This document shows, piece after piece, positions 1 to 51,777 of a stretch of DNA of 51,777 bases. The notes below the pieces were generated by a model. That model was given only the letters and a program-made list of their open reading frames with translations. It made no database searches and was not told the DNA's origin. Source of the DNA: Nodosilinea sp. P-1105. Lineage in GTDB: Bacteria; Cyanobacteriota; Cyanobacteriia; Phormidesmidales; Phormidesmidaceae. Both the position numbers and the translations under genes were made by a program. Every line of letters begins with the position of its first letter. The stretch's first letter is position 1. The stretch is taken from assembly GCF_012911975.1 (NCBI RefSeq), contig NZ_SMDQ01000040.1, forward strand, positions 1 to 51,777. The letters are read 5' to 3'.

Positions 1-77
1 TGCTTCCCCCGATGGCTGGTGCCGTTCTTGGAGATATCGTGAGACCCACAGGTCGGACAGGTCATCTCAATAGCCAT
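1..77 (-). CDS. IS1-like transposase, N-terminal fragment (cut by window edge)
   Basis: Reading the minus strand from an ATG at 77 gives an open frame of 25 codons that runs off the left edge. It begins MAIEMTCPTCGSHDISKNGT and contains a CPTC zinc-ribbon half-site followed by a Lys-Asn-Gly stretch. This is the usual start of IS1-family (InsA-type) transposases, which open with a short zinc-ribbon and then a helix-turn-helix. Only the ribbon start is visible, so the family call is tentative and I cannot say whether the element is intact. An alternative start is the second Met at codon 5. No inverted repeat end could be identified between here and the heptamer repeats. Confidence 0.5.
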   Translation of the reverse strand, partial: MAIEMTCPTCGSHDISKNGTSHRGK

Positions 78-180
78 GCGCTTGTCTCCCTGGTTATCGT
101 GGTGGCGTAGTCTGATTTTCCTCCGTCCCGTGCATTAATGCACTACCGAAATGGTAATAGGGGTGGATGGGTGGGAAGGG

Positions 181-200
181 GGTTTCGGGTTTCGGGTTTC
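181..200. repeat. Heptamer tandem repeat GGTTTCG, about 2.9 copies
   Basis: GGTTTCG is repeated head to tail at 181-187, 188-194 and partially at 195-200. A related GGTTTCGGGTTT run recurs near 240-251. A perfect 6-bp stem, CCCCTC-TTGG-GAGGGG, lies next to it at 206-221. It is 3' of the transporter operon on the minus strand, but no T-run follows, so calling it a terminator would be speculative. Confidence 0.75.
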
Positions 201-260
201 AGGATCCCCTCTTGGGAGGGGTAGGGGTGGGTGGGTCGGGGTTTCGGGTTTGCGGTTCTC

Positions 261-332
261 AATTTTGAATTTTGAATTTTGAATTTTGAATTTTGAATTT
301 TGAATTTTGAATTTTGAATTTTGAATTTTGAA
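261..332. repeat. Heptamer tandem repeat AATTTTG, about 10 copies
   Basis: Ten perfect head-to-tail copies of AATTTTG occupy 261-330, with two further matching bases. Cyanobacteria are known for short tandemly repeated heptamer (STRR) arrays in intergenic DNA. This array is intergenic, between the IS1-like fragment and the end of the ABC ATPase gene. Perfect copies suggest recent slippage, so copy number probably varies between strains. A short ORF can be read through it, but its product is a seven-codon periodicity and not a credible protein. Confidence 0.95.
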
Positions 333-385
333 CTCTTTGCTCACTTCATTCTGCTGCGCCCGAGCTACGCCCAACGCTTTTCCCT

Positions 386-403
386 CTTCGTTCTTCGTTC
401 TTC
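386..403. repeat. Heptamer tandem repeat CTTCGTT, about 2.6 copies
   Basis: CTTCGTT occurs at 386-392 and 393-399, followed by CTTC. The array stops two bases before the stop codon end of the minus-strand ABC ATPase gene. It is the third heptamer-period array within about 220 bp. Confidence 0.7.
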
Positions 404-405
404 CC

Positions 406-1383
406 TCATGGCCGCTCGGGCTTGACCCAGCAGGCGACCTGGTGCTCGGGGCTAATCGCTTCTAGGGTGGGATCTTCGGTGGTGCAGCGGTCGATGGCAT
501 ATTGGCAGCGGGGGGCGAAGGGGCAACCCTGGGGGTAGTTGGCCAGGTTAGGGGGCAAGCCAGCGATCGGGCGCAGGCGGGTTTGCTGGGCGGCGTCGAG
601 GCGGGGAATGCTCTGCAGCAGGCCCAGGGTATAGGGGTGGCGGGGATTTGCGTAGAGGTCAAGCAGGGGGGCCTGCTCGACAATTTGACCGGCGTACATC
701 ACCAGAATCCGATCGGCGAGCCCTGCCAGTAAGGAGAGATCGTGGGTAATCCAGACTACGGCCATGCCCAGGTCGGCTCGCAGCTCTTTAATCAGCTCCA
801 CAATTTGGGCTTGAATGGTGACATCTAAGGCGGTGGTGGGTTCGTCGGCGATCAGTAGCTTGGGGTTGCAGGCCAGGCCCATGGCAATCATCACCCGTTG
901 CCGCATGCCCCCAGAAAATTGGTGGGGGTAAGCGTTGATTCGCTGGGCGGCGTTGGGGATGTGTACCCGCTGCAGGAGATGAATGGCATGGGCCTTGGCG
1001 TCAGCGGAGCTTAAATTGGTATGGCGACGGATGGCTTCTACCAGTTGTTTACCAATCCGCAACACCGGATTCAGGGAAGACAGCGGATCTTGAAAAATCA
1101 TTGCCATCTGGTTGCCGCGAATCTGCCGCAATTGCTCAAGGGGGAGCTTCAGCAGATCTTGCCCCTCAAAGTACACCTGGCCACTGACAATTTGGCCGGG
1201 GGGAGAGGGCACCAGCCCCATCACCGAGAGCATGGTGATACTTTTGCCCGACCCCGATTCCCCCACAATGCCGACGGTTTCCCCGGGGTTGACCTGAAAG
1301 GAGACCTGGTTGACGGCTTTGACCGTGGCCGCTTTGGTGACAAAGTGGGTGCTCAGGTTTTCCACAGACAGTAATGGGGGCAT
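406..1383 (-). CDS. Peptide/nickel ABC transporter ATP-binding protein (DppD/OppD type)
   Basis: ATPase that energises uptake of oligopeptides or similar solutes, acting on the cytoplasmic face of the permease pair encoded just upstream. Motifs visible in order: Walker A GESGSGKS near residue 44, Q-loop region, signature SGGMRQR, Walker [15 protein letters not shown], and H-loop in WITHDLSLL. The C-terminal extension has the Cys pattern [14 protein letters not shown] and the preceding NPRHPYT segment, typical of the oligopeptide-family C-terminal domain. Length (about 325 residues) is normal for DppD/OppD. I chose the ATG at 1383; a GTG two codons earlier (1389) is also in frame. It lies 18 bp downstream of the second permease gene and closes the operon. 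No DppF/OppF partner ATPase is present here. The exact substrate cannot be read from sequence. Confidence 0.9.
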
Positions 1384-1401
1384 AGGCACAGGTTAAGCAG
1401 G

Positions 1402-2310
1402 TTAGGACTGGCGCTGCTGGGGATCGAGGGCGGCCCGCAGGCCATCCCCCAGCAGGTTAAAACCCAGGACGCTAACGGCGATCGCCAGGCCTGGAAAGGT
1501 GGTAATCCAGGGAGCACGGCGGAAATAGTCCCGCCCGGCGGCCAGGATCGCCCCCCATTCGGGGGAAGGGGGTTGAGCCCCCAGCCCCAGAAACGACAGG
1601 GCCGAAGCCGATAGCACTGCCACCGATACCCCCACCGTGGCCACCACAATGATCGGCGACAGAATGTTGGGAAACAGGTGACGGAAAATTAGCCGACCAT
1701 GGCGAGCCCCGAGGGTTTTGGCGGCCCGGAAGTACTCTTTGTTTTTCTCGACCAGCACCGCCCCGTAGGTGATACGGGCATAGTAGGGAATGGAGCTGAT
1801 GCCCACCGCAATCACCGCATTGCGCAGGCTCGGCCCCAGCACCGCCACCGTGGCCAGGGCGATCAGCGTTTCTGTGAAGGAAAACAGCACATCCATGGCG
1901 CGCATCAGGATGTTGCCCAGCCAGCCCTCGGTGTAGCCAGCCACCAGGCCCACCACCACCCCGACAGTCATGGAAATGCCGACGGCCACCAGGCCGATCA
2001 TCAGGGTAAGACGGCTGCCGTAAACAACTCGGCTAAATAGGTCGCGGCCAAAGTTGTCGGTGCCAAACCAGTGTTCGGCACTGGGAGGCGATAGGGCGGG
2101 GCCGACGTTCATCTGGCTGGGCTCAAAGGGGGCGATCGCCGGGGCAAAGATGGCCACCGCAAACAGCAGGAGCAAAATCACGGCACCGACCTTGGCCCCT
2201 GGGCTGCGCAACAGGGCCTGCAAAAACTGCCCCAGCCGCTGGGCGCGGGACGGGGGAGTGATGGCTTCCAGGGACTGATCGGCGACCATTGCTGGCTTTA
2301 AGTTGGCCAT
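1402..2310 (-). CDS. Peptide ABC transporter permease, DppC/OppC type
   Basis: Inner-membrane permease subunit of 302 residues. It has an N-terminal membrane segment (about residues 38-60), an extracytoplasmic segment with the HWFGTDNFGRDLFSR motif typical of DppC, then a block of five hydrophobic segments. The cytoplasmic EAA-type loop, which docks on the ATPase, is seen as EYFRAAKTLGARHGRLIFRH. The family is the binding-protein-dependent transport inner-membrane component of peptide importers. The gene starts 2 bp after the stop of the DppB-type permease gene, so the two are almost certainly translationally coupled. Start taken as the ATG at 2310. Substrate unknown. Confidence 0.9.
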   Translation of the reverse strand: MANLKPAMVADQSLEAITPPSRAQRLGQFLQALLRSPGAKVGAVILLLLFAVAIFAPAIAPFEPSQMNVGPALSPPSAEHWFGTDNFGRDLFSRVVYGSRLTLMIGLVAVGISMTVGVVVGLVAGYTEGWLGNILMRAMDVLFSFTETLIALATVAVLGPSLRNAVIAVGISSIPYYARITYGAVLVEKNKEYFRAAKTLGARHGRLIFRHLFPNILSPIIVVATVGVSVAVLSASALSFLGLGAQPPSPEWGAILAAGRDYFRRAPWITTFPGLAIAVSVLGFNLLGDGLRAALDPQQRQS

Positions 2311-2312
2311 AG

Positions 2313-3236
2313 TTACTTGTAGGTAATGCGAGGATCAATCCAGACGTAGAGCAGGTCGAGCACCATAGAGACCACCACCACGACCGTGGCAAAGATCAAA
2401 ATAAACCCCTGGATGGTGGGGTAGTCCCGCTGAAAGATGGACTGAATCGCCAGGCGACCAATGCCGTTCCAGGCAAACACGTTTTCCACCACGATCGCGC
2501 CCCCCATCATATAAGTGAACTGTAACCCCAGCATGTTCACTACGTTGACCAGCCCATTGCGCAGGGCATGGCGAGACAGCACTGTTCCCTCTTTCAACCC
2601 CTTGGCCCGGGCCGTGCGCATGTAGTCCTGGGTGAGCACATCAATCATCGAAGACCGGGTCAGCCGCGACACCGATGCTGCATTGGCCAGCCCCAGGGTG
2701 ATGGCAGGTAAAATCAAATTGCGCAGGCTGGTGCCCGACACCGGCAACCAGCCCAACTGCATGGAAAAGATATACATCAACATCAGCCCCAGCCAGAAGC
2801 TGGGCACCGAAATCCCCAAAATTGCCGCCGTCATCAGGGTGCTGTCGATCCAGGTGTCCCGCTTGTAGGCCGCAAAAAACCCTGCCGTCACCCCCACTAC
2901 AATGGTGACCACCAGACTGGCGGTGGTCAGCAACAGGGTATTGGGCAACCGCACCAGCAGCAAATCCAGTACGGGCTGATTGCCGCGAATGGTGGTGCCA
3001 AAGTCCCCCTGCAAAATTCGCCCCATATACATAATGTATTGCTCGTAAATGGGGCGATCGAGCCCCAGGTTGCGGCGAATCTGCTCCAGTTGTTCCGGGG
3101 TGGTGGACTGGGACTGGGCATACATGATCTGCACCGGGTCCCCCGGTACCAGGTGGATCAACAGGGTAACTGCGATCGTGGTGATCCAGATGGTGAAAAT
3201 GCCGCTGAGCAGGCGTTTAAAGAAGTAGCGGGTCAT
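2313..3236 (-). CDS. Peptide ABC transporter permease, DppB/OppB type
   Basis: Inner-membrane permease of 307 residues. It has the DppB-family start (an N-terminal membrane segment with RLLSGIFTIW), the conserved LVPGDPV motif at about residues 29-35, then a periplasmic segment and five further hydrophobic segments. The EAA-type cytoplasmic loop that contacts the ATPase is visible as DYMRTARAKGLKEGTVLSRH. The C-terminal region ends in YVWIDPRITYK, characteristic of the family. Together with the DppC-type protein it should form the translocation pore. The gene lies about 100 bp downstream of the binding-protein gene, with a strong hairpin in between. Confidence 0.9.
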   Translation of the reverse strand: MTRYFFKRLLSGIFTIWITTIAVTLLIHLVPGDPVQIMYAQSQSTTPEQLEQIRRNLGLDRPIYEQYIMYMGRILQGDFGTTIRGNQPVLDLLLVRLPNTLLLTTASLVVTIVVGVTAGFFAAYKRDTWIDSTLMTAAILGISVPSFWLGLMLMYIFSMQLGWLPVSGTSLRNLILPAITLGLANAASVSRLTRSSMIDVLTQDYMRTARAKGLKEGTVLSRHALRNGLVNVVNMLGLQFTYMMGGAIVVENVFAWNGIGRLAIQSIFQRDYPTIQGFILIFATVVVVVSMVLDLLYVWIDPRITYK

Positions 3237-3296
3237 AAACAGGGGGTAAAAATCGCGATCGCGTCCAGCAGCGTCTGACTTAGGCCGTCGTCTACT

Positions 3297-3329
3297 GGCT
3301 GGGGAAATCCTAAAAGGACTTCCCCAGCC
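3297..3329 (-). promoter_or_regulatory. Intercistronic stem-loop between binding protein and permease genes
   Basis: GGCTGGGGAAaTCCT pairs with AGGAcTTCCCCAGCC around a three-base AAA loop, giving a 15-position stem with one A-C mismatch. It starts 10 bp after the stop of the binding-protein gene on the minus strand and is not followed by a T-run. The position suggests an RNA-stability or partial-termination element that would let the binding protein be made in excess over the membrane subunits, as known for other ABC operons. The function is inferred; the structure is seen. Confidence 0.7.
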
Positions 3330-3338
3330 AAATTGTAT

Positions 3339-4985
3339 CTACTGCAACCGCACATCATTGAACAAGGGGCGGTTAAACGGACCCACCTTGTAGCCCTCCA
3401 CCTCGGTGCGGGTGGCATAGACCCACAGAGAGCCGGGGGTATAGAGGGGCACATGCACTGCATTGTCCAGCAGATAGGCCATGGCCTCCTCCACCGCCTC
3501 TCGCCGCTCATCGGTGTCAATGGTGGTGCGGGTGGCTTGCAGCAGCTCGTCTAGCTCCTCGCTTTGGTAGCCGCTGTAGGCCCCAGGGGAGTGCCACAGC
3601 TGGTGCAGAATGTCGGGGTCAAACCAGGCCCAGTCCATCATGTCGAAGGTGCTGGTGCCCGTGGTGCGCTCATTTTCCTGTTTCACCCGGGCGTTCAGGC
3701 TGCCAATGTCCATGGTTTCGATGCTGGCGTCAATCCCCACCTCCGCCAGCTGACTTTGGAACACCTGCACCATGTTTTCCCGGTTGTCCCCGGTGGAGGT
3801 CATCAAAATCACCTGCATCGGGTTATCAGGGCCGTAACCCAGTTCCTCTAGCAGTTCCATGGCCTGTTCTGGGTCGTGGTCATAGCCATGGTCGGCACAG
3901 AAGTCCTGATCGTTGCCAAACACCCCCCGGCTGATGGGGCATCGCTCCCGCTGCACCAGATCTTCGCCAAAGGACACCTGAATGGCCGCATCCACATCCA
4001 CGGCGTAGGCCACCGCCTGCCGCGCCCGAATATCGTCAAAGGGAGGGCGAGAAATGGTGAATTCAAAGAAGAAGTTTTGGCCAGTATTTTCAGCCACATG
4101 CAGATCCAGGGTGTCGTCATCCCGCACCACGTCGAGATCATCCAGGGGCGGGTTGACAATTAACTGCACCTCGCCAGTTTGCAAGCCCCCCAGGCGCGCC
4201 TGGGCTTCGGGAATTTGCCGCACCACCAAGCGATCGAGATAAGGGGCACCAGAATTCTCTACCGGACGGCCAAAGTTTTGATAATCGGGGTTTCTCTCCA
4301 GCACAATTTCGTCCCCCCTGGCCCAGTTGACCAGCATCCAGGGGCCTGTACCGATCGCCGTGGAAACCCCAAACTGTCCCTCAGCCTCCTCATTGCTCTC
4401 ACAAATCATGCTGGCGAAGGGATCTGCCATAAACGATAGAAAGGCCCCAAAGGGCTGCTCAAAGTTGAATTCTACCGTCAGGTCATCAACCACATTTACC
4501 TCAGAAATCGGCCCCCAGGCCCCAGCGGTCACACTGGGGTTGCTGTCATCGAGGGCGCGATCGGCGGTGTATTTGACGTCGTTAGCATCAAAGGGGGTGC
4601 CATCGTGGCAGGTAATCCCCTCATTCAGCAAAAATGTCACAGACTGGCCGTCTTCACTCATCTCCCACTCCTGGGCCAGGTTGGGCACAATGTCCCCATC
4701 GTCGTCAAAGGCCAAGAGGGTGTCGTAAAGCTGGTCAAAAATCTGCCAGGACAGGGTAGTGGTCGTGCGGTGAGGATCCAAAGAATCCGCATCTCCATAG
4801 CGAGCCCACACCAGGGTTCCCCCCTCAGGGGCCTCTCCAGTGGCGTCAGGATCAGGGGTTGTGGTGGTCTCTGGTGTGCAACTGGCCAACAGGGTCAGAG
4901 CCAGGGCCGCACCCCCTAGAACTTGTCCAGGACGAGGGGCAATTAAGGCTGACCAACGGGGGCTTGGGGAAGTTCGAGCTTTCAT
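3339..4985 (-). CDS. Peptide-binding lipoprotein of ABC transporter (family 5 solute-binding protein)
   Basis: Extracytoplasmic solute-binding protein of the DppA/OppA class (SBP_bac_5), the first gene of the transporter operon. It has an N-terminal signal with the lipobox LLASC followed by a Thr/Pro-rich linker. The mature part shows family features such as a YDTLLAFDDDGDIVPNLAQE segment, WEMSEDGQSVTF, and GTGPWMLVNWARGDEIVLER. Length, near 550 residues, is typical. An in-frame ATG lies upstream at 5051, but it would put 22 polar residues before the signal peptide. The ATG at 4985, giving MKARTSPSPRW and then the hydrophobic core, is the better start. The mature protein is notably acidic. 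Ligand unknown: peptides are the default, but the family also binds nickel, sugars and other solutes. Confidence 0.88.
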   Translation of the reverse strand: MKARTSPSPRWSALIAPRPGQVLGGAALALTLLASCTPETTTTPDPDATGEAPEGGTLVWARYGDADSLDPHRTTTTLSWQIFDQLYDTLLAFDDDGDIVPNLAQEWEMSEDGQSVTFLLNEGITCHDGTPFDANDVKYTADRALDDSNPSVTAGAWGPISEVNVVDDLTVEFNFEQPFGAFLSFMADPFASMICESNEEAEGQFGVSTAIGTGPWMLVNWARGDEIVLERNPDYQNFGRPVENSGAPYLDRLVVRQIPEAQARLGGLQTGEVQLIVNPPLDDLDVVRDDDTLDLHVAENTGQNFFFEFTISRPPFDDIRARQAVAYAVDVDAAIQVSFGEDLVQRERCPISRGVFGNDQDFCADHGYDHDPEQAMELLEELGYGPDNPMQVILMTSTGDNRENMVQVFQSQLAEVGIDASIETMDIGSLNARVKQENERTTGTSTFDMMDWAWFDPDILHQLWHSPGAYSGYQSEELDELLQATRTTIDTDERREAVEEAMAYLLDNAVHVPLYTPGSLWVYATRTEVEGYKVGPFNRPLFNDVRLQ

Positions 4986-5381
4986 AGGTTTGTGGATAGG
5001 CTGATTAGCAAAATGACTTAACGTCAGCGAGGAGGGATATCTCGTCTGCACCCATGAAGCAGGCCACAGTCAGGGCTAAACGCCTCGGACATTAAGGCTA
5101 GTGAAGTGGTGGTAATGTATCGCTAACAACAACCCTATTGAGCAAATTTAGACTTTTCTTTACGCTAATTTACTCGGCGCTGATTCCTGAATAGCCGTCA
5201 CCGCAGGGTTTGCAGCCTGATTACAAGGCCTGTCAGCCGGAGGCTACTGCCTATGCAATTCCTGCATAACTGCACCCTGGCGGTGCGAGCCTAAAGCATC
5301 GCTACAGTAACTCGAATTGTAGATTTGTCATGCTTCCGAAGCATGTTAGTTTGCCAATCAAAAGCATTTCAGGAGGTAATA
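4986..5381. other. Divergent intergenic region, no gene seen
   Basis: This gap of about 400 bp separates the leftward transporter operon from the rightward small-membrane-protein gene and must hold both promoters. I see AT-rich stretches around 5145-5175 but no box pair I would commit to. The only confident signal is the perfect Shine-Dalgarno AGGAGGT at 5371-5377, five bases before the ATG at 5382. Confidence 0.5.
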
Positions 5382-5753
5382 ATGCCAGGGAAAAATGGTT
5401 CAGATCCTTCGAGGAAGCCGCGACGAGAAGTGCCTATGTCACTGCCTTTAGGATTGGCGATTGGCGCAGCGATCGGGGTGGGGCTCGGTTTAGTGATGTC
5501 AAATTTAGCCCTGGGTATCGGGATCGGTTTAGCTATGGGGGTTGGTGGCGGCGGCGCTATGGCCTACCTTGCTTCAGGGAAGCCGCGACGGGAAGCCTCT
5601 ATGTCGCTAGTTTTAGGACCGGCGATCGGCACTGCGATCGGGGTTGGGCTCGGTTTGACGATGTCAGATTTAGCCCTGGGTGTATTAATGGGCTTAGCGA
5701 TCGGGGTTGGCGGTGGCGGCGTTACGGCCTACCTGTATGCTATGGGTAGCTAA
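5382..5753 (+). CDS. Small glycine-rich membrane protein built of two 55-residue repeats
   Basis: A 123-residue protein. The start is fixed by AGGAGGT five bases upstream of the ATG at 5382; an upstream in-frame ATG at 5325 lacks such a site. After 11 residues the chain is an internal duplication. Unit 1 (about 12-66) and unit 2 (67-123) both begin KPRRE and run through a hydrophobic, small-residue segment (AIGVGLGL), a LALG segment and a glycine cluster (GVGGGG), ending in AYL. Each unit probably makes two short membrane helices with glycine-zipper packing, so four in total. The duplication is also visible in DNA with a 165-bp period. I do not recognise a family or function. Glycine-zipper membrane proteins range from envelope spacers to small toxins, and nothing here decides between them. 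Confidence 0.75.
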   Translation: MPGKNGSDPSRKPRREVPMSLPLGLAIGAAIGVGLGLVMSNLALGIGIGLAMGVGGGGAMAYLASGKPRREASMSLVLGPAIGTAIGVGLGLTMSDLALGVLMGLAIGVGGGGVTAYLYAMGS

Positions 5754-5939
5754 GGCGTCGGATACAGATGTGCTACTGGTGGATGCACAGGCTACTTTGA
5801 CTTGGGAGCTTTGACCGTATGTTTACTCAGTTGTCGAAGGCATTTCACTAATTAAGTTGCCCACATGATTCTGGAATGCGACTAGGCCACCTTTTGCGTC
5901 CCAATGTGGAAAGCTGCCTTTCTGCCCTAGCCGTGGGGG

Positions 5940-8471
5940 TCAGTTGGCAGCGGGTAAATCACAGAGCAGGGCTTTGATCCGGTGGCCTTGTTGAGCGTTC
6001 AGTACCTTGGGGAAGGAGAGATCGAGGGTGACCGCAGTTTCAGAGCGGTGCACCCGATCTAGCTGGGCCACCAGGCGTACAGGCTGCTTCCCCTGGGAGT
6101 TGATCAGTAACCCTACCGGCTCTCCAACACCAAAGATTTCGGGATGCAGCACCAGCCTGGGGTCTTGCTCTAGCGCCATTTTCAGTCCCTGACTGTTGAC
6201 CGCCTGGGTCGTCGACCCCAGATAGTGCCCCTGACTATAGAGTTGACTGGGCGCCTGCACCTGCTTAAAAACTGGCGGTGATAGGGATGGTTTGGGGTCA
6301 TAAAAGACCCGAATCAGACTGGTCAGCAAAAACCGAATGGACTCCAGGGGCTTATCGGCATTGTGGCGCACTTGGGAATACCACTGATTCACATCCGAAT
6401 ACAGGACGAGCACCAGGGCATCTTGCTGGGTTTGGTCCAGATGGTCAAAGGCCACGGTGACCACCACCTCTTGCTCACTGCGGGGGACGACCCGCAGTAC
6501 CTTACCACTGAGAAACACCCGACGGTTGCTGTCGCCACAAATTTCCAGATCAACCACATCGGGTAGATTGGGCCAGTCCGGCAACCGCAACTGCGCCCCA
6601 GTTTCGCTAATGTCTATGGTTTTCCCGGATAAGGTTGTCTGCCCCGAAAACAGGGTCACGGCCAATTGACGATCCAGGCGATGGGACTCGCGCATTTGGG
6701 GTTGTTCCAGGGCCACTAAGATGGCTGCACTCAGCAACATGATATTGATCACACACCAGGTGGCATTGATGATCACAGCATCCACATCCTGGAGCTCTGT
6801 AATTATCCAGTAGGGGACCAGCACCAGGGAAATTAAGCTGAGCCCACCGATGATCAGCAGCACCTGGACGGAGTGCCAATCAAAGCTGCGCTTGGACACT
6901 TGTAGTCCTTTGTCGGTGACATTGAAGCGCCCCATCTTGGGATTAACCAGGGCCATAAAGGTGACCAGGCCGTCCTGAAAAGCCATGGCATACTCAAAAA
7001 TTTCGTTCCAAAAGGAGAATCGCACCCCTTTGTAAACGATAAAATTAGCGTTCAAGGCCAGCAAAATTGACGGTAAGGCATAGGTCAGGGTTTCAAGTCC
7101 CAGCCCTCGCACTGAGTTAATGCCAAACATCAAAAAGGCAATGGGGGCGATCGCATACATCAGCCGCGGAAACCCAAAGAAAAAGTGAGTTGTCGCCGAG
7201 GTGTAGCAAATCCGCTGGGGAATAGAGAGTTGGCGGTTAAACAGGGGCCACTCCAGGCGCAAAATTTGCGCCATGCCCCGAGCCCAGCGCACCTGCTGCC
7301 CCACATAAGAAGAAAAGGTTTCTGGGGCCAGACCTGCCACCATAATTTTGTCGTAGTAAACCGTCTCGTAGCCCTTCGAGTGCAGACGCAGGGAGGTGTG
7401 GCAATCCTCGGTCACCGTTTCTACGGCGATCCCCCCCACCTCTAACAGGTGACTTTTGCGGACCACCGCTGCCGAGCCACAGAAAAATGAAGCATTCCAA
7501 AAGTCGTTGCCTTTTTGCAGCACCTTATAGAACAACTCGTTGCCCACGGGTATTTTGCCCTGGGTCAGCAGGTTGCGCTCGAACGGGTCAGGATTATAGA
7601 ACCAGTGGGGGGTCTGCACCAGAGACACCTTCGGGTTTAAGAAAAAGCCCACGGTTTCCAGCAGCAGGTTGCGGGTGGGAATGTGGTCACAATCTAAAAT
7701 CAGCACCAGGTCCCCTGGGGTGCGCCCCAGGGCATGGTTAATGTTGCCGGCTTTCGCATGGTCATTATTGGCCCGGGTGACCAGGTGGCAGCCCAGGTCC
7801 TGACAGATTTGTCCCAGTTTTGCCCGACGTTCAGGATACTGGCGGCCATCATCCAGGATGTAAACCGCCTTTTTGTCCACAGGGTAGTCAATGGCTAGGG
7901 CCGCTAGGGCCGTCTTCCGCACAATCTCCACATCTTCGTTGTAGGTGGGGATGTAAATATCCACCCTGGGCCACTGGTCTTGGGGCACCGTTGCCATGGA
8001 AACCGGTTGCCGCTGGCGCAGCTTTAGGGTTTGAAAGTAGGCCAGCAGCAGCGTGGCGATCGCGTAGAGCTCAGCCCCATAGAGTAGCAGGCTAAAGGTG
8101 GTATTGAGCCAACCGTCAAAGTTTAGGGTATAGACGGTGCGGTAATACAGATAGCGGGCGGTCACCACCAGACTCAGCCATACCAGCAGCAGGTGAAGTT
8201 GTTCACTGAATTGGTGGTCTTGGTAGCGCTGCTCCAATCTGACTAGAAGCCACCCCAGGGCAATCAGAAACACCGCCAGGGCAAACTGTTGACCCAGGGG
8301 TAATGGCGTCACAATCAAAGGGATTGCCAGCACCAGGGCCAAAGCCATCAGCACCAGGGCACTGCGCTGACTGCCGCCAAGGGTCGCCTCCAGTCGTTTG
8401 GGTAGGCTGGCAATCAAGCGAGTCAGCCAAGACCGTGGTGGCTGAGACAGCTCAGGGGACACGTGGGTCAT
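5940..8471 (-). CDS. bcsA: Cellulose synthase catalytic subunit with PilZ domain (BcsA-like)
   Basis: Membrane family 2 glycosyltransferase that polymerises UDP-glucose into beta-1,4-glucan and threads it through its own channel. Four N-terminal membrane segments (about 37-150) precede the catalytic domain. The catalytic signature is complete: DDG at 207-209, DCD at 260-262, FFCGS at 329-333, TED at 354-356 and QQVRW (QxxRW) at 392-396. More membrane helices follow, then a C-terminal PilZ domain with RESHR (594-598) and DISETG (620-625), the RxxxR and [D/N]xSxxG motifs that bind c-di-GMP. Length of 843 is close to proteobacterial BcsA. The start codon overlaps the bcsB stop by one base (TAATG), indicating coupling. 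It is the last gene of the operon. Another beta-glucan product is possible, but the BcsB partner favours cellulose. Confidence 0.93.
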   Translation of the reverse strand: MTHVSPELSQPPRSWLTRLIASLPKRLEATLGGSQRSALVLMALALVLAIPLIVTPLPLGQQFALAVFLIALGWLLVRLEQRYQDHQFSEQLHLLLVWLSLVVTARYLYYRTVYTLNFDGWLNTTFSLLLYGAELYAIATLLLAYFQTLKLRQRQPVSMATVPQDQWPRVDIYIPTYNEDVEIVRKTALAALAIDYPVDKKAVYILDDGRQYPERRAKLGQICQDLGCHLVTRANNDHAKAGNINHALGRTPGDLVLILDCDHIPTRNLLLETVGFFLNPKVSLVQTPHWFYNPDPFERNLLTQGKIPVGNELFYKVLQKGNDFWNASFFCGSAAVVRKSHLLEVGGIAVETVTEDCHTSLRLHSKGYETVYYDKIMVAGLAPETFSSYVGQQVRWARGMAQILRLEWPLFNRQLSIPQRICYTSATTHFFFGFPRLMYAIAPIAFLMFGINSVRGLGLETLTYALPSILLALNANFIVYKGVRFSFWNEIFEYAMAFQDGLVTFMALVNPKMGRFNVTDKGLQVSKRSFDWHSVQVLLIIGGLSLISLVLVPYWIITELQDVDAVIINATWCVINIMLLSAAILVALEQPQMRESHRLDRQLAVTLFSGQTTLSGKTIDISETGAQLRLPDWPNLPDVVDLEICGDSNRRVFLSGKVLRVVPRSEQEVVVTVAFDHLDQTQQDALVLVLYSDVNQWYSQVRHNADKPLESIRFLLTSLIRVFYDPKPSLSPPVFKQVQAPSQLYSQGHYLGSTTQAVNSQGLKMALEQDPRLVLHPEIFGVGEPVGLLINSQGKQPVRLVAQLDRVHRSETAVTLDLSFPKVLNAQQGHRIKALLCDLPAAN

Positions 8472-10981
8472 TAGATTCCCTCCGATTGGCTAAGGCGGTT
8501 CAGAAACAGTTGGGACAAGCTATAGAGCACTAGCGCCAGGATCACTATGCTGCCCGGTACCAAGAACCAGTTCGCTTGCAAAAAGGTGATTATTCTTGCC
8601 CCCAAACCACTGCGATGAATGGTGCGCGGTGATTGTTGGGCTAGGGTCGTAACCTGGTAATCGGCCTGGTTATATATCGAAGGGTTCGGTGTCGTCCGTT
8701 GGATGATAGCGGTATCGCCAGTCAGCCGAGAAAACAGCCCATCCTGACGCAGGGTTGCCTGTACCTCCTTCAGGCCTGTGGGGGTTTGAGCCGTCAGCCC
8801 TAGCAATACCCGATCCTGGCGCCAGGGGGACACTGTCGCCATAATCACCCCGGCGGAGTCTGGTAGGGTCTGCAATTGGGTTTGGTTGTGTTGACGGCTA
8901 AATTGGTCCCCCAAGCTAAACCCTGACTTGCTTTCTAAGGCTTCAGGTAGGGGAAAGTCATCTTGTAAGCCAATGGCCACCACATGCCCCTGGCGAGCTT
9001 CGCTGGGCAAGTCCCTAGCTGCATAGGCCTGCAGTTTGACGGCTTGCCCCTGGCTTAAGCGCCCCAGCCGCCCGCTAGCAGTCAAAAGCGTGACGATATC
9101 TTCGTCCGAGGGGGAATCTGGCAGCACCAGGGCAACAGCGGATAAATCTTGGGGGGCCGTAAACGGGAATCCAGTTTGCAGCAGTTTTAGATCTGGCAAC
9201 TGAACCTGATTGATTCGATTTAGCTGAAAGCTGCTGTTACTGTGCACGGTGCCCCAGGTGGGTTGGTCCGGCAATTCACCACAGGCAATGGGGGCATCGG
9301 GGAACGTGTAGAACTGCACCGCCAGCTTGGCATCCGGGGTAACCAGATCCGGGGGAATATCAACGGTGATGGCGTCAGTGCCTCCATTGGCCGATCGCAG
9401 CCTTTCGCCGCCAATCCCTTCGCCGTTGAGCAACACCGACACGGACGATCGCTTGGGGTCAATCCCAGGGCCATAGCTGTAGCGCAGGGTAAAGGTACTG
9501 CCCCGTTGCAGTTGCTCATCGGGCAAGATTTTGAAGGGAATGTCCACAGATGGCGGAATGGGCAATCCATTGACGGTGACATCTTGGAAGGGTTGACCGT
9601 TCGCCCCTTGCAGATCACCCAGTTGTAGTCGCCGCCGGTCCTGGGGTAAATAACCAGGCCAGTCTCGCGGCCCAGGAGAGGCCACTTCAGCCACCTCATT
9701 TACCAGGGCCGCTTGCCCGGTCAACAACTGGCGATCGCCCGTCTGGGTCAGGGCCTGCACTGCCTTAAGCACGGCTTCTGGGGCATTCCCCGTGGCCACC
9801 AGCACGGGCACCTGCCCATTGCTGGTGGTGGTCAACATCAACACACCCACCGTATGGGGCAGCGGGTTCCCCCCTCCGTCCAGCACCTGCTGGTCCTGGA
9901 TGGTAAAGGGCAGGTCTAGGTCGGCGAGCAGGGGTTGTTCCGCTGGGGTGCCAATCACCACCAGGCTATCCCCGGCTTTCACCTGGTTCATCTGGCTGGC
10001 TAGTTGAGTGTCCAGGGGCCGACTGTTGGTTAACCGGCTGGCCACCGCCTGATAGCGACTGGCGGCTGTCAGCCACACACTATCGACGGTTTTGGGCCGC
10101 AGGTAAGTGAGCCGGTCTGCCTCTAGGCCCAGGGGATCTAAGAAGGGGGAGGGGTAGCTGGCGAGATCTAAGGTCATCGGTTGGGGCCGATAACTGATCA
10201 CCACCTGGGAGTCGGGCAAAATTTCTGTCCAGAGGGTGGGATCGGTGGGGTCGGTGCAGGCATCAGAGGTGTGCTGTTGCACCACCATGATCAGCGTATT
10301 AAAGTCTTCAATCAGATCAGTGGGTACATCGAACAGCACATTGCCAATCTCACTGTCCTCACGGTTGAGGGGCACGCTACCCAGGTGGCGATTGTTCAGC
10401 CGAATGGTCAGGTTAGAGCGATCGCCATAAAGGGCGGGAGAATGGCGAAAGCGAACCAGTACCTTGGCCGACTCCACTTGCCAGTGGCGGGGGCGGCTAA
10501 AGCCCAACCGGGCCTGGGATAGCACCCCTTGCAGTTGGAGGGCATTCCCCACCACCGGGGCGCGGTTGAATTGCAGGACATATTCACTGAGGGGCTCGGG
10601 TTCAGGGGAGGTGGCCTCCGCAGGTTCTGATGTAGGGGGCGCGGCTGGACTGGGTGCTGCCGGAGCCGGTGCTGCCGGAGTCGGTGTTGCCGGAGCCGGA
10701 GCCGTTGGACTGGGGCGGGGGGCGGGAGCCGCAGGTTGAGGGGCTGGTCTTGGTCGAGGTTGAGGCCGCACCACAGGGGCCTGGGGGGGGGATTGAGGCA
10801 GTCGATGTCGTTGGATCACGGCATCTTCCTGCTGTTTTACGGCATCGCCTGACTGGGCTTGGATAGGGCTGAGACCCACCAGAGAGACCAGCAAGGCCAA
10901 GAGTAGACCGGCCCCTAATAACCCCCAGCGTCGCCCATGGCGACTGGGGCGAGGTAGCAGACGGCTTAACCAGTTACGCAT
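8471..10981 (-). CDS. bcsB: Cellulose synthase regulatory/periplasmic subunit (BcsB-like)
   Basis: Periplasmic, membrane-anchored partner of BcsA that guides the emerging glucan. The start at 10981 is supported by AAGGAG six bases upstream; an in-frame ATG at 11026 would add 15 charged residues before the signal. From 10981 the protein has a basic N-terminus, a hydrophobic signal core, a long Pro/Ala-rich linker (about residues 75-130 of the mature start), then the two-lobed carbohydrate-binding-like body. That body includes family-typical segments such as RHSPALYGDRSNLTIRLN, a Cys-containing DACTDPTDPTLW and FQLNRINQVQLPDL. A single C-terminal membrane helix (WFLVPGSIVILALVLYSL) anchors it, as in BcsB. 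The low-complexity linker is unusual and may span peptidoglycan or cell-wall material. Confidence 0.9.
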   Translation of the reverse strand: MRNWLSRLLPRPSRHGRRWGLLGAGLLLALLVSLVGLSPIQAQSGDAVKQQEDAVIQRHRLPQSPPQAPVVRPQPRPRPAPQPAAPAPRPSPTAPAPATPTPAAPAPAAPSPAAPPTSEPAEATSPEPEPLSEYVLQFNRAPVVGNALQLQGVLSQARLGFSRPRHWQVESAKVLVRFRHSPALYGDRSNLTIRLNNRHLGSVPLNREDSEIGNVLFDVPTDLIEDFNTLIMVVQQHTSDACTDPTDPTLWTEILPDSQVVISYRPQPMTLDLASYPSPFLDPLGLEADRLTYLRPKTVDSVWLTAASRYQAVASRLTNSRPLDTQLASQMNQVKAGDSLVVIGTPAEQPLLADLDLPFTIQDQQVLDGGGNPLPHTVGVLMLTTTSNGQVPVLVATGNAPEAVLKAVQALTQTGDRQLLTGQAALVNEVAEVASPGPRDWPGYLPQDRRRLQLGDLQGANGQPFQDVTVNGLPIPPSVDIPFKILPDEQLQRGSTFTLRYSYGPGIDPKRSSVSVLLNGEGIGGERLRSANGGTDAITVDIPPDLVTPDAKLAVQFYTFPDAPIACGELPDQPTWGTVHSNSSFQLNRINQVQLPDLKLLQTGFPFTAPQDLSAVALVLPDSPSDEDIVTLLTASGRLGRLSQGQAVKLQAYAARDLPSEARQGHVVAIGLQDDFPLPEALESKSGFSLGDQFSRQHNQTQLQTLPDSAGVIMATVSPWRQDRVLLGLTAQTPTGLKEVQATLRQDGLFSRLTGDTAIIQRTTPNPSIYNQADYQVTTLAQQSPRTIHRSGLGARIITFLQANWFLVPGSIVILALVLYSLSQLFLNRLSQSEGI

Positions 10982-11040
10982 AGATGGCTCCTTATATCGG
11001 CTCTGATCAGAGCGCTCGCTTCCCATGAGGGTGGACAGTG

Positions 11041-11068
11041 ACTAGAAACTTTGGACTAGAAACTTTGG
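11041..11068. repeat. Perfect 14-bp tandem duplication in the bcs operon
   Basis: ACTAGAAACTTTGG occurs twice in direct succession, in the gap between the TPR gene stop and the bcsB start. No terminator-like hairpin accompanies it. It belongs to the set of 7/14-bp-period repeats found across the window's intergenic DNA. Confidence 0.9.
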
Positions 11069-11088
11069 ATAAAAGCGGGATAACCGCC

Positions 11089-13380
11089 TCAAAAGCGTTC
11101 CCACGGGGGCTGAATGCCCCGCTGCTGAAGCAGGGTTTCTTGAATTTGTTGCCGCTGGCGAGACACCTGGCCATCGACGATACCCCGGGCCCGCTGGTCT
11201 TGCTGCCAAGCCCGCAGCTGCCCCAGGGCGGCTAGGGGCCTACCCTGTACGGCATTGAGAGCCGCCAGGGAAGTGCGGGCCGTGCTGTTCTGGCTGTCCT
11301 GGGCCAGAGCCTGTTGGTATAGCCGGTCAGCCTGGTCATAGTTGCCCAGCTGAAATTCCAGTCCCCCCAGGGCCAAAAGGGCATCGGGGTTGGTGGGCTG
11401 GCGCTGAAGTATCGCCTGGTAGCTTTGACGAGCTTGCTCATCATTTCCGGTTTGCTGGGCAATTTCTCCCTGCACAAAGTACAGGTCCAGATGGTTGGGG
11501 TTGGCGGCTACCAATTGAGCGGCCTGGGCCTGGGCCTGGCCAGGATTGGTGGTGGCTAGTACTTGCAGCGATCGCAGTTGAAGCTGCCCATTGCCGGGGT
11601 CAACGGTCAGCAGGCTCTGGTACAGGCCCGCCCGCTCTGGGCTGGGTGGCAACACAGTCACCAGGGTGATCAGCTCGGTTGGCGGCGGAGCCGTGCCCAA
11701 CTGTTGCAGCCCCTGGGTGAGCCCAGCACTGGCCTGGGCTTCGGTGATCAGCCCCGCCTGGTAGGCGAGGGCCGTGCGGCCCAGGGGATAGGCGACATTC
11801 TGGGGGTGGGCCGCGATCAGCTGGTCGTACAGGGCCAGGGCTTCGGTAAAGCGGCCCTGGGTTTGGTAGACCGAGGCCAACCCCTGGGTGGCCCCAGCGC
11901 GAATGGGCGGTAGCTGGGTGGTGTTGAGTAGGGCCTGGTAGCGCTGGCTGCTCTGGGCTAAATTCCCCTGGCGTTGCTCAATATCCGCCAGCAGCAGTTG
12001 GACCGTATCTGGGTCACGACGACCGGCGGGGGTATTAGTGTATGTGGCCAGACTGGCCTGGGCCTCAGGCAAGCGCCCCTGCTGGGTGAGGACTTGAGCG
12101 ATGCGGAAATGCAGGAAGGCGGCATCACTGCCCCCCGCCGCCAAACTTTGGTAGAGAGGTAATAGCTCGGGGAGGGGCGGGTTGAGTCGGCTGAGCAGTT
12201 GGCCCATCGTACGTACCTGCACCCCATCCCCAGGCAGAGAGGGAAATGTGCTGCGCACCTGCTGGACCAGGGCGGCATGGCTCAGTTGACCGGTTTGGTA
12301 GCCCAACAACTGTCGCTGTAGGGTCAGGCTGGCATCAGCGGGCTGTTCTGTGGCCAGTTGGTCCACCAGTTGCAGCGCTTGCCGCTGGTGTTCTGGCTGG
12401 TTGCCCAGGGCAAAGCTGGCTTCTCGACGCACACCAGGGGACAAATCAGCGGTAGTGGCTAACACCTGACCGTAGAGGTTCGCGGCCTCCTGGTTATAGC
12501 TGGGCTGCTGGCTGTAGTCCCCCACCGCCGTCAGGGCCCTCGCCAGGGTAAGGCGGGCATCGTTGCGGTTCCGTAGCGGTTGGAGCAGCTCCAGGGCCGC
12601 TGGAAACTGGCGGTTGGCGGCATAGGTGCTGGCCAGGGCACCCCGCAGCCGCATCTGCTGGGGATTGGGGTCTGGGGTGCGGCGTAGCTCTTGTTCCAGA
12701 ATTTGAACAGCAGCGTCTATTTGTCCACTTTCCCGCAGGGCCTGGCCATAGGCGATGGCGCGATCGCCCTGAATGGTGCCCCCGGCTGAACGATAGCGAT
12801 CAAATAGGTTGAGGGCAGTGCGATAGTCGCCGCTAAAGGTGTGAGCTTCTGCTGCTGGCCCCAGGATGGTGGCGTCATTGGTGTGGGGTAGCACCTGGCT
12901 ATAGTCAGCCAGGGATTGGGAGAACAGCCCCTGATAGTAGTAAAGCTTGGCCCTTTGGGCCCGGGCCGTTTGATCCTCTGGCTGCAACCGCAGTAGCCGA
13001 GTCAGCGCATCAATGCCCAGGGGTTGCCACTGGGGCCGAAATTCCCCCAAGAAGCCAATGGTGCTGAGGGCCAGGCGGTTATCTGGGTCTAGGGTCAGGA
13101 TGCGTTGGTAGATGTCTAGCGCCTCCGCTTCTCGACCGGCTCGGCGGTAGGCAATGGCCAACCCCTGGAGCGCCTCAACGTCGTTGGGATTTTGCTGGGT
13201 CAATCGCTGAAACGTGGCGATCGCCACGTCAACCTGTCCCTCTGCCAGTTGGGTATACCCCCGACTGAGGCTGGCTGAGCCCTGAGCCCAAGCCAGGGAA
13301 CCGGTCCCCAGCCATAGGCCCGCCGCCAGGATCGTCATCGTCAGGGGTTTGACTATAGCCATGGGTTTACAGTTCGACAT
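11089..13380 (-). CDS. Periplasmic TPR protein of the cellulose operon (BcsC TPR-half equivalent)
   Basis: A 763-residue secreted protein with a signal peptide (hydrophobic core near residues 14-30, cleavage probably after SLAWA). Almost all the rest is tetratricopeptide repeats, for example ALSRGYTQ-type, ALQGLAIAYRRAGREAEALD, AQRAKLYYYQGLFSQSLADY and ALLALGGLEFQLGNYDQADR units. In proteobacteria BcsC joins such a TPR scaffold to a C-terminal outer-membrane barrel. Here the protein ends without a barrel, and the barrel is the preceding gene. The start codon overlaps that gene's stop (TAATG), with GGAGGG five bases upstream. Inferred role: periplasmic scaffold passing glucan from BcsB to the outer-membrane pore. 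An alternative start lies at residue 7. Confidence 0.82.
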   Translation of the reverse strand: MSNCKPMAIVKPLTMTILAAGLWLGTGSLAWAQGSASLSRGYTQLAEGQVDVAIATFQRLTQQNPNDVEALQGLAIAYRRAGREAEALDIYQRILTLDPDNRLALSTIGFLGEFRPQWQPLGIDALTRLLRLQPEDQTARAQRAKLYYYQGLFSQSLADYSQVLPHTNDATILGPAAEAHTFSGDYRTALNLFDRYRSAGGTIQGDRAIAYGQALRESGQIDAAVQILEQELRRTPDPNPQQMRLRGALASTYAANRQFPAALELLQPLRNRNDARLTLARALTAVGDYSQQPSYNQEAANLYGQVLATTADLSPGVRREASFALGNQPEHQRQALQLVDQLATEQPADASLTLQRQLLGYQTGQLSHAALVQQVRSTFPSLPGDGVQVRTMGQLLSRLNPPLPELLPLYQSLAAGGSDAAFLHFRIAQVLTQQGRLPEAQASLATYTNTPAGRRDPDTVQLLLADIEQRQGNLAQSSQRYQALLNTTQLPPIRAGATQGLASVYQTQGRFTEALALYDQLIAAHPQNVAYPLGRTALAYQAGLITEAQASAGLTQGLQQLGTAPPPTELITLVTVLPPSPERAGLYQSLLTVDPGNGQLQLRSLQVLATTNPGQAQAQAAQLVAANPNHLDLYFVQGEIAQQTGNDEQARQSYQAILQRQPTNPDALLALGGLEFQLGNYDQADRLYQQALAQDSQNSTARTSLAALNAVQGRPLAALGQLRAWQQDQRARGIVDGQVSRQRQQIQETLLQQRGIQPPWERF

Positions 13381-15119
13381 TACAGCCCTCCTCCCTGGAA
13401 AGAATGGCCCGGCAAAAGATTGACATTGCCTCGAATTCGGAATCCGGCATAGGATTCACGAAACTGGTCTCGCTGCTGAAAAGTAAAGCCCAACCGAATG
13501 TTGGGGGTGACTTCAAAGTCGTAAAACGCCTCCAAGACATCTGGGCTGCGGCCAGGCTGAACGCTGGTGGGCAGGTTGCGGCCATAGGCTAACCCCAGCC
13601 GGTCATTGGGCATAAACACATCCAGGGCATTGACGCCGAAACTGTAGGTATCTCCAGCAAAGCCCAGGGTGCTGTTATTCAGCCGCCCATAGCGGCCAAA
13701 CAGACCAATATTGGCCTGGGGAATAAACCACTCTGCATTGACCCCGTAGCCCTCCAGGCGATCGCCAGTGCCTTGAAATTGGGTATCCCGCGAGCTGATG
13801 TAGGTGCCTCGCACAATCAGGTCCCCGGTGCGGAGCCCCACTTCCCCGGCAAAGCCGTCTAGGGCAAAGTCGGAAAGGCTTGGGGAGGAGGAAAACACCG
13901 CTGCATTCGCCGTAATATCGTCGGTGATCGCCCACTGTACCAGCCCCCCAGGGCGGGAAGCGGTGGCGTTGGCCCCGGCAATCAGAGCTGGATTGGTATG
14001 GAAGGTGGCATTGAAGAAATCTCGAGCAATATCTTTGGCAAAGCTGTTGCGATCGAAATAGGAGGTCAAGTCAAGCTGGCCGAGGCGAAATCTGACCCCC
14101 GGTGCCCCAGGTAAGGCGGTGGCCAGATAAAGTTCTGTCAACTGCACCCCATCCTGGTTGGTCAGGTCGGGGCCAGTGGTCAGGTCAAGGGCCCCACCCA
14201 CCAACACGTTGGGGGTTAAGAAGGTATCTCCCGACAGGCGGGCCCGAGCTGAGGACTGATCCCCCTGCAAGACATACAACCCCTGCAGGTTGAGGTTGGG
14301 AGTAGTCACGGCTTCAGGTTCCAGATCGGTCCCCGAAATGGCGGTGGCCGTCCCAATGGTATTCGTCCCAGTGGGATGACTACCACTTGGGGCTGCAGAC
14401 AGGGGCGGTTGGGCAGCTCCCACCTGCCAGGCTTCAGGGGCAGCCATACTCGGCCCTTGCCAGCCAGAGGCAGCCGGGGTTGATCCAGGGGCGAGGGGAG
14501 CCGACGTCGGTGGAGGTAGCGAGTCTTGGGCAACAGGGTACTGATGCCAGGGTGGGCTGGGGGCTGGGCTGGGTTGACCAGCCGGGACTTGCGGAGCAGG
14601 GCTATATCCCCAAGGGACCATGGTCCCGGCATAGGGCTGGCCAGGGGGGGGCGATGTTACCCCCGCCCCCGGTTGTCCCTGGCTGGGGAATGCCGCCGCT
14701 GGTGGCACCCAGGCCGGAACATAGCCCCCGGCCCCCTGAGCATCGGCCCCAGGGGGCACCATGCCAGGGCCATAGGGCAGCCAAACCATCACCCACTGGC
14801 CTGTCGGTGGCAGGGTGGGATAGGCCGGATAGGGCATCCCTTGCCCCTGGCTGCCCTCCCAAGGGACACCTGGGTACCCTGCTGGCGGCATGACCGGCGG
14901 GGTGGGCGTTTGGCTGGGCATCTGCGCCAGGGTAGGGGGATCAAAGTCATGACCTGCCCAGTCAACCTGCTGATCAAATGCCAGGTCCAGGGGAAGGTCG
15001 AAAGCCCCCCTGTCGGCCAAAGCTGGGTGAGCCACCGTCCCCAAGGCCACCATCAAGCCGGGCAGGGTACCAACGAAATGGTAGGGCAAATTGTAAATAG
15101 GTTTAGAAAGGAGGGGCAT
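13380..15119 (-). CDS. Outer-membrane beta-barrel with Pro-rich linker (OprB-like), probable cellulose export porin
   Basis: First gene of the bcs operon, 579 residues. It has a signal peptide (LPGLMVALGTVAHPALA), then a long Pro/Gly/Ala/Gln-rich low-complexity region (about 60-245). The C-terminal half is rich in alternating-residue beta strands. Strand patterns such as GVRFRLGQLDLTSYFDRNSF, FFNATFHTNPAL and FYDFEVTPNIRLGFTF recall carbohydrate-selective porins of the OprB family. No transport function can be proved from sequence. Position and one-base coupling to the TPR gene suggest it supplies the outer-membrane pore that is fused to the TPR domain in BcsC of other bacteria. The linker may cross the periplasm or bind peptidoglycan. 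An alternative is a general porin co-opted into the operon. Confidence 0.75.
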   Translation of the reverse strand: MPLLSKPIYNLPYHFVGTLPGLMVALGTVAHPALADRGAFDLPLDLAFDQQVDWAGHDFDPPTLAQMPSQTPTPPVMPPAGYPGVPWEGSQGQGMPYPAYPTLPPTGQWVMVWLPYGPGMVPPGADAQGAGGYVPAWVPPAAAFPSQGQPGAGVTSPPPGQPYAGTMVPWGYSPAPQVPAGQPSPAPSPPWHQYPVAQDSLPPPTSAPLAPGSTPAASGWQGPSMAAPEAWQVGAAQPPLSAAPSGSHPTGTNTIGTATAISGTDLEPEAVTTPNLNLQGLYVLQGDQSSARARLSGDTFLTPNVLVGGALDLTTGPDLTNQDGVQLTELYLATALPGAPGVRFRLGQLDLTSYFDRNSFAKDIARDFFNATFHTNPALIAGANATASRPGGLVQWAITDDITANAAVFSSSPSLSDFALDGFAGEVGLRTGDLIVRGTYISSRDTQFQGTGDRLEGYGVNAEWFIPQANIGLFGRYGRLNNSTLGFAGDTYSFGVNALDVFMPNDRLGLAYGRNLPTSVQPGRSPDVLEAFYDFEVTPNIRLGFTFQQRDQFRESYAGFRIRGNVNLLPGHSFQGGGL

Positions 15120-15264
15120 GATAGCGTATGTCTCCGTTTTTATAAGCCTGGCCGTGGGAGCTCGAACTAAGGGCAGGAATCATTAGGCCATTGCCAGGAG
15201 AGTACCCAGGGGGCTGTCCAAAAGCCCAAATTGATTTCTGTTTTGTTGTAAATTGCTGAGAATT

Positions 15265-15993
15265 ATGAAAAGGTCATTTATTGCTATGGTGCTGGTGGCG
15301 GTGCTGGTGGCGGCGATCGCACTCCTGACCACCGCCTGCACCTCACTCCCCTTCAACCGCAATCAGACAAATGCCCAGCCATTAATTGCCATTGATCAAA
15401 TTACCGAGGCAGGCGGCCCCGGCAAATTCAGTGTATTTGGCCAAGCGGCTGTGCCCGATCAAACATCGGTGACCCTATCGGTTGTCCGCGATTTAACCAA
15501 ACCCACCGATCAACTCGATGCTGAGAACACTGAGTTGTACAGCATTTTGGATCGAGCGTCAGCGGTGGTGACCGATGGCCGCTGGCAAGCTGATGTGTCC
15601 CTGTGGCAGGTGACTGACGCAGGCGACTACCAGGAAATGTGGCAACTCATGAACCCTGCTGCGGTCGTCCCCAGTGAAACCATCCACTTTTTAGTCACCG
15701 TAGATCCTCAGACGTTTGCTCAAACCGTGGCCCCTACCCTGTCCCAAGATTTCAGTACCAGTTCAAGCCCTCTGCTTAACGTCACCCCTGAGGGTGAAAC
15801 CTACCTAAGAGTCAGTCAGGACTGGCGGCTGGCGGCTCCTCAACCCCTAAATGGGGAAGGCATTGACCCCTCGCCGCCAGCCTGGGACCGAGCGGCTTCA
15901 GACTCAACCCAGTCAGCCTTGACTTCAACCCCTGAACTGCCTTTCTCAGAGTCGGATAACTTACCGTTGTCGTCAGACAATGTACTAGAATAA
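15265..15993 (+). CDS. Putative lipoprotein of unknown function
   Basis: A 242-residue protein read divergently from the bcs operon. The N-terminus MKRSFIAMVLVAVLVAAIAL is a clear secretion signal followed by the lipobox LTTAC, so it should be lipid-anchored. I chose the ATG at 15265; a TTG at 15253 is in frame but adds only four residues. The mature chain has a region (about 50-150) that looks like one immunoglobulin-like beta sandwich (FSVFGQAAVPDQTSVTLSVV and GRWQADVSLWQV). A Ser/Thr/Pro-rich, probably disordered tail follows. I do not recognise a named family. It might serve the envelope or the cellulose machinery next door, but that is only proximity. Confidence 0.7.
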   Translation: MKRSFIAMVLVAVLVAAIALLTTACTSLPFNRNQTNAQPLIAIDQITEAGGPGKFSVFGQAAVPDQTSVTLSVVRDLTKPTDQLDAENTELYSILDRASAVVTDGRWQADVSLWQVTDAGDYQEMWQLMNPAAVVPSETIHFLVTVDPQTFAQTVAPTLSQDFSTSSSPLLNVTPEGETYLRVSQDWRLAAPQPLNGEGIDPSPPAWDRAASDSTQSALTSTPELPFSESDNLPLSSDNVLE

Positions 15994-16002
15994 TCGGCTG
16001 AC

Positions 16003-16656
16003 CTAGGCCGCTAGATTGCCAGTACGATGCCCCCGCAGCTCTTCTACTTGCTGGGAGAGCTGCTGCAACTGTTGCAACAGGCTTTCTAAAGGCTCGGCAG
16101 CGGTTTGGCGAGCACTCCCCCCTTGCGGGCTGCCGTAGACTGGGGCTGAAGCCTTGCCATAAACCATCTCTAGCGGTGGCTCAGCTGGGTTGACTGCAGC
16201 TGCCACCGGCAAGGGTTGAACCTGGGGCTCGGGCGGCATCACCAGGTCTTCAGCGGCGGCAGCCAACGGTAAGTCAGGCTGTAGAAAAGGCTTTAAGTCG
16301 TGGAGTCCCAAGCGGGCCTCTGAAAACTTAATGCGTTCCAGTTCCGCCTGATGAATGGTTAGGCTTCTGGTCAATTCGGCATTGTTCGACTCAACGGTGG
16401 CGAGCTTGCGAGCTGAATGCCGCCATCCCAGCAGGCCAAATATCCCCATCCCAACCGCTACACTAAACCCACTGGATACGGCCAGATAGGGAGCCGCTAG
16501 GTGTTGAATTTCAGATGAATAAACTGACCGATTTTGCAGCTCGATATTAATCGTATTGGACTTAAATAGTGCAAAAGGAATAGCCGAAGCTGAGAAAATA
16601 GCCCCCGCCACACAAGCAGAGGTGAATAGGGAACAAGCAAATGGCGAATGACTCAT
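16003..16656 (-). CDS. Membrane protein with coiled coil, unknown function
   Basis: A 217-residue protein. It has two hydrophobic segments (about 8-30 and 55-77), then a helical, heptad-like segment (RKLATVESNNAELTRSLTIH and following), a Pro/Ala/Val-rich linker, and a Gln/Leu-rich C-terminal coiled coil (LLQQLQQLSQQVEELRG). The architecture suggests a membrane anchor with a cytoplasmic or periplasmic oligomerising tail. Its stop lies 10 bp from the stop of the convergent lipoprotein gene, so the two share a very short terminator space. I recognise no family. No strong ribosome-binding site precedes the ATG at 16656. Confidence 0.6.
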   Translation of the reverse strand: MSHSPFACSLFTSACVAGAIFSASAIPFALFKSNTINIELQNRSVYSSEIQHLAAPYLAVSSGFSVAVGMGIFGLLGWRHSARKLATVESNNAELTRSLTIHQAELERIKFSEARLGLHDLKPFLQPDLPLAAAAEDLVMPPEPQVQPLPVAAAVNPAEPPLEMVYGKASAPVYGSPQGGSARQTAAEPLESLLQQLQQLSQQVEELRGHRTGNLAA

Positions 16657-16728
16657 TTCAGGTAAACGTAAATGTGGACAGGAGCATGACCAAACCCATC
16701 TCTACCTGGAGCTTTCCCACAGGTAGAC

Positions 16729-16761
16729 CTCCAGGTCTGGACTTGGATTTGGTTTAGATGG
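16729..16761. repeat. 33-bp dispersed repeat, copy 1
   Basis: The sequence CTCCAGGTCTGGACTTGGAT and the next 13 bases are identical to 25142-25174. Just upstream, CTACCTG (16702-16708) can pair with CAGGTAG (16719-16725). Both copies are intergenic. They look like members of a small dispersed palindromic family; two copies are too few to define its ends. Confidence 0.8.
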
Positions 16762-16917
16762 CATCGAATAGTTTATCCAAGGGATTTTGGAGTATTCCAT
16801 CAAAGAAATATCTATGCCTTAGATGCTAGACTCCATCAGAGAAAATGGTTTTGCTAAAAACCTCGGTAGGTGCTCTGGATAGATTCTTGATTGAAATACT
16901 ATTAATCAAGCACTATT

Positions 16918-16984
16918 AATTAAACACTGCCAATTAAACACTGCCAATTAAACACTGCCAATTAAACACTGCTAATTAAACATG
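16918..16984. repeat. 14-bp tandem repeat, about 4.8 copies
   Basis: AATTAAACACTGCC starts at 16918, 16932 and 16946. A fourth copy at 16960 differs in its last base, and a truncated fifth (AATTAAACATGC) starts at 16974. The repeat is AT-rich and lies in the roughly 550-bp gap upstream of the acyltransferase gene. Apart from the dispersed repeat and a possible -10 box, I see nothing else in this gap. Confidence 0.9.
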
Positions 16985-17138
16985 CTTGATCAAATGAGAG
17001 AGCGATCCCAGTGCCAATGCACTTTGGATAATTGGGGGCTTATGAAATACCTTAGCAAAGGTAACTGGCGGCTATGTAAAAAAACTGTAAGTGATTTCTA
17101 GGTTGAGTAAAGAAAAACTAAGGATTTAGCCCTAACCC

Positions 17139-17144
17139 TATAAT
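17139..17144 (+). promoter_or_regulatory. Possible -10 box for the acyltransferase gene
   Basis: TATAAT, an exact consensus -10 hexamer, lies 67 bp upstream of the preferred ATG at 17212. No good TTGACA-like hexamer is found at the expected distance, so this may be an activator-dependent promoter or chance. If it is the promoter, transcription would start near 17151 and the upstream in-frame TTG at 17146 could not be used. Confidence 0.35.
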
Positions 17145-17211
17145 CTTGGCATCAACCGGATGGTGGCTACCGTGGCCTGCTATTCTGGCAAAGCCTTTCT
17201 GTGGATTGGGT

Positions 17212-18117
17212 ATGCCCCCTCAAACCAAATTTACTGACCTGGGTCCAGCGGCCATGGAGATGGCCAATCTTTTGATGCAAGCGGCTCAGGCTCCTGAGGG
17301 TAGCCTGACGGGTTGGTCGTTGGCGGATCGTAGCCCAGCGTACATCGACCGCATGCTGCCGTTTATGGACTGGGTTTACCACTACTATTTCCAGGTCAAG
17401 ACCGATGGCTGGGAGCACATTCCGGCGGCGGGGCGACTGCTGCTGGTGGGCTCCCACAATGGTGGCCTGGCCGCCCCAGATACGGTGATGATGACCTATG
17501 ACTGGCTGCACCGATTTGGGGTCGAACGTCCGGCTTATGGCTCGATGGATCAGCGCATGTGGCAGATTTTTCCAGCGGTGGCCCGGATGGCCACCTGGGT
17601 CGGGGCGGTGAGGGCTACCCCGGCTATGGCAGTAAAAGCCCTGCGCCAAGAGGCGGCAGTGTTGGTATACCCGGGTGGCGCTCGGGATGTGTTTCGGCCC
17701 TACACCCAGCGGGGGCAGGTGTGCTTCTTTGGACAGAAGGGGTTTATTAAGCTGGCCCTGCGGGAACATGCCCCGGTTGTGCCCCTGATTTCCCACGGAG
17801 CCCACGATACATTCCTGGTGCTGGCAGACTGGTATCCCCAACTGTTAGCCCTGCACCAGCAGGGGCTGCCCTGGTTGTTTGGGGTCGATCCAGGCACAAT
17901 GCCAATATATCTGGGCTTGCCCTGGGGGCTGTCGGTGGGACCTTTGCCCCATATCCCGCTGCCAATACCTTTGCATACCCGGGTTTGTGCACCCATCAGG
18001 TTCACGTGGACCGGACCAGAGGCGGCCCGCGATCGCGCCTATGTGGATGCCTGCTATGAACAGGTGCAACAGACCATGCAAGCCGAGTTAGATCAGCTGT
18101 TTGCCCTGTATGGCTAG
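17212..18117 (+). CDS. Lysophospholipid/glycerol acyltransferase-family protein (DGAT-like)
   Basis: A probable membrane-associated acyltransferase of the PlsC/LPLAT superfamily, 301 residues from the ATG at 17212. An in-frame TTG at 17146 would add 22 residues. The region LLLVGSHNGGLAAPDTVMM matches the catalytic His-containing block of the family in spaced form. VLVYPGGARDVFRP matches the later glycine block, and GFIKLALREHAPVVPLISHG the following strand-helix. The block order fits the subgroup related to diacylglycerol acyltransferases and to cyanobacterial Slr2103-type enzymes better than classical PlsC. Likely role: acyl transfer to a lipid alcohol such as diacylglycerol or plastoquinol; the substrate is inferred by family resemblance only. 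Confidence 0.75.
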   Translation: MPPQTKFTDLGPAAMEMANLLMQAAQAPEGSLTGWSLADRSPAYIDRMLPFMDWVYHYYFQVKTDGWEHIPAAGRLLLVGSHNGGLAAPDTVMMTYDWLHRFGVERPAYGSMDQRMWQIFPAVARMATWVGAVRATPAMAVKALRQEAAVLVYPGGARDVFRPYTQRGQVCFFGQKGFIKLALREHAPVVPLISHGAHDTFLVLADWYPQLLALHQQGLPWLFGVDPGTMPIYLGLPWGLSVGPLPHIPLPIPLHTRVCAPIRFTWTGPEAARDRAYVDACYEQVQQTMQAELDQLFALYG

Positions 18118-18518
18118 GGATCTTAATTAATCAGGCGATGGCAGGTGCCGGGTTCTAGGTGTCAGGTATCAGAACTGGTTCGTCGACTTAAGGGCCGACT
18201 CAGATGCAAGCATTGCTGGATTGAGGGATGAACCTTCAAAAGCGACACCCCCGCATGGCCCCCTTTTCTGGTATGCCCGTAGGGCTATAATCCCCCCATC
18301 CGGGGGGACTTTGAAGTTTTTACCCCCCAGGATTGGGGGTTGGGGGGCAAATCATACCTGTGCTAAGCAACGCCCAGATATATACCCCCTAAACGTTTGA
18401 GCAACGTTAACATATCCAACGTGGGCTTCTGGCGGTCAGGGATGGCTGGTTAACTCCCCCTAGGCCAGGGACCCTACCTCGTTTTTGGCCAGGTGTCGTA
18501 TAAAAATTTTAGGGTGGT
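18118..18518. other. Intergenic region with G/C-run hairpin
   Basis: No gene is seen in these 400 bp. TCCCCCC (18291-18297) pairs with GGGGGGA (18302-18308) around ATCC, and the segment is followed by CTTTGAAGTTTTT. This is a plausible, imperfect terminator for the acyltransferase gene or a relic of one. Immediately after come another C-run (18323-18328) and two G-runs, so several alternative folds compete. The photolyase gene has a purine stretch (AGGGTGGT) just before its ATG. Confidence 0.5.
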
Positions 18519-19961
18519 ATGGGCGACCTCATTTTGTTTTGGCACCGTCGGGATTTGCGCTTGACAGATAACCTGGGGTTGGCGGCGGCGGTTGACCGTA
18601 CGGCCCAGGTGGTGGGTGTTTTTTGTCTTGACCCTGGCATTTTGCAGGAGGATGACATCGCCCCCGCCCGAGTCGCCTATATGATCGGCTGTTTGCAGGA
18701 ACTCCAGCAGCGCTACAGCAAGGTGGGCGGGCAGTTGCTGGTGCTGAAGGGCGACCCCCGACAGAAGATCCCCGCTTTAGCCCAAGCCCTGCAGGCCGCT
18801 GCCGTCTACTGGAATCGAGATGTGGAGCCCTATTCCCGCCAGCGGGATAAGGCGGTGGTGGAGGCGTTAAAAGAGGCTGGCATTGAGTTTCAAACCACCT
18901 TTTGGGATCAGCTACTGCAGCCGCCAGGGGCCGTGCGGACGGGGGCGGGGGAGCCTTACTCGGTCTATACCCCCTTTTGGCGTAACTGGGTGAAGCAACC
19001 TAAATCGGAGCCAGTGCCAGCCCCCCCTACCCTGGAACCGCTGACCTCGAATCAAGTGCAGGCGGCAGAGCAGGTGGGCTGTATGGCGCTGCCTACGGCC
19101 CAAGACCTGGGGTTTGGCTGGGATAATGGCTTTCCGGTGGAGCCTGGGGAATGGGCGGCCCAGCAGCAGTTGGAGACGTTCTGTGAGGCTGAGCGGGCGA
19201 TCGCCAGCTATGACCAACAGCGCAACTTTCCCTTCGAAGATGGCACCTCGCGCCTGAGTGCAGCGCTCAAATTTGGGGCCATTGGCATTCGCAGCGTCTG
19301 GTCTGCCGCTGATGCCGTTTATCAGCGCTGTCGCAGCGATGAGTCTCGCCAGAATGTGCAAACCTGGCAGCAGGAGCTGGCCTGGCGGGAGTTTTATCAG
19401 CATGTCATGTACTTTTTCCCAGAGCTGGCAGCAGGCCCCTACCGAACCCAGTGGAAGGACTTCCCTTGGGTGAATAACCAGGATGATTTTCAGGCCTGGT
19501 GTGATGGTCGTACCGGCTACCCAATCGTCGATGCGGCCATGCGCCAGCTGAATCAGACTGGCTGGATGCACAACCGCTGCCGCATGATTGTGGCCAGCTT
19601 CTTAACCAAAGACTTGATCATTAACTGGCAGTGGGGGGAAAAGTACTTTATGCAGCACCTGGTGGATGGGGATTTATCCGCCAATAATGGCGGCTGGCAG
19701 TGGAGTGCATCCAGCGGTATGGACCCTAAGCCCCTGCGGATTTTTAACCCCGCTAGCCAGGCTAAAAAGTTTGACCCGGAAGCGGAGTATATTCGCCAGT
19801 GGCTGCCAGAGTTGAGGACCTTGGACACAGGTTGGCTGGTGACGGGGAAAATTCCACCCCAGGAACGGGAGCGGGTTAATTACCCGGCCCCAATTGTGGA
19901 CCATAAAACCCAGCAGGCTTACTTCAAAGACAAGTACAAGGCCCAAAAAGCGGCCAGCTAA
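18519..19961 (+). CDS. phrA: Deoxyribodipyrimidine photolyase, class I CPD type
   Basis: Light-driven repair enzyme that splits cyclobutane pyrimidine dimers. Residues 1-150 form the alpha/beta antenna domain beginning [18 protein letters not shown]. The C-terminal helical FAD domain shows the hallmark blocks [38 protein letters not shown], and [20 protein letters not shown]. Length of 480 is essentially that of the Anacystis nidulans enzyme, which uses a deazaflavin antenna, so an 8-HDF-type antenna is likely; that is inference from similarity. The conserved electron-transfer tryptophans lie within the FAD-domain blocks. It stands alone, with a small minus-strand gene converging on its 3' end. 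Confidence 0.93.
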
Positions 19962-19975
19962 CCCCTGCTACCCCC

Positions 19976-20158
19976 TTAGTCAACAACCCGTAACCGGCCT
20001 TGGCTCAGGGCGTCATACACTCGATTAATTAAAGCAGCATCACTAGGACTCAAATCACGCTGGGAAAACAGTGCCATCAATGTTTGTTGATCGTGACGGG
20101 TGAGTCGACGGGTGGCAAACATTCTTTCGATGGTCTGCTCTAGGTTTGACATAGTCAT
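19976..20158 (-). CDS. Small conserved-looking cyanobacterial protein, unknown function
   Basis: A 60-residue soluble protein, predicted almost entirely helical. It starts MTMSNLEQTIERMFATRRLT and ends in LINRVYDALSQGRLRVVD. The pattern of an N-terminal amphipathic helix, an RLTRHDQQ segment and a final INRV-DAL-G-RVVD motif resembles small proteins I recall in many cyanobacterial genomes, none with a named function. The two ATGs two codons apart (20158 and 20152) are equally plausible starts. It converges on the photolyase gene with a 14-bp gap. Confidence 0.7.
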   Translation of the reverse strand: MTMSNLEQTIERMFATRRLTRHDQQTLMALFSQRDLSPSDAALINRVYDALSQGRLRVVD

Positions 20159-20495
20159 GCACTCTGATGGTTATCTACATCGATCCACCCTGGGATTGGG
20201 ATCAGTCATTACCCAAGGTCCGTAACGCATCCTAGCGTAATGACTCAATTTTATAAAAAGAATTCTTAAGCTACCTCAGCAAAATAACTGATTTCAGCTG
20301 CGTAGCCTGGTTGGAAGCCCCGGAAGAATGGGTGGTTTCACCGCTTCGGATGCTGCTTACCTAAGGCAGCGACTGACAGAATGGCGTAAAAATTGACTAC
20401 CTTTGCTGAGGGTATCAGGAAGGGTTAGCCGACCTATGCCCCAGAGGACTAGGTGGTTGATCCTGCTTTGGGTGGGTAGTCAATGGGTGCAATTT
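20159..20495. other. Intergenic region, no gene seen
   Basis: About 340 bp between the small helical protein gene and the rpe terminator. It holds an imperfect hairpin (GCTGCTTA-CC-TAAGGCAGC, around 20351-20369, one bulged base) and an AT-rich stretch near 20250-20285 that could carry the promoter of the leftward small gene. No open frame of useful length was found. Confidence 0.45.
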
Positions 20496-20536
20496 AAGCG
20501 GGGCAATCCTGAACCCTACTCAGGATTGCCCCGCTT
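20496..20536 (-). terminator. Strong hairpin terminator 3' of rpe
   Basis: AAGCGGGGCAATCCTGA (20496-20512) pairs perfectly over 17 bp with TCAGGATTGCCCCGCTT (20520-20536) around a seven-base loop. It lies 27 bp beyond the rpe stop on the minus strand. Only short T/A runs flank it on either side, so it may work bidirectionally or as an RNA-stabilising 3' end instead of a textbook T-run terminator. Confidence 0.8.
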
Positions 20537-20562
20537 TAAGGAATACGCCGCATGGGCTCGAC

Positions 20563-21267
20563 CTAAACCGTAGCCAGTTCAGGAGCGGGGCGTTTGCTGT
20601 TGCGGATGCCAGCGATCGCCTCGGCATAGTCGGCAGCTTTAAATACAGCTGACCCAGCCACGATCGCATTGGCTCCGGCTTCCAGCACCTGCCAGGTGTT
20701 GTTCACCTTCAAGCCACCGTCTACTTCAATCCAGGGATCGAGGCCCCGCTCGTCGCACATCTGCCGCAAAGCCCGGATTTTGGGCACCATGGTCGGGATG
20801 AAGCTCTGGCCACCAAAGCCGGGGTTAACGCTCATAATCAGCACTAAATCACACAGATCCAGCACATGCTCGATCAGCGACAGGGGGGTGGAGGGGTTAA
20901 GCACGACCCCTGCCTGCTTACCCAGTTCTCTGATTTGGCCCAGGGTGCGGTGCAGGTGCGGTGAGGCGTTGTGCTCAGCGTGGACTGAAATAATGTCGGC
21001 CCCAGCTTTGGCAAAGTCAGCCACATACTTTTCAGGCTCGACGATCATCAGATGTACATCTAAGGGCTTTTGGGTGAGGGGCCGAATGGCGCTGACCACC
21101 AGCGGCCCAATAGTAATGTTGGGCACAAATCGTCCATCCATCACGTCTACGTGAATCCAGTCGGCCCCGGCCTCATCCGCCGCTTTGATCTCTTCCCCTA
21201 GACGGCCAAAGTCGGCAGACAGAATGGAAGGGGAGATGACAACGGACTTTTTAGACGTCTGAATCAT
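20563..21267 (-). CDS. rpe: Ribulose-phosphate 3-epimerase
   Basis: Interconverts ribulose 5-phosphate and xylulose 5-phosphate in the Calvin cycle and pentose phosphate pathway. The 234-residue TIM barrel shows the full set of family motifs. These are [16 protein letters not shown] (first strand with catalytic Asp), [16 protein letters not shown] (metal-binding His and Asp), [18 protein letters not shown], and [14 protein letters not shown] (phosphate-binding glycine segment). Final blocks are [10 protein letters not shown] (second catalytic Asp) and [18 protein letters not shown] lies about 11 bases before the ATG at 21267. It is monocistronic, ending at a strong hairpin. Confidence 0.96.
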
Positions 21268-21391
21268 GATGGAGGGTTCTCCTAGGTGCGCGTTTGTGAC
21301 TATCGTAACAAAGTCTTAAAATTTCTTGGTGCAAACGGTCAAGATTTTGCCTTGCCAGCAATCGGCCAAGTCAGAAGTGATGGGTCAAGGG

Positions 21392-21428
21392 CTACGGTTC
21401 ACGGTCTACGGTTCACGGTCTACGGCTC
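21392..21428. repeat. 14-bp tandem repeat, about 2.6 copies
   Basis: CTACGGTTCACGGT is repeated at 21392 and 21406, then a partial copy begins at 21420. The unit is itself two near-identical heptamers (CTACGGT/TCACGGT), which ties the 14-bp arrays of this window to the 7-bp ones. It lies about 60 bp upstream of the membrane GTPase gene. Confidence 0.85.
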
Positions 21429-21485
21429 GCCTTAAACCGCTTACGATAAAGTTGCCTGGAGCAAATTTTCTGTGGAGGTAGGGCG

Positions 21486-23441
21486 ATGGTGCGACTCCAA
21501 CCTTGGCAGTGGGTGGTGCTGGGGTTACCCCTGGTGGCGATCGCTGGGTTTATGGTGGTGGCTGCTGGTAGCCAATTTCATGCCTGGGGGGTGAATTGGA
21601 TCTGGGCGGTGTTCGTGCTGGTGTTGGTGGGGTGGCGGTGGTTGTTGGCCCGCTGGACTCGTCCGGCCCTGAAGGATATGGCGGCGGCAATCGCCAAGGC
21701 TGAACAAGAACTAACCACCACGATGGCAGATCTCCCCTCCTCTACTGCAGCGGGGAACCTACCCCAGGCAGAGGCTGCTTTAGACCAGATCCTGGTTGAG
21801 GCTCGCCAAGATCCGCCTCTGTGGGAAGATTGGACCCCATTTTGGCAGCGATGTCGGGATGTGGTGACGACGGTGGCCCAGGCCTACCATCCTGAGGTCA
21901 AGTACCCCCTGCTAAATATCTATGTACCGGATGCCTATGGTCTGTTGCGGGGGACGGTGGATGACGTGGACCGCTGGATGGCTACCCTGACCCCAGTGCT
22001 GGGGCAGGTGACCGTAGGACAGGCAGTGGAAGGCTATGAGATGTACCGTAAAGTCGAGCCCTCTGCCCGCAAGCTATGGCAGGCCTGGTCTTGGGCTCAG
22101 TGGCTGGTGAATCCGGCGGCGGCGGCGGCCCGTACCCTGAGCCAGCCGACCAGTAACCTGGCCAACCAGCAACTGCTGGGCAACCTCAGTGCCCTGCTGC
22201 GGGAAGCGACCCTGCGCAACCTCTACCGACAGGCGGTGGCCCTCTATGGCGGCGAGTTGCCTGATTTGCCCTTGGGAAATTCTGGTCGAACCGGGGTGCC
22301 GTCAGCCCAGACCCAGACCCTACAGGAGATTCTGAACCGGGCTGAACCGGTAGAGCAGGTGCAGCTCCAGCCGGTGAACATTTTGCTGGTGGGGCGTACG
22401 GGGGCGGGCAAGAGTAGCTTGATCAACACCCTGTTTGCGGCTGATCAGGCAGAGGTGGATGTGTTACCCAGCACTGATGCCATCCGTAGCTACCACTGGG
22501 CGACGGAGACTGGCGATACCCTCACCCTGTGGGATTCCCCTGGCTATGAGCAGATTGACCGGCAGGACTATCGAGACCAGCTGCTGGACTATAGTCGCCA
22601 GGCGGATCTGCTGCTGTTGGTCACCCCAGCCCTCGATCCGGCCCTGCAGATGGATGTGGATTTACTCCAGGCTATGGGCCGAGAGGTGGCTGACCTGGGG
22701 GCGATCGCCGTCGTTACCCAAGTGGATCGACTGCGGCCCTTGCGGGAATGGGCACCCCCGTACGATTGGCAGACTGGGGAGCGGCCTAAGGAAATTTCGA
22801 TGCGAGAGGCTACCCAGTACCGCCAAGAGCAATTGGGCCATGTCTGCGATCGCGTTCTGCCCCTGGTGACCGCCGATACCGCCAGTCAGCGGCAGCCCTG
22901 GAATGCCGATGCGCTGGCCACCACCCTGATCGAGTTGATTGATCCGACCAAGGAGTTGCGCCTGGCCCGATTTTTGCGCGATCGCGATGCCAAGGTCGTA
23001 GCTGCCAGTCGGCTGATCGATCGCTATATCTTTCAAATGAGTACCACCCAGGGGTTAGCGGCTTTTCTCAAGAGTCCGGTACTGAAATTTATCGCCACCC
23101 TTACCACCGGTACCCCAACCCTGGCCTACCTGCTGGCCGAACAAATTCCAGTAGAGCAATTGCCGGTGGTAATTGGCAAGCTACAGCTGGCCTACGACCT
23201 GTTTAAGCTGCTGGCGCCAGACACGGCCCGGCTTGATTTACTGGCCCTATGGCCCCTGCTGCTGGAGCATAACCAAAAGCCCGACCAGGCCGCCTGGGCC
23301 TTTGGCCAAGCCATGGTGGAATATTGGAGCCAGGGGTTAACGGTGGATCAGGTGCGATCGCGAATTGACCACTATCTCGCCCAGTATGCGGGAGGGACTA
23401 GTAATGGTCTTCTTGACCCGTCCAAGTCGGGTAAGGCATAA
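21486..23441 (+). CDS. Membrane-anchored Era-like GTPase
   Basis: A 651-residue protein with two N-terminal membrane segments (about 10-30 and 37-57), a helical region, and a central P-loop GTPase domain. The G motifs are clear: G1 GRTGAGKSS (about residue 302), G3 DSPG (about 355) and G4 TQVD (about 415). The order and the VNILLVGRTGAGKSSLINTL context place it in the Era/YeeP-like TRAFAC GTPases often annotated simply as GTPase family proteins in cyanobacteria. The C-terminal part is helical with a hydrophobic stretch near 535-560. GGAGGT lies six bases before the start codon region (GGAGGTAGGGCG-ATG). Biological role unknown; related membrane GTPases act in envelope or organelle biogenesis. 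Confidence 0.8.
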   Translation: MVRLQPWQWVVLGLPLVAIAGFMVVAAGSQFHAWGVNWIWAVFVLVLVGWRWLLARWTRPALKDMAAAIAKAEQELTTTMADLPSSTAAGNLPQAEAALDQILVEARQDPPLWEDWTPFWQRCRDVVTTVAQAYHPEVKYPLLNIYVPDAYGLLRGTVDDVDRWMATLTPVLGQVTVGQAVEGYEMYRKVEPSARKLWQAWSWAQWLVNPAAAAARTLSQPTSNLANQQLLGNLSALLREATLRNLYRQAVALYGGELPDLPLGNSGRTGVPSAQTQTLQEILNRAEPVEQVQLQPVNILLVGRTGAGKSSLINTLFAADQAEVDVLPSTDAIRSYHWATETGDTLTLWDSPGYEQIDRQDYRDQLLDYSRQADLLLLVTPALDPALQMDVDLLQAMGREVADLGAIAVVTQVDRLRPLREWAPPYDWQTGERPKEISMREATQYRQEQLGHVCDRVLPLVTADTASQRQPWNADALATTLIELIDPTKELRLARFLRDRDAKVVAASRLIDRYIFQMSTTQGLAAFLKSPVLKFIATLTTGTPTLAYLLAEQIPVEQLPVVIGKLQLAYDLFKLLAPDTARLDLLALWPLLLEHNQKPDQAAWAFGQAMVEYWSQGLTVDQVRSRIDHYLAQYAGGTSNGLLDPSKSGKA

Positions 23442-23718
23442 GGGCAATTTTGCCTTTGGGGGGCAGGTGTTGATCGGCGGCCAAGATGCCACCATTCAAG
23501 GCCACATGCAACCTTAGGTAAGCCTCGGCCTCGGCCGCAGATGTTAGCTGAATATTCAAGATATATACGTAGGGAGATTGGTGTTGAGTGGCGTGACTCG
23601 AATAGTCTTCCCAGATGCGTAACTGGGTACCCTCTGAATCAGTGGAAATTTTATAAAATAAAAGAGGTTCGACGGCCTGGGGATGCATCAAGCCATCGGA
23701 TGGAAAGGACGGAACCAT
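23398..23718 (-). CDS. Hypothetical 106-residue protein
   Basis: Minus-strand frame whose last 44 bp overlap the 3' end of the GTPase gene. It reads as a plausible globular protein, with hydrophobic strands (VEPLLFYKIS, QLRIWEDYS, YVYILNIQLT) and a short helix (AEAEAYLRLHVAL), then a Pro-rich tail. The frame is not a shadow, since most of it lies outside any other gene. I recognise no family. ATG at 23718 taken as start; another Met is at residue 11. Real-gene status is likely but unproven. Confidence 0.5.
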   Translation of the reverse strand: MVPSFPSDGLMHPQAVEPLLFYKISTDSEGTQLRIWEDYSSHATQHQSPYVYILNIQLTSAAEAEAYLRLHVALNGGILAADQHLPPKGKIALMPYPTWTGQEDHY

Positions 23719-23885
23719 AGCCGTAAAACCCTAAGCCAGCAGCAATTTTCCTCAGCATATCCGGTAGATTGCAGTGACACCCCAGGGGAATCACCCCTTA
23801 TCTGATCATACGCACAATTAAAGTAAGGACAATCAAAGTTGTGTTACAACTTATTTTTTGAACTTGTCTCCCCCCTGGAACAGCC

Positions 23886-24476
23886 CTATGACTTAACCGT
23901 CTCTGAGGCGGCCGCCCGTCGCTCCATTTCTGCTCGAATCGCTTTGACGGTGTCGACTAAGCTGGTTTCAAACAGGTTGTAAAACATAGACTTAAAGGGA
24001 CCAACATCAGCTTCGGCATGCACCTGTTGGGACACCAGCAGGTGAGCAGCTTTACCCACCAAGGCCTCTGGCGCGGCATCCAATCGCCAATGGCCATACA
24101 TGTGCTGTAAGTTCCCTTCCAATAGGCGGAAGCTAATCTGCTGGCGATCGATTTCTAGGTTCTCGGTACGCACCGTAGACTCTACGGTCGATAGCAAAAT
24201 GCGGCGGCGATCCAGTTGTTCCACAATAGTACGTCCCCCTTCAGATTGAATCACCCGGCTTTCCACCACCGTGGGCAAAAATCGATGGAAATTATCATAG
24301 TCGGTCAACACCGCCCAGGCGGTCTCGGCATCGACGGGGGTGGCCACCATCACGCCATACTTCCCTTTGCCGCCCTTCAGCAGCACCCGCCGCTTAGCCA
24401 GGGTGGCCCAATCTGCCGAGGTCAACTTAGCCAAGTAGGTTTCGGCGGGCTGAACCTGGCGAGATAATAGGGACAT
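23886..24476 (-). CDS. SRPBCC / cyclase-dehydrase family protein
   Basis: A START-fold (polyketide cyclase/dehydrase, coenzyme Q-binding type) protein, 196 residues from the ATG at 24476. A TTG at 24494 would add six residues. Family features: a helix-turn lead, the GVMVATPVDAETAWAVLTDY block in which the WAVLTDYDNFHRFLP motif is diagnostic, then alternating strands (RTIVEQLDRRRILL, ISFRLLEGNL) and a C-terminal helix (MFYNLFETSLVDTVKAIRAE). Such proteins bind lipids, carotenoids or quinones in a deep cavity. The specific ligand cannot be told here. The gene lies head to head with the HugZ-like gene, about 100 bp apart. Confidence 0.82.
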   Translation of the reverse strand: MSLLSRQVQPAETYLAKLTSADWATLAKRRVLLKGGKGKYGVMVATPVDAETAWAVLTDYDNFHRFLPTVVESRVIQSEGGRTIVEQLDRRRILLSTVESTVRTENLEIDRQQISFRLLEGNLQHMYGHWRLDAAPEALVGKAAHLLVSQQVHAEADVGPFKSMFYNLFETSLVDTVKAIRAEMERRAAASETVKS

Positions 24477-24576
24477 AATGGTTGAGGAACTCAAATCAAA
24501 CCTGTTTACTGTACTTTAGCGAAACGCGCTCTTGACCGCTGAAAAATCCTTGCTTGTGGACTATTCCGCCTGACCT

Positions 24577-25077
24577 ATGCCCAGCTTTGATGCCGTTGTC
24601 GACGCCTACCACGCTCTCCCCCGACGGGTAGAGAGCTTGATGTTAAGCACCACGAACACCGATGGTTCTCCCCAGGCCAGCTACGCTCCTTTTATTATCG
24701 ACGATGCTTATCAGATATACATTTTTACCAGTGGCCTATCGGCCCATACCCATAATCTCTTAAGAACTGGCCAGGCCAGCCTGCTGTTGATCGAAGATGA
24801 AGCGGCGGCCCCTCAGATTTTTGCCCGACAGCGTCTCACTTACCAGTGTCAGGCCAAGCCGTTGCCCCGCCAGAGCGATCAGTGGGCGGCGATCGCCCAA
24901 CGATTCGAGGACCGCTTTGGTCAGATTATCGACATGTTGCGCTCTCTGGAAGACTTTCAAATTTTTTGCCTCAGCCCCCAGTCGGGGCGGTTCGTGATGG
25001 GATTTGGGGCCGCCTATGCTGTGGACCCGACGAATTTGAGTCAGCTAGCCAGTGCTCCCGAGCGGGGCAGTGGCTGA
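24577..25077 (+). CDS. HugZ-like pyridoxamine 5'-phosphate oxidase-family protein
   Basis: A 166-residue split-barrel flavin/heme-binding-fold protein. The start YHALPRRVESLMLSTTNTDG and the block PQASYAPFIIDDAYQIYIFT match the PNPOx-like barrel. LLRTGQASLLLIEDE and the C-terminal FCLSPQSGRFVMGFGAAYAV are typical of the HugZ/HutZ subgroup linked to heme use and degradation. In cyanobacteria such proteins are common and their substrate is usually unproven. The C-terminal domain of full-length HugZ is absent; the protein is the single-domain short form. ATG at 24577 taken as start. Confidence 0.78.
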   Translation: MPSFDAVVDAYHALPRRVESLMLSTTNTDGSPQASYAPFIIDDAYQIYIFTSGLSAHTHNLLRTGQASLLLIEDEAAAPQIFARQRLTYQCQAKPLPRQSDQWAAIAQRFEDRFGQIIDMLRSLEDFQIFCLSPQSGRFVMGFGAAYAVDPTNLSQLASAPERGSG

Positions 25078-25100
25078 AGCCAGTCCCAAAAAGACTTATG

Positions 25101-25174
25101 CCAAGTCCAGATCGGGAACTGGAATTTTCCCTCAGGCAGAACTCCAGGTCTGGACTTGGATTTGGTTTAGATGG
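25101..25174. repeat. Palindromic dispersed repeat, copy 2
   Basis: CCAAGTCCAGA (25101-25111) is the exact reverse complement of TCTGGACTTGG (25150-25160), giving an 11-bp stem around a 38-base loop. The right part, 25142-25174, is identical over 33 bp to 16729-16761. It lies between the HugZ-like gene and the FAD oxidoreductase gene. On the plus strand it could end HugZ transcription, but no T-run follows. Confidence 0.75.
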
Positions 25175-25229
25175 GAACTATTTGCCCGTAAGCTAGAACA
25201 TACAATCCATTAATTCTGTTTGGTTTGCC

Positions 25230-27332
25230 ATGACTCGCCCCCGCTACACCGTTACGGTTTCAGCCCTTGCTGCTGCGCTGGCCACCAGCGCCCTGTCTGT
25301 TTCCCTCACCCAGGCTCAGGCTCAATCCTCCGCATCTCCTCGCATTGCCCAACTCCCCCGCTCTGCCGATCAGGTGGTTGAGTGCGAGATTTTGGTTGTC
25401 GGTGGTGGCCTAGCCGGTACTGCCACCGCCTACGAAAGCCTGTTGATGGGGCATACGGTGTGTATGACCGAGCTCACCGATTGGGTGGGGGGGCAGCTCA
25501 CCTCCCAGGGGACCACCGCCCTGGATGAATCGCGGGAGCAGCGTAATCGGCTGTTTTATGCCCGGGGCTACAACGAGTTGCGGCAGCGGGTTGAGCGCAA
25601 GTACGGAGAACTGAACCCTGGCAATTGCTGGGTCAGCCTGGCCTGCTTTATGCCTGCCGATGCCAATGCCATCTTGATGGAGATGCTGGCGGAAGCCCAG
25701 GCCCGGGGCGGTGGAGAATTGAAGTGGTTTCCCCACACGGTGGTGAAAGACTTAAGCCTGAATGCCCAGGGGGACCACATCGAAGAGGTGATTGCGATTC
25801 AGCATGGGCCGGCCCCGGGCACACCGCCGTTGAATACTGACTTTTTGTCGGAGATTATTGCAGACGCTTACACATACGCCGATTCAGACCGGTTGTCAAA
25901 ACAAATCATCCAGTTTGTGCCTGCGGGCATTGTGGCCAAGCGGGCTGCCGGAGAGGTGGATGAGCGGGTGGATTGGTACGTGGTGGAAGCCACTGAAACT
26001 GGGGAAATGGTGGCCCTGTCCGGTGTGCCCTATGAGTTAGGACTTGATCCGCGATCGCCCCTGAACCCGTCATCTCCGGTGACCGAGCGGGACCCCTACT
26101 GCACCCAGGGGTTCACCTACACCTTTGCCATGGAGCACACGGCAGAGCCCCAAACCTTTGACGTACCCGACTTTTACTCGATCTACGAGCCTTACTACAG
26201 CTGGGAGCAAGAGCGCAACTTCCTGCAAACCGCCGAAGACCACTTTGACTTTGTCTTCACCTACCGGCGGCTGTGGAACGCCCACCCTCGCGCTAGCGAG
26301 ACCAATATCTTTCGGATGCCAGTGATGGGGGTAGGGGATATCTCCATGCAGAATTGGACCTGGGGGAATGACTATCGCCCTGGCACCAGCCGCGACAACC
26401 TGATTCTCACCCATGGCCAGCTTCAGGCATCGGGGCAACTGGAGCCGGGAGGCTGGATGGGGGGTCTGCGCACTGACACCCTGCGGCGAGGGGAAGAAAA
26501 TGCCATTGGCTTCTTCTACTGGCTGACCACGGGCACCACCGACTCCCAGATCGACGATCGCTTCAAAGAACCGGATCCCTACCATCGCTATCTGAAAGGG
26601 TTTGATGCCCCGATGAATACGGCCCATGGCCTCTCCAAGTATCCCTACATTCGCGAAGGACGGCGGATTATTGGTCGTCCCTCCCCGGGCTATGAGCGGG
26701 GGTTTATGATCAGCGAAATTGACTTTTCCTGGAATGACTTTGGCTCTGAGTTTTACCAGGAAAACTTGGATAGCCGTATGTACACCACCATGCGCCGCTT
26801 CCTGGCTGGGCTGTACACCCTGGATACCTTCATGCCTGGGGCCGATCCCGATGACTTTCACATTCGGGGGCGATCGCGCATTTACCCTGATTCCGTGGGC
26901 ATTGCCCAGTACGCCATCGACTTCCATCCCTGTATGAAGGAGTACCCCCACGAAAAGCCGGGCAACATTGAACGGCCTGGGGTGCGTCAAGCCCACGGGC
27001 AAGCCTATCCGGCTCAAATTCCCCTGCGGGCCATGATTCCCCAGCGCATCGACAATATGCTGGTGGCCAGCAAGAGTATTGCCGCCAGCTATAGCGCGGC
27101 GGCGGCCTACCGGGTGCACTCCTTTGAGTGGTCGGTGGGGGCGGCGGCGGCCCACACCATTGACTTTGCCCTGCGTCAGGGGGTGCTGCCCTATGAAATG
27201 GTGCTAGATCCGTCGCGCCAAAACCCGATGCTGGAGGGGCTGCGGGCTGAGTTAGAGGGCAGTGGCAATCCGGTGCAGTTCCCTGATACGTCTATCTTTA
27301 ATGAAGATTGGACTGATTGGAAGCCCTGGTAA
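25230..27332 (+). CDS. Secreted FAD-dependent oxidoreductase
   Basis: A 700-residue protein with an N-terminal signal peptide (ALAAALATSALSVSLTQAQA) and then a Rossmann FAD-binding motif VVGGGLAGTATAYE near residue 57. The remainder resembles the FAD_oxidored family, members of which are annotated as FAD-dependent oxidoreductases or xanthan-lyase homologues. Family-like blocks include TELTDWVGGQLTSQGTTALD after the nucleotide motif and SKSIAASYSAAAAYRVHSFE near the C-terminus, where the second FAD-contact segment lies. If exported with bound FAD it would need Tat transport, but the leader has no twin-arginine motif (MTRPRY only), which is odd. Substrate unknown. Its 3' end faces sodB across a hairpin. 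Confidence 0.8.
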   Translation: MTRPRYTVTVSALAAALATSALSVSLTQAQAQSSASPRIAQLPRSADQVVECEILVVGGGLAGTATAYESLLMGHTVCMTELTDWVGGQLTSQGTTALDESREQRNRLFYARGYNELRQRVERKYGELNPGNCWVSLACFMPADANAILMEMLAEAQARGGGELKWFPHTVVKDLSLNAQGDHIEEVIAIQHGPAPGTPPLNTDFLSEIIADAYTYADSDRLSKQIIQFVPAGIVAKRAAGEVDERVDWYVVEATETGEMVALSGVPYELGLDPRSPLNPSSPVTERDPYCTQGFTYTFAMEHTAEPQTFDVPDFYSIYEPYYSWEQERNFLQTAEDHFDFVFTYRRLWNAHPRASETNIFRMPVMGVGDISMQNWTWGNDYRPGTSRDNLILTHGQLQASGQLEPGGWMGGLRTDTLRRGEENAIGFFYWLTTGTTDSQIDDRFKEPDPYHRYLKGFDAPMNTAHGLSKYPYIREGRRIIGRPSPGYERGFMISEIDFSWNDFGSEFYQENLDSRMYTTMRRFLAGLYTLDTFMPGADPDDFHIRGRSRIYPDSVGIAQYAIDFHPCMKEYPHEKPGNIERPGVRQAHGQAYPAQIPLRAMIPQRIDNMLVASKSIAASYSAAAAYRVHSFEWSVGAAAAHTIDFALRQGVLPYEMVLDPSRQNPMLEGLRAELEGSGNPVQFPDTSIFNEDWTDWKPW

Positions 27333-27338
27333 TCAGAT

Positions 27339-27368
27339 AAAAAACAGGGTGATTTTCTAATCACCCTG
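27339..27368 (-). terminator. Rho-independent terminator of sodB
   Basis: On the minus strand CAGGGTGATT-AGAA-AATCACCCTG forms a perfect 10-bp stem (27345-27368), followed by TTTTTT (27344-27339). It lies 27 bp beyond the sodB stop. On the plus strand it follows the FAD oxidoreductase stop by a few bases with A's in front, so it can also serve as that gene's 3' hairpin. Confidence 0.92.
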
Positions 27369-27394
27369 AGATCTTGACATACTGCACAGACGCT

Positions 27395-28006
27395 CTACGC
27401 AGTCTGCTTAGCGGCTTCCAATTGGCTGGCGACAAACGACCAGTTGACCAGGTTATCAAGGAACGTGTCGGCGTAGTTCGCCCGACCATTTTGGTAGTCA
27501 AGGTAGTAAGCGTGCTCCCACACATCCATGGTGAGCAGAGGGATTTGACCATTCACAATTGGGTTAATGGCGTTCAGGGTGTTGACCACCTTGAGGGTGC
27601 CGCCATCTAGCACCAGCCAGGCCCAACCGCTGCCAAATTGACCAGTACCAGCGGCCTTAAAGGCTTGCTTAAACTCATCAAAGCTACCGAAGTCAGCTTT
27701 GATTTTATCGGCCAGTTCGCCCGTGGGGGCACCACCACCGTTGGGCGCCATGCAATTCCAGTAGAAGCTGTGGTTCCAGGCCTGGGCAGCGTTGTTGTGC
27801 AGCCCGGTCAGCTCCGGATTGTTGTAGGCTGCCTTGATTACGGCTTCGATGGCTTTATCAGCCATGCCTGCATCGGCAGCCATGCTGTTGTATTTGTCGA
27901 CGTATTTAGCGTGATGCTTGTCGTGGTGGAATTCTAAGGTTCTGGCAGAAATGTGGGGCTCAAAGGCGTCGTAAGCATAGGGCAATTTAGGAAGTTGGTA
28001 AGCCAT
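27395..28006 (-). CDS. sodB: Iron superoxide dismutase
   Basis: Detoxifies superoxide in the cytoplasm. The 203-residue chain carries the Fe/Mn-SOD metal ligands: His in the LEFHHDKHHAKYVDKYN block (about residue 27), His in AAQAWNHSFYWNCM (about 79), and Asp and His in MDVWEHAYYLDYQN (about 165 and 169). The sequence AQAWNHSFYW together with AAGTGQFGSGWAWLV, which carries the active-site Gln early and Gly-Ser later, points to the iron rather than the manganese type. No signal peptide is present. The gene is monocistronic with its own terminator. AAGGAG lies upstream at a long spacing from the ATG at 28006. Confidence 0.95.
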   Translation of the reverse strand: MAYQLPKLPYAYDAFEPHISARTLEFHHDKHHAKYVDKYNSMAADAGMADKAIEAVIKAAYNNPELTGLHNNAAQAWNHSFYWNCMAPNGGGAPTGELADKIKADFGSFDEFKQAFKAAGTGQFGSGWAWLVLDGGTLKVVNTLNAINPIVNGQIPLLTMDVWEHAYYLDYQNGRANYADTFLDNLVNWSFVASQLEAAKQTA

Positions 28007-28423
28007 AGTTGTAATAGTCTCTCCTTGTCTTGCGTCTCTTTGCGCCTCTTCTCTAGTGATGTGCTGGTTAAGATCTGCGATTAATTAATCAAACTTGCGA
28101 TCGCATATCCTCTTTGCACAGTCAGCCCATCACCCAAGGGCACTGTTGTCGATGCATGTCATTACTTCCAGGTTCTGGCATTTCCCTGCAAACGTCGCCC
28201 CTCACAAGGGGGACTTTTCCCTGACATCAGGCCTGCCTATCTATAGATGAAATCAGCAGATGAAATCAGCTGTTGGCCCCAGATGATGTCCTGAGCTTGG
28301 CGAAGGAGGGGTAACCTGTCGACGTCGGTAGGGGTGAGTCAATATCTGATGGCTGGGCGGCAGGCAGCTTAAACGGTAAGGTATTATCAGCAGTAATCCT
28401 TAGCCGCTAGGAGGATCAGACTG
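28007..28423. other. Intergenic region with 13-bp tandem duplication
   Basis: No gene is visible in these 417 bp. AGATGAAATCAGC is duplicated in tandem at 28245-28257 and 28258-28270. The region should carry the sodB promoter (leftward) and that of the small membrane protein (rightward), but no convincing boxes were found. Its right end has AGGAGG at 28411-28416 as the ribosome-binding site of the next gene. Confidence 0.5.
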
Positions 28424-28666
28424 ATGTTACATCTGTACTTCGGGGCATTTGATGTGTTTCTCTATTTAGGGGGCATCTACTTTGCGATCGCCCTAGCCAA
28501 TGCCTTCTGCGACCAAATGGATGAGGCTGAGCTCAGTCAAGACGTCAATCAAGCGGCTGCCAACGGCGATGCCGCAACGGTGGCTCCCATCCAACAGATT
28601 CCATCCCATCTGACTGCACCGACTGCCAAGCGGCAGGATGTGGGGGTCAAAGTGGCCGCCAGGTAA
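28424..28666 (+). CDS. Small single-pass membrane protein, unknown function
   Basis: An 80-residue protein with a good ribosome-binding site (AGGAGG seven bases before the ATG). The N-terminal half is one hydrophobic helix (FGAFDVFLYLGGIYFAIALA) followed by an acidic stretch (DQMDEAELSQD) and an Ala/Pro/Thr-rich tail. The layout suggests an N-terminal membrane anchor with a short cytoplasmic tail. It ends 26 bp before the methyltransferase ATG, so the two are likely co-transcribed. I do not recognise the family. Confidence 0.65.
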   Translation: MLHLYFGAFDVFLYLGGIYFAIALANAFCDQMDEAELSQDVNQAAANGDAATVAPIQQIPSHLTAPTAKRQDVGVKVAAR

Positions 28667-28692
28667 GTGACTCCCCGCCAATACATTTGATT

Positions 28693-29640
28693 ATGACCAC
28701 CACCAAACTCAAACCCGACTGGGCTGGCGATGATCTGCTCTCCCAGGTGGTGAATCGGCTGATTCAAACCAAGCCGATCTACGCCCTGATGAAGCAGCAG
28801 GCTCGGCAGGTTTTGATCAAAACCGCCGAGAAAAACGGTGTCCCCTGGCGACAGACCTGTCGTGAGCTGGATACCCCTGCCATCAAAGCTCAACTGGAGG
28901 CCCTGAGTAATCCCGCCGTCACCTATCCCGACTATTACCAGGTTCCCTTCCACGCCTACAGCGACGGTAACCTATGCTGGCAGGCGGCCTTTGAAGCGGC
29001 CCCAGCCACCTACGCTATGGCTTTGCGGGTCTGGCCCCAGGAGCAACTCACCTGGGAGGCAGCCCAAGCGCGCCTACGCAACAGCTTCCACCAGGTGCTA
29101 GCCCAACATGGCCCCCAGCAGGTGAGTGATATTTTGGATTTGGGCTGTTCTGTGGGCATTTCTACCCTCAGCCTGCATCGTTACTATGCCCAGCAGCAAA
29201 ATCAACCGGTGCGGACGGTGGGGCTAGACCTTTCCCCTTATATGCTGGCCGTCGCCCAAACCCAGGATACCGAGGGCGAAATTGCTGAGTGGGTGCACGG
29301 GCAAGCCGAAGCCACCGGCTTCCCCGATGCCTGCTTTGACCTGGTCACCCTACAGTTTGTCACCCATGAGTTGCCCCGTCAGGCCAGCCTGGACATTTTT
29401 CGCGAAGCCCGGCGACTGTTACGTCCCGGGGGTGCCCTGGCGATCGTGGACAACAACCCCCAATCCCCGGTAATCCAGAGTTTGCCGCCAGTGCTGTTTA
29501 CCCTGATGAAAAGTACTGAGCCCTGGAGCGATGATTACTATACCTTCGATCTGGAGGCTGCCCTGGTCCAGGCCGGGTTTGAGCCCCCTGTGACCGTGCC
29601 CACTGACCCCCGCCATCGCACCATCGTGGCCCGCTGTTAG
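28693..29640 (+). CDS. Class I SAM-dependent methyltransferase
   Basis: A 315-residue protein with a central Rossmann methyltransferase domain. Motif I is DILDLGCSVGISTLSL (about residue 147), followed by the acidic end of strand 2 in TVGLDLSPYMLAVAQ. The later DACFDLVTLQFVTHELP block and the LRPGGALAIVDN segment are motifs of the Methyltransf_11/25 group. The 130-residue helical N-terminal extension is a feature of a cyanobacterial/plant subgroup I cannot name with certainty. Start set at the ATG at 28693; an in-frame TTG two codons earlier is possible. Substrate unknown. Its neighbour por suggests, weakly, a pigment-related role. Confidence 0.82.
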   Translation: MTTTKLKPDWAGDDLLSQVVNRLIQTKPIYALMKQQARQVLIKTAEKNGVPWRQTCRELDTPAIKAQLEALSNPAVTYPDYYQVPFHAYSDGNLCWQAAFEAAPATYAMALRVWPQEQLTWEAAQARLRNSFHQVLAQHGPQQVSDILDLGCSVGISTLSLHRYYAQQQNQPVRTVGLDLSPYMLAVAQTQDTEGEIAEWVHGQAEATGFPDACFDLVTLQFVTHELPRQASLDIFREARRLLRPGGALAIVDNNPQSPVIQSLPPVLFTLMKSTEPWSDDYYTFDLEAALVQAGFEPPVTVPTDPRHRTIVARC

Positions 29641-29718
29641 TTGTTCCATGTAACAACATCTCAAAAAACATTAAGAGTTGGCATGATTGCATGGAGAATC
29701 CTTAAGACTGGACAGTGA

Positions 29719-30753
<1,035 letters not shown>

Positions 30754-30770
30754 GGTAGAGATTCCCCCTA

Positions 30771-30798
30771 AACGGTCTCAGACTAACGGTCTCAGACT
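30771..30798. repeat. Perfect 14-bp tandem duplication after por
   Basis: AACGGTCTCAGACT occurs twice in direct succession, starting 18 bp after the por stop. It is intergenic and immediately precedes two hairpins. Confidence 0.9.
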
Positions 30799-30810
30799 AT
30801 AGTTGATTTC

Positions 30811-30840
30811 AGGTCCAGTGCTGCTGTCAGTGCTGGACCT
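30811..30840 (+). terminator. Candidate por terminator hairpin
   Basis: AGGTCCAG (30811-30818) pairs with CTGGACCT (30833-30840); the inner loop has further pairing potential (TGCTGC/CAGTG). No T-run follows, so its role as a terminator is inferred from position only. Confidence 0.5.
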
Positions 30841-30879
30841 CGATCATGGTGGATTCATGCCGATAGGACGAACATCTTG

Positions 30880-30909
30880 CCCTTTAGGTGAGACGCCTCA
30901 CCTAAAGGG
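30880..30909. promoter_or_regulatory. Perfect 13-bp inverted repeat upstream of the TIR-WD40 gene
   Basis: CCCTTTAGGTGAG (30880-30892) and CTCACCTAAAGGG (30897-30909) form a perfect stem with a four-base ACGC loop, 76 bp upstream of the preferred ATG of the TIR gene. It could be a hairpin ending the por transcript or an operator controlling the TIR gene. No T-run is present. Confidence 0.6.
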
Positions 30910-30985
30910 TGTCACGATTTACTCAGGATTGCTATACCCTAAGCAATGATCGGATCACAGGGGTAGCCCATTGCATCTGCCATCG

Positions 30986-33900
30986 ATGAGCATGGACAAC
31001 TTTCATGACGTTTTTATGTCCTATGGACGGCCTGATAGCCAAGAGTTTGTTATCCAACTGAGTCAGCGACTGGCCGCAGCTAAGCTTAAGGTTTGGGTCG
31101 ATCTCACCAGCATTCCCCTGGGGGTCGACTATCAGCAGCAAATTAATCGCGATCTGGAAAGGGCTGACAATTTCCTGTTTGTCATTTCTCCCCATGCCAT
31201 CAACTCGCCCCACTGCGCCATCGAACTGGACCAGGCGCTGCGCTGCCACAAACGCATCATTCCTCTGCTGCATGTTAAGACGATTGACCGTGACACCTGG
31301 CAGCAACGCTACCCTCAGGGCACCGAAGCTGACTGGCAGACCTTTGTGGCAGCGGGTAGGCAATCTAGTTTAGTCAATATGCATCCGGCCCTGCGCAAAA
31401 TTAACTGGGTGATGGCCCTGGGGCAGGACAAGCCGTCGGCGGCGGTTGTCAATGACATTCTAGAGCTAATCCAGCGGCAGCGTTCCTATGTGCGACAACA
31501 TACCCTATGGCTGGTCAAAGCTCTGGAGTGGCAACGTCATCAAAAGCAAAGCCAGTTCTTGCTGGTGGGGGAAACGCGACAGCAGGCGGAAACCTGGCTT
31601 AAAACCCGCTTTGCAGATCAACAGGCCCCCTGTATACCCACCGATCTGCAGTGTAGTTTCATTACTGAAAGCTCAAAGAATGCCCATAACCTGATGACTC
31701 AGGTGTTCTTGGCTTACGCCGAGGAAGATAAGTCGGTCATGGAGCAGGTGCAGCGATTTCTGTGCCGCCAGGGCATCACCGTCTGGACCAACACAACCAG
31801 CTTGCACACTGGCGAAGACTTTTTGGCATCCATCGACCGGGGCATCGAAGCGACCGATAACCTGATTTACCTCTTGTCTCCAGCCTCGGTAGATTCAGGC
31901 TATTGTCAGCATGAGCTGGACTATGCCCTGGCCCTGAATAAACGAATTATACCCATTTTGGTCAGCCCGATGGCTGGTGATCAATTGCCCGCTGGGTTAC
32001 AGGAGTTGCATTATATTGACTGGTCCCATGGGAGTGAACAGAGCAAAGGGCTAGATGACACAGAGCTGCTGAAAATTTTGTATCAGGACAAGACCTACCA
32101 CCGGCAGCACAAATGGCTACTGACCCAAGCTCTGAAATGGCAACGGCAAAACCAAAACCCTAGCATCTTGCTGCGGGGGTATAACCTACGTCGCTCCGAG
32201 GCCTGGTTGAAAGTGGCTCAAACCCGGCAGCAGCAACCCCCGACCTCCTTGCAGGTTGCCTTCATCCAGGCCAGCTTACGCCAACCTGAGTCACCCTATT
32301 TAGATGTATTTATTTCGTATTCTCGGACTGATTCTGAATTTGCCCGGCGGCTCAATGATGCGTTGCAGATTCAGGGTAAGACCACCTGGTTTGACCAAGA
32401 AAGCATTGATGCTGGGGCTAACTTCCAGCAGGAAATCTATCGCGGTATTGCCAGTTCCAATAACGTTGTCTTTGTGATTTCCCCGAGTTCAGTGAATTCC
32501 CCCTACTGTGCTGAGGAGGTTGCCTACGCAGCTGGGTTGAATAAGCGGTTGGTGACGGTGCTCTACCGGCCTGTGGCCGCAGAAACATTACCGGCTCCGC
32601 TAAAGACCATTCAATGGATTGACTTTAGACGCCACCAGGACGACTTTTACAGTCACTTTAGCGAGCTGGTGAGAACCCTGGATATGGACCGGGAGCATGT
32701 TCAGCACCACACCAAGTTGACCCAACGGGCGATGGAGTGGGCCGCGCAAGATCAGCATCCCGATTTGCTGTTGCGGGGGAGTGAATTCGCGATCGCCCAG
32801 ACCTGGCTACAAACCGCCCAGCACGATCAAAAACAGCCACCTCCCACTGATCTCCAGCGAGACTTCCTAGCCACCAGCCAGGCCAGTCTGGCCGCTGAAG
32901 CCCGACAAGAGAACCGTCGCCAGGTGATTTTGCGATCGCTGCTAGGGTTGATCAGTCTGGCGTTTTTGGCTGCCGCTGGACTTGGCCTTTGGGCCTTTTC
33001 CCTCTGGCGTCAGTCAGAGATTGCCCAACTACAAGCCCTGGTTAGAACATCTAATGCGCTATTTTTAGCGGAACAAAAGCCAGAGGCACTGGTCACGGCC
33101 TTAAAAGCCGGACAAAACCTAGAGCGTACTGCCGAAGCTAACCAGGCATCAGTGCTGAGCATGTTACAGCAGGCGATCTACGGCATTAGAGAACTGCGAC
33201 AGATAACGAACCATGGCGATCGGGTGAACGACGTGGCCTATGTGCCCGATGGGGAAATTTTTATCAGTGTCAGTGATGACAGCACCGTTACCCTTTTCCG
33301 TCAGGATGGCACTCTGATTCAGGCATTGAACGATCATCAAGAGCGGGTGCAACGGGTGAGCGCTAGTCCTGATGGGCAGCGTTTTGCCACCGCCAGCGCT
33401 GATGGCATCATCAATATTTGGGCCAGGGATGGTCTAGTGCTGCAATCGTTAACAGAGCATCAGGCGGCGGTAACCGGGCTTCACTTTAACCCCAACGCTG
33501 ACGACGATGCCGATGGCACTACCCCAGCTCTGGTTTCAGCGGGGGCTGACGGCACCATCAACCTGTGGACCCCTGACGGGCAGCTCATCCGCAGCTTTGA
33601 CGATCCATCGGGGAGGGTAAACCAGGTGATCTTTAGCCCCGCCCACGGTAATTTTTTGCACGACAATCGGCCCACCTTGGCCACCGCCGGGGCAGACGGG
33701 AATCTTCGGCTGTTTAGTCTGGATGGCGAGTTGCTACAAACCTTTAGGGGCCATCGGGATGCTGTCAATGATGTTGCCTTTAGCCCCGATGGCGAAGTTC
33801 TGGCCTCTGCCAGCCGCGATCGCACCGCTAAGCTGTGGCACCGTAACGGTCAAGAACAATACGCCTTGATCGGCCACGACAACGAGGTTAATGCTATTAC

Positions 33901-35107
33901 CTTTGCCCCTGATGGTCAAACCCTGGTCACCGCTGGAGAAGACAGTAACGTTAGACTTTGGAACCGGGCAGGACAGGATGTGCAAAGTCTCAGCGGTCAT
34001 TTAGCTGGGGTTAGAGGCATTGCCTTTGCCCCCGAAAGCGATATTCTGGTCACGGCCAGTGCCGACAACAGCCTCAAACTCTGGGATCTGGCAGAAGAGC
34101 CGCTGCAAACCCTCAAGGGCCATAGGGATTGGGTCCTGAGTGTGGCCTATAGCCCTGATGGCAGCACTATTGCTACGGCTAGCGGCGATCGCACCGTTCG
34201 GCTCTGGAACCCCCAGGGAGAACTACTGGCCACCCTGGAGGGGCATACTGGCTGGATCAATACCGTGGCCTTCAGCCCCGACGGTCAATACCTGGCCACG
34301 GCCAGTGACGATCAAACAGCCCGGCTATGGAGTCTGGATGGGGAAACCCTAGCTATTTTCCAGGGGCACCAGGACCAGGTGAGCGACCTTGCCTTTAGCC
34401 CCACCCATACCGGCTCTTCTCCGGGGCAAAGCCCCTTTTTAGCCACCAGCAGCGCCGACCAGACTATCAAACTGTGGACCCAGGACGGCACGCTGTTAAA
34501 TACCCTGGTGGGTCACCATAGCTGGGTCCGTAGCGTTACCTTTAGCCCCGATGGCGACACCATCGCTTCCACCGATGCTGATCAGGCCCTGAACCTGTGG
34601 AGCCGGGATGGAGTGCTGCTTCAGTCTTTCCGAAACCATGACAACTGGGTACGAGAGGTGGTCTTTAGCCCCGATGGTCAAACTCTGGCCACCGCCAGTG
34701 CCGACAACACAGCCAAACTCTGGGACCGCAGTGGTAACGTCCTAGCTACTTTGATGGGGCACAACTACTGGGTGGTTGGGGTAGCTTTTAGCCCCGATGG
34801 GGAGACCATAGCCACTGCCAGCGCCGACAACACTATCAAGTTGTGGAACCGCCAAGGAGAAGAACAGCAAACCCTATATGGCCACCGGAATTGGGTGGTA
34901 GACCTGGCCTTCAGCCCCGACGGCCAAACCCTGGCCAGTGCCAGTGGTGATCAAACCGTTATTTTGTGGAACTTATCGGCCTTCACCCTAGAGGCGCTGC
35001 TAGAGCGGGGCTGTCGTTGGCTGATGGATTTTGGCGGGGACGATCGCAATCCTGAGATGGCTGATGTCCTGCGGACTTGCCAGCAAAATACTGACCCAGA
35101 ACTGTGA
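30986..35107 (+). CDS. Triple-TIR, single-membrane-segment, 14-blade WD40 protein
   Basis: A 1373-residue protein from the ATG at 30986 (a TTG at 30971 and an ATG at 30992 are alternatives). Three TIR domains lie at about 5-160, 235-350 and 438-555. Each has the aromatic/Asp start (FMSYGRPD, FLAYAEED, FISYSRTD) and ends its core in C-x-x-E with the Glu at about 80, 310 and 511, the position of the catalytic Glu of NAD-cleaving TIRs. After each TIR comes the same helical spacer (AL-WQR...LLRG...WL). A membrane segment lies near 650-672. A coiled ALVTALKAG region then leads to 14 WD40 repeats (about 740-1335), which would make two seven-blade propellers, and a short Cys-containing tail. TIR domains often act in anti-phage death or signalling. 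Function here is inferred; no Thoeris partner was seen nearby. Confidence 0.92.
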   Translation: MSMDNFHDVFMSYGRPDSQEFVIQLSQRLAAAKLKVWVDLTSIPLGVDYQQQINRDLERADNFLFVISPHAINSPHCAIELDQALRCHKRIIPLLHVKTIDRDTWQQRYPQGTEADWQTFVAAGRQSSLVNMHPALRKINWVMALGQDKPSAAVVNDILELIQRQRSYVRQHTLWLVKALEWQRHQKQSQFLLVGETRQQAETWLKTRFADQQAPCIPTDLQCSFITESSKNAHNLMTQVFLAYAEEDKSVMEQVQRFLCRQGITVWTNTTSLHTGEDFLASIDRGIEATDNLIYLLSPASVDSGYCQHELDYALALNKRIIPILVSPMAGDQLPAGLQELHYIDWSHGSEQSKGLDDTELLKILYQDKTYHRQHKWLLTQALKWQRQNQNPSILLRGYNLRRSEAWLKVAQTRQQQPPTSLQVAFIQASLRQPESPYLDVFISYSRTDSEFARRLNDALQIQGKTTWFDQESIDAGANFQQEIYRGIASSNNVVFVISPSSVNSPYCAEEVAYAAGLNKRLVTVLYRPVAAETLPAPLKTIQWIDFRRHQDDFYSHFSELVRTLDMDREHVQHHTKLTQRAMEWAAQDQHPDLLLRGSEFAIAQTWLQTAQHDQKQPPPTDLQRDFLATSQASLAAEARQENRRQVILRSLLGLISLAFLAAAGLGLWAFSLWRQSEIAQLQALVRTSNALFLAEQKPEALVTALKAGQNLERTAEANQASVLSMLQQAIYGIRELRQITNHGDRVNDVAYVPDGEIFISVSDDSTVTLFRQDGTLIQALNDHQERVQRVSASPDGQRFATASADGIINIWARDGLVLQSLTEHQAAVTGLHFNPNADDDADGTTPALVSAGADGTINLWTPDGQLIRSFDDPSGRVNQVIFSPAHGNFLHDNRPTLATAGADGNLRLFSLDGELLQTFRGHRDAVNDVAFSPDGEVLASASRDRTAKLWHRNGQEQYALIGHDNEVNAITFAPDGQTLVTAGEDSNVRLWNRAGQDVQSLSGHLAGVRGIAFAPESDILVTASADNSLKLWDLAEEPLQTLKGHRDWVLSVAYSPDGSTIATASGDRTVRLWNPQGELLATLEGHTGWINTVAFSPDGQYLATASDDQTARLWSLDGETLAIFQGHQDQVSDLAFSPTHTGSSPGQSPFLATSSADQTIKLWTQDGTLLNTLVGHHSWVRSVTFSPDGDTIASTDADQALNLWSRDGVLLQSFRNHDNWVREVVFSPDGQTLATASADNTAKLWDRSGNVLATLMGHNYWVVGVAFSPDGETIATASADNTIKLWNRQGEEQQTLYGHRNWVVDLAFSPDGQTLASASGDQTVILWNLSAFTLEALLERGCRWLMDFGGDDRNPEMADVLRTCQQNTDPEL

Positions 35108-35247
35108 CTCAACACAGACACGTCTAATTCACAACAGGCCTAATGTAAGACGCCTGCGTCACGCTATGGCCACCGTTAAAGCTGAAATTCCTTTGCCATT
35201 ACAACCGCCGTTGTATTTCCTGATGATACTTACTTGATATAGACGGT

Positions 35248-35790
35248 CTACACAAATGGGGGGTTTGAGTTTTTGGGTGATTGTTTAGAAGCTACTGTCC
35301 AAGATAGGCTTCGCATTTTAGTGGATTCAACGACTACGGGATGCGGATCAATGGGTTTGATTAATGTTCTTAGTTTGAGCTGTATATTTGAAGGCTCAAA
35401 AGCGCGTGGAAATAACTTCGAACTCTTCAAGGGTTGTTCAAGATGCAACACAACTCGTAGTTGCTGACCCTTTACAACTTCTTCTGCAAATTGGCATTCG
35501 TCTGAGTTTGAGGCATTAAACTTTGCAGGCAACATTGCAGCCAGGGTACAGAAAACTTTCTGGGCAACTTCATCAACCAGATCTATAACCTTAGTTCGTC
35601 GCGATTGGCGATAATCCTTGACCTCAATGAACCAAATCATTTGACCTTCAACAACTAAAAAGTCAACGGCTTTAATGCCATCCCACATTGCTGAGAACTG
35701 ATTACGGTAAAAGGCCCAGTCATCATACTTGCTGACCTTACAAGAGTCAGGGAAAGTGAATATCAAGTCATCAACTTCGATGCTTATCAT
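35248..35790 (-). CDS. Small PD-(D/E)XK-like protein, partner of adjacent AAA ATPase
   Basis: A 180-residue protein. Its central block AVDFLVVEGQMIWFIEVKDY has Asp43, then Glu56-Val-Lys58 after a beta strand, which is the spacing of a PD-(D/E)XK nuclease core. The C-terminal half is strand-rich (LRVVLHLEQP, IQLKLRTLI) and I cannot place it. It starts two bases after the ATPase stop, so the pair is translationally coupled and probably forms one system. The base composition is AT-rich compared with the flanking chromosome. It converges on the TIR-WD40 gene with 140 bp between. Which known system this belongs to, if any, I could not determine. Confidence 0.68.
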   Translation of the reverse strand: MISIEVDDLIFTFPDSCKVSKYDDWAFYRNQFSAMWDGIKAVDFLVVEGQMIWFIEVKDYRQSRRTKVIDLVDEVAQKVFCTLAAMLPAKFNASNSDECQFAEEVVKGQQLRVVLHLEQPLKSSKLFPRAFEPSNIQLKLRTLIKPIDPHPVVVESTKMRSLSWTVASKQSPKNSNPPFV

Positions 35791-35792
35791 AC

Positions 35793-36842
35793 TTAGACTC
35801 CGCTAAGCATAAAGCGCTCAGATTGTTCAAGCTCTTCGTCAAGGGATACTATTTCACCAATCTCATCAACGACGTCTCCTTGTCGAACTTCTACGCTATC
35901 ACCTGAGAAATGCAGACCAAAGAATTTTGACTTGAAAGGAGTACTTTTTTCAGTATCAATCAAAATCTCAAGCTCACGCAGCAAAAATAAGCTGTGGGTC
36001 GCCAGAAACACCTGAATACCTGCGTTACTCAAGCTAATAATACTCTGAGCGATCTGTTTGATCAGGCGTGGATTTAAATTTGCTTCTGGTTCATCCCAAA
36101 ACAAAAAGCCCCTATCTAGTAACACACCTGTTGCAATTAAACGAGCTAACATTGCCAGCTTACGTTGTCCTTCTGCAACAAGGGGAATTTCAAATCGGCC
36201 ATTTTCAGTCTTTAAGTAGAAACGTCCATTTTTGTCGAGTATGATTGAGCCTCCCATTGCCAACTCAAGAGGTACCAGTAATTCTTGAATACGTTTCTCT
36301 TTAGTACCTCGTTGTAAGGGAGCACCAAGAAGAATACATGTATCTCGCCAGGTTTCCTCAAATTCAAGATAGTGACTTTCATAAACGGAAACGAAATTTG
36401 GAAAAATACTTAGCAACTCTCGCGTAGGCAGATAAACAGAGGCTGCATCAAGCCAGAATTCTGGGACTTTTTCGAGGGAAACTTCTGTTTTGCTATTTGT
36501 AGCAAAGCTAAAGCCAAAATCATACTGAGCATTCTCAAAACCCAATCTAATATCACATCTTGCACGCCCCTGCTTGCGCCGGGCTAACCGCCCAAGAGAT
36601 TCGGGCTGAAATACGCCAGTAATCTTGTCCGCCAGACGGGCTTGAAGCAAGGTTTTGGTAGGTGAGTTGCTGGATGGCTTTTTGCCTTCCTCCCAACTAG
36701 TTGAAAGGGCTGAATAGGCTATTTTTAGCAGATGAGTTTTTCCGGTACCATTTTCACCAACAATGACGTTCAATTGTGGTGAGAACTGAAGGTTAGCCTC
36801 AGGGAAGACTGTAAAATTGCGGATATTTAAGCTACTCAACAT
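35793..36842 (-). CDS. AAA ATPase of the RecF/OLD-like ABC-ATPase group
   Basis: A 349-residue protein. It starts with the typical [18 protein letters not shown] lead-in and Walker A GENGTGKT (29-36). A Q-loop-type region follows, then a signature-like [15 protein letters not shown], Walker B in [16 protein letters not shown], and the switch His in [12 protein letters not shown]. These are the features of AAA_15/AAA_21 proteins, which in defence modules act as DNA or damage sensors coupled to a nuclease. There is no C-terminal TOPRIM domain, so it is not an OLD or GajA protein by itself; the coupled downstream PD-(D/E)XK-like protein may supply the nuclease. GGGAG lies six bases before the ATG. 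Confidence 0.85.
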
Positions 36843-37013
36843 GAATTACTCCCAGATGCCAACTCCAGCTCATCAGGCAAAGTGCTATATCACATAGTAA
36901 CAAAATCCCTCAAAGTAGGCGTGAATTGAGGTCTGCTCACCTGGAAGCAATGCTCACTAATTTGGAAACAAGAGGTTCGTGTAAGTAATTCAGGTAAATG
37001 TCCACCCTACCAG

Positions 37014-38477
37014 CTAAATTTCCAGCTCTCGAATAAAGTAAAAGCGATCTTTGCCATCGCGGTCCTTTTTTCGCCCAAGATAACCCGCTAGCGGAGAAGA
37101 CAGCTCTATTAAAATCTCATAGTATTCTTGGCGACTCAAAGAGGGAGTATGTTTGGAAACAATATACACAGCATGGAGAGAGTCGACATTAGCATCATCC
37201 GCTTTAGCATCTTCTAAATAATGTCGAATCTGACTAACGATAGAAGATCGTAATTCTAACTTTGATCTGACTTTTTGGATATATTTATCAATTTCATCAT
37301 CGGCACGACCATCAGCCAGATATTCCTTAAGTTGGAATAGGTCAACTGAACCAGGATATTTATGATGGAGTTGAACGAGATTTTCTAGGGTCCTTGGATT
37401 AATGATTGACATACCATGTACTTTCGCAGCTTTGTCTAATTGGGAGGTAGGTGTCCCAGGACCAATAATGAGTTTTGCGGCGTTTCTATAGGTTTCTTTA
37501 TCAGCTAACTTCAAGGTGCCTAAATTGAGAAGCTGCACCGCAGTATCATTGGGAATTTTCTTCCCAGCTTTACACTCGCCAATCAGAGTATAGGGTTTGG
37601 AACAGGCTAAGTCTAAACCACCGGCCCCTCCCTTATGAGCAAGTTCGATTTTAAAGCCTAGATACTGCAAACTAGCTCGTACTGCGATTTCAAAATCTGT
37701 CCCTGCTTGGTAATTGCTCTTATTTCCATCTTCCTCTAAAGTTCGATTTCCCAAGGCAGATATCTCATTGATCCATGCAAGGCTTGGATCTAGTCTGTTA
37801 ATAGGTTTATGGCTGTTCCAACCTAAGAGAGTACGAGCTTCGTGTCTTAAAACTGCACCTGCAAAAGTTGGTTTTGTGTGCATGGCAAGAGCAGCATCTA
37901 ATTTTTCCAACTCAGGATGCGGTGGCGGTTCAAGTTGTTCCAGACGTTGATACTGGCGAGTAAATTCCTGATCATCTAAAACTGGTGAAATATCATCAAC
38001 TGAGAGAGATTTTGGTAATTGTATGAATCGCCCGTTTCTATCAGGACTAACCCAACTTGGCTGTGTTTCAATTGATTGGTTTAGTCGATAAACACGCAGT
38101 GAAGCCAAGAAAAATCTATGACTTTCATCAACAATGCTTTGTAGCCCTTCGACCGTCCAAACTGTTATTTTTGAAAGTATCTTCAGATCTTCTTTTTCGC
38201 TATATATTTTACACTCCTTAAACTTTGCCCAGGCTGTAATGGGAGGTGTTAAATCTTTAAAGAGAGACTTTTCTGGATTTAGGGTCGACAGAAATTCCTG
38301 CCGATAGAATCGCTTTGCGTATAGGCTATTTTCTGTACTTAAAACAGGACAAAGTAAGAAGCAGGGAGCACAGCGAAATGCTTTTGGTATCGCAACGATA
38401 GTGCGCCCTTGAATCAAAGCTTCTAAGTCATGTACTGGTACGCAAAGAGCTTTAGAAATTAGAAAGGTTTTACTCAT
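37014..38477 (-). CDS. Two-part protein: DUF1802-like N-terminus plus Mrr-type PD-(D/E)XK nuclease
   Basis: A 487-residue protein. Residues 1-135 resemble DUF1802 by memory: an ALIQGRTIVAIPKAF start, then a LLCP segment, AWAKFKEC, and the ending ILSKITVWTVEGLQ...LASLRVYRL. Residues 255-345 carry a PD-(D/E)XK core: Glu263 in GTDFEIAVR, Asp289 in GGLDLAC, and Glu301-Cys-Lys303 in LIGECKAGKK. This matches Mrr-like restriction endonucleases. The C-terminal 80 residues form another small domain. It starts six bases after the P-loop ATPase stop, so it belongs to that operon. Predicted role: DNA cleavage directed by the ATPase; this is inference. Confidence 0.75.
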   Translation of the reverse strand: MSKTFLISKALCVPVHDLEALIQGRTIVAIPKAFRCAPCFLLCPVLSTENSLYAKRFYRQEFLSTLNPEKSLFKDLTPPITAWAKFKECKIYSEKEDLKILSKITVWTVEGLQSIVDESHRFFLASLRVYRLNQSIETQPSWVSPDRNGRFIQLPKSLSVDDISPVLDDQEFTRQYQRLEQLEPPPHPELEKLDAALAMHTKPTFAGAVLRHEARTLLGWNSHKPINRLDPSLAWINEISALGNRTLEEDGNKSNYQAGTDFEIAVRASLQYLGFKIELAHKGGAGGLDLACSKPYTLIGECKAGKKIPNDTAVQLLNLGTLKLADKETYRNAAKLIIGPGTPTSQLDKAAKVHGMSIINPRTLENLVQLHHKYPGSVDLFQLKEYLADGRADDEIDKYIQKVRSKLELRSSIVSQIRHYLEDAKADDANVDSLHAVYIVSKHTPSLSRQEYYEILIELSSPLAGYLGRKKDRDGKDRFYFIRELEI

Positions 38478-38483
38478 AACGAG

Positions 38484-40376
38484 TCATCCTGCTAATAGAA
38501 GCTCTTCAGCATCATCACTGTCTGATTCAGATACTTCAGCAACAGCCCGCTCAAATTCTTCATCTTCATCATTAACTTCAACTGGCACTTCGCCAGATGG
38601 ATCACTCAAAATCTCCCTGATTAAAGGATTTTCAGTAATGATATCTTTGTGTCGCTCTAAAAACTGATCAAATGCGTCTTGATCTAAATCATAATCTTCG
38701 AGAGACTTGAAAACTTCTCGAAGTGCAATTAATGGTCTAATATCATCTGCTTGAAAACTAGCCCATTCGCCTCCCATTTCCTTGGTCAATTTCCTTAGAA
38801 AGGTATTCGCAGTGCGCCACCGTGGAGGCTCAGGAATTGCTTTTGAGCGTACAAGGCACCCCCTGGTTAAGTCAAAATCTTTGTACCAAGTCAGGCGCTT
38901 AACTCCTGCACCTACAGTCCTTCCATGACAATTTTGTATCACTCCAACGCCAATTTTAACTTTTTCATTATTTTCTTTACCAATGATTCGAAGTTGTATA
39001 TACCCATTGCTTTTATATTTTGGGGAAACTTCTCTATCCACTGATTCAATAGTCACACTTTCGAGGGTTTGACCAATGAGGTTATGGAAGGCAAAAGCAA
39101 GAGAATTGGAGATTGTCTGGTTATTGTCAAGCAAAACTTCCAAATTCGATTTGATCTCCTCATAAACCTCACTTACTTCTTCTACAGGATCGACGGGCAC
39201 CGCAGGAAACTTTTCGGCGCATAGTTTCAGAAATTCTCGGACTGTCGGTTTCTCCTTGCCAATTTCTCTCAGTTCGTCTTCATCAAAAGGATATAGCTCA
39301 TAAGGCGGCTCTAGATTATGTATTTCGTAAAATCTATCAAGCCAGCACCTTACTAACTCAATGACAGTATTTTCATTGAGTGGGCGAAGATCAATTTCCA
39401 ACTCAGCAATTCTATCTTCCACTGCTTCGTTTCCAGGCAGAGCTCTAACCTCTTGTTGCCAAGTACTAGGATACATGGCAGTCACCAAAACACCACGTCT
39501 TAGATTGTTATAGACATCCTTGCCAAGACTAGAAACGACCATCGCCCTAGTGAATCCACTTACAGAAACAATATCTTCATCCCCACATTCAGCACCATCT
39601 AGCTCATCAAAGCAAATAACTGGTGTCTTATAATGACTAATAAAATTAATGATCTGCATAGCCTTATTAAAGGCATATATCTCCTGCTTACTTTCACTAA
39701 TCTCAGGTAAACCTAATACATTAGCTTGATATTCTGTGATTTCTTTACCTGATAGCCAGTTAAGGGCATAGGGTGCATGGACAGCAGATAAAGTCCAGAG
39801 TAAAGCTTTAATGATATAAGGATCTTCAACGCCAATATTTAACTGAAAAGCCTTGGTGATAATCCTTTCAATGATTTGAGGGTCTTTAGCTACAACTTTT
39901 GGGAATAAAGCAATTAGCTGGTGAGGTGAAAAATTCCTTCCTAATGCATGATTCAGAAAATCTGTAACAACTTCTTGACACTGCATTACTTCCTGATGGC
40001 CAGGCTTCCTTAAACTCACTACTACTTCTTGTAAAAAATGGTGCTTTACAGCACTGAGGTTTCCGTATTCGCTCAAATATATAAAGACACCATTTCCATT
40101 AGTTCTTAGGCTCTGCCTAATACGACCTAATATATGAGTTTTTCCTCTCCCTTTTGAAGCAAGGAAGGCAATTCCAAGTGTAGAAACGTTTTCTTCTTCA
40201 ATTTCTTTTACGGCATCTAAAACTGCTTTAGATGCATGACCATTTATAGATGGAACGTCAGGAAGTTCGTTAGCCCAAATTTGTTGGGTTTTAACTACAA
40301 AGTGTCGACTAAAGGGATTATGGGTTTGAATGATACGATTGATTGCGTCTAGGGAAGTGAAGACAGACATATGCAT
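38484..40376 (-). CDS. P-loop ATPase with uncharacterised C-terminal domain
   Basis: A 630-residue protein. An N-terminal helical lead precedes Walker A ASKGRGKT (73-80) and Walker B VICFDE (253-258), followed by an arginine-containing VTAMYPSTWQQEVR sensor-like strand. This suggests a KAP/ORC-like or STAND-like ATPase. After a helical middle region (about 330-430), residues 440-560 form a distinct alpha/beta domain (YIQLRIIGKENNEKVKIGVG, then LTWYKDFDLTRGCLVRSKAI) that I cannot assign. The tail is strongly acidic. It lies between the winged-helix-like gene (56 bp) and the nuclease (6 bp). Base use is AT-rich. The gene order suggests a sensor-ATPase-nuclease module, but I could not match it to a named system. 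Confidence 0.72.
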   Translation of the reverse strand: MHMSVFTSLDAINRIIQTHNPFSRHFVVKTQQIWANELPDVPSINGHASKAVLDAVKEIEEENVSTLGIAFLASKGRGKTHILGRIRQSLRTNGNGVFIYLSEYGNLSAVKHHFLQEVVVSLRKPGHQEVMQCQEVVTDFLNHALGRNFSPHQLIALFPKVVAKDPQIIERIITKAFQLNIGVEDPYIIKALLWTLSAVHAPYALNWLSGKEITEYQANVLGLPEISESKQEIYAFNKAMQIINFISHYKTPVICFDELDGAECGDEDIVSVSGFTRAMVVSSLGKDVYNNLRRGVLVTAMYPSTWQQEVRALPGNEAVEDRIAELEIDLRPLNENTVIELVRCWLDRFYEIHNLEPPYELYPFDEDELREIGKEKPTVREFLKLCAEKFPAVPVDPVEEVSEVYEEIKSNLEVLLDNNQTISNSLAFAFHNLIGQTLESVTIESVDREVSPKYKSNGYIQLRIIGKENNEKVKIGVGVIQNCHGRTVGAGVKRLTWYKDFDLTRGCLVRSKAIPEPPRWRTANTFLRKLTKEMGGEWASFQADDIRPLIALREVFKSLEDYDLDQDAFDQFLERHKDIITENPLIREILSDPSGEVPVEVNDEDEEFERAVAEVSESDSDDAEELLLAG

Positions 40377-40432
40377 CTCACGAATGGAATGCCAACAGAT
40401 ATATTCGGAAATTAGAAGTAAGAATTAATTCT

Positions 40433-41086
40433 CTAATTATTTAAGCGCTTAGCATAGCAGCGAAGTTTTCCAAAGCTTGTGGTTATTGAGTCTTCAATTT
40501 TATCGAATGAACTATCTTCTACACTGCCTTCTAGGAATTCGAAAATATCATTGTTTTGCATTTCTAGCATCCATTCATTGAACTGGGAGCGAGTGACGCG
40601 ATCACCAATCTGTCGCCGGATGCGGTAGATTGGCACAAAGTTATCTAGATTGTAGTCTCGATTAAGTTGATCAAAAGTCTTGGATGCCAACCGTTTGAAT
40701 TCCTCATATGAGTCAATTGGTGCAACAGCCTCGCCCTGATCATTTATCTTAGATAGGTCAGATTTTCCCTGTTTCCGTATCCAGCCTAGCAGGGCATTGA
40801 CGGTTCTAGCACCGACATTACTATCATATTCAAACTCTTGATCCAGCAAATGCTGATTCAGCAAGGTTAAACCAGAGGCCGTGAGAGAAAACTCATTGTC
40901 GGAGATCGTAATTGCCCCTGCGGCATCTAACTTCTCGATGATCGGTTGAAAGTCTCCAGATCTCTCGCTTCCGCGTGTTGCAAACGGCATCAGTTCTCCT
41001 TTTCTTATACTATCTCCACCTAAAGCCCATAATGCAAGAAGAAAGCGAGTTTGAGCATGGTTGACATCATTATTCCTTAAAGCCAT
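40433..41086 (-). CDS. Winged-helix-like protein, first gene of ATPase-nuclease operon
   Basis: A 217-residue protein from the ATG at 41086, preceded by AAAGGGA. A GTG at 41152 would add 22 residues and is less likely. Residues 1-80 look like a winged helix: TRFLLALWALGGDSIRKGEL, a following recognition-like helix, then the wing AGAITISDNEFSLTASGLTLL. The middle is helical, and the C-terminal third (IYRIRRQIGDRVTRSQFNEW, then NNDIFEFL) looks like a second small winged helix. It may bind DNA to regulate the operon or act as a DNA-recognition or bridging subunit. I cannot name the family. Confidence 0.62.
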   Translation of the reverse strand: MALRNNDVNHAQTRFLLALWALGGDSIRKGELMPFATRGSERSGDFQPIIEKLDAAGAITISDNEFSLTASGLTLLNQHLLDQEFEYDSNVGARTVNALLGWIRKQGKSDLSKINDQGEAVAPIDSYEEFKRLASKTFDQLNRDYNLDNFVPIYRIRRQIGDRVTRSQFNEWMLEMQNNDIFEFLEGSVEDSSFDKIEDSITTSFGKLRCYAKRLNN

Positions 41087-41573
41087 CGATAGTCCCTTTG
41101 AACTAGTTTTGGGATTTTTCTGCACGGAAAATATGATTGTGATCTGAATCACCTTCAGGCTATCCGTGTCAATCCAGAGATTTTCTTCAATTATTTACAA
41201 ACTATCTAGATAAAATCAGAACGAAACACCTCTAGTATTTTCTTTAAGCAAGCTTATCGAAAACTTTAAGTATTTGCCAATCTCGCAGGTAGTAGCAGAG
41301 CGATCGCAGGTCTCTTGCAAGTTGAGTTGAGGAAACTCAGCTTGATTCCCACAGGGCACCTCGAAAATCCTATCTGCAAGAATTCTGTTTTTAGCCACCT
41401 TTGCCTGAAAATGTTATTTCTCCATTTATGTCAAGTCGTTGTTGAGGGTTTCAGGTGAAAACAGTGAATAAGTAAGCGATATCAGGAGTTTCGCCTCGAC
41501 GGTACTGAATCGGAATAGCCTGTTGGCCGTAGGATTAGGAATAGGAATAGACAGATTAGACGCTCAAGTAACA

Positions 41574-41610
41574 GTAGGTGTCGGGTTTCACTCCGTTCCC
41601 CCCAACCTAC
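41574..41610. repeat. Degenerate cyanobacterial palindromic repeat
   Basis: GTAGGTGTCGGGTTTC at the left and CCCCCCAACCTAC at the right can pair imperfectly (GTAGGT/ACCTAC at the ends). The wording is close to the GTAGGTTGGGTT...AACCCAACAC palindromes that I recall as widespread in cyanobacterial intergenic DNA. Only one copy is visible here. Confidence 0.5.
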
Positions 41611-41689
41611 AGTGTTCAAGGTTTACGTTTGCCCAATACGCTTGAACTCCCAGCGGACTTGGCGTACTATACCTTGCGGGGAATGGTTT

Positions 41690-41765
41690 CTAGGCGGGGA
41701 AGAGAGGAGCGGCAACTCCTCAAGTCCCCTGAGACATCCCTCTTATCGTGGGTAAGTGAGATGCC
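41690..41765 (+). ncRNA. Folded segment resembling the 3' (omegaRNA-like) end of a TnpB-type transposon
   Basis: GGGGA (41696-41700) and TCCCC (41725-41729) enclose a GAGGAG-CGGCAA-CTCCTC stem-loop (41704-41721). This is followed by a GAGACATCCC segment with CCC (41738-41740) facing GGG (41750-41752). The order and wording resemble what I recall of the conserved noncoding 3' end of IS605/IS1341-type elements in cyanobacteria, where the transcript guides TnpB. No tnpB gene is present, so this would be a relic. Assignment rests on memory and is uncertain. Confidence 0.35.
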
Positions 41766-41873
41766 CTTAGGAGCCATTCTAAAAGCTAGCGTCTTGTTTT
41801 ACCTTCCCTTGGGACCGCTAGATAAGTTCCCCGTTTTCCTCAACCGAAAACGGAGACACCCGTATGTGATTGA

Positions 41874-43199
41874 CTACAATTTTCCCTGGGTTTTAATCCG
41901 CAGGTAAGCCTCCACTAGCGGCTCAGAAATCTGATCGGCTGGGGCATCCAGCACCAGTACCCCCCGCTGCTTCAGTCGCGAGAACGCCCCCTGGCGCTGG
42001 GCCAATACATCGAGCGCGACGGCCCGCTGGTAGGCGGCATCCACCTGGGTCGTCCGCTGCTGAGCCTGGCGATCCACCGCTGGGTCCCGCAGGGTGATGC
42101 AAAAAGGCAGGTGGCGGGGTCGCAGCCGGGCCAGGGCAGACAGGAGCTCGGCACTGGCGGTCTGGTCCACAATGTCGGTGATGATTACCACCAGCGCCCG
42201 GCGGTGTTGTTGCTGGGCCGCATGGGTGGCGGCAGCCAGGTAATCGGACTCCTCCAGCACCGGTTGGATGGGGGTGAGCCGCTCGATCAGTTGCTGAAAG
42301 TTGGCTCGCCCCCCCTTGGGCGGAATCCAGGTGTGCAGGCTGCGATCGAAGACGCCCAAACCGACGCGATCGCCCCGAGAAACCCCTGCCAACCCTAGGG
42401 ATAGAGCCGCATTCAGGCCCCAGTCAAACCGGGACAGTCCCTGCACCGGGGCGGTCATGAGGCGGCCCCGGTCCAGCAAAATCAGCAGGGTTTGCTCCCG
42501 CTCGGGTTCCAGCACCCGCACCAGGGGTTGACTGAGACGAGCTGTGGCCTTCCAGTCAATGAAACGGGGATCGTCGCCAGTGCCGTATTCCCGTAGTTCA
42601 GCAAATTCGGTACCTACCCCCATCCGCCGTTTTTGTTTCAGGCTGCCAGTGGCCTGCATAGCCAGCTGCACCGACAACTGGCGCAGGCCAATTAAATCAG
42701 GATAGACGGCCACCGTTTCAGCCTCGGCCACGGTCCAGTCGGCCCAGGCTAATCCCCAAGCTCCCCGCTGTTGCACCTGAAGATCGCCCCAGGGGTATTC
42801 TCCCCGGTGGGTGGGGGTGACGGTAAAGGTGACGGTTTGAGACCCGGGTGCACCTAGGTGCACCCGTAAGGGCAGCGGGTCTCCGGCAAAGGCGGTGGGA
42901 TAGTGGTCGTAAAGGCGCAGGTCGGCTGGGCCGGGGGACTCGATATGTAGGGTTATGAGGTTGTCTCGGCCAATGGAGAGGCGGTGCAGTGGCTCGCGGC
43001 GAACCGTTGCCCGCCGGATTTGGGTTTGCAGCCCATCCCACACCATGGCGGCCAACACCGCCCCATCAAACAGCAGCAGGGCCGCCAGGGCAATGCCCAA
43101 GCGATCGGGGGCGTCGGAAAAGTTGCTCAGTAGGGTGGCTACCAGGCCGCCCCCCAGCAGTAGCCCGTAAGTCCGTCCAGTGGGCACCATCGCCATCAT
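41874..43199 (-). CDS. DUF58 domain-containing protein
   Basis: A 441-residue protein with two N-terminal membrane segments (about 10-30 and 35-55), a beta-rich domain, and the DUF58 signature GTGDDPRFIDWKATARLSQP near residue 207. A von Willebrand A-like fold (LLILLDRGRLM and RALVVIITDIVDQ) follows. DUF58 proteins are encoded with MoxR ATPases and are thought to be targets or partners in chaperone-like assembly. The ATG overlaps the MoxR gene stop by four bases (ATGA-type), indicating coupling. It is the last gene of the four-gene operon. Confidence 0.88.
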   Translation of the reverse strand: MMAMVPTGRTYGLLLGGGLVATLLSNFSDAPDRLGIALAALLLFDGAVLAAMVWDGLQTQIRRATVRREPLHRLSIGRDNLITLHIESPGPADLRLYDHYPTAFAGDPLPLRVHLGAPGSQTVTFTVTPTHRGEYPWGDLQVQQRGAWGLAWADWTVAEAETVAVYPDLIGLRQLSVQLAMQATGSLKQKRRMGVGTEFAELREYGTGDDPRFIDWKATARLSQPLVRVLEPEREQTLLILLDRGRLMTAPVQGLSRFDWGLNAALSLGLAGVSRGDRVGLGVFDRSLHTWIPPKGGRANFQQLIERLTPIQPVLEESDYLAAATHAAQQQHRRALVVIITDIVDQTASAELLSALARLRPRHLPFCITLRDPAVDRQAQQRTTQVDAAYQRAVALDVLAQRQGAFSRLKQRGVLVLDAPADQISEPLVEAYLRIKTQGKL

Positions 43200-44146
43200 C
43201 GGGGTACCGCCACACTATCTAGCACCCCCTGGATCACCCGATCCACCGTCAGGCCATCCAGCTGAGCTTCAGCCCCTAAAATCAGCCGGTGGCGCAGTAG
43301 GGGCGGGGCCACCGACTTGATGTGGTCGGGGGTGACATAGTCCTGCCCGGCCAACCAGGCCTGGGCTTTGCTAGCTTGCAGCCACTGCACCACCGACCGG
43401 GGAGAGGTGCCCAGTTCCAGGTCGGGGTGCTGACGGGTTTTTTGGCCTAGGGCCAGCAAGTAGTCGAGGACAGGATCCTGGACGGTGACCCCCTTAACCG
43501 CTTTGCGGGCTGCCAGCACATGGTCAGCCTTGATCAGGGGCTTAATTTGCTTCATATCCAGCCGCTTGGCCTCAAATCCGGCCTGGGCATTCAGTAGCAT
43601 TTGCTTCTCGGCGGCTGGGGCCGGATAGCCGACCACGAGCTTGAACAAAAATCGATCCAGTTGGGCTTCGGGTAGGGGGTAGGTGCCTTCAAACTCTAGG
43701 GGATTTTGGGTGGCCACCACCCAGAATAGGTCGGGCAAAGGGTGACTGGTGCCATCTAGGGTCACCTGCTGTTCTTCCATCGCTTCTAGCAAGGCCGCCT
43801 GGGTTTTGGGCGGGGTGCGGTTAATTTCGTCGGCCAGTAGCACTTGGGTAAAAACAGGCCCCTGTTTCAGGGTGAAGGTGCGGCTTGCCAGGTCAAACAC
43901 ATTGGTGCCGGAAATGTCGGAGGGCAAAATGTCGGGGGTAAGTTGGATGCGGGCAAAGTCAGCCTGCATCAGGCGAGATAGGGCGCGTACCAGCAGGGTT
44001 TTGCCAGTGCCTGGCACCCCCTCTAAGATCACATGGCCCTCGGCCAGCAGGGCCACCAGAAGCTGTTGCACCGGCACCTCTTGGCCAATGACAATGGTAC
44101 TGAGCTGTTTGCCGATGGTGGTGATGGCGGTGTGCAGATTACTCAT
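43196..44146 (-). CDS. MoxR-family AAA+ ATPase
   Basis: A 316-residue ATPase from the ATG at 44146. The longer frame to 44281 would only add a polar extension antisense-like in composition and overlap the upstream gene by over 130 bp. AAA_3 motifs are complete: Walker A GVPGTGKT, Walker B LLADEINR, sensor 1 in WVVATQNPLEFEGTYPLPEA, and arginine finger region AQLDRFLFKL. The C-terminal lid follows (GTSPRSVVQWLQASKAQAWL). MoxR proteins act as chaperone-like factors with VWA/DUF58 partners. The start overlaps the DUF4350 gene stop by four bases. Confidence 0.93.
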   Translation of the reverse strand: MSNLHTAITTIGKQLSTIVIGQEVPVQQLLVALLAEGHVILEGVPGTGKTLLVRALSRLMQADFARIQLTPDILPSDISGTNVFDLASRTFTLKQGPVFTQVLLADEINRTPPKTQAALLEAMEEQQVTLDGTSHPLPDLFWVVATQNPLEFEGTYPLPEAQLDRFLFKLVVGYPAPAAEKQMLLNAQAGFEAKRLDMKQIKPLIKADHVLAARKAVKGVTVQDPVLDYLLALGQKTRQHPDLELGTSPRSVVQWLQASKAQAWLAGQDYVTPDHIKSVAPPLLRHRLILGAEAQLDGLTVDRVIQGVLDSVAVPR

Positions 44147-45333
44147 GGCCGGAGATCCTTGGGTCGGTACAGGGATTGTAGTTGCTGGAGCCAGGTTTTG
44201 AGTTGGGCTTCGGTGCGAGGCCGAGCGGGATGGATGATGGGCTCTAGATCCTGGGGGTTCCCCCCGTTGTGCTGGGTCCAAGCCGTGACCAATTGCTCAT
44301 CGGCCACTGGGGTCTCCCCTAGGCCCAGCTGTTTTTGTAGGGATAACCGTTCGGCTTGGCTCAGGGTTTGCACCACAAAGTCGTGGCTGTTGGCCTTATG
44401 CAGTACCCCGGCCAGAGCCGTGATATAGGCCTGGCTGTTATTCACCGGGGGCTCTAAAACAGTTTGGCGGGGTCCTAGGCGGCGGTTCAGGGCGATCAGG
44501 GCCACCAGGGTAATAAAGAGGGCTTGCACCCCCAGCACTAGCCATGGGGTACGGGCCAGATAGTCTAGCCAGTTGTCGCTGCCCAGTTCCTGGGCGATCG
44601 CGGCTTCATCCCGATAGCCATGCAGGTATTCATCCACCCAGACAGTTCCTTGGGCAGCGGTGACCCAAGCGGTGAGTAGGGCAAGGTTACCGGCGGCATC
44701 CTGGTAGGCATTGGCGGCCAAGTGGGGGGTTGCCGACAGCAGCAGATTTTGGTCTTGATTCCACACCACAGCGCCATAGTCATCCCCCAAAAGAATCTGA
44801 CTGTGCTGTTCCTGATGGCGACGGCGGGTATGGATCTTGACGGTGCCCCAATCACTAGCGATCGCCTGGGCAAAAGGAGCCGACGTTACCGGCATCTGCA
44901 CCCCCAACACCGCTAAGCGGTGCCCCGCCTCTAGCCACTCCCCCATCCAGGGCAGCCACTGGGTCAACTCCCCCTGCCCCACAAACCCTGGCAACACCAC
45001 CACCAGCGTCACCACCCCATCACCCCCATCACCCCCATCACCCCCATCACCCCCATCACCCCCATCACCCTGATCTCCCCCATCTCCCCCATCTCCCTCC
45101 ACCCGGGCCAACAACTGCCCCACTGGCCGCTGCCACCGCTGCACCGCCACCCCCTGCTGCTGCAACCTGGCGTACCAGGCGCTATACCCCGCTGGTCCCC
45201 GATTCCAGGTGGAGCCACTCTCCAGTTGATTGGTTACCGCCCCACCCATCCACAGGAGAGTTAACAGCAAGACCAGAGCCCCCAGGCTCAGCCACAGCCA
45301 GCGGTTATTCCAGCGCAGGGGCGATCGGATCAC
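44143..45333 (-). CDS. DUF4350 domain-containing membrane protein with Gly-Asp-Gly repeat
   Basis: A 396-residue protein with an N-terminal membrane segment (WLWLSLGALVLLLTLLWMGG) and a YSAWYARLQQQGVAVQRWQR block, typical of DUF4350 proteins found beside MoxR and DUF58. A second hydrophobic segment lies near residue 265. Between about residues 80 and 108 the chain is a nearly pure Gly-Asp-Gly repeat encoded by a 9-bp microsatellite, which should be absent or variable in homologues. Function unknown; inferred role in the same membrane-associated complex as its operon partners. Confidence 0.83.
   Translation of the reverse strand: MIRSPLRWNNRWLWLSLGALVLLLTLLWMGGAVTNQLESGSTWNRGPAGYSAWYARLQQQGVAVQRWQRPVGQLLARVEGDGGDGGDQGDGGDGGDGGDGGDGGDGVVTLVVVLPGFVGQGELTQWLPWMGEWLEAGHRLAVLGVQMPVTSAPFAQAIASDWGTVKIHTRRRHQEQHSQILLGDDYGAVVWNQDQNLLLSATPHLAANAYQDAAGNLALLTAWVTAAQGTVWVDEYLHGYRDEAAIAQELGSDNWLDYLARTPWLVLGVQALFITLVALIALNRRLGPRQTVLEPPVNNSQAYITALAGVLHKANSHDFVVQTLSQAERLSLQKQLGLGETPVADEQLVTAWTQHNGGNPQDLEPIIHPARPRTEAQLKTWLQQLQSLYRPKDLRP
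45015..45068 (-). repeat. 9-bp coding microsatellite in the DUF4350 gene
   Basis: CCCCATCAC is repeated six times perfectly, then continues as degenerate CCCCATCTC-type units to about 45097. In the minus-strand gene this encodes Gly-Asp-Gly units. The frame is kept, so copy-number change would alter linker length without disrupting the protein. Confidence 0.95.
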
Positions 45334-45335
45334 AG

Positions 45336-45920
45336 TTAGGTAATCTCCTCATAGGCGCGACGGCAACGGTGGTAGGTTTCTGCGGTAGCCTGATCGGCCC
45401 CAAAGGTGAGCCGTTCGTGGGTGCGAATTAGCAGTTGGTAGGGCCGGGTCTGGGTCCGGGGATCTAGGCAGCGCAGATATTCCCCGTCGGTGCGGCTGAC
45501 TTGGTAGGGCACGGTTTTGGTGTCGTTGAGCCGCACCAGAGCCGCCATATATAGAGCCTGACAAGCCCCGGCAAAATTCCCCTGCTGGGCCAAGGTTTGG
45601 GCCTGCTGCCACCATTGCTGGGCCTGTTTCAGCACCGCTTCTGGACTGGGGCTGGCTGGACTCTGGGGGGCGCGATCGCGCCGTTGGCCCCGATAGGTTT
45701 CCACCGCTCGATAAATCAACCACAGACTAGTGGCGGCTAATGCTGTCACCGCTAGCCAAAATAGTCCCCGCCCCAGCGGCTCTAGCCAGGGCCAGTGGGG
45801 CAGCTCAGGGCCGTCTATATCCATCTGGGCAAATTGATACTCCACCCATTCCCCAGCCCGTTGCAGCCCCTGGCGCAGTTGCCAACCCAGAGAATTAGAA
45901 CGGTGAGACAGGTCAGCCAT
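45336..45920 (-). CDS. DUF4129 domain-containing protein
   Basis: A 194-residue protein from the ATG at 45920; an ATG nine codons upstream (45947) is also in frame. It has one membrane segment (GLFWLAVTALAATSLWLIYR) and then a cytoplasmic helical domain. The C-terminal block (ACQALYMAALVRLNDTKTVP, SRTDGEYLRCLD, LIRTHERLTFG) is the DUF4129 signature. The domain is common at the start of MoxR/DUF58 operons and in transglutaminase-like proteins. The DUF4350 gene begins two bases after its stop. Confidence 0.85.
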   Translation of the reverse strand: MADLSHRSNSLGWQLRQGLQRAGEWVEYQFAQMDIDGPELPHWPWLEPLGRGLFWLAVTALAATSLWLIYRAVETYRGQRRDRAPQSPASPSPEAVLKQAQQWWQQAQTLAQQGNFAGACQALYMAALVRLNDTKTVPYQVSRTDGEYLRCLDPRTQTRPYQLLIRTHERLTFGADQATAETYHRCRRAYEEIT

Positions 45921-46079
45921 GGCGATTGTCCGTCGTATCTGCCCCATTATGGCGGCTGATGGCGGCGTTGGGAACGTATAGATAGCGGCTTCAATGGTTT
46001 CAATTTAAGTAACCCCACCCTTGTTCTGCCACTAACCCCCTAAAGTGTAATCTAAAGCACTTTAAGGAGAACGAACCCT

Positions 46080-46520
46080 ATGCCCCGTCATTCAATTGCT
46101 TTGCTGTCTATGGGCCTGCTGGTGGTCGGTACCGCCTGTGGCACTGGCCCCGACCTGACAGAAGATGTAAACGAAACCCATGATTTGGCCGATCGCTCTG
46201 CCTACAGCGAGGTTGAACTGCCCGCTGAAGCGGAGGTGGTGGGGGTAGACCCGAACCAAATGGCCCTGGATTTGTTTGGTATGCAGGAACCGGTGGAAGG
46301 TAACTTTTCAGAAACCGTGGTAATGGTTGTGGAGTCGGATGATGAAGCGATCGTGGAACTCACCCAAACCGGCTTGCCCGATGACTCGGTGGAAGGGCAG
46401 CTGTATCGCCTTGACTTTGTGCCCGTCGGTAACGAGTGGCAGTTGGATTGGGCAGGGGAGCAATGGCGCTGCCGTGAGGATCGTGGTCCTCAGGAATGGA
46501 CCACTGAACGCTGCCTCTAG
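46080..46520 (+). CDS. Small putative lipoprotein, unknown function
   Basis: A 146-residue protein with a signal peptide (SIALLSMGLLVVGTAC) whose lipobox is VGTAC. The mature chain is acidic and strand-rich, with two Cys near the C-terminus (WRCREDRG and ERCL) that could form a disulfide. TAAGGAGA precedes the ATG by nine bases. I recognise a type seen in cyanobacteria but no named family. Its last four bases overlap the stop end of the convergent diguanylate cyclase gene. Confidence 0.75.
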   Translation: MPRHSIALLSMGLLVVGTACGTGPDLTEDVNETHDLADRSAYSEVELPAEAEVVGVDPNQMALDLFGMQEPVEGNFSETVVMVVESDDEAIVELTQTGLPDDSVEGQLYRLDFVPVGNEWQLDWAGEQWRCREDRGPQEWTTERCL

Positions 46521-49500
46521 GACACTGGCGGACGGGGCCCCTCCCCTGGGGCCGAAACAGGGTGAATGCAGTAGCGATCGCGGCCTTGGTGCTTAGCCTG
46601 ATAGAGGGCGGCATCGGCGGCATCAACTAACACCTGGGGGGCGCGATCGCGGCTGGGAATGGTGCTGGCAATACCCAAACTCAGGGTGATGCGTTGACCA
46701 ATCGGGGAGGCCCCGTGGAACAAATTCAGGTCAGCGATGGCCTGCTGAATCGCCTGGGCGATCGCCTCGGCCCCCGCCTGGTCGGTACCGGGCAGCACCA
46801 CTGCAAATTCTTCGCCCCCATAGCGAGCCACCAGGTCGGCGGGGCGTTTGGCCTCCTGAGCAATGGCCTGGGCCACCTTTTGCAGGCAAACATCCCCGGC
46901 GGGGTGGCCATAGGTGTCGTTGTAGGGTTTGAAGTGGTCGATGTCGCACATGATCAAACTCAGGGGAGCCTGCTCCCGCAGCAGCCGACTCCACTCTTGG
47001 TTCAGGTGAATATCAAAGCTACGGCGGTTGGCTACCTCTGTGAGACCATCGTGGGTGGCCAGATGTTCCAATTGCCGGTTGACGGCTTGCAGGCGCTGGT
47101 ACAGCTGGGATTGCTGAATCGCGATCGCCAGTTGTGTCGCCAACCGACTCAGCACATCTAGCTCGGCCGCTTCCCACAGGCGAGGAGCCTGGTGGTGATA
47201 GGCCAGCAGCATGCCCCACAGGCGATTACTTTGCACAATCGGTACAATCACCTTGGCCCGGGCCTGGGTGAGTCGATCCAGCGGGCAAGGCCAGGCGGCT
47301 TCCGTTTGCAGATCCGTAAAACTGCGCACCTGTCCCTCTTGGTAAAACGCCACTTGGGTCTGATCTAGTGGGGTGTGCACCCTATGCCCGAGCAATGTGG
47401 GCAGGGTAGGTGTTCTGGCTTCAGCAATAACCGTGCCATGGCCATTGGGCTCAAACTGATAAATCAGCACGCGATCGGTATGCAAGAACTGCCGGACCTC
47501 CTGGGTGGTCGTTTTGAGAGTTGCCTCTAAATCTAAGGTTTGGCGAATCCGCTGGGCAATATCACTGAGCAGCCGTTCCTGGGCCGCTTGCCGTCGTAGG
47601 GCGGCCACCTCCGATCGCCGCAGTTCTGTGACGTCGGTAAACGACACCACCGTGGCATAGGGCTGAGTTGCTTGCTCCCGAAACAACGGCTGGGTATTAA
47701 TCGAGAGCCAGGTGGTGCCCTCCGGAGTCTCTAGGCCCAAGACCTGTTGGCTAGTCGGCTGTCCCAAGCGCAACGTAATGGCCAGAGGAGTCTGCTGAAA
47801 AGGACAGCGGGAACCGTCTTCTTGCACTAACCGCAGGTTTAAGTCCAGCACAGACCGGCCCAGCATCTGGTCGTCTGGGACGCCAAGGATATGGGCGGCA
47901 CTAGCATTACAAGCAGAAATGGTACCGTCTGCCTGCACCATCACCACCCCCTCTGACAGGGCCGCTACCACCGAGCGATAGCGTTCTTCACTTTCTTGCA
48001 AAGCTTCCAGAAGGGTGGTTTTGGCCTCAAACTCCGTGGTTAGATGCAAGCTGGCCGCCAATAACCCGGCCAAAAGCTGCAAGGTTTGCTGGTCAGATTC
48101 GCTAAAGGCCGCTGGCTGAGTGGAAAACACCTTTAGCACCCCAACCGACTCTGTTTTATAGGTCAGGGGCACCAGCATCACGGTGTTCACCCCTAAACAA
48201 CAGGCCAGGGATTGATCGGGGCAATGGTGACAATCCACCTCCTGGCAACACATTATCTGCTGGGTGGTGAGGCATTGCTCAGCTAAACTCTGCTGTAACG
48301 GAAACTGACCGCCCACGTAGGGTTGGGCCAGGCCACTGGCCGCCAGGCAGACGAGCTGATCCCCCTGGAGCAATTCCACCACCGCCCCGTCCGCTCCAGT
48401 TAGTTGCTGGGCTTGTTCAGTCACCACATCCATCACCCGATGGCCCCCTGGGCCGGTCATTCGACCATCGCGATTGGAATTAGCCACTGCCACCGCCTGC
48501 TGAGTTGCAATCACCCCTGACAGGCGCTTTAACTCTTGTTTGAGGGCGATATCGGCCCGCTTTCGTTCCTCTTCTAGTTTGATGCGGTCAGTGACATCTT
48601 TCATGAAGCAAAAGTGACCATTGGGACGCTGCTGATCGTCGTAGGTGGTCACCATCACCAATTGCTTATGAATAATTGAGCCATCTTTGCAAACCCCTCG
48701 GGTTTCTGCACTGACTTTGCCCTGGCTCAACATCTGTTGATAGGCCTGAGTCATAGCCGATAGATCATCAGGATGGACGGTGACCGACCAGGGCTGACCC
48801 ACCAGCTCTTTAGGGGTGTAGCCCAGCATTTGGGCATAGGCCTGATTAACGGTCAGGTAACGCCCAGCCAGATCCAGACGGGAAATTCCTTCCACCGCAT
48901 GGGTGAGGGCGGTACTCATTGCTCGCAGGTCTTGCTCTGCCTGCACCTGTTCGGTAATATCCTGGGTAATGCCAAACAGACGCACCACCTGGCCGGCGGC
49001 ATCCCGCTCCACCTGGCCGCGATCTTCGATATAGCCGATCGAGCCATCGTCACGGGTACACCTTAACCGCACGGTGTAGGGTTCCCCCTGACTCAGACTG
49101 CGTTCCACCACCTGGCGCAACTGCGCTCCATCTTCGGGGTGGTACTGTTGCAGCAACTGTTCAAAGCTGGGTTCTCCCAGCTGGGGATCGCGGCCTAAGA
49201 TCCGAAATTTTTCCGCCGACCAGGAGATTTTGTCCGTTCGCATATCGTGTTCCCAACTGCCAATACGGCCTATTTTCTGAGCCTCTAGCAGCATGGCCTG
49301 GCTTTTTTGCAGCTCTAGTTCAGCCCGTTTGCGATCGTCAATGTCTTGAATTTGAGCCACAAAGTAGAGGGGGTGCTGGTTCGCGTCCCGCACCAGGGAC
49401 ACACTCAGCAAAACCCAAATCCAGTGGCCCTGTTGGTGGCGATAGCGCTTTTCGATGTGGTAGTGCTGAATGGTACCATCCAGGACCTGCTGGAGTAGAT

Positions 49501-50677
49501 CCAGGTCAACCTGGAGGTCGTCGGGGTGGGTAATGGCCTGAAAATCAGTCTTTAGCAAAGCTACTGCGGTATGGCCCGTAATCTGGCAGAGGGCCGGGTT
49601 AACCTGCAACCAGCGCCCTTTGGGGCTAACTAGGGCCATGCCAATGCCCGCATAGTCGAAGGCGTTGCGAAAGCGCTGATTGCTGAGATGCAGGTCACGG
49701 TTGCTGGCTTCCAGCTCTTGGTTGCGTTGGGCCAGTTGGGCGGTGCGTTCAGCCACAGTGGCTTCTAGGGATTCGTTGAGTCGTTGCAGGGCCAGTTCTG
49801 CCTGCTTGCGATCGCTGATATTGTGCAATGTCGACCGGCTTTTGAGATAGTTGCCTTCGATGTCGTACTCGGCCCTGGCGTTTATCAACACGTAAAGCTG
49901 AGAGCCATCGGCCCGCACCAGTTCAAATTCCAGGTCGTGGACATAGCCCTGCTGCTTAAACCGGGGAAAGTTAACCGCAAAAATGGTCTGGCTTTCTGGG
50001 GTAAGTAAATCGGGGAACCGCATTTGGCCGATCACCTGGTCCCGGGTATAGCCTAGCCATTCCAGTTCGGTGTCATTAATGTCTACGAACTGGCCCTGGG
50101 CATCAAGGGAGTGATAGCCACAGGGGGCATGGTGATATAGATCGTCGATGCTGACTCGTTGGGCTTCGGTGGTGGCAATCAACTTTCGGGCCGACAGCCG
50201 CAATTCCATTTCATCCATGACGATGGCGGCCAGGTCTTTTAGGGTTTGGCACTCTTCAGGCGTGGTGGAGCGGGGGTGGCGATCGATCACACAGAGGGTG
50301 CCCAGGTTGTAACCATCCTGGGTGTTGAGCGGGGCGGCGGCATAGAAGCGCAGGCCAAATTCGCCCCGCACCAGGGAGTTGGTCAGGCTGCGGGGATCGT
50401 CCAGGGCATTGGTAATGGTGTAGACCTCATCGTGCAAAATCGCCGAGGCACAGAGCCCTGGCTCGCGGTCAATCTGCGGGATATCCAGGCCGTAGCGCGA
50501 TTTAAACCAGATCCGATCGCGGTCAACAATGGTGACCAGGGCAATGGGTACTTGAAATAAGCGAGCGGCGATCGCCGTTACCCGATCAAAAGCCCCATCT
50601 GGCGGGGTGTCTAAAATTTGGTAACGCTGAATAGCCGCCAGCCGTTTGGCCTCAAAGGTCGAACCAGCCGCATCCAT
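46517..50677 (-). CDS. Multi-sensor diguanylate cyclase (GAF-PASx4-GAF-PAS-GAF-GGDEF)
   Basis: A 1386-residue protein with no membrane segment seen. The order is an N-terminal GAF (about 20-160), four PAS domains (about 180-700, several with the PAC-type RDANQHPLYFVAQIQDI-like ending), a GAF (about 720-890), a PAS (about 900-1020), a phytochrome/CBCR-like GAF (about 1045-1195) and GGDEF (about 1215-1375). The active site is GGEEF (1287-1291), and the inhibitory I-site RxxD is R1278-D1281, so synthesis of c-di-GMP with product inhibition is expected. In the last GAF a Cys (about 1131) sits where cyanobacteriochromes bind bilin, but the following His is Pro, so bilin binding is uncertain. AGGAG precedes the ATG. 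It is probably co-transcribed with the upstream EAL gene (40-bp gap). Confidence 0.9.
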   Translation of the reverse strand: MDAAGSTFEAKRLAAIQRYQILDTPPDGAFDRVTAIAARLFQVPIALVTIVDRDRIWFKSRYGLDIPQIDREPGLCASAILHDEVYTITNALDDPRSLTNSLVRGEFGLRFYAAAPLNTQDGYNLGTLCVIDRHPRSTTPEECQTLKDLAAIVMDEMELRLSARKLIATTEAQRVSIDDLYHHAPCGYHSLDAQGQFVDINDTELEWLGYTRDQVIGQMRFPDLLTPESQTIFAVNFPRFKQQGYVHDLEFELVRADGSQLYVLINARAEYDIEGNYLKSRSTLHNISDRKQAELALQRLNESLEATVAERTAQLAQRNQELEASNRDLHLSNQRFRNAFDYAGIGMALVSPKGRWLQVNPALCQITGHTAVALLKTDFQAITHPDDLQVDLDLLQQVLDGTIQHYHIEKRYRHQQGHWIWVLLSVSLVRDANQHPLYFVAQIQDIDDRKRAELELQKSQAMLLEAQKIGRIGSWEHDMRTDKISWSAEKFRILGRDPQLGEPSFEQLLQQYHPEDGAQLRQVVERSLSQGEPYTVRLRCTRDDGSIGYIEDRGQVERDAAGQVVRLFGITQDITEQVQAEQDLRAMSTALTHAVEGISRLDLAGRYLTVNQAYAQMLGYTPKELVGQPWSVTVHPDDLSAMTQAYQQMLSQGKVSAETRGVCKDGSIIHKQLVMVTTYDDQQRPNGHFCFMKDVTDRIKLEEERKRADIALKQELKRLSGVIATQQAVAVANSNRDGRMTGPGGHRVMDVVTEQAQQLTGADGAVVELLQGDQLVCLAASGLAQPYVGGQFPLQQSLAEQCLTTQQIMCCQEVDCHHCPDQSLACCLGVNTVMLVPLTYKTESVGVLKVFSTQPAAFSESDQQTLQLLAGLLAASLHLTTEFEAKTTLLEALQESEERYRSVVAALSEGVVMVQADGTISACNASAAHILGVPDDQMLGRSVLDLNLRLVQEDGSRCPFQQTPLAITLRLGQPTSQQVLGLETPEGTTWLSINTQPLFREQATQPYATVVSFTDVTELRRSEVAALRRQAAQERLLSDIAQRIRQTLDLEATLKTTTQEVRQFLHTDRVLIYQFEPNGHGTVIAEARTPTLPTLLGHRVHTPLDQTQVAFYQEGQVRSFTDLQTEAAWPCPLDRLTQARAKVIVPIVQSNRLWGMLLAYHHQAPRLWEAAELDVLSRLATQLAIAIQQSQLYQRLQAVNRQLEHLATHDGLTEVANRRSFDIHLNQEWSRLLREQAPLSLIMCDIDHFKPYNDTYGHPAGDVCLQKVAQAIAQEAKRPADLVARYGGEEFAVVLPGTDQAGAEAIAQAIQQAIADLNLFHGASPIGQRITLSLGIASTIPSRDRAPQVLVDAADAALYQAKHQGRDRYCIHPVSAPGEGPRPPVS

Positions 50678-50717
50678 AGGACTCCTGCTTCACTATTTCT
50701 TTATAATGCCCCAGTTC

Positions 50718-51777
50718 TCAGTTAGGGCTATCAGTCGATGATGGGAGACGGGTTAAATGCTGATACTGGGTTGAAAGCCACTGGTCTAGGGCCGCTGGGG
50801 CCATTGGACGGCCAATATGATAGCCCTGGGCCAGATCGCAGCCCACCTGGCGCAAATAGTCTAAGGTTGCCTCATCTTCGACCCCTTCAGCGGTGCAGCG
50901 CAGCCCCAAACTATGGCCCAAATCGACAATAAACTTCACTACGGTGCACGACTCTTGGGATTGCATCGTCGTCATCACAAAGGATTTGTCAACTTTGATT
51001 TCGGAAAAGGGCAGGCGCACCAACTGCAACATCGACGAAAACCCAGTGCCAAAGTCATCGATCGACAGGTGAAAGCCCATGACCCGCAGTCGAGTCAGCA
51101 GGTCTAAGGAGGCCACGGGGTCATCCATGGCGCTGGTTTCAGTTAATTCAAAGATCAACTGGTCGGGGGTAATGTGCATAGCTTGGCACTGCTGCCGCAC
51201 CCGCTCAAACAAGCGGTCATTACTGAGGGTTCTGGCGGAAATATTCAACGATAACTTTAAGTCGGTACAGCCCTGGGTTAACGCGGGAGTCTGGGGTTTG
51301 CGGCAGAGGTTGGCAAACCAGTCTAGGGATTGTTCCATCACCTGTTCGGTGAGGGCGTCTATCAGGCCACAGGCTTCTGCCAGGGGAATAAATTGCATAG
51401 GCGATAAGACACCGCGATCGCCATGCTGCCACCGTACTAGGGCCTCAAAACCCGCTAGGGCTTGGGTGTCGCACAGCACCTTGGGCTGATAAACCATGAA
51501 AAAATCACGCTGCTTTAAAGCCTGCTTGAGGTCAGCTTCGGTCAACTCAGGCCAAGGGGGTTGGTGCGGCCGTGGTGCAGCCCTGGCGGTGGTCGCCACG
51601 GTCAAAGCGCTTGCTTCCCCATTCAAAAGTGCCCGTAACGTGGCTGGAGAAAAGGGCTTGGGCAGCACCCCGGAAATGTTTAACCCATGTTCGGCAGCGG
51701 GGTAGTGCATTTTAGTGCAGGCCAGAGGAAAAGACCGGATGACCTTGCTTGGCCAGCTTCTCTCTGATGCAGCGATT
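50718..51777 (-). CDS. EAL phosphodiesterase with N-terminal receiver remnant (cut by window edge)
   Basis: The open frame continues past the ATG at 51710 to the window edge, and the upstream residues plus HGLNISGVLPKPFSP look like the end of a response-regulator receiver domain, so the gene is partial. The EAL domain (about 60-310 from that ATG) has all catalytic residues: EALVR, NISAR, ELTETS, the DDFGTG pair, KVDKSF, EGVEDE and QGYHIGRP. It should hydrolyse c-di-GMP. It lies 40 bp upstream of the diguanylate cyclase gene on the same strand, giving a likely operon with opposing activities. The phosphorylation Asp of the receiver would lie outside the window. Confidence 0.9.
   Translation of the reverse strand, partial: IAASERSWPSKVIRSFPLACTKMHYPAAEHGLNISGVLPKPFSPATLRALLNGEASALTVATTARAAPRPHQPPWPELTEADLKQALKQRDFFMVYQPKVLCDTQALAGFEALVRWQHGDRGVLSPMQFIPLAEACGLIDALTEQVMEQSLDWFANLCRKPQTPALTQGCTDLKLSLNISARTLSNDRLFERVRQQCQAMHITPDQLIFELTETSAMDDPVASLDLLTRLRVMGFHLSIDDFGTGFSSMLQLVRLPFSEIKVDKSFVMTTMQSQESCTVVKFIVDLGHSLGLRCTAEGVEDEATLDYLRQVGCDLAQGYHIGRPMAPAALDQWLSTQYQHLTRLPSSTDSPN

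What the first reader, a model, noticed from the sequence alone, without database searches (positions are those of the whole stretch)
37014..41086. Unassigned three-gene module: winged-helix-like protein, P-loop ATPase, DUF1802-like/PD-(D/E)XK nuclease
Three tightly spaced AT-rich genes read as one operon: a 217-residue winged-helix-like protein, a 630-residue ATPase (Walker A 73-80, Walker B 253-258) with an unassigned C-terminal domain and acidic tail, and a 487-residue protein joining a DUF1802-like part to an Mrr-type nuclease core (E263, D289, E301-x-K303). A recognition/ATPase/nuclease combination in a compositionally foreign block next to other defence-type genes suggests an anti-phage or anti-plasmid system. 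I could not match the gene set to BREX, DISARM, Wadjet, Zorya, Lamassu or Septu. The fusion of a DUF1802-like domain to a nuclease is not one I know.
Basis: partly seen in the sequence, partly recalled or inferred. Interest (0 to 1): 0.85.

Follow-up and report, generated by a model that had tools for sequence, protein, structure and literature searches.

The report
Cyanobacterial ORC-like ATPase nuclease defence operon
Three neighbouring genes in a cyanobacterium form a widespread but untested, probably DNA-cutting defence unit (a DNA-binding-type protein, a ring-type ATPase and a nuclease), apparently of a kind mentioned once in print, whose nuclease part is exchanged between relatives independently of the ATPase.

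Summary
Three minus-strand genes (window 37014-41086) sit in a 6.7-kb block of 41.5% GC inside 57-59% GC DNA. They travel together: 35 of 38 fetched loci with a strong ATPase relative carry all three, same order and strand. The neighbouring HEC-02 pair is not part of it. The ATPase models as an ORC/Cdc6/TnsC-type AAA+; the nuclease protein as DUF1802 (probably ASCH/PUA-like), a FokI/HindIII-type core and a C-terminal winged helix.

The three window proteins match no PADLOC model, but the set fits one sentence of PMC10853773: Orc/Cdc6 genes in operons with a REase-ASCH fusion and a DndG-like wHTH protein. So it is probably a member of a predicted, unnamed kind; I saw no functional test.

New here: at one chromosomal site in relatives the module decays or is replaced by catalogued defence families; and two nuclease types are spread over the ATPase tree as if at random (10 changes; shuffles 10.3) yet split the nuclease tree once. 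Best reading: a stand-alone, ATP-dependent, perhaps modification-sensing restriction system. Function is unproven.

The parts
40433..41086 (-). WH: 217-aa winged-helix-like protein, first gene
   Evidence: start codon by alignment with 32 relatives; winged-helix Pfam hits only marginal
38484..40376 (-). ATPase: 630 aa, ORC/Cdc6/TnsC-type AAA+ with an alpha/beta C-terminal domain and acidic tail
   Evidence: model pLDDT 86.1; VIA Z 14.5 to archaeal ORC2, 239 residues, 3.8 A
39201..40241 (-). AAA+ core of the ATPase (residues about 46-392)
40137..40160 (-). Walker A stretch (residues 73-80)
   Evidence: G76, G78, K79 invariant in 34 rows
39603..39620 (-). Walker B stretch (residues 253-258)
   Evidence: F256, D257 invariant in 34 rows; residue 258 is Glu in 29, Gln in 3, Arg in 2 of 34 rows
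38757..39122 (-). Possible inactive REase-like insert of the ATPase (residues about 419-540), alpha-beta-beta-beta-alpha-beta order
   Evidence: secondary structure of the model only; profile comparison with the module's own nuclease negative; inconclusive
37014..38477 (-). NUC: 487-aa DUF1802 + nuclease + winged-helix protein
37950..38477 (-). DUF1802 domain (residues 1-176), probably ASCH/PUA-like
   Evidence: Pfam 3.7e-20; best Foldseek hits of the NUC model are ASCH domains, E 8e-3, prob 0.99, without printed query range; profile test against two ASCH proteins negative
37353..37715 (-). Nuclease core (residues about 255-375) with E263, D289, E301-x-K303
   Evidence: invariant in 36 of 36; VIA Z 13.9 to N.BspD6I, 12.6 to FokI, 10.9 to HindIII; Mrr_cat at E<=0.1 in 23 of 36 members, best 5.1e-5
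37017..37265 (-). C-terminal winged helix of NUC (residues about 405-487)
   Evidence: VIA Z 11.0, 69 residues, 1.4 A to Zur
35138..41873 (.). AT-rich acquired block (41.5% GC) holding the module and the HEC-02 pair
   Evidence: no strong ATPase match in 25 other genomes of the genus
35793..36842 (-). Neighbour, not part of the module: HEC-02B-type AAA_21 ATPase
   Evidence: PADLOC 1.4e-154; a close relative beside the module only in the window and L004 among the loci (the other hits there are weak, 5e-6 to 1e-4)
35248..35790 (-). Neighbour, not part of the module: HEC-02A
   Evidence: PADLOC 2.2e-66; only in the window and L004

Best explanation
A stand-alone, ATP-dependent restriction-type defence system. 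Proposed mechanism: WH and the winged helix of NUC bind DNA; the ORC/TnsC-like ATPase assembles on DNA and, depending on its nucleotide state, licenses the nuclease; the DUF1802 (probably ASCH/PUA-like) domain inspects bases for a modification or invader-specific feature; the FokI/HindIII-type core of NUC cuts the invading DNA. Shown here: the three genes, their joint conservation, the folds of the ATPase and nuclease models, conserved catalytic residues, recent acquisition in the window genome, turnover at a site shared with defence genes in relatives, and exchange of the nuclease domain. Inferred: complex formation, DNA as target, the ASCH nature and base reading of DUF1802, and self/non-self discrimination without a methyltransferase of its own (a type IV-like mode).
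For: Joint conservation in 35 of 38 loci. Folds: ORC/MuB/TnsC-type AAA+, FokI/HindIII-type nuclease and wHTH. Catalytic residues invariant in 36 of 36. Recent gain: no E<1e-30 match in 25 other genomes of the genus or 8 more of the family (a few of them only 83-87% complete); absent from the stretch read beyond the same flanking gene in 15 of 15 relatives; 41.5% versus 57-59% GC. Turnover at the mdh-pgi site: of ten module-less stretches read, six keep module remnants (L112, L118, L119, L122, L123, L126) and four hold genes matching PADLOC: PDC-S28 2e-276; two reverse transcriptases near RT-Protease_XI (about 1e-137, RT part only); a helicase with partial DpdE/DrmD similarity (4e-17). Single modules lie near a type IIG enzyme (L068) or an NsnA-like protein (L053). 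Tandem copies in L108 and L109. Nuclease type scattered over the ATPase tree as at random. A matching set is inferred to be counter-invader in PMC10853773.
Against: No experiment. In family f7 the nuclease is present in 86 of 118 genomes (my count at E<1e-50), often at one site: high for a defence system and also compatible with a housekeeping role. No phage record and no plasmid record holds the module. ASCH rests on Foldseek E-values of 0.008-0.1 (no NUC hit at E<=0.001, no aligned range printed); no Pfam ASCH hit in 36 members; profile test against two cyanobacterial ASCH proteins negative. The ATPase's top Foldseek row is a mitoribosomal protein, ahead of Cdc6. Self-protection is unexplained.
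Confidence: 0.7

Rival explanations
1. A cyanobacterial DNA-metabolism complex (repair or replication control) rather than immunity: the ORC-like ATPase loads the nuclease on the cell's own DNA intermediates.
For: High prevalence and shared site in family f7: 86 of 118 genomes. Related ATPases occur with PD-(D/E)XK/FtsK-alpha/FtsK proteins or fused to exonuclease domains.
Against: No strong match in 32 of 118 f7 genomes, with remnants or defence-type genes at the same site in several; absent from the window's genus apart from this genome; nuclease-type reassortment.
Confidence: 0.15
2. Abortive-infection system: the ATPase senses a phage product and unleashes NUC on the cell's own DNA or RNA.
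For: RdrA, a ring-forming protein, is among the best ATPase matches (Z 13.8; its role in phage defence is recalled); only three genes recur, so no methyltransferase is part of the set.
Against: Nuclease core resembles DNA endonucleases that cut or nick at sites; winged-helix parts suggest DNA target recognition; no sensor domain identified.
Confidence: 0.2
3. A Tn7/Mu-like transposition or targeting module (TnsC-like ATPase with a TnsA-like nuclease).
For: MuB and TnsC are among the best ATPase matches (Z up to 13.4).
Against: Only three genes recur, none a transposase; no clear end repeats (only short imperfect ones) and no tRNA around the block; ORC rows score about one Z unit higher than TnsC.
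Confidence: 0.04

Closest known systems
Orc/Cdc6 + REase-ASCH fusion + DndG-like triple-wHTH operons (PMC10853773, one sentence; passages read)
   Same: ORC/Cdc6-type ATPase, REase joined to a probably ASCH-like domain, separate wHTH-like protein, one operon
   Different: The term search of that text shows no 'cyanobacteria', and the library search for DUF1802 does not list this paper. Whether the authors' set includes these loci was not checked (supplements not readable). The triple-wHTH nature of WH is untested here.
Orc/Cdc6-coupled HerA/FtsK capture systems (PMC10853773)
   Same: Related ATPase and wHTH partner; sister loci here carry [3'-5' exo]-PD-(D/E)XK-FtsK-alpha-FtsK proteins
   Different: No HerA/FtsK motor belongs to this three-gene set; a DUF1802/REase/wHTH protein stands in its place
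wH-fusion modification-dependent (type IV) endonucleases, e.g. PUA-wH-HNH and PD-(D/E)XK-wH (PMC11037411, passages read)
   Same: Winged-helix and, in some, PUA-superfamily domains on a nuclease; methyltransferase genes rare beside them
   Different: Those studied are NTP-independent single proteins (NTPase fusions are mentioned but not characterised there); here a separate ATPase and WH are conserved
BREX BrxC/BrxD and DUF499 systems (PMC12839542, passages read)
   Same: ORC/Cdc6-clade ATPase as core; weak BrxC_BrxD hit in 2 of 34 ATPase members
   Different: No BREX model hit among 34 ATPase and 36 nuclease members at E<=0.01
DndFGH / Ssp
   Same: FtsK part of a sister locus matches PADLOC SspH (1e-68)
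   Different: The module's ATPase and nuclease members match no Dnd/Ssp model at E<=0.01

Membership tests
Orc/Cdc6 + REase-ASCH + wHTH operon (PMC10853773) | ORC/Cdc6-clade AAA+ ATPase | tested here: met
   VIA Z 14.5 to ORC2 and 14.4 to a fly ORC/Cdc6 chain, 239 and 236 residues; Foldseek E 4.8e-5 to Cdc6, rank 2; by fold, not by a clade tree
Orc/Cdc6 + REase-ASCH + wHTH operon (PMC10853773) | REase fused to an ASCH domain | tested here: inconclusive
   REase fold clear (Z 13.9); ASCH by Foldseek only, E 8e-3, prob 0.99; no Pfam ASCH hit in 36 members; profile test negative
Orc/Cdc6 + REase-ASCH + wHTH operon (PMC10853773) | DndG-like triple-wHTH protein in the operon | tested here: inconclusive
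Orc/Cdc6 + REase-ASCH + wHTH operon (PMC10853773) | iREase between AAA+ and C-terminal wHTH (stated for the HerA/FtsK-linked relatives) | tested here: inconclusive
   Secondary-structure order fits; profile comparison with the module's own nuclease negative
HerA/FtsK capture system | HerA/FtsK motor in the operon | tested here: not met
   NUC follows the ATPase directly in 35 of 38 loci and no fourth gene recurs as part of the set; no FtsK Pfam hit among the NUC members
BREX | PglZ and a BrxX/PglX methyltransferase with BrxC | tested here: not met
   No BREX model among the hits of 34 ATPase and 36 nuclease members; set of three genes
Catalogued systems of PADLOC 2.0.0 | a model match for the core genes | tested here: not met
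   0 matches for the three window proteins at E<=1; in ATPase and NUC relatives only weak scattered hits, best 2.5e-5 and 1.7e-5; WH relatives not scanned
Type IV (modification-dependent) restriction | cleaves modified DNA, spares unmodified host DNA | not testable with these tools
   needs assays

The most novel reading that the evidence does not exclude
DUF1802 is an unrecognised ASCH/PUA-type modified-base reader found widely in cyanobacteria, and this ATP-dependent restriction system evolves mainly by swapping its catalytic domain behind a fixed ATPase, as an escape from phage-encoded nuclease inhibitors or as a change of cleavage specificity.
Probability: 0.25. Interest if true: 0.72.

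Novelty: new member of a known kind. Interest (0 to 1): 0.52.

Why it matters
It puts a concrete, complete, widespread gene set behind a one-sentence prediction, gives DUF1802 (one paper, by its title on soil microbial gene networks, found in the library searched) a testable role, and supplies natural pairs of loci that differ mainly in the nuclease domain, suited to asking what that domain contributes to defence range. If it restricts modified DNA it may also bear on transformation barriers in filamentous laboratory cyanobacteria (inference).

Tried and rejected
PDB by sequence: nothing for NUC at E<=1, one hit for WH at 0.21, nothing better than 0.015 for the ATPase. VIA rows for NUC mostly spanned residues 233-487, so they neither support nor exclude ASCH for DUF1802; Foldseek printed no query range, so placing the ASCH hits on DUF1802 is my inference from its helix-after-strand-1 beta pattern and size. 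ASCH proteins proved rare in the phylum sample (five places in 4 of 59 genomes); a profile comparison of DUF1802 with two of them was negative, probability 0.1 (the other three places not used). Profile comparison of the ATPase insert with the nuclease was negative. Viral contigs: no relatives with A1 or A2. Plasmids: one weak ATPase hit and two weak Staphylococcus nuclease hits; phages none. Promoter and terminator scans at chance level. Considered and rejected: BREX, DndFGH, HerA/FtsK system proper, Tn7-like module. L004 (planctomycete MAG, 99.5% identical over 7.1 kb) was not counted as independent; it may be a misbinned contig (inference). Distribution outside Cyanobacteria was not measured: the one genome-contig scan, with the window ATPase alone, found only L004. 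Not in print: DUF1802 searched, the gene set; only the library of these tools.

Full report
OBSERVATION. The window holds three minus-strand genes at 37014-38477, 38484-40376 and 40433-41152, with gaps of 6 and 56 bp. The first gene is best read from the ATG at 41086 (217 aa), because relatives align from there. Block 35138-41873 has 41.5% GC, the flanks 56.7% and 58.7%. Downstream lie HEC-02B and HEC-02A genes (PADLOC 1.4e-154 and 2.2e-66).

CONSERVATION. Of 292 genomes drawn from the phylum, 63 have an ATPase match at E<=0.001, 43 of them (own included) at E<1e-30 by my count. I fetched 38 loci from 37 of the other 42; G060, G064, G066, G091, G103 and second places in G118 and G207 were not fetched. 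WH is present in 36 of 38 and NUC in 35 of 38, in the order WH-ATPase-NUC on one strand. L073 is cut by the contig end on the nuclease side; L063 and L064, more distant, have the ATPase alone. Close relatives of the HEC-02 pair accompany the module only in the window and L004, so it is a separate neighbour. In the clustering every other gene cluster occurs in 13 or fewer of the loci; the frequent ones that I looked at belong to one neighbourhood shared by related genomes, and I did not name them all.

DOMAINS. The ATPase model (pLDDT 86.1, pTM 0.79) matches ORC2 and Cdc6 (VIA Z up to 14.5), RdrA (13.8), MuB and TnsC (up to 13.4), over 213-270 residues at 3.8-5.5 A; the top Foldseek row is a mitoribosomal protein, E 2.2e-5, then Cdc6, 4.8e-5. 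Residues 419-540 run alpha-beta-beta-beta-alpha-beta-alpha-beta, as a REase fold would, with no ExK motif visible in the consensus. A profile comparison gave no support for homology to the module's own nuclease, so this stays open. The NUC model (pLDDT 84.3 but pTM 0.55, so domain arrangement is unsure) has DUF1802; a nuclease core like N.BspD6I, FokI and HindIII (Z 13.9, 12.6, 10.9); and a C-terminal winged helix (Z 11.0, 1.4 A). ASCH domains are the best Foldseek rows for the whole model (E 8e-3 to 0.1, prob mostly 0.9-0.99; nothing at E<=0.001; an ORC/Cdc6 chain ranks second). No aligned range is printed; I place them on DUF1802 because its strand-helix-strand beta pattern fits the PUA/ASCH description (PMC7641849, passages). 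A profile test against two ASCH proteins was negative. E263, D289, E301 and K303 are invariant in 36 of 36. Pfam at E<=0.1 finds Mrr_cat in 23 of 36 and DUF1802 in 36 of 36. DUF1802 also exists as a stand-alone protein: 38 of 146 phylum genomes have DUF1802 in one form or the other, and the window genome has both.

SISTER SYSTEMS. Weaker ATPase relatives often sit behind a wHTH-like protein and before a protein made of PD-(D/E)XK, FtsK-alpha and FtsK motor, in several cases with a 3'-5' exonuclease; others are fused to an RNase_T-type exonuclease domain. In some sister loci no such nuclease protein was found next to the ATPase (for example L079, L083, L088, L089). The window genome has one complete set on another contig (L071). 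The FtsK parts of two tested sister proteins match SspH and mad8 models. These fit the Orc/Cdc6-HerA/FtsK capture systems of PMC10853773 (passages read). [quoted passage not shown] That is the closest description of this module that I found. DUF1802 is named in one paper of the library, on forest-soil gene networks (search listing only).

HISTORY. In the window genome the module looks like a recent gain: no match at E<1e-30 in 25 other genomes of the genus or 8 others of the family (a few are 83-87% complete). In 15 of 15 relatives it is absent from the stretch read beyond the DUF58-like gene (name by eye) that flanks it here (about 9-10 kb in 13 of them, 2.7 and 3.8 kb in two). L004 is 99.5% identical over window 42262-35137 and then departs, so one edge of the block is variable. 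In family f7 (Nostocaceae by my inference) 86 of 118 genomes hold NUC strongly. In 12 of the 41 loci a pgi-like gene lies in the fetched stretch with the module, in 7 of these also an mdh-like gene (names by eye). Of 32 f7 genomes without a strong NUC, eight have both flanks within 6 kb. I read all eight, plus G404 (mdh side only) and G349 (flanks rearranged). Remnants of the module persist in six of the ten (L112, L118, L119 with only 13 residues, L122, L123, L126). L118 holds a PDC-S28 protein; L119 and L120 a defence-type reverse transcriptase with a Schlafen-like gene (the latter by eye; PADLOC gave none or one weak unrelated hit for it); L126 a helicase with partial DpdE/DrmD similarity. 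L112 carries transporter-like genes (by eye), L121 a 1060-aa ORF without PADLOC match; in L122, L123, L124 and L125 I saw no large unexplained insert. Other genomes have tandem modules (L108: two full plus a nuclease remnant; L109: two full plus a WH-like remnant), an internal deletion (L117) or orphan nuclease C-termini (L110, L111, L113). Gain, loss, decay and replacement by defence-type genes is what defence loci show, and is the strongest evidence for function here.

NUCLEASE EXCHANGE. The nuclease region has two types: A, with an NYQ or NYE motif, and B, without. In pairs with similar ATPases the types can differ: L052/L058 (ATPase 81%, nuclease domain 42%) and L068/L069 (77%, 46%); while L052/L059 share 90% in the nuclease and 72% in the ATPase. 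On the ATPase tree of 31 loci (18 A, 13 B) the type changes at least 10 times, no fewer than in shuffles (mean 10.3, sd 1.4; 53% of 1000 at or below 10), but once on the nuclease-domain tree. Caveats: quick trees with some long branches, and the motif lies at the edge of the columns of the nuclease tree. L047 and L050 share the same chromosomal site and 89% DNA identity through WH, ATPase and NUC to codon 235, then lose it; L047 and L048, both type A by motif, keep it to the gene's end.

MECHANISM. Most likely an ATP-dependent, modification- or structure-sensing DNA restriction system without its own methyltransferase. Complex formation, base reading by DUF1802 and self-protection are inferred. 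The wH-fusion nucleases of PMC11037411 (passages read) are precedents for domain logic only.

VERDICT. A real, widely conserved operon and probably a defence system; probably a member of a predicted, uncatalogued kind; the reassortment of its nuclease domain and its turnover at a site shared with defence genes are the new parts.

Noticed in passing
window 30971-35107: TIR-domain plus WD40-repeat protein of 1378 aa (Pfam TIR_2 2e-78, WD40 3e-142) directly next to the AT-rich block; the identity of L004 with the window ends before it.
   Followed up: partly
L071:2366-7333 (own genome, another contig): A complete sister set in the same genome: wHTH-like protein, ORC-like ATPase, PD-(D/E)XK-FtsK-alpha-FtsK protein.
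   Followed up: partly
L070:827-11915: Tandem sister locus with three ORC-like ATPases, two wHTH-like proteins and an exonuclease-PD-(D/E)XK-FtsK protein.
   Followed up: no
L091:9508-12870: 1121-aa variant with a protein-kinase domain between the exonuclease and the FtsK parts.
   Followed up: no
L061:4240-6690 and L065:7548-9998: ATPases of 817 aa with an extra C-terminal domain of about 150-200 residues; that of L061 has a weak SeqA C-terminal match.
   Followed up: no
A1 rows L042, L068, L069, L063, L064: The residue after Walker B Asp257 is Gln (3 rows) or Arg (2 rows) instead of Glu in 5 of 34 ATPases, so hydrolysis may not be needed in all.
   Followed up: partly
L119:2095-4767 and L120:2272-4583: A Schlafen-like gene (by eye) next to a reverse transcriptase of the RT-Protease_XI/Toprim kind occupies the module's site in two genomes.
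   Followed up: partly
for example L069, L108:7262-8052, L115:4795-6912, L118:2732-3901: A pair of small genes (about 105 and 120 aa, the latter with a DTGFTG motif that looks aspartyl-protease-like by eye) recurs, often in tandem, next to the module or its remnants (clusters in 7 and 5 loci).
   Followed up: no
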